A DNA stretch of 41,581 nucleotides from a virus, in the IMG/VR virus record IMGVR_UViG_3300032284_002141, positions 1 to 41,581 of that record. The stretch is one strand, 5' to 3'. A program made the translations under genes and the position numbers. The notes beneath the pieces are model-generated. The model was not told the DNA's origin and ran no database searches. It was given only the letters and a program-made list of their open reading frames with translations. Positions 1-41,581 of this stretch are shown here, piece after piece. Position 1 is the first letter of the stretch. Each line of letters opens with the position of its first letter.

Positions 1-2
1 GC

Positions 3-3000
3 AAGATATTGAATCAGAGCTTTGATACCATCAAGAGCACTGGGTTCACCGTGGTACGCAACGGTCCCAACTTCAAACTGGTTGCACTGGGCGGAGAAAT
101 GATAGGATTTGCACAGTTGAACATTGTGCAGTACGAACATGCTCTTATATTTGACAATACCACACTGTTCAACGACATCATCTACAAGCCTGAACTGGGT
201 AATAGACAATATCGATTGAAACTGATTGGTAGCAAAACTGGTTCGTGGAACGGACAACTGGATATTCCAGGATTTGTTTACAACAACAATTACATCAACG
301 AATGGCAAGCCGGGGTAGATTATCAGAAGGGTTCTTTGATAACCTACAAGAGCAACTACTACACAGCACTGCAAAATGTCAATGCCACAACAACTTTTGT
401 TGCCACCAACTGGCAACTGCTGAATGCTGATCAAATCAAGACTGGGCTGTTGGCCAACTTCAGCTACAATGCACAGCAGTTTGACAACATCTATGACATA
501 GATCATCAGCCGCGCAAGGCATCAATCAATCAATTCAGCAATGGCCTAATAGGATTCCGTGAACGTCAGTACCTGACTGACTTGGGATTAGACGTGGAAA
601 CACAGACCAAATTCTACCAAGGATTTATCAAACAAAAGGGATCAAAAAATGCAGTTGATGCCCTAAACACTGTTAAACTAAGTAACTTGGCCAGTAACAT
701 TGCCACCTACGAAGAATGGGGCATACGTGTTGGTGAATACGGATCAATCAACAGCAATGACTATTTGGAAATAGTACTTGACGAACAGAAGTTTAACTCA
801 GACCCTAGCACCTTTGTGTTGTTGAACACCGATGCCGTGGCCGATGATAAAATTGTTGGAGTACATCCAGAAGATTTATATCGCAGACCCAACAGCTACA
901 AAACCAACATCTTAACCAACAACACCGCACCAGCCGCAGATATTGCCCTGCCAATGACTGCTGGTTATGTTAACCTGGCCGACATCAACAATACTATTTT
1001 TGATCTTGCAACCTACAATAATTTGAATCCAATCTTGTCGTCGATTGGCAGTGGCTATACCATATGGGTAGCAAAAGACTTCAACAAAGAATGGAACGTA
1101 TTTAGAGTAAGCGAAACCAATAACATTGTCACCGGTGTGGCATATGGTCTTGGACAGCAGGCTTTGATAACCACCTACTACGATCATCATTTGGAATTCA
1201 GCGATGTTGTTGCCATTAAAAACTTTGACGCAGCATTCAACGGATTCTATCAAGTACTCACAGTAGTTGATGCCAAGTCATTCTATGTGACACTGAGTTC
1301 AAGCAACAGTTTGCTGTTGCAAAAAGAAAAAACAGTGACCGGCAGTGGCCTACTGTACAAGCTGACCAGCTCACGTGGTACCAGTGCATTTGATGTTATT
1401 GCCAACCATATTCCTCCCAACGAGTGGCGTACTGGAGACATTGTGTGGGCCGACAACGAATTTGGCACCGGACAATGGGGCACATATAGAAAAGAATTGA
1501 CCTGGGCCAATGATGGAAAAATGGCACAGTTCCCCGGTGATTATTCAACTCACAGTCAATATGGCGCCGCAGTGGCACTGAATCAAACTGCTACCCTGGC
1601 TGCGGTTGGTGCTCCGTTGAATGGAACTGGTACTGTAAAAGTGTTTTACAGAGGCACTGACGCAAAGTTCTTTGAACAGTCTACTAGCCTTGATGCCACT
1701 ATGTCATCGTCAGTTGGAAACACCATGGCATTTGGCTCCACTGTTGACATTGGAGATCAACGCATACTGGTAGGTGCACCTGGTGCAGCCGACAGCCAAG
1801 GCTTGGTTTTTGTATATGACAGAAGCGTGGACAAAGATAAACAAATACCTTTCATCATTCAAGCACCTGACGGTGCTGCTGGCGACAGATTTGGCAGCAG
1901 TATTTCTATCAGCAAAGATGATCGTTGGATTTATGTGGGTGCTCCCGACGCTAATTCTGCACATGGCAGTGTGTATGCTTATCGCTACATAGACGGTTCC
2001 ACAGTGGAATCTGTTGTTGGCGCCATGGTTGCCAATCAGCCATACACTATTAAATCTGCAGGCACCACTGACTTTACATTGTTGGGTGCGCCAAACAACA
2101 CAGCAGGCACCAAGTTTTTTGCCACCGGCTCAGGCAATGTGTCTGTTGGAGAATTTGTAGTTGGAAAATCTTATACCATTACATCTGTAGGCGACACAGA
2201 CTTTACACAACTAGGCGCACCTGCCAGCACGATAGGTACAGTGTTTACAGCAACTGCCAATGGTGTGGTCAGTTCGGGGCACTTTGTGTCGGGCAAAAAA
2301 TACAAGATTGCCACGGTGGGAACAACCAACTTTGCCAACATTGGCAGTTTTGCCAGCGCAAACTTCACAGGTAATATTTCTATCGACATATTGACAGTGA
2401 GTTCAATCTCTCATGGCACCATATACGAAGGTGCAGTGATCAGTGGACATGGAGTGATTCCAGGTACCTATATCAAAGGACAGATAACAGGTGTTCCTGG
2501 CAACACAGGTGACTACTATGTGAGCCATTCTTACGAAGGACAAGAAGTAGCACCAACAGCAATGATTGCACAACCAACAGTGGGCACTGTATTCACAGCC
2601 AATACCGGAGTTCAAGTTGGTACAGGTACTGCTGTGCAAGGCACAGGAGCCGCAGTACAAGGCACTGGTATAATATACGGAACTCCTGCCTGTAAGTTTG
2701 ATATAACAACCAGCAACAGTTACAATCTTACCTTTACTCCTACCAGCATTGACGCCATAGTTGTTCGTGGCCAGCATGTGCGATATGTTGCAAATGTTGA
2801 CTACACACTGTCAGGATCAACACTGACATTTGTGACCAATCCAAGACTGGATCCCAATGGCAATTCTTTGGCTGATCATATCATAGTAACTGAGCCATCA
2901 CACTATGCACATGTGATCACTATCGAGCCAGACACATACGAACGAGGACTCTTTGGTTCGGCAATCAAGTCAACCACTGATGGTGAACAACTGGTCATTG

Positions 3001-6000
3001 GTATTCCACAAACTCATACAGAATCTGGACGTGCAGTGGTCTATGATCGTTTGAAAGAATCGTTTATTGCTGATGGTTATGCAAATACTTTTACCACACG
3101 CAGAGCAATACCAGCCAACGCCAAAGTCACAGTTGATGGTGCAGTGCAAATCAACAATGTTGACTACACTGTGATTGAGCAATCGGTGAGATTCAACAGC
3201 TCAGTTGCACAAGGTAAAATGGTGTCGGTGGACATCAATGAATTTAATAAAATACGTGAATTGCTATTAGATGATGCTGTGATTGGCGAGTTGTTTGGTA
3301 CAGCAGTGGACTACTGTAACAACAACTGCTCGATCTACATCGGAGCACCAGAATATCAAAACAACGACTATCGTTATGGTCGTGTGTTGCGATATGTAAA
3401 TCAAGGACGAATCTACGGTGTCATAACAGGCACAGTGGCAAACCCAACAGTGTCTGTGGGCGATAGCCTGCGTATCAACGGCATTGAAGTGGTGTTCACA
3501 GGAACCACAGTAGACCTAGTGGTCAGCGATATCAATAATGCATACATTCCCGGCATCACAGCCAGCGTTACAACAGCAAACAAGTTGAAGATCTCTTCTG
3601 ACGCCAAGATAACATACAAGGTCTTGGATATATTGCCGGGCACTGGCACAGCAGTTGCGGATCTTGGACTAGAAATATTTGCCTTGGTGCAAAGCGTCAC
3701 ACATCCTGCTGCCGCTGATAGCCAACGTTTTGGTGTAACAGTTCGTGTCACAGACACTGCTGGCACAGTGATGATTGGCAGCTCAGGTGCTGACACAAAG
3801 AAACTGGCCAACATTGATCAAGGCATGTTGACATTTGATCAAGACACCACTAGATTCCTTGACACAGCTAGAAATTCTGGCACAGTATACGTTTACGATT
3901 ATCTTGCCCGCCCAGATGACACAGTGACCACTCCAGGCCAACTGGTGTTTGCACAGCAAATGAGCCCCAGCGTGTATTCTACAGGTATCAACTTTGGTGC
4001 CAGCCTTGACGCCAAGAATGGATATGCTGTGATCGGAGCACCAACCGACAGCGGAGTGCTGTCGTTTGCTGGTGAAGCCTATGTGTACACCAATCCTGGT
4101 AACCTAAAAGCCTGGCAGTTGATCAGACAAAGTGTTCCAAAAGTTGATCTTAAGAATCTGCTGAGAATGTTTGTGTACAGCAAAAAGACCAACGAAATAC
4201 AATCCAATTTGGATTTCTACGATCCTGCCAAAGGCAAGATACTGGGCATTGCTGAACAAGAATTAGATTACATCAGCAGCTACGATCCTGCACAATACAA
4301 CTCCAACAATCCACAGATTGACACAGTGTATCCGCAGACATCATCAGATCCACGCAATGCATACAAATTTGTGTATGTTGGCACCGTGGCTGCCTGGGGT
4401 GAACAACAAGTTGGACAACTGTGGTGGAACCTGGATGCAGTTCGTTACATTGACTACGAACAAGATTCCTTGGTGTATAGAAGCAGAAACTGGGGCGCTA
4501 TGTTCCCTGGATCAAAGATTGAAATATGCGAATGGATCGAGAGTGACCTACCACCTGCATCATACACTGGTCCCGGCACAGTCAAGTACACTGACGGTAC
4601 TCAATACTCATTGAGCTACTATGTTGACAACACTGGTGTGGTGCGTACCAAGTACTATTTCTGGGTGCTGAACAAAAATGTCAGCAATGTGCTGACAGCA
4701 CACAAGAACAGAAGCGCATACGAAATTGCCAACATCATTCAGTATCCACAGACTTCTGGTGTTGCTTATGCTGCGGCTGTTAGAGATGATGCATTCAATC
4801 TCTACGGCATTGGTAATTATCTAAGTGGCACCAACTCTGTACTGCAATTAAACTACAGTCTGGTTGACAATCAAAATATCATACACAGTGAATATGAGCT
4901 GGTCAAAGAAGGCAGCGATCAAAGCGTTATACCATCAAAAGTCATCAGCAAATTGGTTGATAGTTTGGTGGGAACCACGGTGGATGGGTACATGGTACCA
5001 GATCCTAGACTGCCAGAAAATCAGAAGACTGGTATTGATACACGCCCACGCCAGAGCATGTTCAAAGACAGAATAACTGCTTTGAAGAATTTTGTGCAGT
5101 ATGTTAACACAGTGTTTGCAACAACACCTGTGGTACTGGAATTCAACAACAACAAGTTTTATAAGGCCGCTCCATATCCTCCAGCTGAGTCTGGAGCATG
5201 GGATATCAAAATTGAATACTACGAAGACCTGGACTACATTGACAAAAATTTATTGCCTATAGGATACAAAATTCTAGTGACCACAGACACACGTCAAGAT
5301 CAGTTGTGGACCATCAACGAGTTAGATGCTGCCAAGCAATTCAATATCATACAAGTGCAGGCATATCGCACAGATAGATATATTACACAAGTTGACTGGT
5401 ACGATGCTGCATTTGATTCTACTCAACAGATTACCTACATCACCGACGACTTGAATGCAGTAGAAAAACTGTCAGTGTCTGCTGGTGATGTAATACGAGT
5501 CAACAACGAAGGATCAGGACGCTTTGCATATTACACAGTGGCTGCAGATTTATCTTTGACCTTGGTTGGTCTGCAAAACGGAACTATACAAATTTCTGAA
5601 GCCTTGTACAACAGTCTAGTGGATCATTCCGCATTTGACGACATTGAATTTGACAGTGGCAGATTTGACGAAACTCCCAATGAGGAAATCAGAAACATCT
5701 TCATGGCAGTGTACGAAGACATCTTTATCAAGAACCTGTCAGCAGAATTCAACAACTTGTTCTTTAACCTGGTGAACTATGTGTTGACTGAACAACATGC
5801 AGTGGACTGGATCTTCAAATCAAGTTTCATCACAGTGCTTCATAAAATTAGAAAATTGGGACAATTCCCTAACTTTGTGAGAGACAATCAAACCTACTAC
5901 GAAGACTACATCAATGAAGTCAAGCCTTACCGCACACAGGTAAGAGAATACCTCCTGGACTACGAAGGCTTAGACACATTTGGTGGCAATGTTACTGACT

Positions 6001-8444
6001 TTGACTTGTCGTCGTACTACAACAAGAACAACGGCTCGTTCTACAGCCCAACAGTGAGTGACTTGTCCAACGCTACTTTCTTGGCCACATTGCCCTCAGG
6101 ATTGAAACAGCAGTACAGCTACTGGTACAACAACTACACATTCCAAGTTTCTGGAATTGAAATCACGGATCCCGGGGTCAATTACACTGTGGCTCCTAGT
6201 GTGACCTTGGTTGGTGGCGGTGGTACAGGTGCCACTGCTGTGGCTGCTATTGATTATGCCAACAACACAATCAGTAGCATACAAATAACCAATCCTGGTA
6301 AGAATTACACCAGCACACCAACTGTGGTAATCAACGGCAACGGCAGCAGAACCACCGGGGCAAACATTGTGCTGACCGTTAACGCAGGTTCAATCACTTC
6401 TGCTTATATTGCAGATGCAGGCTCAGGATTCACACAGGCACCAAGAATCTTTGTTGTTGGTGATGGTATAGGTGCAAACATAGTCTGTAACATCAACTCA
6501 GAAACTGGCACAATCAGCAATGTTACCATCAACAGTGGCGGCTCCAACTTCAGCAGAGCCAATGCTGTGGTAGCAGACATCAATTCTACTGCTACGGCTA
6601 GAGCTGTTATAAACAATGTTTACTACAAGAGCAATCCAGCAGACAGCTACAACACAGTTAGAAATATTCGCAGCCACATGAAGTTTGATAGAATCAGCTA
6701 CACTTCAAATGTACAGCAGTGGTCAGCCAATGCAGTATACCATACCGGTGACACCGTCAGCTATGCCAGCGATGCATGGAGAGCAACATCAACTGTGTAT
6801 CCATCTGCTAGACTGGCCTTGAGCGGAAATATTTCTGTGGCACAAGGTACCATGTTAGGTATCTTGAACTCTTCAGGCCGCGCCAACGTAGAAATGTCTG
6901 CCACATTGTCTAATGTGATCACTGTTGGCAACACTGTTGGCACATTACAAGGTGGTACCACATCTTGGTTGTATCAATTGGATCCTGCTACTCACAGCTT
7001 TACTACTAACCTTGGTGTACGAGTATTCAAAGTAACATCAGTATTTGATGTTACCAAATATGATGCTCTAAGTCCCGAAGACTTTGACAATGCCAATGAT
7101 CGTACCATGGGTTACTACACACCAGGCGCTGGCATGATCGCCAAAGATCTTCCGCAGATTTTCAGCGGCATTGAATACCCCGGAGTTAAAGTAACAGGTC
7201 CAGCATTTGATTCTAACATTGCATTGACAACCGATGTGTTGGAATTCTTTGCTGCAAATTCTACCATACACACCACAGATATTGCATCGTTTAACTTTAC
7301 CAGCATAGACATGCCGTTGAATGCCAATGTCAAGATCACAGGATCTGCACACAATGATGGATATTGGATTGTGAACATTGTGAACGACAATCGTATTGTG
7401 GTGCGTAACGAGCAAAATACGCTGTTGGCCAACGAGCCAGCTGGCAGTTTGATCACGGTCACATACTACAATCAAAATAACCCTAGCTATTTGGATTCAA
7501 CAATCCAAAGTGAATACCTTGACACAGCACTAGGCACCAGACCTGAAGACATCAACGTTGATGGCGGTGCTTATGTTGATAGATTCAGCAGTCATGCTCC
7601 TGAAGAGTTGGTACCTGGCAGAGTATATGATCACTTGAACATGCAGGTATGGACCACATTGGAATCATCTGCCAACGTTGGCTATCGTATCACACACGGC
7701 ATGAACTCTAACGTGGCAGCTACAGACAGCAGATTGTTGCCGCAGTATCATAGAATTACCACAGCCAACACCACAGTGTTGACACATGCTCTGTTGGCAA
7801 CTGATACCAACATACGTGTTGCAGATGCCAGTGTGCTTGGTTATCCCAGCAGAGAAAATGCCAACCCAGGCATAATCTATGTGAACGGTGAAAAGATTTA
7901 CTATTACAGAAATCTACTGTCTGAGATTATACCTTGGCAAGCAACATCAACTCAATTGGCAGAAACCAATGCTACGGGTCATATGTACAAACCAGATGAG
8001 CCCAAGAACGCTGCTTACACAGAAACAACTTTGGCAATGTACGCCGAAGATGCTGTTGTCAGCTACGAAGGCCAGATATACAGAGCTACTGGTAACATCA
8101 GTGGACTGACCTTTAACTTTGCCAACGTTGTGGTATTTGATCCAAACGTGCTTGAACAGATAACTAGAGGTGTTGACGGCACAGGAATAGCCATGGAACA
8201 TGCTGTGGGTACCGGAGTAGTTGATGCCAGCTTGGATCAACGATTGCCAGGTAATGTGTTTGCCACACACACCAGCACATGGTTAAACATGATTGACGAC
8301 ATGTCCGACGGCACTGGACTAGATGGTAGTACAACTCCACAGGCAGTGTTTATCAAAGCACAGGTACCACCACCAATCCCATCTTGGGATAATGCCCTGT
8401 ACCCCGAAGACAAAGAACCTCCAGTTAAGTCGCCAACACCGTAA
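3..8444 (+). CDS. giant virion structural protein with interrupted FG-GAP beta-propeller, 5' partial
   Basis: The frame is open at the left edge (codons run in from base 3), so the 5' end lies outside and the in-frame TTG at base 9 need not be the start. About 2.8 thousand residues are visible. Numbering from that TTG: a chitin-binding-type-3/CBM5-like segment (W..GVDYQKGSLITYKSNYY) near residue 100; seven FG-GAP/integrin-alpha-like blades (FG..V....ILVGAP..., ending in VYDR/VYT) near 520, 575, 630, 980, 1095, 1240 and 1330; between blades 3 and 4 a module repeated three times (YTI.S.G.TDFT.LGAP) near 676-780; a PG.NYT..P.V repeat near 2050-2190; and a second CBM-like segment near 2238. Established: FG-GAP repeats fold as seven-bladed propellers and such giants occur in marine T4-like virions. 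Inference: a baseplate- or tail-associated adhesin, because it precedes the fibre genes. Exact role unknown. Confidence 0.75.
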   Translation, partial: KILNQSFDTIKSTGFTVVRNGPNFKLVALGGEMIGFAQLNIVQYEHALIFDNTTLFNDIIYKPELGNRQYRLKLIGSKTGSWNGQLDIPGFVYNNNYINEWQAGVDYQKGSLITYKSNYYTALQNVNATTTFVATNWQLLNADQIKTGLLANFSYNAQQFDNIYDIDHQPRKASINQFSNGLIGFRERQYLTDLGLDVETQTKFYQGFIKQKGSKNAVDALNTVKLSNLASNIATYEEWGIRVGEYGSINSNDYLEIVLDEQKFNSDPSTFVLLNTDAVADDKIVGVHPEDLYRRPNSYKTNILTNNTAPAADIALPMTAGYVNLADINNTIFDLATYNNLNPILSSIGSGYTIWVAKDFNKEWNVFRVSETNNIVTGVAYGLGQQALITTYYDHHLEFSDVVAIKNFDAAFNGFYQVLTVVDAKSFYVTLSSSNSLLLQKEKTVTGSGLLYKLTSSRGTSAFDVIANHIPPNEWRTGDIVWADNEFGTGQWGTYRKELTWANDGKMAQFPGDYSTHSQYGAAVALNQTATLAAVGAPLNGTGTVKVFYRGTDAKFFEQSTSLDATMSSSVGNTMAFGSTVDIGDQRILVGAPGAADSQGLVFVYDRSVDKDKQIPFIIQAPDGAAGDRFGSSISISKDDRWIYVGAPDANSAHGSVYAYRYIDGSTVESVVGAMVANQPYTIKSAGTTDFTLLGAPNNTAGTKFFATGSGNVSVGEFVVGKSYTITSVGDTDFTQLGAPASTIGTVFTATANGVVSSGHFVSGKKYKIATVGTTNFANIGSFASANFTGNISIDILTVSSISHGTIYEGAVISGHGVIPGTYIKGQITGVPGNTGDYYVSHSYEGQEVAPTAMIAQPTVGTVFTANTGVQVGTGTAVQGTGAAVQGTGIIYGTPACKFDITTSNSYNLTFTPTSIDAIVVRGQHVRYVANVDYTLSGSTLTFVTNPRLDPNGNSLADHIIVTEPSHYAHVITIEPDTYERGLFGSAIKSTTDGEQLVIGIPQTHTESGRAVVYDRLKESFIADGYANTFTTRRAIPANAKVTVDGAVQINNVDYTVIEQSVRFNSSVAQGKMVSVDINEFNKIRELLLDDAVIGELFGTAVDYCNNNCSIYIGAPEYQNNDYRYGRVLRYVNQGRIYGVITGTVANPTVSVGDSLRINGIEVVFTGTTVDLVVSDINNAYIPGITASVTTANKLKISSDAKITYKVLDILPGTGTAVADLGLEIFALVQSVTHPAAADSQRFGVTVRVTDTAGTVMIGSSGADTKKLANIDQGMLTFDQDTTRFLDTARNSGTVYVYDYLARPDDTVTTPGQLVFAQQMSPSVYSTGINFGASLDAKNGYAVIGAPTDSGVLSFAGEAYVYTNPGNLKAWQLIRQSVPKVDLKNLLRMFVYSKKTNEIQSNLDFYDPAKGKILGIAEQELDYISSYDPAQYNSNNPQIDTVYPQTSSDPRNAYKFVYVGTVAAWGEQQVGQLWWNLDAVRYIDYEQDSLVYRSRNWGAMFPGSKIEICEWIESDLPPASYTGPGTVKYTDGTQYSLSYYVDNTGVVRTKYYFWVLNKNVSNVLTAHKNRSAYEIANIIQYPQTSGVAYAAAVRDDAFNLYGIGNYLSGTNSVLQLNYSLVDNQNIIHSEYELVKEGSDQSVIPSKVISKLVDSLVGTTVDGYMVPDPRLPENQKTGIDTRPRQSMFKDRITALKNFVQYVNTVFATTPVVLEFNNNKFYKAAPYPPAESGAWDIKIEYYEDLDYIDKNLLPIGYKILVTTDTRQDQLWTINELDAAKQFNIIQVQAYRTDRYITQVDWYDAAFDSTQQITYITDDLNAVEKLSVSAGDVIRVNNEGSGRFAYYTVAADLSLTLVGLQNGTIQISEALYNSLVDHSAFDDIEFDSGRFDETPNEEIRNIFMAVYEDIFIKNLSAEFNNLFFNLVNYVLTEQHAVDWIFKSSFITVLHKIRKLGQFPNFVRDNQTYYEDYINEVKPYRTQVREYLLDYEGLDTFGGNVTDFDLSSYYNKNNGSFYSPTVSDLSNATFLATLPSGLKQQYSYWYNNYTFQVSGIEITDPGVNYTVAPSVTLVGGGGTGATAVAAIDYANNTISSIQITNPGKNYTSTPTVVINGNGSRTTGANIVLTVNAGSITSAYIADAGSGFTQAPRIFVVGDGIGANIVCNINSETGTISNVTINSGGSNFSRANAVVADINSTATARAVINNVYYKSNPADSYNTVRNIRSHMKFDRISYTSNVQQWSANAVYHTGDTVSYASDAWRATSTVYPSARLALSGNISVAQGTMLGILNSSGRANVEMSATLSNVITVGNTVGTLQGGTTSWLYQLDPATHSFTTNLGVRVFKVTSVFDVTKYDALSPEDFDNANDRTMGYYTPGAGMIAKDLPQIFSGIEYPGVKVTGPAFDSNIALTTDVLEFFAANSTIHTTDIASFNFTSIDMPLNANVKITGSAHNDGYWIVNIVNDNRIVVRNEQNTLLANEPAGSLITVTYYNQNNPSYLDSTIQSEYLDTALGTRPEDINVDGGAYVDRFSSHAPEELVPGRVYDHLNMQVWTTLESSANVGYRITHGMNSNVAATDSRLLPQYHRITTANTTVLTHALLATDTNIRVADASVLGYPSRENANPGIIYVNGEKIYYYRNLLSEIIPWQATSTQLAETNATGHMYKPDEPKNAAYTETTLAMYAEDAVVSYEGQIYRATGNISGLTFNFANVVVFDPNVLEQITRGVDGTGIAMEHAVGTGVVDASLDQRLPGNVFATHTSTWLNMIDDMSDGTGLDGSTTPQAVFIKAQVPPPIPSWDNALYPEDKEPPVKSPTP

Positions 8445-8459
8445 TGCTAGGAAAAAATC

Positions 8460-10988
<2,529 letters not shown>

Positions 10989-10989
<1 letters not shown>

Positions 10990-11366
10990 TGACAACATAT
11001 TACGTACTACATGATACCACAGTGGATTCTGTCAGCATTGTTAACTATGAACCCAATGTTCCTGCAGGCATTGCTGTTTATCAAATCAATGAAAATGAAA
11101 AACATGGCATAGATGCAGGCACACACTACTTTGATCACGCTACAAAATCTGTGCAAGCAAAAAGCCACGACACACTGGATGCTGAACGCCAGGCACGAAC
11201 TCTTGCCAGCGAAAATGCAAGATACCGCGAGTACTTGAACTCCACTGACTGGCAAGTGTTGCGTCATATTAGACAACTGGCTTTAGGCGCAGAAACTTCT
11301 TTGACACAACAAGAATACATTGACTTAGAAAATCAACGAGCACGAGCAGCAAGCAATATTAAATGA
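10989..11366 (+). CDS. tail fibre assembly-like protein
   Basis: The 125-residue protein starts within the stop codon of the collagen-bearing fibre (TAATG), which suggests translational coupling. The C-terminal half is helical and charged; YLNSTDWQVLRHIRQLALG followed by SLTQQEYIDLENQRARAA resembles the C-terminal motif of phage tail-fibre assembly/tail assembly chaperone proteins (a D-W...R..A...G...T..EY..L...R pattern). The N-terminal half (VLHDTTVDSVSIVNYEPNVP) has no recognisable motif. In T4-like and lambdoid phages such proteins help fibres trimerise and sit directly after the fibre gene, as here. Coupling to the collagen fibre suggests that fibre as its main client. An uncharacterised accessory structural protein remains possible. 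Confidence 0.55.
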
Positions 11367-11386
11367 TAAAAAGGTCTTAAAGCAAC

Positions 11387-13435
11387 ATGTATCTAATTAA
11401 CAAAACTGACGGAACCCAAGTAGCACAAATTGCTGATGGAACTTCCAACACTTCAACCAGCCTGACACTGGTTGGAAGAAATTATGTTGGCTACGGAGAA
11501 CTGTTGCAAGAAGATCTGGTCAAGATGCTGGAAAACTTTGCATACTCTGTGTCGCCCAGAAGCCCCTTGGTTGGTCAGCTGTGGTTTGACACTGCAAAGA
11601 ATCATCTCAATGTCTATACCAATGCTGAACAATTTTCTACCCTGGCATGCTCATCGGCTGGCACCACAGCACCCTTGAATCCTGTTACAGGCAACTATTG
11701 GTTTGATACCAATGCACAATTACTCAAAGTTTACAACGGATCTGATTGGCTGCTGATTGGACCCAAACTTGGTGCCAATGTTGTCACAGTCACAGACACA
11801 TTGACCAACAACAGAAACATAATTGTATTTGAAGTCAACGGCAATGTGGCTGCAATAATAAATGACAATGCTGAATTTACTCCGGCAGCAGACTTTCACG
11901 GATACTCAACCATCAAGCCCGGATTGAACTTGTCTCCAAACTTGCCAGCAAACACTGTGAACCTGAATGGCATTGCCGCCGACACTTCTAAATTCAATGG
12001 CCTGCCTGTCACTTCGTTTGCTCGCAACACAACAGACAATGAAATAACAGGTAATCTTGCACTACGCAGTGACCAAGGCCTGTGGTTAGGCAGCAGCCTG
12101 AACTTTAGAATCACCAATGATCCAGCAACCAACACAGTCACACTGAAAAACTACGGTACCAGTGGGCCAATTGTGATTGCCGGAACTTACCTAAACAATC
12201 CTATTACCCTGCTGACTGCTGATCCCTCAACTGGCAGAGTCACCGCAGCCGGTCCTCCTACTCAACCCAATCATATATCGACAAAAAATTATGTGGATGT
12301 TGCATTGTCTAGCACTGTGGTTGATATCAACAACACCATTGGGCACACAGTTGCAGAGATCAATGCCACACGCACAGATGTTGTCAACTTGACAGCAGTC
12401 AAAGCACCAATAGCCAATCCTGCATTTACTGGCACTCCTAGAGCCACTACTCCAGTGACCACTGATGCCAGCACACGCATTGCTACCACTTTGTTTGTTA
12501 AAAATTATGTCAATGCCAGCCTGGCAAATCTAGCCAATATCACAGTGACCACAGTGTCAACACCAGTGAGCTCTGTGGCTGGCCGCACAGGTGATGTTGC
12601 CTTGTCAATAGCAGATGTTACAGGTGCCGCGCCCTTGGTCGATCCAGTATTCACAGGAAACGTATTTGCACCCAATGTGGCCAGTACAACCAACAGCAGC
12701 GTGGTGGCTACCACAGCATTTGTACAACAACAAAAAATAAACACCAATTTGTCAGGAGCACCAACAGCACCTACTCAACCTGCAGGCACCAACAATAGAA
12801 CTCTAGCAACCACTGCTTTTGTAACTCAAGCAGTTGGACAAGTAACTCAAGCTCAAACTGGTTATACCAGAATGTTGACATTCACTGCATCAACGTCATG
12901 GACTGTGCCAATTGGCATTACCAAAGTCAAGGTCACTGTGGTCGGCGGTGGCGGTAATGGTGGCGGAGCCAGCACAGTGCAAGATGGCAACTATGTGGCC
13001 GAAGTCGGCGCAGGTGGCGGCGGTGGCGGCGGAACTGCAATCAAGATCATCACAGGATTAACACCTGGACAGATAATTCCTGTTACAATTGGGAATGCCA
13101 GCGAAACCAGTAGTTTTGGTTCTTATTGCTACGGCACAGGTGGAGCATCTGCAGACTCTGCATCATACACGCCAGGGCCCAGCGTCACCTACGGAGCCGT
13201 GGGCGGTGTTGGCGTGGGTGGAGACATAAACATTCCTGGCGGTGCTGGACAAGATCCAGAGTTTGCCGGAAATTACATACTATTTAGACGAGCTGGTAAT
13301 TCGGGTGGAGGGTCATTCCTTGCCCCAAACAACAGCACAGGATATGGCTCAGGCGGCGCCGGACAGATTGTTACAAGTCCCAGCACAGTTGCAGGCGCAA
13401 CAGGACAATCTGGCATAGTAATCGTTGAATACTGA
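11387..13435 (+). CDS. tail fibre protein 2 with glycine-rich tip
   Basis: Second fibre paralog. The N-terminal signature ([46 protein letters not shown]) matches its neighbours. Two W-F-D-T modules follow (QLWFDTAKNHLNVY, NYWFDTNAQLLKVYNGSDWL). The shaft carries three to four repeats of the P.FTG.P.A.T....ATT.FV type. From about residue 517 the protein turns into a glycine-rich domain (VVGGGGNGGG, GAGGGGGGGT, GGVGVGGD) ending with GQSGIVIVEY. Glycine-rich tips are known receptor-binding elements in several phage adhesins; that this one binds receptor is an inference. The start ATG at 11387 follows AAAAAGG about 13 bases upstream. The gene differs from fibre 1 mainly in the tip, as expected if tips have been exchanged. 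Confidence 0.78.
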   Translation: MYLINKTDGTQVAQIADGTSNTSTSLTLVGRNYVGYGELLQEDLVKMLENFAYSVSPRSPLVGQLWFDTAKNHLNVYTNAEQFSTLACSSAGTTAPLNPVTGNYWFDTNAQLLKVYNGSDWLLIGPKLGANVVTVTDTLTNNRNIIVFEVNGNVAAIINDNAEFTPAADFHGYSTIKPGLNLSPNLPANTVNLNGIAADTSKFNGLPVTSFARNTTDNEITGNLALRSDQGLWLGSSLNFRITNDPATNTVTLKNYGTSGPIVIAGTYLNNPITLLTADPSTGRVTAAGPPTQPNHISTKNYVDVALSSTVVDINNTIGHTVAEINATRTDVVNLTAVKAPIANPAFTGTPRATTPVTTDASTRIATTLFVKNYVNASLANLANITVTTVSTPVSSVAGRTGDVALSIADVTGAAPLVDPVFTGNVFAPNVASTTNSSVVATTAFVQQQKINTNLSGAPTAPTQPAGTNNRTLATTAFVTQAVGQVTQAQTGYTRMLTFTASTSWTVPIGITKVKVTVVGGGGNGGGASTVQDGNYVAEVGAGGGGGGGTAIKIITGLTPGQIIPVTIGNASETSSFGSYCYGTGGASADSASYTPGPSVTYGAVGGVGVGGDINIPGGAGQDPEFAGNYILFRRAGNSGGGSFLAPNNSTGYGSGGAGQIVTSPSTVAGATGQSGIVIVEY

Positions 13436-13453
13436 TTTGGTGTAAAAAACATC

Positions 13454-13460
13454 ATAAATA
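13454..13460 (+). promoter_or_regulatory. late-type promoter motif ATAAATA
   Basis: ATAAATA lies 22 bases upstream of the third fibre start and is followed by a ribosome-binding site (TTGGAG, 13469-13474). It resembles the T4 late promoter TATAAATA. Assigned because the same core recurs upstream of many genes here. Confidence 0.55.
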
Positions 13461-13482
13461 AACTAAAATTGGAGTTTTTGGA

Positions 13483-15096
13483 ATGGCATATAACTTAGCA
13501 CTAACAAACACATCTGCGTTAACAACAATAGCAGATGGCACAGCTGATACCACTAGTACCAGCCTAACTCTTGTGGGAAAAAATTATCCTGGTTACGGTG
13601 TTTTTCTAAACGAGAACCTTGTTTACCTGTTGGAAAACTTTGCCAACGGTACTGCACCAACCACGCCACTTCCTGGACAACTTTGGTGGGACAGCAGTAA
13701 CAAGGCTCTAAAAGTAAATGCCGCTGCCACAAAGAACGACAATGCTGTATGGAAAATCATCAGTGGTGGCGCCAGCGGTACCAGTGCTCCTGTTGCTCCT
13801 ATTGTGGGTGACCTATGGTGGGACAGCGGCAACTCACAATTAAAAGTTTACAATGGATCAACCTGGGTAACCATTGGTCCTGCATTTACAACATCAACTG
13901 GACAGTCGGGCGCCATTCCCAGTACCATTGCAGGTACTGACGCTGTACAACACGTTATTGTAAAATTCTTCATTGCCAATCAGTTGGTGGCCATTCTAAG
14001 CAAAGATTCTACATTTACTCCAGCAGTGGCAGAAGTTGCGGCACTGTTCCCAACCGTCAAGCCAGGCTTTAACCTGAGCAACACAACCAATCCAAGTTTG
14101 GTCTACTACGGTGACAGCAACAGTGCTCTTAACTTGAATGTGTCGGGCACCTTAATTCCATCATCTAGATTCCTACGCAACGATCAAGCATTGAACATCA
14201 CACAGCAGATTTCAGTACAAAGTGATTCTGGTATTGCCATAGGCGCCAGCGGACAAGGCTTAATTTCTATTGCTGGCGGACAACTTACTATTAAGAGTGT
14301 GGCTGCTGGTCAAGACATTGTGTTGAGAAATTCCGCAGGCACCGCAGGGTTGACAATGAATGGCACTTCATCATTGGTCACTGTGGCCAGCGATCCTGTT
14401 GCTGGACTGGGTATTGCTACTAAAAATTATGTAGACACTGCCAATACAGCGCAAACAGCCACAGTTGATTATAAAATTAGTACAGCCAATGTGGGATTAA
14501 AGTCTTATCTTGACTATCAGTTGACACAGCCTACAACAGGAGTTACCACTGCCAATGCAGCAATGAAGACTTATGTTGATTCTTTTGTTGTCAACAGCAC
14601 CAACAATATCACAACTGCCAATATCTTTGCCGCAGTCAACAATGTCAGTAACATTGGATCAGCCAGCAACAAATACTACAACGTACATGCCACCACCTTC
14701 CGTGGTACTTCAGTCAGCGCACAATATGCTGACTTGGCAGAAAACTACACCGCTGATGCAGACTATGCTCCCGGCACTGTGGTTGTGTTCGGTGGCGACA
14801 AGGAAGTCACAATTTCCACAACCAATCACGACACCAGAGTTGCAGGTGTTGTATCTACCAAACCTGCTTACCTAATGAACTCTGAGTCCATGGGTGTAGC
14901 AGTGGCCTTGACAGGTAAAACACCATGCCGTGTACGTGGACCTGTTGCCAAAGGCGACCTATTGGTATCATCTGATGATGCTGGTGTAGCACAACGACTG
15001 GTCAACAGTGTGTTGGGATCTGTTATCGGTAAAAGCATGCAACACATTGCTGACGCTGAAATTCATACCATCGATGTAGCAGTAGGAAGATTCTAA
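13483..15096 (+). CDS. tail fibre protein 3 with beta-rich C-terminal domain
   Basis: Third fibre paralog (537 aa). It shares the N-terminal signature (LVGKNYPGYGVFLNENLVYL, LENFANGTAP) and two W-W-D-S modules (QLWWDSSNKALKV, DLWWDSGNSQLKVYNGSTWV). The shaft ends in a short coiled-coil-like stretch around residues 310-370. Residues ~410-537 form a distinct domain: YADLAENYTADADYAPGTVV, then D.RVAGVVSTKPAYLMNS, VALTGKTPCRVRGPVAKGDL and a C-terminal IDVAVGRF. This closing domain is frequent at the ends of phage and bacterial fibre-like proteins and loosely resembles intramolecular-chaperone regions, but I see no clear cleavage motif. It has its own late-type promoter and ribosome-binding site, so it could be expressed apart from the other fibres. 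Confidence 0.78.
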   Translation: MAYNLALTNTSALTTIADGTADTTSTSLTLVGKNYPGYGVFLNENLVYLLENFANGTAPTTPLPGQLWWDSSNKALKVNAAATKNDNAVWKIISGGASGTSAPVAPIVGDLWWDSGNSQLKVYNGSTWVTIGPAFTTSTGQSGAIPSTIAGTDAVQHVIVKFFIANQLVAILSKDSTFTPAVAEVAALFPTVKPGFNLSNTTNPSLVYYGDSNSALNLNVSGTLIPSSRFLRNDQALNITQQISVQSDSGIAIGASGQGLISIAGGQLTIKSVAAGQDIVLRNSAGTAGLTMNGTSSLVTVASDPVAGLGIATKNYVDTANTAQTATVDYKISTANVGLKSYLDYQLTQPTTGVTTANAAMKTYVDSFVVNSTNNITTANIFAAVNNVSNIGSASNKYYNVHATTFRGTSVSAQYADLAENYTADADYAPGTVVVFGGDKEVTISTTNHDTRVAGVVSTKPAYLMNSESMGVAVALTGKTPCRVRGPVAKGDLLVSSDDAGVAQRLVNSVLGSVIGKSMQHIADAEIHTIDVAVGRF

Positions 15097-15115
15097 AAGA
15101 TCGATTGGCAGTTAC

Positions 15116-15853
15116 ATGCAACAGATAAAACGACAATATCGTAAAGATTACCAAGGTGAGGATATTGTCACTGACAGAACCTACCAACACGCTGAGTGGG
15201 ATGATGTAAAAGAATTTATCCCCAATCAAATTGTCAACCAACAAACCAGCAATCGAGCCGTGATAATTGGGAATGGTACCAGTCGTGCTGAGTTTGATTT
15301 AAATCTATTGTCCAGACACACAGCAGGTCTGCGTGGCATTGGGCGACTACAAACATATGGTTGCAATGCGCTGTATAGAGATTATCAACCACATTTCTTA
15401 TTTGCCATTGGCACAGACATAGTTGACGAAATAGCCACCAGTGGATATTGTGATGACCATATTGTGTATGCAAACAAATGGAATGTGGCTGAATATCCGC
15501 GTAAGTTTTATCTAATACCCGAAGATCCTGCTTGGAACTCGGGCAGCCTTGCCACATACATGGCATGTTTTGATGGACACCAAACAGTGTATTTGCTGGG
15601 TTTCGATGGCAACGACAATGATGGATTCAATGACAACATCTATTCTGGTACCACCGGATATCCAACAACAGATCAAAGTGTGACCGAAGACTTGTGGGAA
15701 AAGTCCATGGCCATGGTGTTCAATACCTACCCTGATGTAGATTTTGTACGTGTGGCTCCAACGGACAATTTTAGATTGCCTGAGTCATGGAAGTACTGTG
15801 TTAATCTAAGAACCATTAACTTCAGACAGTTTGCTCTTGAAGTTGATCTTTAA
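15116..15853 (+). CDS. DUF115/sialyltransferase-like Rossmann protein
   Basis: After a polar N-terminus, residues ~48-65 read RAVIIGNGTSRAEFDLNLL, a nucleotide-binding-like G-N-G-x-S loop as in CstII-type sialyltransferases and the DUF115/MAF family. YGCNALYRDYQPHFLFAIGTD follows, as in proteins where GCN.LY lines the sugar-nucleotide pocket. Later VYLLGFDGND matches the second conserved strand-loop of these proteins. Length (245 aa) fits a single-domain enzyme. The 3' end overlaps the convergent Nudix gene by 32 bases. Family knowledge suggests a glycosyltransferase or related enzyme acting on surface sugars; the substrate cannot be read from sequence. Position right after the fibre genes would suit modification of a fibre or of the host surface. 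The fold is moderately sure, the activity uncertain. Confidence 0.5.
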   Translation: MQQIKRQYRKDYQGEDIVTDRTYQHAEWDDVKEFIPNQIVNQQTSNRAVIIGNGTSRAEFDLNLLSRHTAGLRGIGRLQTYGCNALYRDYQPHFLFAIGTDIVDEIATSGYCDDHIVYANKWNVAEYPRKFYLIPEDPAWNSGSLATYMACFDGHQTVYLLGFDGNDNDGFNDNIYSGTTGYPTTDQSVTEDLWEKSMAMVFNTYPDVDFVRVAPTDNFRLPESWKYCVNLRTINFRQFALEVDL

Positions 15854-16283
15854 CAGTCTCGATAGTTTTCAATTTACGAATCACACTCTTAAAGTTAAAG
15901 GTACGCCATACTCCTGGGTGTAGGGGTTTGGGATGATCCTGCAGATACACCCAGGCATATCCTCGATGTTCGCTGTTTAGCACAGGAACAAACTCTTGAT
16001 CCACAGTGATCAAGAATGTGTGATACACAAAACTCATGTTCTCGCTGGTAAATTTTTCAATTGGAATAAGTTTTGGATCTGCAATAGCGGACCCAATTTC
16101 TTCTTGAATTTCCCGAAGCAGGGCTTGGCCAACTGATTCTCCGGCTTCAACTTTGCCACCAACCAGTCCCCACGACCCTGCATGTTTTGTTCCTGCTCGT
16201 AATAGAAATAGATATCTATGAGTTGACGTGCAATAAACCAATGCACCACACCCCTCAAGATTCTTTATAGAATCAAACTCCAT
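15822..16283 (-). CDS. Nudix hydrolase
   Basis: The 153-residue protein has an almost perfect Nudix box: G43-x5-E49-x7-R57-E58-x2-E61-E62-x-G64 (GGKVEAGES...REIQEEIG). Only the last hydrophobic position is altered (Ser). Upstream YLFLLRAGTKHAGSWGLVGG is the typical strand leading into the box. Nudix enzymes hydrolyse nucleoside diphosphates linked to another moiety, such as oxidised dNTPs, NDP-sugars, NADH or RNA caps; T4 NudE is a phage example. The substrate here is not deducible. It is the last gene of the minus-strand operon, overlapping the end of gp15 by 19 bases and converging on the gene at 15116 with a 32-base 3' overlap. Late co-expression with tail genes is implied by the operon. 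Confidence 0.88.
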   Translation of the reverse strand: MEFDSIKNLEGCGALVYCTSTHRYLFLLRAGTKHAGSWGLVGGKVEAGESVGQALLREIQEEIGSAIADPKLIPIEKFTSENMSFVYHTFLITVDQEFVPVLNSEHRGYAWVYLQDHPKPLHPGVWRTFNFKSVIRKLKTIETVKDQLQEQTV

Positions 16284-17617
16284 CTGCCGCCTTCGTATAA
16301 TCCATCAACACTCTTGATCCATTGACCGTCAATATAACAGTATTGTATACCTGTATTTAAGTTTGAAATGTACTCCACGGATGTAATAGTTTGGCTATCA
16401 AACGCCACTACCCAATGATTGCCATTGTATTCAACAATGTCTCCGGCATTGGCAACAAGATCCTGTCCGTCTTGCCCGCGCCAGGCCACTGCACCTTGTA
16501 GGTTAGCATAACTGCCAATGGCATTGGTCAATAGGTATCGTGTGCCAGTTGCAGGATTCAACAGACGATCTTCCACATTCACATTCTCGGGATCAATAAT
16601 GGCTGTGATTGGACGCTGGGTGTTTCTGGGCAAGGTATCTTGGAACAAGGATATGATTAAGATTTTGGTGTCTACAGGATGAAGCGATATGGTACCAACA
16701 ATGGTACTACCGACTGGGGTCAACAATTTGACTTGGCTTACCCCGTTGGTCAGTTTGCCGTAGATGTCAACAAACGCAGGCCACGAATCACTGGTGCCTG
16801 GTTTGTTTTGATTGTTGTACAGATACAGCTGATTGCCATTCAACACCACACGATAATCCAATGGGGTGACTTCGCTGGTGTACATTTTATTTGCCGCATC
16901 AAGGAACGCATCAGACAAATCGCCGGTGTCGGTATTGTATAAACCAGTGATGACTTTGGTAATGGCACCGTACTTCTTGACAGCAACCGGAGCCGATATC
17001 CAAACAGGTATTTCAAATGTCATTGACGCCACATCAATTGGTTCTTCAGTGCCAACTGGCACTGTACGACTACTCCAGGACATGTCAGTTAAGAATACCA
17101 CAGTTAGACTGCCCCAGTCAACAATGTTGTCAGAATTCTGTATTTCCATTGCAGGATTGAACATGATCATCAACTGCTCTAACAGTTGTAGTTTTTGTTC
17201 AGTGTTTGAAGTCCATATGTCCAGTTTCAAAGTCAGTTTGTACGGCACCGGCATGACACGATCAACACTGACTAGGTCGCCTTGTGTGTGCATGTCTGCA
17301 CCTGTGACCGGATCAAACAAGCGTTCTCTAATACGAGCCTTGCTGACCAAGAACGGATCTTGCACACGTTCTCTGTCGTACTGCAATGCATTCACATACA
17401 CACTCATTGCCGGCACAGCACTTAATGTGCTTTCGCTGTTGTTCTTTAAGATACTGGCAACTTGTCTGCTGGAATCTCCGTAGTACACTGGCACACGTTG
17501 CAGAGCCTTGGCGCCTGTTTGATTGGCACCAAACTCTACCTGCAGGTTGGATACTATACGCATGAACTGCGATATAAATCTGCGTATCTGTCCGTCATAA
17601 AAGAAATCTTGAAGCAT
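16265..17617 (-). CDS. gp15: tail sheath stabiliser and completion protein (gp15-like)
   Basis: The N-terminus MLQDFFYDGQIRRFISQFMR parallels T4 gp15 (MFGYFYNSSFRRYATLMGDL). The following features also match: N-L-Q-V, RVPVYYGDSSRQVASILKNN, ...SAVPAMSVYVNALQYDR, then PVPYKLTLKLDIWTSNTEQK and LLEQLMIMFNPAMEIQ. In T4 gp15 caps the tail tube/sheath and joins it to the neck. At 450 aa it is longer than T4 gp15 (272 aa); the gp15-like part occupies roughly the first 240 residues. The rest is an extension with Q..Y.YI.GQWIKSVDGLY-type beta repeats near the end. The start overlaps the stop of gp14 (TAATG), so translation is probably coupled. Assignment rests on motif order recalled from T4. Confidence 0.85.
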   Translation of the reverse strand: MLQDFFYDGQIRRFISQFMRIVSNLQVEFGANQTGAKALQRVPVYYGDSSRQVASILKNNSESTLSAVPAMSVYVNALQYDRERVQDPFLVSKARIRERLFDPVTGADMHTQGDLVSVDRVMPVPYKLTLKLDIWTSNTEQKLQLLEQLMIMFNPAMEIQNSDNIVDWGSLTVVFLTDMSWSSRTVPVGTEEPIDVASMTFEIPVWISAPVAVKKYGAITKVITGLYNTDTGDLSDAFLDAANKMYTSEVTPLDYRVVLNGNQLYLYNNQNKPGTSDSWPAFVDIYGKLTNGVSQVKLLTPVGSTIVGTISLHPVDTKILIISLFQDTLPRNTQRPITAIIDPENVNVEDRLLNPATGTRYLLTNAIGSYANLQGAVAWRGQDGQDLVANAGDIVEYNGNHWVVAFDSQTITSVEYISNLNTGIQYCYIDGQWIKSVDGLYEGGRWSLIL

Positions 17618-18807
17618 TAATTATCTGCCTTTGGTTTAAGAGCCTTGCTGAGTGCTACACGTTCGTTCCGGACTTGTCCAGCGGAATCAGTCCAGGTCTT
17701 CTTGTTGTTGATGAATTCGCCCAGTCCAGTTAGATTGTTGCTGCCTGGAGTTATATCTACTCTGGTCACATCCTCAACGGTGTTCCAACGACGTCCGTCA
17801 AATCTAAACAAACGATTTGGCAAATAATCCAGTCGTAAATAGTAATCGCCAATCACAGCCGACGATGGGAATTCAATTCCATTGCCTACTGGCATGCCAT
17901 TTGGTGCAGTTCCGTCGCCGCTGTTGAATCCGCGCACCTTTGCCACACTTGACAGCGCAGCCTCGTCGGCACGAGTAATAGTAGAATCTGCACTGGCTCC
18001 TCCAGTGGCATCTGCACTGTTGGTTCCCGGAGGATCTGCAGGCTTGCCGTCGGGCATGACTGCTTTGGTATACAGGCGTTCGGTGCTGTAACCACTCTTG
18101 GGAACATCCAGTTGTGCCTGTGCTATAACAGCATCATTGACAGCATTGTACTTGCCCAATGTACTCAGGAAGCTGCCAATTGGTGCAGAGTTAGCATCCA
18201 AGGGATCACTGAGCATGTTGTTGAGAATGTCTTTGTATTCTTGACTGTCGGTCATTGGGTTCAGTTTGACACGCCACAGATGCGGCCACCATGACGGGGT
18301 GAATCCTTCAGACGCAAACTGTGCATCACTGACCACAAAGAAACGTTTGAGTGCAACTGGTATGGTATTGTCTAGGGCATTGTAGTCAGTAAGGTGTTGC
18401 AGTTCAAGCACATCACCATTCATCAACTTGCGACCCAGGTTTGCAACCATGTCGTTGATGTGGAATACCATGAACAAGGTACCGGTCTGTAGGAACAGAC
18501 CAAATTGGCTTAAGTCAAAACTGTTGTCCTGCACCTGATAAATGCCGCGCATGACATAGACCGAAGTGTCGTACTTGCGGTCCCTGTTTTCTAAGAACAA
18601 AAGATCCTGTATGTTCAAGGCACTTTGATTTTGATATACAGGTGTAGTGGGAGTGGCAGTTGCAGGGTCGTTGGTTTGATTGGTACCCAAATACTTGTGC
18701 GCCAGAATGCCGGTACCGCCCAAGGTGAACATCTCACTGATTCGGCGATCAAAAAATTTATAATCGTTGCTGTGAACGTTGTCTTTCCAAAGTGATAAAC
18801 GTGGCAT
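17617..18807 (-). CDS. gp14: probable neck protein (gp14-like)
   Basis: First gene of the minus-strand operon gp14-gp15-Nudix. Key stretches are FLENRDRKYDTSVYVMRGIY, FDLSQFGLFLQTGTLFMVFH, NGDVLELQHL and PHLWRVKLNPMTDSQEYKDI, in the same order as the gp14 elements for path of the tail-facing neck: a YVPRE-like strand, an SNFG region, a G-D-L-I-Y-F-P-like strand and a binding helix. The C-terminal third is low complexity (A/S/G/T/D rich) and probably flexible. T4 gp14 with gp13 forms the neck ring that receives the tail. At 396 aa it is longer than T4 gp14 (256 aa). The start is placed at 18807 with AGGG about ten bases upstream and a late-type motif beyond it. The identity relies partly on adjacency to gp15. 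Confidence 0.6.
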   Translation of the reverse strand: MPRLSLWKDNVHSNDYKFFDRRISEMFTLGGTGILAHKYLGTNQTNDPATATPTTPVYQNQSALNIQDLLFLENRDRKYDTSVYVMRGIYQVQDNSFDLSQFGLFLQTGTLFMVFHINDMVANLGRKLMNGDVLELQHLTDYNALDNTIPVALKRFFVVSDAQFASEGFTPSWWPHLWRVKLNPMTDSQEYKDILNNMLSDPLDANSAPIGSFLSTLGKYNAVNDAVIAQAQLDVPKSGYSTERLYTKAVMPDGKPADPPGTNSADATGGASADSTITRADEAALSSVAKVRGFNSGDGTAPNGMPVGNGIEFPSSAVIGDYYLRLDYLPNRLFRFDGRRWNTVEDVTRVDITPGSNNLTGLGEFINNKKTWTDSAGQVRNERVALSKALKPKADN

Positions 18808-18825
18808 ATTCGGACCCTAATGCAG

Positions 18826-18832
18826 TATTTAT
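18826..18832 (-). promoter_or_regulatory. late-type promoter motif ATAAATA (minus strand)
   Basis: The minus strand reads CCCATAAATACTG, with the motif ending 18 bases before the gp14 start. It lies only 4 bases from the divergent sigma-70 -35 element at 18837. Confidence 0.6.
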
Positions 18833-18836
18833 GGGC

Positions 18837-18865
18837 TTGACAGTTATTCCATTTTATCGTATAAT
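18837..18865 (+). promoter_or_regulatory. consensus sigma-70 promoter P1
   Basis: TTGACA at 18837-18842, a 17-base spacer and TATAAT at 18860-18865: a perfect match in both hexamers with ideal spacing. The predicted transcription start (about 7 bases after the -10) falls on or next to the ATG at 18872. Confidence 0.9.
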
Positions 18866-18871
18866 TAGGAT

Positions 18872-19135
18872 ATGCACACACAGCACCATGCCAATCGTGA
18901 CCGTCTTGACGAGTGTTTGATGGCTCTGCAATCAACGCAGGACATGCGGGCAAAATCCGCCCTTTGGCGGTTCTACGAAAGCTGCCGCAAAAAGTGGGTT
19001 GAATTGGACAATGAAATGGTGGAATGCCGCAGGCGCAAGCGTGTAACACATAAGTATACAGAATTACAAGCCCAATTTGATGAGTGCATCAAGCATTTTG
19101 AGCAGTGGCTCATAATGGCCAAACTTATGTATTAA
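18872..19135 (+). CDS. small helical protein, probably early-expressed
   Basis: The 87-residue protein is rich in charged residues (R, K, E, D) and appears almost wholly alpha-helical (RLDECLMALQSTQDMRAKSA, then YESCRKKWVELDNEM, KYTELQAQFDECIKHFEQWL). It has four Cys, but not in zinc-ligand pairs. No family recognised. The first ATG is only 6 bases after a consensus -10, so the mRNA would be leaderless unless translation starts at the Met17 codon (18920). Its stop codon directly abuts the -35 of the next promoter. Small, host-promoter-driven, charged phage proteins often bind host proteins during takeover; that role is a guess from regulation alone. Confidence 0.6.
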   Translation: MHTQHHANRDRLDECLMALQSTQDMRAKSALWRFYESCRKKWVELDNEMVECRRRKRVTHKYTELQAQFDECIKHFEQWLIMAKLMY

Positions 19136-19164
19136 TTGACAAATAGTCCAAAATACCGTATAAT
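19136..19164 (+). promoter_or_regulatory. consensus sigma-70 promoter P2
   Basis: TTGACA at 19136-19141, 17-base spacer, TATAAT at 19159-19164. The spacer shares TCCA and the final CG with P1 at the same positions, so the two look like copies of one element. The downstream gene has a strong ribosome-binding site (AAGGAG, 19184-19189). Confidence 0.92.
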
Positions 19165-19194
19165 ACAGTTTTACACAAAGCGCAAGGAGCAAAA

Positions 19195-20355
19195 ATGGCT
19201 ACAGTAGCAGGCGTCAAGATCAAAGCGAAAGCCCCCCGTGCAAGCCGTATGGCATTTGCCGACGAAAAGTACACCGGCCCCGAACCCCAGTGGGACACTG
19301 AGCGAGCATTGAAAATGGATCAAACTGAGTTTGACCATTTCCTGCGTAAGAGTTTTTATTACTACAATTACCACTACAATCAAAAAGACACCAAGAAACA
19401 TGTGGTTGAGTGGATGCAAAACAACGACTATCCCAAAGCACAGGTCAGCGATTTTATTCGTAGTCCCGACCGTATGTTGAGCATGACTGCCTGTAGCATT
19501 GTCATGGCACATCGCGCAGGCATGCCCATGCGTGAACGTCAAATGGAATTCCTGCGTGAACAGATTGCTTATGTGTTAGAGCAAAGCGAGCCCGTGGTTG
19601 AAGCAGAATCCACTGACAAAGTGGTGGTCAAAGCACCTTCGATCCAAGATCGTTTGAACGAAAAAACCAGCGAGCATCTTGCATACTTTGAAGCACTGTA
19701 TGACGAAGTTGTGATGGGTGCCAGCATTGACCCCAAAGCCTTTGACTATTTGACTGCCAACTCAGTGCCGCAGTCGCAAATCAACAAGTTTGTTGAATTG
19801 TTTGAGAAGCGCAAGGCCGAAGTGGGTGCAGGTCAAGGCAAACTGTTTGAAGAACATGCAGAAGCCTACCGTCACTTCAAAGCCGCTGACTACAAGCGTC
19901 ACTATGCTTTCCTTGACAGCATGTTGGATGCCTTGGAAAAGTATCGCGATGTCAAACGTGCAACCAAAAAAGCTCGTGTTAAGAAAAGCCCTAGCAAAGA
20001 AAAACTGGTTGCCAAGCTCAAGTACTGCAAGCAAGATCCTGTGCTCAAGTTAGTGAGCATTAACCCTGTTGACGTTATTGGAGCACAAGAGCTGTGGGTT
20101 TACAACACAAAGACACGCAAATTGGGACAGTACGTGGCAACATCAAGTGCAGGCTTTGCTATCAAAGGCACCAGCATCGAAAACTTCACTGCCAAGAGCG
20201 TGAGCAAGACTCTGCGTAAGCCCGAGGCACAGTTGGCAGACTTTATGAAAGCCGGCAAGGTGCAGTTACGCAAGTACATGGAAGGCATCAAAGCCACAGA
20301 AACCCTGCTCAACGGACGCATCAATGCAGATACAGTTCTCTTAAAAGTTCAATAA
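19195..20355 (+). CDS. conserved hypothetical protein under a host-type promoter
   Basis: 386 residues, no family I can name. The first ~25 residues are basic and Ala-rich. Then follow helical segments (EFDHFLRKSFYYYNYHYNQK, VVEWMQNNDYPKAQVSDFIR), a helical middle and a Lys/Arg-rich linker near 260-275 (KRATKKARVKKSPSKEKLVA). A beta-rich domain LWVYNTKTRKLGQYVA...GFAIKGTSIENF and a closing helix end the protein. The basic linker could contact nucleic acid. Start at 19195 is fixed by AAGGAG with 5-base spacing. Expression from a perfect sigma-70 promoter, not a late motif, argues for an early, non-virion role even though it lies among structural genes. The closing codons run into a TAAATA motif that may serve gp13. 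Confidence 0.7.
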   Translation: MATVAGVKIKAKAPRASRMAFADEKYTGPEPQWDTERALKMDQTEFDHFLRKSFYYYNYHYNQKDTKKHVVEWMQNNDYPKAQVSDFIRSPDRMLSMTACSIVMAHRAGMPMRERQMEFLREQIAYVLEQSEPVVEAESTDKVVVKAPSIQDRLNEKTSEHLAYFEALYDEVVMGASIDPKAFDYLTANSVPQSQINKFVELFEKRKAEVGAGQGKLFEEHAEAYRHFKAADYKRHYAFLDSMLDALEKYRDVKRATKKARVKKSPSKEKLVAKLKYCKQDPVLKLVSINPVDVIGAQELWVYNTKTRKLGQYVATSSAGFAIKGTSIENFTAKSVSKTLRKPEAQLADFMKAGKVQLRKYMEGIKATETLLNGRINADTVLLKVQ

Positions 20356-20358
20356 ATA
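20353..20358 (+). promoter_or_regulatory. late-type promoter motif overlapping a stop codon
   Basis: In CAATAAATATATTG the stop TAA (20353-20355) of the 386-aa gene is the first half of TAAATA. The motif ends 20 bases before the gp13 start. Confidence 0.6.
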
Positions 20359-20378
20359 TATTGAACTAGAGAACCTTT

Positions 20379-21290
20379 ATGCCAACACCATACACTGGAC
20401 CCATTGCACCCGAAACAGGAACTACTGCAAAAGGAAGTTTAATCACTCCTTCACTGTACAACCCCATCACTGGAACAGGGTCCGGTGTAATTGCATATGA
20501 CGACAGCACACTTGCATCAACCAATGCAAAACGCACAGAAATCACAGACTACATACGTCTACGCTTAGCCGACGGCATTGTGGATGTTGAGCTAGACAAA
20601 GAACACTATGATCTAGCCATCAATCAAGCCTTGATCAAGTATCGTCAACGTGCTCAAAACAGTCAAGAAGAATCGTATGCGTTTCTTGACCTGTTGCCGG
20701 AAACACAGGAATACATTCTACCTAAAGAAATAATGAGTGTGCGTCAAATTTTCCGACGCGGTATTGGTTCAGTCACAGGAACAACAGCCAGCCAGTTTGA
20801 ACCCTTTGCAAGTGGTTATTTGAACACTTACATGTTAGTGGCAGGTCGTGTGGGTGGCCTGGCCAACTACGAACTGTTCACACAATACCAAGAGCTGTCC
20901 ATGCGTATGTTCGGTGGCTACATGAACTTTACATTTAATCCTGTGACCAAGAAGCTGACAGTGGTACGTAAGATTCCTTTTGCAGGTACTGGCAACGGAG
21001 ACAATGTTGTTGAAAGTTGTTTGCTATGGATCTACAACTACAAGCCCGACAGCATGTTGTTCAACGACCACATGATATTTCCGTGGTTGCAAGAATATTC
21101 TTATAGTTTTGCCAAACGCATTGTGGGTGAAGCTCGTGAAAAGTTCAACACCATTGCTGGCCCACAAGGAGGCACCAGTCTAAACGGTGGCAGTCTCAAA
21201 ACAGAAGCACAGGCTGAAATGGATGCACTCGAACAGCAGTTGAAGGATTATACCACAGGTGCAGAGCCGCTGACGTGGATCATAGGATAA
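20379..21290 (+). CDS. gp13: neck protein (gp13-like)
   Basis: 303 residues, near T4 gp13 (309 aa). After a Pro/Thr/Gly-rich N-terminus, residues ~52-80 (ITDYIRLRLADGIVDVELDK, ALIKYRQRAQN) match the gp13 opening helices with R-R-L-G...VELT. Y-I-L-P-K-E-I-M-S-V-R-Q-I-F-R-R-G-I-G-S follows as in gp13's I-L-A-V-T-Q-I-L-R-T-N-I-G-S. Later come a Q..L..M...G..M.F.FNP..K.L strand pair and the L-W-I-Y-N-Y-K-P-D region. gp13 forms the head-to-tail connector ring with gp14. Here it is on the opposite strand from gp14/gp15 and about 1.6 kb away. The stop codon again overlaps a TAAATA motif. Confidence 0.82.
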   Translation: MPTPYTGPIAPETGTTAKGSLITPSLYNPITGTGSGVIAYDDSTLASTNAKRTEITDYIRLRLADGIVDVELDKEHYDLAINQALIKYRQRAQNSQEESYAFLDLLPETQEYILPKEIMSVRQIFRRGIGSVTGTTASQFEPFASGYLNTYMLVAGRVGGLANYELFTQYQELSMRMFGGYMNFTFNPVTKKLTVVRKIPFAGTGNGDNVVESCLLWIYNYKPDSMLFNDHMIFPWLQEYSYSFAKRIVGEAREKFNTIAGPQGGTSLNGGSLKTEAQAEMDALEQQLKDYTTGAEPLTWIIG

Positions 21291-21293
21291 ATA
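21286..21293 (+). promoter_or_regulatory. late-type promoter motif GATAAATA overlapping gp13 stop
   Basis: GATAAATA contains the gp13 stop (TAA, 21288-21290) and ends only 4 bases before the next ATG (21298). T4-like initiation would fall on that ATG. Confidence 0.5.
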
Positions 21294-21297
21294 CATT

Positions 21298-21678
21298 ATG
21301 AAAATTAACGAAGTAATTGTAGAAGGCGCTACTACTCCATTGGATCCCGAGCACGAAGATGTTCAACAAGGATCATATCGCGCTCGTGACGTAGGCGGCT
21401 ACGATCGTGTGTATCACATGAATCGTTTGATGATGGCCATGGCCAAAGCTGACGGTAAAAGTACCAAAGCAGTAGACAGTCCTGCCGATACCTGGTTTGA
21501 AAAATACAATACCATTCATCCTTACACAGAAGCCGAACACAACATGGTCAAAGCAGCCATGAAAACTGTGCCCACAGACGGCAAAGAAATCAGTCAAGAT
21601 CGCAAAAGCCACGAACATGAAAGTGTTAACAAGGTTAGCCCGCATCCTAAAAAGAAAAAGAACAAATACGGTGTTTGA
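21298..21678 (+). CDS. small conserved hypothetical protein (126 aa)
   Basis: N-terminal MKINEVIVEGA, a helical middle (RVYHMNRLMMAMAKADGKST) and a Lys-rich C-terminus (SPHPKKKKNKYGV). DTWFEKYNTIHPYTEAEHNM is the most distinctive stretch. I recognise the type from marine T4-like phages but know no function. The K.INE..VE beginning is also common among their virion-associated proteins, and the highly charged tail would suit a head-associated or DNA-contacting protein, which is an inference. It ends 22 bases before an intrinsic terminator, closing the unit that starts at the host-type promoters or at the gp13 late motif. No Shine-Dalgarno is evident. Confidence 0.6.
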   Translation: MKINEVIVEGATTPLDPEHEDVQQGSYRARDVGGYDRVYHMNRLMMAMAKADGKSTKAVDSPADTWFEKYNTIHPYTEAEHNMVKAAMKTVPTDGKEISQDRKSHEHESVNKVSPHPKKKKNKYGV

Positions 21679-21701
21679 CTTTTGTCACTGTTTAATATAA
21701 A
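21675..21701 (+). promoter_or_regulatory. possible sigma-70-like promoter before dNMP kinase
   Basis: TTGACT (21675-21680), a 15-base spacer and TATAAA (21696-21701). The spacer is short, so this is weaker than P1 and P2. Initiation would fall inside the left arm of the following hairpin, letting new transcripts avoid termination. Confidence 0.35.
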
Positions 21702-21724
21702 ATGCTCCTAACGGGGCATTTTTT
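21701..21724 (+). terminator. intrinsic terminator
   Basis: AATGCTCC-TAAC-GGGGCATT forms an 8-bp stem (one G-U) with a four-base loop, followed by TTTTAT. It closes the gp13/126-aa unit. Confidence 0.8.
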
Positions 21725-22345
21725 ATGATCATTGGCATTTCAGGATTCATTGGCAGCGGCAAAGACACAGCCGCAAACTACTTGGTAGGCTTTCACGGAT
21801 TTAGACGCGACAGCTTTGCAGGCGCACTCAAAGATGCAGTGGCCGCTGTGTTTGGGTGGGACAGAGAACTCTTAGAGGGCTTGACTCCCGAAGCACGAGC
21901 CTGGCGCGAACAAGTAGATCCATGGTGGGCAGAACGCTTAAACATGCCCACCTTAACTCCACGTTGGGTATTGCAGTATTGGGGCACAGAAGTTTGCCGT
22001 CACGGATTCCACGATGACATCTGGATTGCCGCACTTGAAAATAGACTGAATCGACGCACAGATCACACTGTTATCAGCGATGTACGTTTCCCCAATGAAA
22101 TCCGATCAATCAAACGTGCTGGCGGCAAGATCATATGGGTGCAACGTGGGGAACTGCCTTGGTGGCACGACATTGCAGTCAAAGCCAATGCTGGTAACCT
22201 AGATGCACAGCAAGTGTTACGATCACACAATATTCATGCTAGCGAAACAGCTTGGGTTGGCACAGAGTTTGATCACGTTATTGACAACAACAGGTCTGTT
22301 GAGTTTATGTATGCAGACCTCAAAAATCTGGTAGCAACGGACTAG
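21725..22345 (+). CDS. deoxynucleoside monophosphate kinase (gp1-like)
   Basis: A P-loop opens the protein: MIIGISGFIGSGKDTAANYL (G7-x4-G12-K13-D14-T15). F-A-G-A-L-K-D-A-V-A follows, as in T4 dNMP kinase (QLAGPIKDALAY), then LTPRWVLQYWGTEVCRHGFH (compare RRLMQALGTDL), a W-I-A-A-L segment and VISDVRFPNEIRSIKRAGGK with the Walker-B-like D-V-R-F-P-N-E motif. It would phosphorylate dNMPs to dNDPs for phage DNA synthesis in the cytoplasm. 206 aa compares with 241 aa in T4. It starts immediately after the terminator T-run, so its expression probably needs the weak promoter at 21675 or read-through. It converges with the minus-strand zinc protein, overlapping by 26 bases. Confidence 0.85.
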   Translation: MIIGISGFIGSGKDTAANYLVGFHGFRRDSFAGALKDAVAAVFGWDRELLEGLTPEARAWREQVDPWWAERLNMPTLTPRWVLQYWGTEVCRHGFHDDIWIAALENRLNRRTDHTVISDVRFPNEIRSIKRAGGKIIWVQRGELPWWHDIAVKANAGNLDAQQVLRSHNIHASETAWVGTEFDHVIDNNRSVEFMYADLKNLVATD

Positions 22346-22667
22346 GCTTCCAGGTAGTTCTGCTGTTGTTGATTTCAATCCTGCAGTTGGCACACACTGA
22401 TCTTAGGTTAACCCAGTCATTGTTTTTTAAGTTGCCATCGATGTAAAACACAAACATCTGATCCAGTGTCTTTGCTTTAAAGTTACACTTCTCACACGTT
22501 AGCTTCTTGGTATATCCAGTCTTAGCCCAAGCCAATGGTTTGGGCTTTACCTTTTTTCCTTTGCTAGAACAGCTACTGCACACACGACGATACCTGACTC
22601 GATCGCCGGAGTGATAGTTTATGGCCACAGGATTGCCATGACAAACGGTGCAAAGTGGTCTATCCAT
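22320..22667 (-). CDS. zinc-ribbon protein with degenerate HNH-like end
   Basis: Eight Cys in four pairs: C-T-V-C near 6-9, C-S-S-C near 30-33, C-E-K-C near 58-61 and C-A-N-C near 92-95, consistent with two zinc sites. Between the last pairs, FVFYIDGNLKNNDWVNLRSV looks like the HNH core H-x-D-G-N...N-x-L..., but the expected catalytic His before Asp is Tyr/Ile, so nuclease activity is doubtful. The C-terminus TWKPSPLLPDF is distinctive and, as far as I recall, conserved in marine T4-like phages. Function unknown; a nucleic-acid-binding role is inferred. It is a single minus-strand gene with a late-type motif 6 bases before its start. Confidence 0.65.
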   Translation of the reverse strand: MDRPLCTVCHGNPVAINYHSGDRVRYRRVCSSCSSKGKKVKPKPLAWAKTGYTKKLTCEKCNFKAKTLDQMFVFYIDGNLKNNDWVNLRSVCANCRIEINNSRTTWKPSPLLPDF

Positions 22668-22672
22668 ACAGG

Positions 22673-22678
22673 TATTTA
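22673..22678 (-). promoter_or_regulatory. late-type promoter motif TAAATA (minus strand)
   Basis: The minus strand reads GCTAAATACC. The core ends five bases before the ATG at 22667, so T4-like initiation would give a leaderless mRNA. Confidence 0.5.
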
Positions 22679-22696
22679 GCTATATGCAATAAACAA

Positions 22697-22710
22697 ACCT
22701 TTCGAAAGGT
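22697..22710. repeat. 14-base perfect palindrome
   Basis: ACCTTTCGAAAGGT, self-complementary without a separate loop, between the divergent zinc-protein and sheath promoters. It could be a protein-binding site or a small hairpin; there is no U-run after it. Confidence 0.5.
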
Positions 22711-22742
22711 AGTTGTATACCACCGTTTTAATACCATTCTGG

Positions 22743-22748
22743 TAAATA
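22743..22748 (+). promoter_or_regulatory. late-type promoter motif TAAATA for the sheath gene
   Basis: GGTAAATATC, 31 bases before the sheath ATG at 22780. It leaves room for a ~26-base leader containing AAAAGGA. The motif overlaps a small inverted repeat TACCA-TTC-TGGTA (22732-22744). Confidence 0.6.
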
Positions 22749-22779
22749 TCATTAACATGTATTGAAAAGGAAAAATACC

Positions 22780-25700
22780 ATGGCACTAACTTCACCAGGA
22801 TTACAAATTACAGTAACCGACGAAAGTCAATACGTACCAGGAGCTGTAGGCACAGTACCCTTGGTTGTCTTGGCTACTGCACAAGATAAAATCGTCAACG
22901 GAGCAGTTGCATCTGGAACAACCAAAGCAACAGCCGGCGTTCTACAACAATTTAACAGTCAGCGAGAACTAGTTTCTGCGCTTGGATATCCATACTTCGA
23001 ACAAAGTGCCGCAGGCACACCTGTACACGGTGGCGAGCGTAACGAATATGGTTTGATGGCAGCATACAGCGCCATGGGACTGGGCAACAGAATTCTAGCT
23101 CTAAGAGCTGACATTAATCTAGATGAACTGGCAAAAACAGCAGTACGTCCCAAAGGCCAAGTGGCCGACGGCACATACTGGCTAGACACAGCCAACACCA
23201 AATGGGGTGTTACAGAATGGGATGCGGCCACTGGCACATTTACATCACAGGCTCTTACTGTTATCACTTCTGCCACTGACACCATCGGCTCAAATCCTCC
23301 TACACCGTTGAACAGCATTGGTGCAGTTGGCAGTTATGCTGTGGTTGCGTCTAGTGTTTACAACTACATATTCTACAAGAATTACATGAATGAATGGGTG
23401 GAAGTTGGCAGCACTGCTTGGCAACTGAGCTATCCTACAGTGACTGGCAGTAACGCCAATCCTACTCTTGGTGCTACTGGCTGGATTGTTAACATCAATA
23501 CCACCGCAGTAACCATCAACGGTACAGCGTTGACTGATATCATCAGCGCCATTAACAATGCCAACATCATTGGTGTAACAGCAGAAACTGATCTTGCTGT
23601 CAGCGGTGGCGCACTAATGCTGTATGTTACCAGTGCTTCAAGATCCAACGGCACCGTGGCCGACGGAAGAACATACATCGAAAACGATGACAACATGAAC
23701 AATGTGTTGAGCGCAGTTGGTATCACAGCTGGTTATCACAATTCACCTGCATTGGAGTTTGGCAGCTATACACAGATTCCAAGTTGGAGAAGCACTGACA
23801 TACAACCTCGCCCCAGCGGCAGCGTGTTTATCAAAACCAGCGCATTGGGTGCAGGTGCCAGTTTGGCATTTAAAGTTTACAGTTCTTCAACTGCACAGTT
23901 CACAGCACTAAGTGCAAGTCTTTACTCAGACGAAAATGCAGCCTTGTATGGACTAGATCCTACCAAAGGCGGTCTTGGTATTGCCAAAGGCACATTGTTT
24001 GTACAGTATGACTATTTTGGTGACATGACAGCAACCATGCGTGCCTTGGTACGTACCGCTACAGGTCAGACCAAAGTCATTGGCTCAACACCGGCTGGCG
24101 CATTCAATGGTGCAGACAGCTTTACATTGACCACATCTGTTGTTGGTTCTGCAACGCCTGTGACTTATACCATTGGTATGAATGGCGGAACTACCAAACA
24201 GAATTTTGTTGCACAGTTGTTGGCAGCAAATATTCCCAACGTCACTGCTGGAATTGAAATAAACGGTTCTATCAGCATTACACACACTGCCGGCGGTACA
24301 ATTAGTCTTATGAATGTTGGTGGCGGCACAGCAGTAACTGATGCTGGATTCACTGGTAATACCACAGGCGCACGTCTTGCACCTGATGGAGCCATTGTTC
24401 TAAGTAACTTTGCACCATTACAATATGTGCCTGATTCAAATCAGCCATATACTCCTCCAGTAGATGGAACACTATGGTATTCTGGTAACCTTGAAGCTGA
24501 CATCATGATCAACGACATTGGTGGTTGGAAAGGTTACAGAATGGTTAATTCTGATGCACGTGGTTACGACCTAACTGCAACAGACATGAATGGACCAATT
24601 TTCTCTGCTACTAAACCTGCCACACAAACATCAGGTGACGCTCTAGTAGCTGGCGATCTGTGGATTGACACCAGCGACTTAGAAAACTATCCAAAGATGT
24701 ACCGTTACAGCGGAACTACTTTTGTGTCAATTGACAACACAGACTTTGTTGATCAAAACGGTATTGTGTTTGCTGATGCACGTTGGGACACAGATGGCAC
24801 AATGGATCCAGTTGTTGATGCATTGCCTGCAATCACTGACCTATTGGTAAGCAATTACAAAGATCTAGATTGCCCAGACTATCGTTTGTATGCTCGCGGT
24901 ACACTGTTGTTCAACACACGCCGTAGCACATTTAACGTTAAGAAGTATGTGAGCAACTTGTTTACAGCAACAAATTATCCAAACGCAAGCCTGCCAGCAG
25001 TTGCCGCAACATGGGTAAGCGCCAGTGGTCTTGCTGATGATGCTAGCCCATACATGGGACACCGCGCACAGCGTCAGATGATTGTCAAGGCCATGCAAGC
25101 AGCCATCACTGCCAGCACAGAGATACGTGAAGAACGATTCACATTCACCTTGATTGCTGCACCTGGATACCCTGAACTGGCAGACGAAATGGTATCATTA
25201 AACAACGATCGCAAGAACACTGCATTTGTTATTGGTGACACACCACTCAGCTTACCAGCCAACGGTGTTGATATTGTTAACTGGAGCAGTGGCGTAAAAG
25301 GTTCTTATGGACCAGGACTGACCACAGCAGACCCATACTTGGGTGTGTTCTATCCAGCATGTATCACATCAGATGTGTCTGGTAACGAAATCTGTATGCC
25401 AGCAAGCCACATGGCTCTGCGTACATTCATACGCAGTGACAACCTAAGCTATCAGTGGTTTGCGCCAGCAGGCACACGTCGTGGCTTGGTTGACAACGCT
25501 ACCAACATTGGTTACCTAAAGACATCTGGTTCAACCACTGTGTTTGTACAAAACAGCATTAACCAAGGACTACGTGACACCATGTACGAAAATGCAGTTA
25601 ATCCTATTACCAATTTACCAGGTGTGGGTCTAACAGTGTTTGGACAGAAAACACGCAACGGAACTGCCAGTGCATTGGATCGTATCAATGTGGCACGCCT

Positions 25701-26001
25701 AGTCAACTACATCCGTACTATCCTGGCCAAGTCTGGAAACGGATTCTTGTTTGAACCTAATGACAAGCAAACACGTGATCAGTTCAAGGCAGTTATTTCT
25801 AGTGCATTCAATGACATTAAAGCAAAACGTGGTATCTACGACTACCTGGTAGTTTGTGACACCAGCAATAATACTCCCGAGCGTGTGGCTAGAAACGAAT
25901 TGTATTTGGATATTGCAATTGAGCCAACCAAAGATGTTGAGTTCATCTACATTCCGATTCGCTTGAAGAACCCTGGTGACATTGCCAAGCTAGGAACATA
26001 A
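22780..26001 (+). CDS. gp18: tail sheath protein (gp18-like), enlarged
   Basis: I chose ATG 22780 over the in-frame TTG at 22762 because AAAAGGA sits inside that extension and the protein then begins MALTSPGLQITVTDES, the usual sheath start. The C-terminal third is typical gp18: FTLIAAPGYPELADEM, a long helix-strand region, NVARLVNYIRTILAKSGNGF, FNDIKAKRGIYDYLVVCD and VEFIYIPIRLKNPGDIAKLG. It polymerises around the tail tube and contracts at infection. At 1073 aa it is well beyond T4 gp18 (659 aa). The extra length lies mainly at residues ~130-620 and includes W-x-D-T modules (GTYWLDTANTKWG, GTLWYSGNLEADI, DLWIDTSDLENYP) like those in the fibre genes. The insert is probably exposed on the sheath surface. 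Confidence 0.92.
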   Translation: MALTSPGLQITVTDESQYVPGAVGTVPLVVLATAQDKIVNGAVASGTTKATAGVLQQFNSQRELVSALGYPYFEQSAAGTPVHGGERNEYGLMAAYSAMGLGNRILALRADINLDELAKTAVRPKGQVADGTYWLDTANTKWGVTEWDAATGTFTSQALTVITSATDTIGSNPPTPLNSIGAVGSYAVVASSVYNYIFYKNYMNEWVEVGSTAWQLSYPTVTGSNANPTLGATGWIVNINTTAVTINGTALTDIISAINNANIIGVTAETDLAVSGGALMLYVTSASRSNGTVADGRTYIENDDNMNNVLSAVGITAGYHNSPALEFGSYTQIPSWRSTDIQPRPSGSVFIKTSALGAGASLAFKVYSSSTAQFTALSASLYSDENAALYGLDPTKGGLGIAKGTLFVQYDYFGDMTATMRALVRTATGQTKVIGSTPAGAFNGADSFTLTTSVVGSATPVTYTIGMNGGTTKQNFVAQLLAANIPNVTAGIEINGSISITHTAGGTISLMNVGGGTAVTDAGFTGNTTGARLAPDGAIVLSNFAPLQYVPDSNQPYTPPVDGTLWYSGNLEADIMINDIGGWKGYRMVNSDARGYDLTATDMNGPIFSATKPATQTSGDALVAGDLWIDTSDLENYPKMYRYSGTTFVSIDNTDFVDQNGIVFADARWDTDGTMDPVVDALPAITDLLVSNYKDLDCPDYRLYARGTLLFNTRRSTFNVKKYVSNLFTATNYPNASLPAVAATWVSASGLADDASPYMGHRAQRQMIVKAMQAAITASTEIREERFTFTLIAAPGYPELADEMVSLNNDRKNTAFVIGDTPLSLPANGVDIVNWSSGVKGSYGPGLTTADPYLGVFYPACITSDVSGNEICMPASHMALRTFIRSDNLSYQWFAPAGTRRGLVDNATNIGYLKTSGSTTVFVQNSINQGLRDTMYENAVNPITNLPGVGLTVFGQKTRNGTASALDRINVARLVNYIRTILAKSGNGFLFEPNDKQTRDQFKAVISSAFNDIKAKRGIYDYLVVCDTSNNTPERVARNELYLDIAIEPTKDVEFIYIPIRLKNPGDIAKLGT

Positions 26002-26010
26002 ACTGGGTAG

Positions 26011-26040
26011 TTAACTGAGTGGTTGAGGCCACTCAGTTAA
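26011..26040 (+). ncRNA. strong hairpin between sheath and tube genes
   Basis: TTAACTGAGTGG (26011-26022) and CCACTCAGTTAA (26029-26040) are perfect 12-bp arms around a six-base loop (TTGAGG). No T-run follows (AACCAATATT), so it does not look like a standard terminator. It could be an RNA processing or 3'-stabilising element for the sheath mRNA, or a factor-assisted terminator. Confidence 0.75.
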
Positions 26041-26053
26041 AACCAATATTAAA

Positions 26054-26060
26054 ATAAATA
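26054..26060 (+). promoter_or_regulatory. late-type promoter motif for the tube gene
   Basis: ATAAATA ends 19 bases before the tube ATG and is followed by a good ribosome-binding site (AGGAG, 26069-26073). Confidence 0.65.
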
Positions 26061-26079
26061 AGAGTAATAGGAGAATAAA

Positions 26080-26709
26080 ATGGCAGTATCATCATTAAAT
26101 AACTTTTCAGTATGGAACGGAACACTGAGCCAACAAGGCATGTTGATGCCCAAGCTAAAGTATCGTTTCAGAACAACATTCCAAGGATTTGGTCTAGGCG
26201 GTGATTTGGTTGAACTAACTAAACAAGTTATTGATATCAAGCGTCCAAGTGTTAACTTCAATCCAATCACTGTTGATGTTTACAACTCAAAAGTATATTT
26301 GCAGGGCAAGCCTGAATGGCAAGAAACCACAGTAAACTTACGTGATGATGCATCAGGTATTGTTACTCAGTTGGTTGGACAACAAGTTCAGAAACAGTTT
26401 GACTTTTTGGAACAAGCCAGTGCTGCCAGCGGTGGTGACTACAAGTTCTCATTGGTCTATGAAGTACTAGATGGCAGTAACGGTGCTTACCTGGCTGCTG
26501 GTGGTGGTGTATTAGAAACATGGGAACTGTATGGTTGCTTTATTAGTCAAGTTGACTACGGTGACATGAACTACGGCACAAATGATCCAGCAACCATTGC
26601 ATTGACATTGAGATTTGATAATGCAATTCAAACTGGTAACAATCCTGGCATTGGTGCTAAGGTTATCCAGAGCGTTATCAACACTGTCACAGGTGGCGGC
26701 GCTTACTAA
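26080..26709 (+). CDS. gp19: tail tube protein (gp19-like)
   Basis: 209 residues directly after the sheath gene, the invariant T4 order. Motifs: PKLKYRFRTTFQGFGL, a strand VIDIKRPSVNFNPITVDVYN, KPEWQETTVNLRDDASGIVT and a closing strand TWELYGCFISQVDYGDMNYG...IALTLRFDNA, the beta-barrel layout of hexameric tail-tube subunits. It forms the inner tube through which DNA passes. It is slightly longer than T4 gp19 (163 aa), with a Gly-rich C-terminal tail. It has its own late-type promoter and AGGAG site and a strong terminator after it, so it can be a single-gene unit, as suits a highly expressed protein. Confidence 0.9.
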   Translation: MAVSSLNNFSVWNGTLSQQGMLMPKLKYRFRTTFQGFGLGGDLVELTKQVIDIKRPSVNFNPITVDVYNSKVYLQGKPEWQETTVNLRDDASGIVTQLVGQQVQKQFDFLEQASAASGGDYKFSLVYEVLDGSNGAYLAAGGGVLETWELYGCFISQVDYGDMNYGTNDPATIALTLRFDNAIQTGNNPGIGAKVIQSVINTVTGGGAY

Positions 26710-26724
26710 TCCGCAGAACTTTAC

Positions 26725-26750
26725 AAGCCCCACTTCGGTGGGGTTTTTTT
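26725..26750 (+). terminator. intrinsic terminator with UUCG tetraloop
   Basis: CCCCAC-TTCG-GTGGGG followed by seven T; the flanking AAG/TTT extends the stem. A textbook stable terminator after the tube gene. Confidence 0.93.
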
Positions 26751-26753
26751 ATG

Positions 26754-26761
26754 GATAAATA
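26754..26761 (+). promoter_or_regulatory. late-type promoter motif GATAAATA
   Basis: Just after the tube terminator and 26 bases before the ATG at 26788; restarts transcription for the next genes. Confidence 0.65.
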
Positions 26762-26787
26762 TTTGTATAACTTTGGATACCGAATAG

Positions 26788-28113
26788 ATGCTTTATAATT
26801 ACGCCCACGCCACAACCTTGTTCACAGGCGGACCCAAATTGCCGCGTCCATTGGATCCCAAAGCTGCATGGATGTTTCAGGTGCGCTTTGAGCTCAATTC
26901 CGAAGTGTCTAGATTTGCTCGTTACAACAACAATGAACTGGAAGCTGGCATGCTGGCCACACAGGTACAACTACCAAAGTTCACAGTAGAAAACAAAGTG
27001 TTCAATGCCTACAATCGAGTCAATCTGGTACAAAGCAAAATCAAATATGAGCCAGTGACACTTACCTTCCATGACGACCACTCAAACATTGTGTTGGGTC
27101 TATGGAAAGATTACTTTGCATACTACTACAGAGACGGTGACTACGGTGTAGGTGGTGGTCAGGATAGCATACACTCAGGCTATGCCGCACAACACAAGTA
27201 TGCTCCGAGAGAAGAACGTGACTGGGGTTACTCGTTACGTAAAGAATCAAAACAGGATTCTCGTTACATCAACGCAATTAGAATATACAGCCTGAGTCAG
27301 GGCCGATTCTCAGAATACATTCTGGTCAATCCCATGATCACCAGCTTCCAGCATGGAGAACACAATGTCAGCGAAGGCACAACATTGATGAAACACACCA
27401 TGACAGTGAATTATGAAACTGTGTTGTACTATGACGGTGATGTCACTGAAGATACTGTGTTGGGCATTGGCGCACCATTGCACTATGCCACCTACGGCAG
27501 TTACTTGAAAGAAGAAAGCGGCAACGAAACAGCAGTCAACAATGTCACAGCCACACAAAGATCAAATCAGATACGTAGTGATATTTCAGACCCCAACGGA
27601 AAGTTCAGCAACGATCCCAACAAATGGGCCAACCTTGGCAACACAAAAAATTCAGTGTTGACCGCACTACAGAAAACCGAAGTGAGTCGAACCTTGGAAC
27701 AAACACAACTGGCCAAGGCCGGTGGCAGTTCACGAGGCTTTGTTATTCCCTATGTCAACCCCAGTGCTCAGAATACCGGCATACCGGCAAACAACAGCAA
27801 CATGTCGAGTATGAATACTGGCATGTATCAACGAGGACAGTTGCCACCTGGCACTGGCCAAGTCTGGACTGACCGTGATGGCAATCCCATACGGTCCGGC
27901 GATGGCAGTTTTGTGAGAAGCAACACACCAGCCACCAATGCTGTGTCCAGCAATGGCAGTGATATAGCCACACGTGGCAGCATAGACAAAACAGAATCAA
28001 CTTTTGCTGCTCCGCCCAAAGACAACGCCGATGGCAGTACTACATCGCAGAGCTACAAGGTCTACGATCTCACAGCATTGAGACCAATTAACAATCCACC
28101 TGAAACGATTTAA
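26788..28113 (+). CDS. tube-like baseplate/tail junction protein (gp54/gp48 type)
   Basis: The first ~250 residues have a tail-tube-like layout: AAWMFQVRFELNSEVSRFA, QVQLPKFTVENKVFNAYNRV, KYEPVTLTFHDDHSNIVLGL WKDYF, then a later strand pair with YILVNPMITSFQHGEHNVSE and TMTVNYETVLYYDG. This is the gp19-fold pattern also seen in T4 gp54 and gp48, which start tube assembly on the baseplate. The remaining ~190 residues are polar, low complexity (N/S/T/G rich) and probably disordered. Position directly after gp19 supports a tail-tube-related role. Which T4 counterpart it equals is uncertain; a second tube-type protein is the safest reading. Neither signal peptide nor catalytic motif is seen. Confidence 0.65.
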   Translation: MLYNYAHATTLFTGGPKLPRPLDPKAAWMFQVRFELNSEVSRFARYNNNELEAGMLATQVQLPKFTVENKVFNAYNRVNLVQSKIKYEPVTLTFHDDHSNIVLGLWKDYFAYYYRDGDYGVGGGQDSIHSGYAAQHKYAPREERDWGYSLRKESKQDSRYINAIRIYSLSQGRFSEYILVNPMITSFQHGEHNVSEGTTLMKHTMTVNYETVLYYDGDVTEDTVLGIGAPLHYATYGSYLKEESGNETAVNNVTATQRSNQIRSDISDPNGKFSNDPNKWANLGNTKNSVLTALQKTEVSRTLEQTQLAKAGGSSRGFVIPYVNPSAQNTGIPANNSNMSSMNTGMYQRGQLPPGTGQVWTDRDGNPIRSGDGSFVRSNTPATNAVSSNGSDIATRGSIDKTESTFAAPPKDNADGSTTSQSYKVYDLTALRPINNPPETI

Positions 28114-28115
28114 TC

Positions 28116-28496
28116 ATGGCAGCCATACCATCAAACCTAGTTGGACCAAATTTTACTGTGAATCAGAACAGTAGCACACAGACCTATTTCAACAACTACT
28201 TTACTAAAAATTATTCGGTCAGCAGTAATGCCAACGATGCCATTGTCAGCTATTTTGAAACAGTGACCAACAATGCCAAATCTGCACAAGCAGTGGCAGC
28301 CGCGGTCATATACACCAGCGTCAGTAGAGAAATTGATCCCATGACTGTGTTGGAAAAATTCAAACGTTTGCCACCCGGCGAGCTAAACGGCTACCTTACA
28401 GCATTCTTAAATCTCAATAGAGTTCCAACCAGTCTATTGGGTGTTACCAACCAGCCCACGGTGGGCAAATATATTGAACGGTGTATATTACCATAA
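28116..28496 (+). CDS. small conserved hypothetical protein next to gp4
   Basis: 126 residues. The N-terminus is polar (N/S/T rich: VGPNFTVNQNSSTQTYFNNY); the rest is helical, with MTVLEKFKRLPPGELNGYLT followed by AFLNLNRVPTSLLGVTNQ and a final IERCILP. I recall similar proteins beside gp4 in marine T4-like phages but not a function. The gene starts two bases after the tube-like gene and its stop overlaps the gp4 start (TAATG), so all three are probably translated from one mRNA. The company suggests a virion or assembly role, inferred only. Confidence 0.65.
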   Translation: MAAIPSNLVGPNFTVNQNSSTQTYFNNYFTKNYSVSSNANDAIVSYFETVTNNAKSAQAVAAAVIYTSVSREIDPMTVLEKFKRLPPGELNGYLTAFLNLNRVPTSLLGVTNQPTVGKYIERCILP

Positions 28497-28930
28497 TGGG
28501 CAAATTTGCAAACGGGTTCTATCAACTACTAAACCCAGAAAAATATGTAGGCAACGGCACACCACACTACAGATCCGGGTGGGAACACACAGTCATGCGT
28601 ATGTGTGACAACAATCCCAGTATTCTACAATGGGCCAGTGAAAGCATAAGAATCAACTATACCAATCCTTTTACCAACAAGGCCACGATCTATGTACCAG
28701 ACTTCTTTGTCAGATACATAGATGCCAACAGCAAGGTACATTCAGAAATCTGGGAAGTCAAACCCGACACACAGACCACGCTGGAAAATGCCCGTAGCAC
28801 CAAGGATCAAGCAGCCGCGGTATTGAACATGTACAAGTGGCAGGCAGCCCGTGCTTGGTGTAATGCACAGGGCATTTCATTTAGAATCCTGACCGAAAAG
28901 GATATATTTGCCCAGGGCGGCAGTCGGTAA
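28496..28930 (+). CDS. gp4: head completion protein/nuclease (gp4-like)
   Basis: I place the start at ATG 28496, overlapping the upstream stop, rather than GTG 28481. The protein (144 aa) then begins MGKFANGFYQLLNPEKYVGN, matching T4 gp4 (MGAYKGIFKPYNPEKYSGN). YRSGWEHTVMRMCDNNPSIL with W-A-S-E-S and YVPDFFVRYID...EIWEVKP carry the restriction-endonuclease-like core (E, P-D, E-x-K: here E near 37, PDF near 69, EVKP near 89). T4 length is 150 aa. gp4 acts in head completion after packaging, readying filled heads for neck attachment. Its stop codon lies in a TAAATA motif. Confidence 0.85.
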   Translation: MGKFANGFYQLLNPEKYVGNGTPHYRSGWEHTVMRMCDNNPSILQWASESIRINYTNPFTNKATIYVPDFFVRYIDANSKVHSEIWEVKPDTQTTLENARSTKDQAAAVLNMYKWQAARAWCNAQGISFRILTEKDIFAQGGSR

Positions 28931-28933
28931 ATA
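28928..28933 (+). promoter_or_regulatory. late-type promoter motif overlapping the gp4 stop
   Basis: CGGTAAATATC: the stop TAA of gp4 starts the motif. It ends 5 bases before the next ATG, so T4-like initiation falls on the ATG of gp16. Confidence 0.5.
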
Positions 28934-28938
28934 TCTGC

Positions 28939-29442
28939 ATGACTAAAAAATTAGAACGACTACTTAATCTGGCGCCACCGCCAGAAGAAGTTGACAATGC
29001 CATTGATATTGCAGCAGAGCAAGCCACTATAGAAGAAAACCAATTGGTAATCACTGAGGTTAACTCTGCCATAGACAAAATTGATGCTGCATTACCATTG
29101 GTTAGGGACTTGGAAGCTGGCGATGAAGAACTTGACGAACTGGCCCGAATGGCCACCGACAGTTACAAGGACCTGATTGATCTAGGAATGAATGTGGACA
29201 GTCGCTTTGCTGGTACCATATTACAAACAGCAGGCGTACTGTTGGGGCATGCCATCACAGCAAAGACTGCCAAAATGGATAAAAAATTGCGTATGATTAA
29301 CCTGCAACTCAGCAAGCAAAGGTTAGATCTACAAAAAGAAAAAGCTCAAGGAGCCGAGCCTCCTGTAGACGGACAAGGTGTGGTACTGGACAGAAATGCC
29401 CTGCTGACACAGATACTAAATCAAAACAAATTGAATAAATAG
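28939..29442 (+). CDS. gp16: terminase small subunit (gp16-like)
   Basis: 167 residues (T4 gp16: 164). It is highly helical, with an acidic N-terminal third and a core DELARMATDSYKDLIDLGMN, then AGTILQTAGVLLGHAITAKT and a long coiled-coil-like helix KMDKKLRMINLQLSKQRLDL. This matches the T4 small-terminase layout of D-[DE]-Y..R..Y.DLI..G followed by repeated helices. It would form the ring that recognises or regulates DNA entry and works with gp17. The large subunit lies about 5.5 kb downstream, not adjacent. There is no Shine-Dalgarno before the start, and the late motif is almost on the ATG. Confidence 0.75.
   Translation: MTKKLERLLNLAPPPEEVDNAIDIAAEQATIEENQLVITEVNSAIDKIDAALPLVRDLEAGDEELDELARMATDSYKDLIDLGMNVDSRFAGTILQTAGVLLGHAITAKTAKMDKKLRMINLQLSKQRLDLQKEKAQGAEPPVDGQGVVLDRNALLTQILNQNKLNK
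29436..29441 (+). promoter_or_regulatory. late-type promoter motif overlapping the gp16 stop region
   Basis: AATAAATAG: the gp16 stop (TAG, 29440-29442) overlaps its end. It is 20 bases before the next ATG, with AAAGGGA in between. Confidence 0.6.
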
Positions 29443-29461
29443 AATATAAAGGGATAATGAC

Positions 29462-30028
29462 ATGAAAGCATTCCAGACTTACATTGCTGAACTTAATACG
29501 AACTATAGTTTTCGTGTTAAGATCGTTGGCATGGAACCAAAAGGGGAAGTGCTTGATAGAATCAAGCATGCGCTAGATACTTACCAACTGGAAAGCATCA
29601 GCACACCTAAACGACTACCAATTAAAGAACACAGAGAATTTCCTCAATGGGGACCTTGCGAGTGTTATCTAATGGAAGTAACTGTAAAGTATCCAACAAC
29701 CACTGCTCAACTAATACAAACCATCAGCACACGTGGTCAAATTGATCCCAAGTGCATCTGTGTTTACACAGAAGAACATGCTTCTCAAGAAGATGCAGTG
29801 CAGGAACGTATTGACAATCAGGGTGCTGTGCTAACAGAACCTGACTACAAAACTGAACCACAGGGCGATATTGCAGGCCAAGGTCGTGTCACAAGCCTAA
29901 TGAAAGAACTGTCATCTCGTACATATGAGTTTGCAGCCAAGAGCGAAGCAGACAAAAAGACCACAAATGAGATTCCACAAAACACAAAGAGTGTGTTAAA
30001 ACATAACACCACCGCAAGAGGAAAATGA
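29462..30028 (+). CDS. putative virion structural protein (188 aa)
   Basis: MKAFQTYIAELNTNYSFRVK opens a compact alpha/beta domain: VLDRIKHALDTYQLESISTP, then P-I-K-E-H-R-E-F-P-Q-W-G-P-C-E-C and the strand YLMEVTVKYPTTTAQLIQTI, later ICVYTEEHASQ. This is the common marine T4-like structural type with P-I-Q-E-x-x-x-[DE]-F-P and YPTTTA motifs, whose exact position in the virion I do not know. The C-terminal ~60 residues are polar and Lys/Thr rich. It ends in TGATAATG with a ribosome-binding AAGAGGA, leading into the mini-ORF. It may work with gp16 and the 1059-aa protein, which share its transcription unit. Confidence 0.65.
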   Translation: MKAFQTYIAELNTNYSFRVKIVGMEPKGEVLDRIKHALDTYQLESISTPKRLPIKEHREFPQWGPCECYLMEVTVKYPTTTAQLIQTISTRGQIDPKCICVYTEEHASQEDAVQERIDNQGAVLTEPDYKTEPQGDIAGQGRVTSLMKELSSRTYEFAAKSEADKKTTNEIPQNTKSVLKHNTTARGK

Positions 30029-30030
30029 TA

Positions 30031-30102
30031 ATGTCTAAGCCTCATCCAATACCTCAGAATAGAGAAGACAAACGCCCACCCATAAAGGAAGAAACTAAAT
30101 GA
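30031..30102 (+). CDS. possible 23-aa mini-ORF
   Basis: ATG at 30031 has AAGAGGA (30016-30022) upstream and the ORF ends TGA in an ATGA overlap with the next gene. The peptide is Pro/Lys/Glu rich (MSKPHPIPQNREDKR...). It may be a real small protein or a coupling leader whose translation carries ribosomes to the big gene, whose AAAGGAAG site lies inside it. Confidence 0.4.
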   Translation: MSKPHPIPQNREDKRPPIKEETK

Positions 30103-33100
30103 GCAACGATAACATATACAACATCCTGGGACGTTTAGACGCCCTTACTGCTAAACAGGAACCTGCTGCTGTAGAGAAAAAATCTATTAATGAAAGTGTA
30201 GAGGCTCGTGGTAGCGTTCTAGAAGGCGTTTCTCGAGTTGAAGCACGTCTTGCACGAATGTTTGAACAAGGCATGGACGAAGGCGTTCCATCTGCTGACA
30301 TGCAGATTGATCCACGATCTACAGCCAAATACGCTGAAGAAATTGTTGACAAACTGAATAGCTCTTTTGGAACAACGTCGACATATGGTTTCAGCACAAA
30401 ATATAACCAAGACGGATCAGTAACTATAGTTCAAAGCCACCCAGGCACCATGGATCCACAACATGCCGACATGAAAGGCGTAGTAAGTCCGCAGAATGTC
30501 AGCAAATTGATTGATCCATACTATAACATGTTTAGACAAAAAAGTTGGAGATTTGATCAACCAGCTGGTGGTCAGTTTACTATTGCAGTTCCTGTACAAC
30601 AAGACATGGCGGAAGCCGCTGCTCCTATTGATTTTGACAAAGTGCTAGAGGCTATTGCTGCATTGTATGGTGATGACATGTGGGAAAACGATGCCATGCA
30701 AGACCTAGCACATGATCTTGAACAAGCCGGTCCAACTGACCAAGAATTAGATTTTATCATTGCCAAAGGTCGGCTACCAAAGCGTTTGAAGAACACACAA
30801 TTTTCAGCCGGCGACAGTGTTCAATTTAGAGAAGAAAGTGATTGGTCAAACCTGGGTGCTGAATATCGTAGCACCAAGCCTGGCACCAAAGAGCCAACAC
30901 ACACTGGTGAAAAAGAATACTTCAAAGGTGGCGTCAAGCATACCAAAGACTACAACAGAGAAGTTAGCCACACAGCAGCCACAGGCGAAAAGCGTGGCCG
31001 TGGTCGTCCTAAGAAGTCACAGTTTGAAGAAGGACAACAAGTCAACGAACTAAGTCCTGAGTTGATGCAACGAGCCGCAGGAAAAGCAGGCGCCATGGTT
31101 AACAAGAGTTACCAAGATCGCAATTATAATGCCACAACTGATTATGCAAATCAACAAGATAGAATACAGCATGGCATGGATAAGAGAGCAGGCAAGAGTT
31201 CTACGTTTACTAGAAGTAACGATTACCTAAAAAATGAACCAGGTGCCAATACAGCCAAAGGATCTCGTATGCCTGTTGGCATGGAAGAAGAACAAGTTGA
31301 TGAGATTAGTGACCAATTAGCATATAACGTTAATCAGGCTAGAGCAGGTCAGCATTTTGCTGCCCAAGACAAGGCTGCCGGGGCAAAACAAGCATATGAC
31401 CGTGATGGTGGAATGAAAAATGCACAGTTTGCAAACGATACTGCACAAACCGCACGTGATGCAAGATCAAAATTATCACAAAATACTGCTTTACAAAAGT
31501 CTAGAGGACAACGTCTTGGTAAACAAGTTTATGAACCTGCTACAAATCAATCTCGTTCAAGTCCGCAGTCCATGGGAACAGCAGACGGTGGCTTAACAAG
31601 AATGAAAGCTCCAGCGCAACAAATGAATCATAATTATGAAGAAAGCATTGAAGGCCGCCTAAAAGAAAGCATCAACTTTGCTGAGATGATGAAAGAACAA
31701 CATCAAACCATAGATGAATACCTGATGGAACTACAGGCTGACATTGCAGAATTTAAAAAGTCTGGTCACATGTCAGACAAACTACGTGACAGCATGGAAA
31801 TGCACAAGTTCAGCAAAAAGCAAGTAACTGACGAAGTCAAAGGTCCAAGTTTTGCACCGCAATTCCCAGCAACACCAGCACCTGCAAAGCCGCCAGGCAT
31901 GATGCAACGTGCAGGCAGTGCCATTGCAGGTGGTGTCAAAGCCGCAGCCGGTGCTGTCAATCGTGCAGTTGGACACGGCTCAGATGCTGACATGTTAAAC
32001 GATCTAAAGCGTAAAACCATGGACGAAGAACTCAACGAGCTGGCACGTCTAGCTGGTCTAAGCGAAAGTCTTACAAAAAAACAAAAAGATAATATTGACA
32101 AGAACAAGAACGGCAAGATAGACAGTGATGACTTCAAACGTCTACGTGACAAAGTGTCAGAAGCCACAGTTGACGAAGATTATTTGAAAGACAAAAAGGC
32201 CGACAAAGACTACGACGGCGACGGCGAAGTTGAAACAGGCTCAGAAGAACATGCTGGCTCAGTGGACAAGGCTATTAAAAAATCACAGGCTGAAAAAGAT
32301 TCTGTTAAAGAAGCTAAGAAGCCTGATGCCAATAAAAATGGCATCCCCGACTATGCTGAAGACGGCAAAGGCAAAAACGATCTAAAGAAAAAGAAAGTTG
32401 ACGAGTGCGGACCAGAAATGAGCCCATTCAGCTCCGTGGGCCACGAAGAAGAAACTGGTATGAGCATCAACTCAAGCATGGATACCAAGACTGGTCGTCG
32501 AACACTCAGCGTAACTGCTGATGGTGAAGCTGCCGAACAACTAGCACAGATGTTAAAAATGGCTGGACTAGGTGGCGGACACCAACACAGCCATGAAGAG
32601 CCGGAAGCAGTGATCATTCAAGCAGAACCGGAAGAACAAGTAGAAGAAGAGCGTGAAGGTCAATACGCCAACACACCGGATGAAGAAGTCGAAAACATTG
32701 ACACTATCATGCACCAAGGCAATGACTTGAATCGTGAAAAAGAACAATACAGCACAGACCGTGGCAGAGACAATCCAATGGCCATGCACCGTGAAGGTAT
32801 TGAAATGCCTCGTTCACTGAGCCGGATGCTGGAAGCAATCAAGATGGTTGAAGATGGCAAATGCAATCATTCTGCCAAGGGCAAAAAGTGTCCAGTACAC
32901 GGCATGGACGAATGTTCAGGCATGTATGAAACATCTACTATTAATGGTAAGGTACAAGATCCTAAAAGTCTACGTTGGAAACAAACCAGCATGAGCTATG
33001 AAGAAGCTGTGAAAAAATACGGCAAAGATAAAGTTAGAAAAGATAGCAAAGATCGTGCAGGTGATGAAATAGTTAAAGTACATGTTCCATTAGGTGAAGG

Positions 33101-33278
33101 CAAACCGAGCGCTGGCATGACCAAGGGTGAAAAATCTGCTGTAGTTAAGAAGGCTAAAGCAGGTGGAGACATCGGTAAGCCGGGTAAGAGTTTTGACAAA
33201 GTAGCCAAGGCTGCAGGTGGTGGTGAGAAAGGCAAGAAGATTGCCGCTGCTGCTATGTGGAAAAACGCGGCCAAGTAA
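30099..33278 (+). CDS. 1059-aa virion-associated protein with AT-hook and calcium-binding-like loops
   Basis: A very polar modular protein without recognisable enzyme. An AT-hook-like motif (KRGRGRPKKS) is near residues 297-307. Two related modules near 310-460 begin E-x-Q-x-V-[ND]-E-[LI]-S. A helical part near 520-570 is followed by LARLAGLSESL. Three EF-hand-like loops follow: D667-K-N-K-N-G-K-I-D-S-D-D, DYDGDGEVE near 704-712, and D743-A-N-K-N-G-I-P-D. Acidic low-complexity stretches come next, then a CNH..GKKCPVHGMDEC segment near 920-935 that could bind metal. The C-terminus (GMTKGEKSAVVKKAKAGGDI...KIAAAAMWKN) is a basic helical module seen in other marine phage structural proteins. Inference: an internal head or core protein contacting DNA. 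It shares a transcription unit with the 188-aa protein. Confidence 0.7.
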   Translation: MSNDNIYNILGRLDALTAKQEPAAVEKKSINESVEARGSVLEGVSRVEARLARMFEQGMDEGVPSADMQIDPRSTAKYAEEIVDKLNSSFGTTSTYGFSTKYNQDGSVTIVQSHPGTMDPQHADMKGVVSPQNVSKLIDPYYNMFRQKSWRFDQPAGGQFTIAVPVQQDMAEAAAPIDFDKVLEAIAALYGDDMWENDAMQDLAHDLEQAGPTDQELDFIIAKGRLPKRLKNTQFSAGDSVQFREESDWSNLGAEYRSTKPGTKEPTHTGEKEYFKGGVKHTKDYNREVSHTAATGEKRGRGRPKKSQFEEGQQVNELSPELMQRAAGKAGAMVNKSYQDRNYNATTDYANQQDRIQHGMDKRAGKSSTFTRSNDYLKNEPGANTAKGSRMPVGMEEEQVDEISDQLAYNVNQARAGQHFAAQDKAAGAKQAYDRDGGMKNAQFANDTAQTARDARSKLSQNTALQKSRGQRLGKQVYEPATNQSRSSPQSMGTADGGLTRMKAPAQQMNHNYEESIEGRLKESINFAEMMKEQHQTIDEYLMELQADIAEFKKSGHMSDKLRDSMEMHKFSKKQVTDEVKGPSFAPQFPATPAPAKPPGMMQRAGSAIAGGVKAAAGAVNRAVGHGSDADMLNDLKRKTMDEELNELARLAGLSESLTKKQKDNIDKNKNGKIDSDDFKRLRDKVSEATVDEDYLKDKKADKDYDGDGEVETGSEEHAGSVDKAIKKSQAEKDSVKEAKKPDANKNGIPDYAEDGKGKNDLKKKKVDECGPEMSPFSSVGHEEETGMSINSSMDTKTGRRTLSVTADGEAAEQLAQMLKMAGLGGGHQHSHEEPEAVIIQAEPEEQVEEEREGQYANTPDEEVENIDTIMHQGNDLNREKEQYSTDRGRDNPMAMHREGIEMPRSLSRMLEAIKMVEDGKCNHSAKGKKCPVHGMDECSGMYETSTINGKVQDPKSLRWKQTSMSYEEAVKKYGKDKVRKDSKDRAGDEIVKVHVPLGEGKPSAGMTKGEKSAVVKKAKAGGDIGKPGKSFDKVAKAAGGGEKGKKIAAAAMWKNAAK

Positions 33279-33311
33279 GTAATTTCATTAACCAAACAAA
33301 GGAGATTTTCA

Positions 33312-34127
33312 ATGAAAAAGTTTTTAGCATTAGTATTAACCTGTGTTGCTTTGTCGGCACAGGCCTGGACTCAACGTCCTCCGCAGGATCCGCAAACTTG
33401 TCGTGTGCATGCACCATACGGCTTTCCACAAACCGCAGGTGTGCAACCTATTTGCCGTCAGGCATATTTGGTTGGTTATGATGCTGCCGCCAAACTACCA
33501 AGGTATGTAACTTATGAACTATTACCTCAAAATGCTCTTGGCTGCGTTGCTCGCACTAATGCTTTTGCAGCTGATCAATCGGTGCCAGGAGGCGCTACTC
33601 CCGACGACTACGCCGCAACTGGCTACGACAAAGGGCACATGAGTCCTGATGGCGACCTGTCATGGGATCCACAGGTAGAGTACGAATCATTCCTGATGAC
33701 CAACATGAGCCCACAAGCTGGATCACTCAATCGCGGTATATGGAAATTGCTTGAAACTTCAGTTCGCGGATGGGCAGTTCAACGCAACCAAAGCTATACA
33801 GTTTATGTTGGCGGAATATACAATGCACAAGATCCCAAAATTGGTAAAGGTGTTGTAGTTCCACACGGCTTCTACAAAATTGTGATCAACAATCAAACCA
33901 ACGAAGCAGCTGGATGGGCATTCCCCCATGTCAAACCATATCCTAATTTGGGCAATGACCTGACCAAATTCCGACTGCCTATTGCACAGATCATGACTGC
34001 AGGCGGTGTTACATTTGCCTTCCCAGCTGGAATGAAAGAACTTGCACCTGGACAAGAATGGCCTGTGGACTTTGGTGCATTGACCAATGCCAAACGCAAA
34101 AAGTGCGGCGCCAACGCCACTGAATAA
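33312..34127 (+). CDS. secreted DNA/RNA non-specific endonuclease
   Basis: Residues 1-18 are a classic Sec signal peptide: MKK, a hydrophobic stretch and A-Q-A before Trp. The mature protein has the ββα-metal nuclease signature D106-K-G-H109-M-S-P (usual DRGH) and Asn140 (SLNRGIW) as the metal ligand, then a strand ...TVYVGGIY and VVVPHGFYKIVIN as in NucA/Serratia-type enzymes. Length (271 aa) is normal for the family. It should cut single- and double-stranded DNA and RNA with a divalent metal, in the periplasm or outside. It has a strong AAGGAGA site about 8 bases upstream. A TAATG overlap couples it to the next ORF. In a phage this might degrade incoming rival DNA in the periplasm or extracellular DNA; both are inferences. 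Confidence 0.88.
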   Translation: MKKFLALVLTCVALSAQAWTQRPPQDPQTCRVHAPYGFPQTAGVQPICRQAYLVGYDAAAKLPRYVTYELLPQNALGCVARTNAFAADQSVPGGATPDDYAATGYDKGHMSPDGDLSWDPQVEYESFLMTNMSPQAGSLNRGIWKLLETSVRGWAVQRNQSYTVYVGGIYNAQDPKIGKGVVVPHGFYKIVINNQTNEAAGWAFPHVKPYPNLGNDLTKFRLPIAQIMTAGGVTFAFPAGMKELAPGQEWPVDFGALTNAKRKKCGANATE

Positions 34128-34372
34128 TGCAACAATATCGTTTTACCAGCACAGCTAATTCAGACAGTGCAATACCTGATGCTGTGTTGGACTCAAACGA
34201 TCCTGCTTTTGCAATCGCCAATGGTGTGGTTCCTAGAACCAACTTCATGGAACTGCCTGCTTGGCAAAAAGACAATCCCGCAAATGAAAAAGCCCGGATA
34301 ATGCGCGAACAAGGCATCAAACCGGGCACACCTGCATGGTTTGCACTCTGGGGCTCAGGCGGAGCCCGTTAA
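34127..34372 (+). CDS. small hypothetical protein coupled to the nuclease
   Basis: 81 residues starting within the stop codon of the secreted nuclease (TAATG). Polar, with a short conserved-looking end: NEKARIMREQGIKPGTPAWF-type helix-turn followed by ALWGSGGAR. No signal peptide, no membrane segment. Coupling suggests it could act with, or protect the cytoplasm from, the nuclease, but nothing in the sequence shows an inhibitor. A short conserved structural protein is equally possible. It converges on the HNH gene with a 4-base overlap, and two short hairpins lie at this junction. Confidence 0.5.
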   Translation: MQQYRFTSTANSDSAIPDAVLDSNDPAFAIANGVVPRTNFMELPAWQKDNPANEKARIMREQGIKPGTPAWFALWGSGGAR

Positions 34373-34385
34373 CCTTCGTAAGGTT
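34351..34385. repeat. two adjacent short inverted repeats at a convergent junction
   Basis: GGGCTC-AGGCG-GAGCCC (34351-34367) and AACCTT-CGT-AAGGTT (34371-34385) lie where the 81-aa gene and the HNH gene converge. They are hairpin-capable on both strands, but neither is followed by a clear T-run, so terminator function is uncertain. Confidence 0.5.
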
Positions 34386-34899
34386 CTAGTCCCAAGTACC
34401 CATACCAGCTGGGGTGTTCAATACGCACAGGACGACTTTTCCACTTGTTGACCAAGGCCCAGTACTCGGGGCGATATGGTTCTACTTTTGGCTTCATGTG
34501 TGTCTTGTCACCTTTTTTGTGGTTACAGGTCTTACATGCAGTCACAGCATTTTCCCAATTGGTGCGACCACCCATGGCACGTGGTATCACGTGATCAATA
34601 GTTAGATCATGATAGTCAAAGGTGTCGTCACAGTAGGCACAGGTATACAGGTCACGCAGATACATGTTTTGACGGCTGAACTTGACCTTCTTCTTGTTGT
34701 TGAAGTAGTGATTGGTCACTGCCACAGCTGGATAGTGTATGGTCAAGCTGGCACTACGAGCAACGTGTTGATCGTAGCTTTCCAGGATAGTGATTCTATC
34801 CAAGAAGTGCAGTTTTAGTGCGTGTTGCCAGTTTACTATACTGAGTGGAAGTATACTAATAGGCGTGTAATCTTTATTGAGTAACAGGCAATTTGACAT
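34369..34899 (-). CDS. HNH endonuclease next to terminase
   Basis: 176 residues. The core is C-A-Y-C (near 87-90), LTIDHVIPRAMGGRTNWENA with the catalytic D-H and the conserved N, and C-K-T-C-N-H-K-K-G-D as the second zinc knuckle: a complete HNH module. The N-terminal part (LLLNKDYTPISILPLSIVNW, ALKLHFLDRITILESYD) is the usual extension of the 'LVLN..Y.P' HNH family found in bacteria and phages. It probably nicks or cuts DNA. It lies divergently from the terminase large-subunit gene, sharing a palindromic promoter region. HNH proteins beside terminases assist packaging cleavage in several phages, but a free-standing homing nuclease is another reading. Confidence 0.88.
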   Translation of the reverse strand: MSNCLLLNKDYTPISILPLSIVNWQHALKLHFLDRITILESYDQHVARSASLTIHYPAVAVTNHYFNNKKKVKFSRQNMYLRDLYTCAYCDDTFDYHDLTIDHVIPRAMGGRTNWENAVTACKTCNHKKGDKTHMKPKVEPYRPEYWALVNKWKSRPVRIEHPSWYGYLGLEPYEG

Positions 34900-34923
34900 T
34901 TTTGAGTAGCGGACAATTTATGT

Positions 34924-34929
34924 TAAATA
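34924..34929 (+). promoter_or_regulatory. late-type promoter motif TAAATA for gp17
   Basis: Left half of the 12-base palindrome TAAATATATTTA (34924-34935). It ends 7 bases before the gp17 ATG. Confidence 0.55.
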
Positions 34930-34937
34930 TATTTATA
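34930..34937 (-). promoter_or_regulatory. perfect T4 late octamer TATAAATA (minus strand)
   Basis: The minus strand reads TATAAATA exactly, 30 bases upstream of the HNH start (34899). With the plus-strand motif it forms a divergent pair sharing a palindrome. Confidence 0.6.
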
Positions 34938-36508
34938 TGGCATCACAACTTGAAACAGTATTAGTTAAGCCGGCTTACAAGGCCACCAATTGGACCGAAC
35001 AACAGATCCGGGAATTCATGCTGTGTGCTGATCCTGAAACCGGTCCACAATACTTCTTGGACAATTACTTTTACATACAACATCCCACACGCGGTAAAAT
35101 GTTGTATCACCCATTCGAATATCAGCGCCGTCTAATAGACACCTATCACAACTATCGATTCAGCGTCAGTTTGATGCCACGTCAAACAGGTAAAACTACC
35201 AGTGCCGCTGGTTACCTGTTATGGTATGCCATGTTCAAACCCGATTCCACAATCTTAATTGCTGCTCACAAGTATACAGGAGCACAGGAAATAATGCAAC
35301 GAATTCGGTATGCCTATGAGTTGTGTCCGGACCACATTCGTGCTGGTTGCACCAGTTACAACAAGGGTTCGATAGAATTTGAAAATGGAAGCCGCATTGT
35401 GAGCCAAACCACAACAGAAACAACTGGACGAGGTATGAGTATTACCTTGCTGTACTGTGACGAGTTTGCGTTTGTGAGACCAACCATTGCCAAAGAGTTT
35501 TGGACCAGTATATCACCCACACTCAGCACTGGTGGTAAGGCCATTATTACAAGTACACCCAATTCAGACGAAGACCAGTTTGCCCTAATCTGGAAGCAGG
35601 CCAACAAGCGAGTTGACGAGTTTGGTAATGAAACTGAACTGGGCGTAAACGGATTCAAAGGTTTCCAAGCACACTGGAACGAACATCCGGATCGTGACGA
35701 TCAATGGATGAAAGAAGAAGTGGGACGCATTGGCGAAGAACGTTTCCGTCGTGAACACGGTTGCGAATTCTTGATCTATGATGAGACCTTGATCAACAGC
35801 ATTACCCTGGTGGAACTGGCCGGCATTGAACCAGTACTCAAGCAAGGGCAGGTGCGTTGGTACGCCAAGCCACAAAAAGGCTTTACTTACGTGGTAGGCC
35901 TAGACCCCAGTATCGGTACAGGCGGAGACCCCAGTGCCATACAGATCATCGAAGTGCCGTCTTTGAAACAGATAGGCGAATGGCAACACAACAAAACACC
36001 CATTGAACGTCAAATTACCATCCTGCAAGAAATCACACAGTATCTATATGAATGCACAGGCAACATCAACGACATATATTACAGTGTTGAAAACAACACC
36101 ATTGGCGAAGCATCCTTGGTAGCTATCAATGCTGTAGGCGAAGAAAACATCAAGGGCATATTCTTAAGCGAGCCTAGTCGTGCTGGTGCTTCGAAGATGT
36201 ACCGCAAAGGATTCAACACCAGCAACAAGAGCAAGCTGGCAGCCTGTGCCAAGCTCAAGAGCTTGATTGAAACTCGCAGACTACACCTGGCCAGCAAGAA
36301 CTTGATCTCAGAGCTGAAGACCTTTGTCGCACACGGTGTAGGCTATGCTGCCAAGCTAGGTGAAACTGATGACCTGGTCATGTCCTTGTTGTTGACAGTA
36401 CGCATGATACAGTTGTTGCAAAACTTTGATGCCAAACTAGATGAAACCATGCGTGATGTGGCCGAAGAGTACCTGGAACCTTTGCCCTTTGTTATGATGA
36501 TGAGCTAA
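34937..36508 (+). CDS. gp17: terminase large subunit (gp17-like)
   Basis: 523 residues. Walker A M80-P-R-Q-T-G-K-T-T; Walker B ITLLYCDEFAFV near 167-178; a coupling motif with S-T-P-N near 200; and the RNase H-like nuclease domain opening with YVVGLDPSIGTGGDPSAIQI near 317-337 and closing with the acidic LGETDDLVMSLLL near 472-485. The Y-I-Q-H-P-x-x-G and YQRRLIDTYHNYRFS stretches are typical of T4-type gp17. It is the motor that pumps DNA into the head and the nuclease that cuts it, working with gp16. It is somewhat shorter than T4 gp17 (610 aa). There is no strong Shine-Dalgarno, and the late motif lies just 7 bases upstream. It is followed by a stop-overlapping TAAATA for the next gene. 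Confidence 0.95.
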   Translation: MASQLETVLVKPAYKATNWTEQQIREFMLCADPETGPQYFLDNYFYIQHPTRGKMLYHPFEYQRRLIDTYHNYRFSVSLMPRQTGKTTSAAGYLLWYAMFKPDSTILIAAHKYTGAQEIMQRIRYAYELCPDHIRAGCTSYNKGSIEFENGSRIVSQTTTETTGRGMSITLLYCDEFAFVRPTIAKEFWTSISPTLSTGGKAIITSTPNSDEDQFALIWKQANKRVDEFGNETELGVNGFKGFQAHWNEHPDRDDQWMKEEVGRIGEERFRREHGCEFLIYDETLINSITLVELAGIEPVLKQGQVRWYAKPQKGFTYVVGLDPSIGTGGDPSAIQIIEVPSLKQIGEWQHNKTPIERQITILQEITQYLYECTGNINDIYYSVENNTIGEASLVAINAVGEENIKGIFLSEPSRAGASKMYRKGFNTSNKSKLAACAKLKSLIETRRLHLASKNLISELKTFVAHGVGYAAKLGETDDLVMSLLLTVRMIQLLQNFDAKLDETMRDVAEEYLEPLPFVMMMS

Positions 36509-36511
36509 ATA
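36506..36511 (+). promoter_or_regulatory. late-type promoter motif overlapping the gp17 stop
   Basis: AGCTAAATACAC: the stop TAA of gp17 (36506-36508) starts TAAATA. It is 23 bases before the next ATG. Confidence 0.6.
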
Positions 36512-36534
36512 CACTATAATTACGGGACTCAGAC

Positions 36535-37968
36535 ATGCGTGAAATAGAAAAAATTGCAGAAAACCTATTTGATAAAATTCGAAGCAGGTTTGAAGACATC
36601 AGCCTAGGGGATGAAAAAGGACAGTCTACCACTGTGCCCGAAAAGGCTCGATTCTTCAACTTTGACTACATCAGCAAAGATGGTGAAAATTTTGGCAACG
36701 TGACCTTGAGTCTAATAGGCAACACCAGTCTCAAAATATACTATGGTCAGAACATCACACAAGAATTGGAACATGGACAACAAGACGAATGGTTTGCTTT
36801 CTTGCGTGGACTCAGAGAGTTTGCACGTAGAAACATGCTGACCTTTGACACTAGAGATATCACCAGACGCAATCTAGACATCAGCGCAATCAAACAACAG
36901 AGCAAAGCAAATTCCACATTTGACACTGACGAAGTGGAAGTGTCAGAAAGTGTTGAACGTGTGATCAACGAAAGCATGTACGGAAGCCGCATCAACAGCT
37001 ACGAGGATCGTGGCCCTGTTACCATACGTGTCAAACACACGGACTTTATTGATCCAGAAAAGCGTGGATCCCGTGCTAGAAAGATTGAAAGCATTTATCT
37101 CGAAACACATCGCGGTGAACGTTTCCTATTGGACCATAACAATCTACACTATGCTCGAGCACAGGCTCGCCACATCAGCGAAGGTGGAGTATTGCATGAC
37201 GAGCGTGGGCAACACATCAGTGAGCTCATGAAAGAAATGGCTGCAATGAAACACTTTGTTGCAGGTGCTCGCCGTCGACAGTTTGAAGATCGTGAAACAC
37301 AAGAAATGGTACACAGTGCCTTAAAGCACTACGATCAAGACACCCGCCTGTTGAGACAGATGCGTGGAGCTCGCGGCTACAGATCTTACTTTGAATCATG
37401 GGTACCCGAGGCACCGGTAGAAGATGATATCAACGTGGATGCACTGCGTGAACGTTTTGTTAAAAAGATCTACGATGATCGTTTCAACGAAGCACTACCA
37501 TATGTGTACCGTGCCCATCAGAAAGAACAATCAGCAATGGAAACTGCCATGGCCGAAGAATTTGCGGCCTGGGCCGACACCATCGACGAAGACGCAGGAC
37601 ACCCAGATTCTGAGCAAGAGCAAGAAGACCTGGCCAGGTTGATGAGCACACCTTATGCAGTGGGCATGGATGGCATGGATGCACAATCGGCTTTTGGCGT
37701 CATAATTGGCGACGAATCCCTGACACATGAATTCAGAAATCTAGCGCACGAACAAGGTGAAGATGCAGATGCACGACCCATAGTGCTGGCATGGTTACAA
37801 GAGCATGATCCAGAATTGGCTGCCACATTTGCCACCTCCATGCAGACTCCACAAACTCCAGAACAACCACCAGTGCCAAATCAAACTCATGGGGCCACGA
37901 CCATGGACGAACCAGTTGTTACCGAAGACAGTCTAAGTCTAATTAGGGTATTGGCCGGTCTGCGTTAA
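36535..37968 (+). CDS. conserved phage hypothetical, probable structural protein (477 aa)
   Basis: N-terminal half: ..FFNFDYISKDGENFGNVTLS, SLKIYYGQNIT...W..FLR LREFARRNMLTF and ITRRNL. Around residues 140-240 is the most conserved-looking part: ESMYGSRINSYEDRGPVTIR, VKHTDFIDPEKRGSRARKIE, SIYLETHRGERFLL and LHYARAQARHISEGG. The C-terminal half is acidic and helical, ending in a short helix SLSLIRVLAGLR. I know close relatives only as unannotated or structural proteins of marine phages. The repeated R-x-R-K-I-E-S-I-Y and GERF stretches may be a beta-sandwich; no catalytic motif is seen. It follows gp17 by 26 bases with its own late-type motif and precedes the glycosyltransferase-like pair by 3 bases, so these may be co-transcribed. 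Confidence 0.65.
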   Translation: MREIEKIAENLFDKIRSRFEDISLGDEKGQSTTVPEKARFFNFDYISKDGENFGNVTLSLIGNTSLKIYYGQNITQELEHGQQDEWFAFLRGLREFARRNMLTFDTRDITRRNLDISAIKQQSKANSTFDTDEVEVSESVERVINESMYGSRINSYEDRGPVTIRVKHTDFIDPEKRGSRARKIESIYLETHRGERFLLDHNNLHYARAQARHISEGGVLHDERGQHISELMKEMAAMKHFVAGARRRQFEDRETQEMVHSALKHYDQDTRLLRQMRGARGYRSYFESWVPEAPVEDDINVDALRERFVKKIYDDRFNEALPYVYRAHQKEQSAMETAMAEEFAAWADTIDEDAGHPDSEQEQEDLARLMSTPYAVGMDGMDAQSAFGVIIGDESLTHEFRNLAHEQGEDADARPIVLAWLQEHDPELAATFATSMQTPQTPEQPPVPNQTHGATTMDEPVVTEDSLSLIRVLAGLR

Positions 37969-37971
37969 AGC

Positions 37972-38967
37972 ATGTTACCAGAGTGGGTAGGAACCAACCA
38001 AATTGGTCGTTGTCGTGTGCTGTACGGCGGATTCAATCCCGAATGGGCAGCAGGTCGGTTAGAACGCGAAACAGTGGACATGGCAGCAGCCTGCCTGTCA
38101 CAACAGTATCCTGATCAAACAACAGCAATAGTGGTACCAAATTGGTACGAACATCAGGCCGTGTTGGACTGGATCAATGTTGAACCGGCTGTGAAGATTC
38201 TGGTATGCAGTTTGACTGATCCGTTGAACAGCACAGCATGGCCCGACAACAGTGAACAATTTGGCTATACAGATTCAGGAATTCAATTTGATTTTTGGGC
38301 CGTGGCCTGCAACAAGTTTTTTCGACAATACCAACAGCAGGATCTACTGCCGCAACAGTTTGACTTTTTGTTTTTGAATTACAATCGCAAACCACACAGT
38401 CACAGAGTGGAGTTGGTAAAATCATTTGAACAGGCAGGCCTTATTGCATTGGGTTGTACAACGCTGGGCGGCTCCCGCTACACAGTGCATGATCTTGTTG
38501 AAGACTATCAAGATTCAGGAGCAAATGACATCATTGGTGACATTGGCATACCCAATGATATCTACAGCCTGGGACAACTGAGCATATGGCAACGAGCATT
38601 TGTGAACATAGTCAGCGAAACTCAATTTTCCAGTCACGGCACATTTCTCAGCGAAAAAACATTCAAACCCATAATTGGTCTGCGCCCCTTTGTCATAAAC
38701 GGCAATCCCAAAATATACACTTGGTTACAACAGGCCGGCTTTGATTGTTTTGAAGACCTATTTCCAGTACAGCAACTGATTCAATCCACTGATGTAGAAC
38801 ACAGTCATAAATTAATAGTAGACTCTGTGGCCCAACTCAGAGACCATGACTTGTTGGACCTTTACAACAAACTACTGCCTAGATTGATACATAACCAAAA
38901 ACATTTTTATGCCCACGCCAACAGTCAACACAATATATCAGATCATATCAAATCAAAACTTAGATAG
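37972..38967 (+). CDS. glycosyltransferase-like protein A
   Basis: 331 residues. LFLNYNRKPHSHRVELVKSF near 123-145 and, near the C-terminus, FVNIVSETQFSSHGTFLSEK followed by TFKPIIGLRPFVINGNPKIY form the pattern [IV]-V-S-E-T...[FL]-[ST]-E-K-T-x-K...PF...G, like the sugar-nucleotide-binding half of GT-B enzymes such as fucosyltransferases. LQQAGFDCFEDLF then matches 'L...GF..F'. The N-terminal part is loosely Rossmann-like (VLYGGFNPEWAAGRLE, TAIVVPNWYEHQAVLDW). No membrane segment. It is probably a cytoplasmic enzyme that adds a sugar to a surface polymer, DNA or protein; the acceptor is unknown. The paralog follows at once, overlapping its 3' end. Confidence 0.55.
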   Translation: MLPEWVGTNQIGRCRVLYGGFNPEWAAGRLERETVDMAAACLSQQYPDQTTAIVVPNWYEHQAVLDWINVEPAVKILVCSLTDPLNSTAWPDNSEQFGYTDSGIQFDFWAVACNKFFRQYQQQDLLPQQFDFLFLNYNRKPHSHRVELVKSFEQAGLIALGCTTLGGSRYTVHDLVEDYQDSGANDIIGDIGIPNDIYSLGQLSIWQRAFVNIVSETQFSSHGTFLSEKTFKPIIGLRPFVINGNPKIYTWLQQAGFDCFEDLFPVQQLIQSTDVEHSHKLIVDSVAQLRDHDLLDLYNKLLPRLIHNQKHFYAHANSQHNISDHIKSKLR

Positions 38968-39919
38968 TGTGTTCACACAAGTTGACGACCTGGTGTTTGT
39001 GAACCTGGACTGGTTAACAAATCGCAATCATCAATTTGAGGGAGTGAACGAATATCTATATACCATCAGTGGCTACAAACATTGTCGGTTGGTATTCTTG
39101 ATACGGGATGGCGTCAATCCCCGATTCACCGGCATGACCGAAATCATAAAACAAACCATAAGTGATCTTGAACTCACTGCTGAAACTTGTTTTGTGTACG
39201 GATACATGGACCTAGACATTGCCAACACCACATGGGTTCCATGTAACGCAGTGTCCATGTGGTCCAGTTTGATATACCCCATAATACAAGACCTACCATT
39301 GGCCAACAACGAGTTTGAGAAACATTTTGCAGGCATGTACGGACGAGCAGATCTATTTAGACTAAAATTGTACAAGCATCTTTCAAAACGCTACGCTGAT
39401 CAAAGTGTGCTGTGTTTCAATTCCAATTCAATTCAATACAATCACAGATTCCTCAAGCAGTTTGCCGATGACCAGGCATGGTTTGATCTGCGTGGCGGCT
39501 GTGTGATAGACTACGAGTCTGGTTACGGTTCAGTGTCATTCCAGTCGGCCATGCGTGACATACATCGTCATTATCAAACATATTTTTTAGAAGTGGTATC
39601 AGAGACCGATGTACACAGCAATCGATTCTTCACAGAAAAAACAGTAAAGAATTTTTATTTGGGCAAACCATTTTTGTTAATGAGTGGACAGCACAGTCTG
39701 GCATATCTGCACAGTCTGGGTTTCCGAACTTTCAGTCCATGGATAGATGAAAGCTACGATTCTTTGTCCAACTGTGGTGACAGGATAGCGGCAATTCTAA
39801 CTGAGATAAATCGTATCGGTCGATTGTCCATTCCCGAACTGCAACGATATCAGGCTGAAATGGATGGCATATTCCGGCACAACCGACAACGTTTTGTACA
39901 GATCAGTTTGGGAAAATAA
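38909..39919 (+). CDS. glycosyltransferase-like protein B (paralog of A)
   Basis: 336 residues if the first ATG is used, which overlaps gene A by 59 bases. A GTG at 38969, one base after A's stop, would shorten it by 20 residues and remove the overlap. The C-terminal third repeats the signature of A: FLEVVSETDVHSNRFFTEKT, NFYLGKPFLLMSGQHSLAYL and HSLGFRTFSPWIDESYDSL. The N-terminal two-thirds differ clearly from A. Established: the EVVSET...TEKT..........PF pattern marks a GT-B-like donor-binding domain. The two genes look like an ancient tandem duplication with different acceptors. Intergenic space before gp32 carries a composite promoter. Specific donor, acceptor and role cannot be read. 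Confidence 0.55.
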   Translation: MPTPTVNTIYQIISNQNLDSVFTQVDDLVFVNLDWLTNRNHQFEGVNEYLYTISGYKHCRLVFLIRDGVNPRFTGMTEIIKQTISDLELTAETCFVYGYMDLDIANTTWVPCNAVSMWSSLIYPIIQDLPLANNEFEKHFAGMYGRADLFRLKLYKHLSKRYADQSVLCFNSNSIQYNHRFLKQFADDQAWFDLRGGCVIDYESGYGSVSFQSAMRDIHRHYQTYFLEVVSETDVHSNRFFTEKTVKNFYLGKPFLLMSGQHSLAYLHSLGFRTFSPWIDESYDSLSNCGDRIAAILTEINRIGRLSIPELQRYQAEMDGIFRHNRQRFVQISLGK

Positions 39920-39932
39920 TTTAGTTTTTTGC

Positions 39933-39962
39933 TTGACATCATAAATACTATTGTTATATACT
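39933..39962 (+). promoter_or_regulatory. composite sigma-70/late promoter of gp32
   Basis: TTGACA (39933-39938) with TATATA at 39955 (16-base spacer) or TATACT at 39957 (18-base spacer). Inside the spacer lies ATAAATA (39941-39947), a late-type motif. The gp32 start is about 60 bases downstream with AAAGGA (40013-40018) as ribosome-binding site. Confidence 0.75.
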
Positions 39963-39981
39963 AGCAGGGTGCTAGTGTATA
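39955..39981. repeat. 27-base near-perfect inverted repeat at the gp32 promoter
   Basis: TATATACTAGCA-GGG-TGCTAGTGTATA: 12-bp arms with one G-T mismatch-type pair. It overlaps the -10 region and the expected transcription start, so it suits an operator. As RNA (in transcripts from upstream) it would be a stable hairpin. Confidence 0.75.
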
Positions 39982-40026
39982 TCTAGGCAACTTAAAGACC
40001 ATCTTAACTTATAAAGGAAAACTATC

Positions 40027-41028
40027 ATGGCAACATCTTTAGCAGAAATTCGTGCAAAACTACAAGCTCAACAAGGTCGCGGACAAGGCGGCGGCCAAAC
40101 TCAAGGCGATAACGCCATTTACGCTCACTGGAACATAACCGAAGGCTCAACAGCCCGAGTACGTTTCCTACCTGACGCAGACAACAAAAACCCATTCTTT
40201 TGGATCGAACGTGCAATGATCAAATTGCCATTTGCTGGTATCAAAGGCCAGTCAGACAGCAAGCCTACCATTGTACAAGTACCCTGTGTAGAAATGTGGG
40301 GCGATGCATGCCCTATTCTTGCAGAAGTACGTCCTTGGTTCAAAGACGCAACCTTGGAAGAAATGGGTCGTAAGTACTGGAAAAAGAAAAGCTACTTGTT
40401 CCAAGGCTTTGTTCGTGAGAACCCACTGGGCGATGACAAGACTCCGGAAAATCCAATCCGACGTTTCATCATCAGTCCACAGATCTTTAACTTGATTACC
40501 AATGCGTTAAAAGATCCTGACATGGAAAATATGCCAACTGACTACCAGAATGGCAGTGACTTCAGCATCAAGAAAACCAGCAAAGGTGGTTATGCTGACT
40601 ACAACACCAGCGGCTTTGCTCGCAAAGAGTCTGCGCTATCTAGTGCAGAACAAGCGGCAATCGATCAGTTTGGTTTGTATAACCTTGCTGACTTCTTGCC
40701 CAAGCGTCCCGGTGAAGTGGAACTGAAAGTTATCAAAGAAATGTTTGAAGCTTCAGTTGACGGACAGCCGTATGATCCAGATCGTTGGGGTCAATACTTC
40801 AAGCCTGCGGGCTTTGGCGGTAATGATCGCACAGACTCTGCACCAGCAGCCTCTGCGGCACCTGCTCCTAGAGCACCAGTGGCCGCTGCTCCGGTTAACG
40901 ACACTCCTCCATTTGATGTGGACGAAGATGACGCACCAGTCGCAACAGCACCAGTGGCAGCGCCAGCAAAGGTTCCTAGTCAAAAGGCCGAAGACATTCT
41001 TGCAATGATCCGAAACCGTAGCAAGTAA
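40027..41028 (+). CDS. gp32: single-stranded DNA-binding protein (gp32-like)
   Basis: 333 residues (T4 gp32: 301). A basic, Gln/Gly-rich N-terminal arm (LAEIRAKLQAQQGRG) for cooperative binding is followed by the OB-type core: HWNITEGSTARVRFLPDADN, VPCVEMWGDACPIL, YWKKKSYLFQGFVREN and RRFIISPQIFNLITNALKDP. A flexible Ala/Pro tail with acidic FDVDEDD near residue 300 is the partner-binding C-terminus. It coats ssDNA in replication, recombination and repair. Only two Cys are present (CVEMWGDAC), so the four-ligand zinc site of T4 gp32 (H, C, C, C) is not evident. Expression from a composite early/late promoter fits its need throughout infection. The stop is doubled (TAATAA) and overlaps a TAAATA motif. 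Confidence 0.93.
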   Translation: MATSLAEIRAKLQAQQGRGQGGGQTQGDNAIYAHWNITEGSTARVRFLPDADNKNPFFWIERAMIKLPFAGIKGQSDSKPTIVQVPCVEMWGDACPILAEVRPWFKDATLEEMGRKYWKKKSYLFQGFVRENPLGDDKTPENPIRRFIISPQIFNLITNALKDPDMENMPTDYQNGSDFSIKKTSKGGYADYNTSGFARKESALSSAEQAAIDQFGLYNLADFLPKRPGEVELKVIKEMFEASVDGQPYDPDRWGQYFKPAGFGGNDRTDSAPAASAAPAPRAPVAAAPVNDTPPFDVDEDDAPVATAPVAAPAKVPSQKAEDILAMIRNRSK

Positions 41029-41034
41029 TAAATA
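41027..41034 (+). promoter_or_regulatory. late-type promoter motif AATAAATA after gp32
   Basis: The motif starts in the gp32 stop codon (TAA, 41026-41028; a second TAA follows at once). It precedes the radical SAM gene by 33 bases. Confidence 0.5.
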
Positions 41035-41035
41035 T

Positions 41036-41060
41036 GAGGTGGGCTGGTCCCACCTCTATT
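41036..41060 (+). terminator. hairpin terminator after gp32
   Basis: GAGGTGGG-CTGGT-CCCACCTC: 8-bp perfect stem, five-base loop, followed by the T-rich TATTTCTCTC. Probable terminator, although the T-run is interrupted. Confidence 0.7.
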
Positions 41061-41067
41061 TCTCTCG

Positions 41068-41581
41068 ATGAGCTACAAAGAATTCAAAATACAAAGATTG
41101 GACGCAATAAGTCCATCATTCTGTGCAGTCAAATGGCTGCAATCGTCTTTTTATCTGCAGGTGGGCACTACCAGTAGCTGTTACTATCCTGCACCGCATC
41201 AAATCAATTTAGCAGATGCCAACAAAAACATTGGCATGTTCAACAACACCACAGAAAAGTTACAACAACGACAGCAGATGCTGTCAGGACAGCGTCCCAC
41301 TGAATGTGCCAACTGTTGGAACACTGAAGATGCTGATGTAGATTCTTTGTCTGACAGAATATTAGAAAGCTACGAATTTAGAGATCGTGACTTTACCGAG
41401 TTTGACACCGGCACTGACTATGTGCCAGCATCAATAACTGTGGGGTTTGATTCGCTTTGCAATTTTTCTTGTTCCTACTGCGATGATACTCAAAGTTCGT
41501 CATGGGCATCGGATCTAAGAGTCAACGGCATGTACCCCGGCATTGTTGGTGACCGTAGACAAACATATCAAGCACTAAAGA
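41068..41581 (+). CDS. radical SAM protein with N-terminal twitch-type cluster, 3' partial
   Basis: The reading frame from ATG 41068 stays open for 171 codons to the window edge. Residues 131-138 read C-N-F-S-C-S-Y-C, the radical SAM C-x3-C-x2-C [4Fe-4S] motif, at the start of a strand (ITVGFDSLCNF) as expected. Before it, FCAVKW (C19), SSCYYP (C38) and C80-A-N-C83-W, with MLSGQRPTECANCWNTED, match the N-terminal cysteine cluster of 'twitch domain-containing' radical SAM proteins: FC..PW.., a second Cys, then ML.G..P.EC..C...E. The enzyme would use SAM to make a radical and modify a peptide, sugar or metabolite; substrate unknown. There is no Shine-Dalgarno before the start. It lies just after the gp32 terminator with a late-type motif. 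The frame ends without a stop at the edge. Confidence 0.8.
   Translation, partial: MSYKEFKIQRLDAISPSFCAVKWLQSSFYLQVGTTSSCYYPAPHQINLADANKNIGMFNNTTEKLQQRQQMLSGQRPTECANCWNTEDADVDSLSDRILESYEFRDRDFTEFDTGTDYVPASITVGFDSLCNFSCSYCDDTQSSSWASDLRVNGMYPGIVGDRRQTYQALK

Follow-up and report, generated by a model that had tools for sequence, protein, structure and literature searches.

The last open reading frame of the window, by which we mean the whole stretch of DNA analysed (an entire IMG/VR record of 41,581 bp), was confirmed by sequence comparison as the start of a gene for a radical SAM enzyme of the N-terminal-twitch family NF033640. With a probability of about 0.5, this enzyme tailors a sugar or a similar small molecule for surface decoration, a substrate class suggested by the genes that surround its relatives. 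The gene would open an accessory cassette between gp32 and uvsX in what appears to be a PA5oct-like jumbo phage. The features of this end of the window are the following.

37972..38967, + strand: uncharacterised protein, with an EKT...RPF motif in common with the next gene (alignment A5; no Pfam match)
38909..39919, + strand: uncharacterised protein, TEKT...GKPF motif present (34 homologues among the loci fetched; neither Pfam nor PDB sequences matched)
40027..41028, + strand: gp32-like single-strand DNA-binding protein, the upstream neighbour (phrog_1192, E=1.3e-66; PF08804, 23.7 bits, cut-off 26.8)
41030..41061, + strand: terminator-like RNA hairpin between the gp32-like and radical SAM genes (-17 kcal/mol, z = -3.3)
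41068..41581, + strand: N-terminal-twitch radical SAM gene, first 171 codons (NF033640 match; 91% identity to L002:2-313)
41122..41316, + strand: ligands of the N-terminal twitch domain (in alignment A1, C80 and C83 do not vary, and conservation of C19 and C38 is 90% or more)
41122-41124, + strand: C19, twitch ligand
41179-41181, + strand: C38, twitch ligand
41305-41307, + strand: C80, twitch ligand
41314-41316, + strand: C83, twitch ligand
41458..41481, + strand: CX3CX2C motif (C131, C135, C138), predicted site of the SAM-cleaving [4Fe-4S] cluster (read from the sequence; no variation in alignments A1 and A2)

Sequence and family of the truncated gene

The frame starts with an ATG, without an obvious Shine-Dalgarno sequence upstream, and can be read to the contig end only, with no stop before it. 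The 171 residues contain exactly seven cysteines (19, 38, 80, 83, 131, 135 and 138), ordered C-x18-C-x41-C-x2-C and then C-x3-C-x2-C. Shuffling the fragment 20,000 times never reproduced this two-part order, and CX3CX2C by itself appeared in 0.7% of the shuffles. The NCBIfam model NF033640 (N_Twi_rSAM, twitch domain-containing radical SAM protein) matched the fragment with E=1.6e-28 and 99.9 bits, over profile positions 1-142 of 398. This score is below the curated whole-protein cut-off of 170 bits, as expected, because only about a third of the model is covered. The earlier note had described an open-ended radical SAM gene with a complete C-x3-C-x2-C motif, four upstream cysteines in a twitch-type order and a position directly after gp32, and all of these hold. 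Pfam and PHROGs searches of the fragment gave no match, and tblastn searches of 50,697 phage records with the window gene and with a full-length homologue, L031, matched nothing.

The barrel of the window copy would lie past the contig end, and its presence is taken from a relative on the viral contig L002, whose protein is 91% identical across the 104 shared residues. The L002 copy begins at residue 68 and ends with a stop at L002:1075. Despite the 67 absent N-terminal residues, it scores 193.2 bits against NF033640. It has an intact barrel (Pfam PF04055 Radical_SAM, 30.3 bits, cut-off 29.5) and carries the GGE motif. At the DNA level, 25 of 312 positions differ between the two copies, 12 of these 25 at third codon positions, and every cysteine is spared. 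A missing barrel or a frameshift, either of which had been named as reason to drop the assignment, was thus looked for in L002, where both the barrel and an intact frame were found. Therefore, the window gene is truncated and not a remnant. Scanning with the L002 protein yielded no other close relative.

Domain architecture and predicted fold

In alignment A1 (18 sequences), C80, C83, C131, C135 and C138 are invariant, C19 and C38 are nearly so, and the GGE motif is conserved. Conserved cysteines C-terminal to the barrel were not found in these sequences, which places the auxiliary-cluster domain at the N-terminus. In canonical SPASM/twitch enzymes this domain follows the barrel, and the window-type protein departs from that arrangement. 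Consequently, the twitch-type domain proposed earlier is present, yet it is N-terminal as in NF033640 and not C-terminal as in the canonical enzymes. A paralogue in the same relative (L002:3615-4772) has a Pfam SPASM match across the corresponding N-terminal stretch.

The seven cysteines appear arranged to hold two iron-sulfur clusters. By established radical SAM chemistry, S-adenosylmethionine is cleaved at the CX3CX2C cluster, and the resulting 5'-deoxyadenosyl radical takes a hydrogen atom from the substrate; a twitch cluster serves in electron transfer or substrate binding. Both the motif and the predicted fold are consistent with reductive SAM cleavage by a [4Fe-4S] cluster. The AlphaFold model of L031 (452 residues; pLDDT 91.9, pTM 0.90) found radical SAM enzymes as its best Foldseek matches in the PDB, namely SuiB, viperin, BlsE, MoaA and QueE. 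SuiB ranked first (E=1.5e-4), and the fold matches cover the superfamily core, with TM-scores of about 0.35. A profile search of the PDB returned TigE (2.8e-8), viperin (2e-5), MoaA (6e-5) and BlsE (1.5e-4).

With the twitch-type enzymes BtrN, BlsE and MoaA, which act on sugars or nucleotides, the family shares a radical SAM core, a single auxiliary-cluster module and profile matches to solved structures. It differs in that their auxiliary domain comes after the barrel, here before it, and identity is about 13%. With the peptide maturases SuiB, TigE and PqqE it shares the core and a SPASM-like auxiliary domain, and two of them, SuiB and TigE, rank near the top of the structure or profile matches. 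However, in these maturases the SPASM domain is C-terminal and holds two auxiliary clusters, and there is a precursor peptide; neither feature was found here.

Two narrower identities were tried and rejected. As a viperin (pVip), the NCBIfam scores were 15-35 bits against a cut-off of 180, and PADLOC matches were weak and partial. As QueE or MoaA, scores were at most 39 bits against family cut-offs of 231 or more.

The gp32-uvsX site and its cassette

Only 39 bp (41029-41067) separate the gp32-like gene from the radical SAM gene. In many relatives with UvsX next after gp32, a hairpin occupies the same spot as in the window, with an unrelated sequence; relatives with a cassette close behind gp32 have no hairpin there.

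In L002, the order is radical SAM, sulfotransferase-like, second radical SAM, oxygenase-like, SDR and third radical SAM gene, followed by UvsX. The window-type gene is the first of this cassette, ahead of the commonly found set. The usual cassette consists of a sulfotransferase-like gene, a second-type radical SAM gene (about 315 aa), an optional oxygenase-like gene, an SDR and a third-type radical SAM gene (about 385 aa), and then UvsX. Among 80 relatives retrieved with the gp32 protein, 22 have a sulfotransferase-like gene after gp32 as part of a cassette. Both gp32 and UvsX were present in 63 loci; they are adjacent in 23 of these and have an N-twitch radical SAM gene between them in 10. 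The cultured relatives Paride and Phosso lack the cassette: UvsX comes next after their gp32-like gene, and no radical SAM gene intervenes. The window stops before any partner gene, and the cassette in its phage is inferred by transfer from L002. As far as the open-access literature was searched, this cassette is undescribed.

Some of the cassette labels are to be read with care. The sulfotransferase-like protein has the motifs and weak Pfam matches (best E=0.0093), and its top 13 Foldseek matches are sulfotransferases or close kin (retinol dehydratase). This identity is a lead only, because every fold match has E>0.2. The 2-oxoglutarate oxygenase label of L002:2612-3088 comes from motif inspection only, and its Pfam search gave no match. 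In tblastn searches of the phage records, distant Vibrio phage genes were reached with the third cassette enzyme only, at about 20% identity.

A second insertion site was also observed, in which a diverged N-twitch radical SAM gene follows a small acidic gene downstream of UvsX. On its other flank is a conserved gene of 150 aa, or the contig ends just beyond (L081:15518-16774, L089, L098, L101, L108, L122, L129, L144 and L152).

The phage and its other genes

By its terminase (53%) and its gp32-like protein (54%), the window is nearest to the PA5oct/Paride group, which are Arenbergviridae of 284-288 kb, and to Sinorhizobium phage Phosso (469 kb). Therefore, the window is probably a fragment of a jumbo myovirus. 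The presence of genes for a tail sheath and for its stabiliser agrees with a myovirus.

The adjacent genes at 37972-38967 and 38909-39919 encode proteins of about 330 aa each with a common (S/T)EKT...(R/K)PF motif, which we take to be reminiscent of GT10-type glycosyltransferases. The Pfam search of both proteins and their homologues gave no match. Judged by this motif, the product of 38909-39919 is possibly a glycosyltransferase. Several of its homologues sit just upstream of gp32, and relatives of the gene pair occur upstream of gp32 elsewhere, sometimes with a 254-aa SGNH-hydrolase-like protein.

At the other end of the window, different parts of a giant frame of 2,813 aa (3-8444) gave PHROGs matches to a virion structural protein, a head-closure protein and a baseplate wedge subunit. 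Amid the structural genes are a deoxynucleotide monophosphate kinase-like gene (21725-22345, PF21448) and a DNA/RNA non-specific endonuclease (33312-34127, PF01223, E=4.8e-41).

Distribution of the family

N-twitch radical SAM genes occur in tandem runs in viral contigs, with a median gap of -8 bp over 181 neighbouring pairs. One run has eight consecutive genes on one strand, mostly overlapping (L007:6332-16507), and in another array a PaaD/SufT-like Fe-S assembly gene (PF01883, L017:7606-7941) lies directly between two radical SAM genes. The NF033640 search of 16 whole viral records found 22 matches in the L003 contig (G001, 242,646 bp), 17 of them above the cut-off. The L121 contig (261 kb), whose gp32 is 69% identical to that of the window, had 11 matches above the cut-off. 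None of 14 well-known control genomes searched with the same model had a match exceeding it. CX3CX2C is kept in 359 of 359 distinct full-size family members and the twitch order in 321 of them, so the copies are not generally dead.

The genome scan for homologues used the closer alignment A3. The cellular homologues come almost all from Bdellovibrionota assemblies, and some of these contigs may be misbinned phages. Relationships were read from an IQ-TREE quick tree of 82 rows, in which viral and cellular sequences are intermixed, so the genes have moved between viruses and cells. The phylogenetic placement that the earlier note proposed puts the window gene and L002 on a deep, long and isolated branch, whose exact position is unsure. 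Together the two resemble NF033640 members in the four-cysteine N-terminal twitch domain, CX3CX2C, the GGE motif and length, with L002 above the curated cut-off, but differ in their long branch and in sharing only 33-39% identity with the nearest full-length viral relatives. In the open-access literature we found no description of a substrate or function of this family.

Several radical SAM genes in one uncultured phage have been described before. A T4-like marine phage genome is reported to have 12 radical SAM genes together with Fe-S assembly genes (PMC5332604), a number that the L003 count exceeds, and pelagimyophages are reported to have radical SAM cassettes in a host recognition cluster (PMC7029224). 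The likeness is the presence of multiple radical SAM genes, accompanied by Fe-S assembly genes or placed in variable cassettes. In contrast, the gp32-uvsX site, the sulfotransferase-like/SDR cassette and PA5oct-like phages are not described in the consulted passages of these two papers.

Possible substrates

Peptides, nucleotides and sugars had all been suggested as substrates in the earlier note, together with a search for a small precursor peptide gene and sugar genes among the neighbours. No precursor gene was found beside the maturase-like genes in L002, in the other cassettes or in the window gap. The cassette genes overlap by 4-20 bp, typically 4 or 19 bp, and therefore leave no room for a small dedicated precursor peptide gene. 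The part of the suggestion that relied on a local peptide is thereby disfavoured. In the relatives, SDR, sulfotransferase-like, glycosyltransferase and nucleotidyltransferase-like neighbours lean towards sugar or other small-molecule chemistry. We rank sugar or other small-molecule tailoring first, protein or peptide second and nucleotide third.

The neighbours of the viral arrays include a carbamoyltransferase, mannose-6-phosphate isomerase, UDP-glucose/GDP-mannose dehydrogenase, a nucleotidyltransferase-like protein and Fe-S assembly proteins. Near the cellular homologues lie a group 1 glycosyltransferase, a DegT sugar aminotransferase, a carbamoyltransferase and polysaccharide-type ABC exporters, and a distant homologue in KVP40 is two genes from a PF00534 glycosyltransferase. 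With its SDR and sulfotransferase-like partners, the enzyme could oxidise, epimerise or otherwise tailor a sugar or other small molecule, which would then decorate the virion or the infected cell surface. The pelagimyophage cassettes in a host recognition cluster (PMC7029224) also speak for this reading. The site among replication genes does not itself point to surface sugars.

Modification of a peptide or protein is the strongest competitor, though we regard it as unlikely. The enzyme would alter a side chain of a phage or host protein encoded elsewhere, as SPASM-type RiPP maturases do. SuiB, a RiPP maturase, is the best Foldseek match and TigE the best PDB profile match, but the former reflects a superfamily core. 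Some cassettes include a small protein with oxygenase-like motifs. PqqD-family proteins recognise peptides in known RiPP pathways; they are encoded next to the homologues of L194 and L165, and such neighbours of some cellular homologues suggest peptide chemistry. In the phage cassette, however, neither PqqD nor another peptide-recognition domain was seen, and the overlaps there and in the tandem pairs leave no precursor space. Apart from this argument, the Bdellovibrionota loci L194:6333-10993, L189 and L165 have homologues beside a DegT aminotransferase, a carbamoyltransferase, PqqD and a second SPASM radical SAM gene, which looks like an uncharacterised biosynthetic cluster.

Nucleotide or DNA base modification, for example for shielding phage DNA, would fit a site among replication and recombination genes between gp32 and uvsX, and agrees with the weak core similarity to the nucleotide-acting MoaA, QueE and viperin. 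We consider it improbable, given that this similarity is generic to the superfamily and far under family cut-offs, that the cassette is without base-modification partner genes, and that related arrays elsewhere sit outside this site. A viperin-like enzyme producing chain-terminating nucleotides is very improbable: homologues have weak pVip matches (E=4.2e-5 to 6.6e-10), but the pVip search of the window fragment gave no match, NF033640 beats the viperin models by more than 150 bits on L002 and L031, and viperins are not known to have an N-terminal twitch domain. Just as hard to credit is a decayed remnant without function, since, although the frame is not traceable beyond the contig end, its 171 codons are open with all ligands kept, and the intact L002 copy, its spared cysteines and the motif's constancy in the family argue otherwise.

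Beyond the preferred reading, that the enzyme tailors a sugar or similar small molecule, a bolder and rather doubtful extension is that the cassette is a previously undescribed biosynthetic pathway. It would make a sulfated, radically modified sugar or peptide for the virion or host surface, and the radical SAM arrays of giant phages would be diversified versions of it.

Up to 17 genes above the cut-off for one oxygen-sensitive enzyme family on a single uncultured-phage contig exceed the need of any known single pathway. The gp32-uvsX cassette is compact and self-contained, at four to six genes, and lends itself to learning what these enzymes make. If its product is a surface glycan, the finding would have a bearing on phage-host recognition in water and soil.
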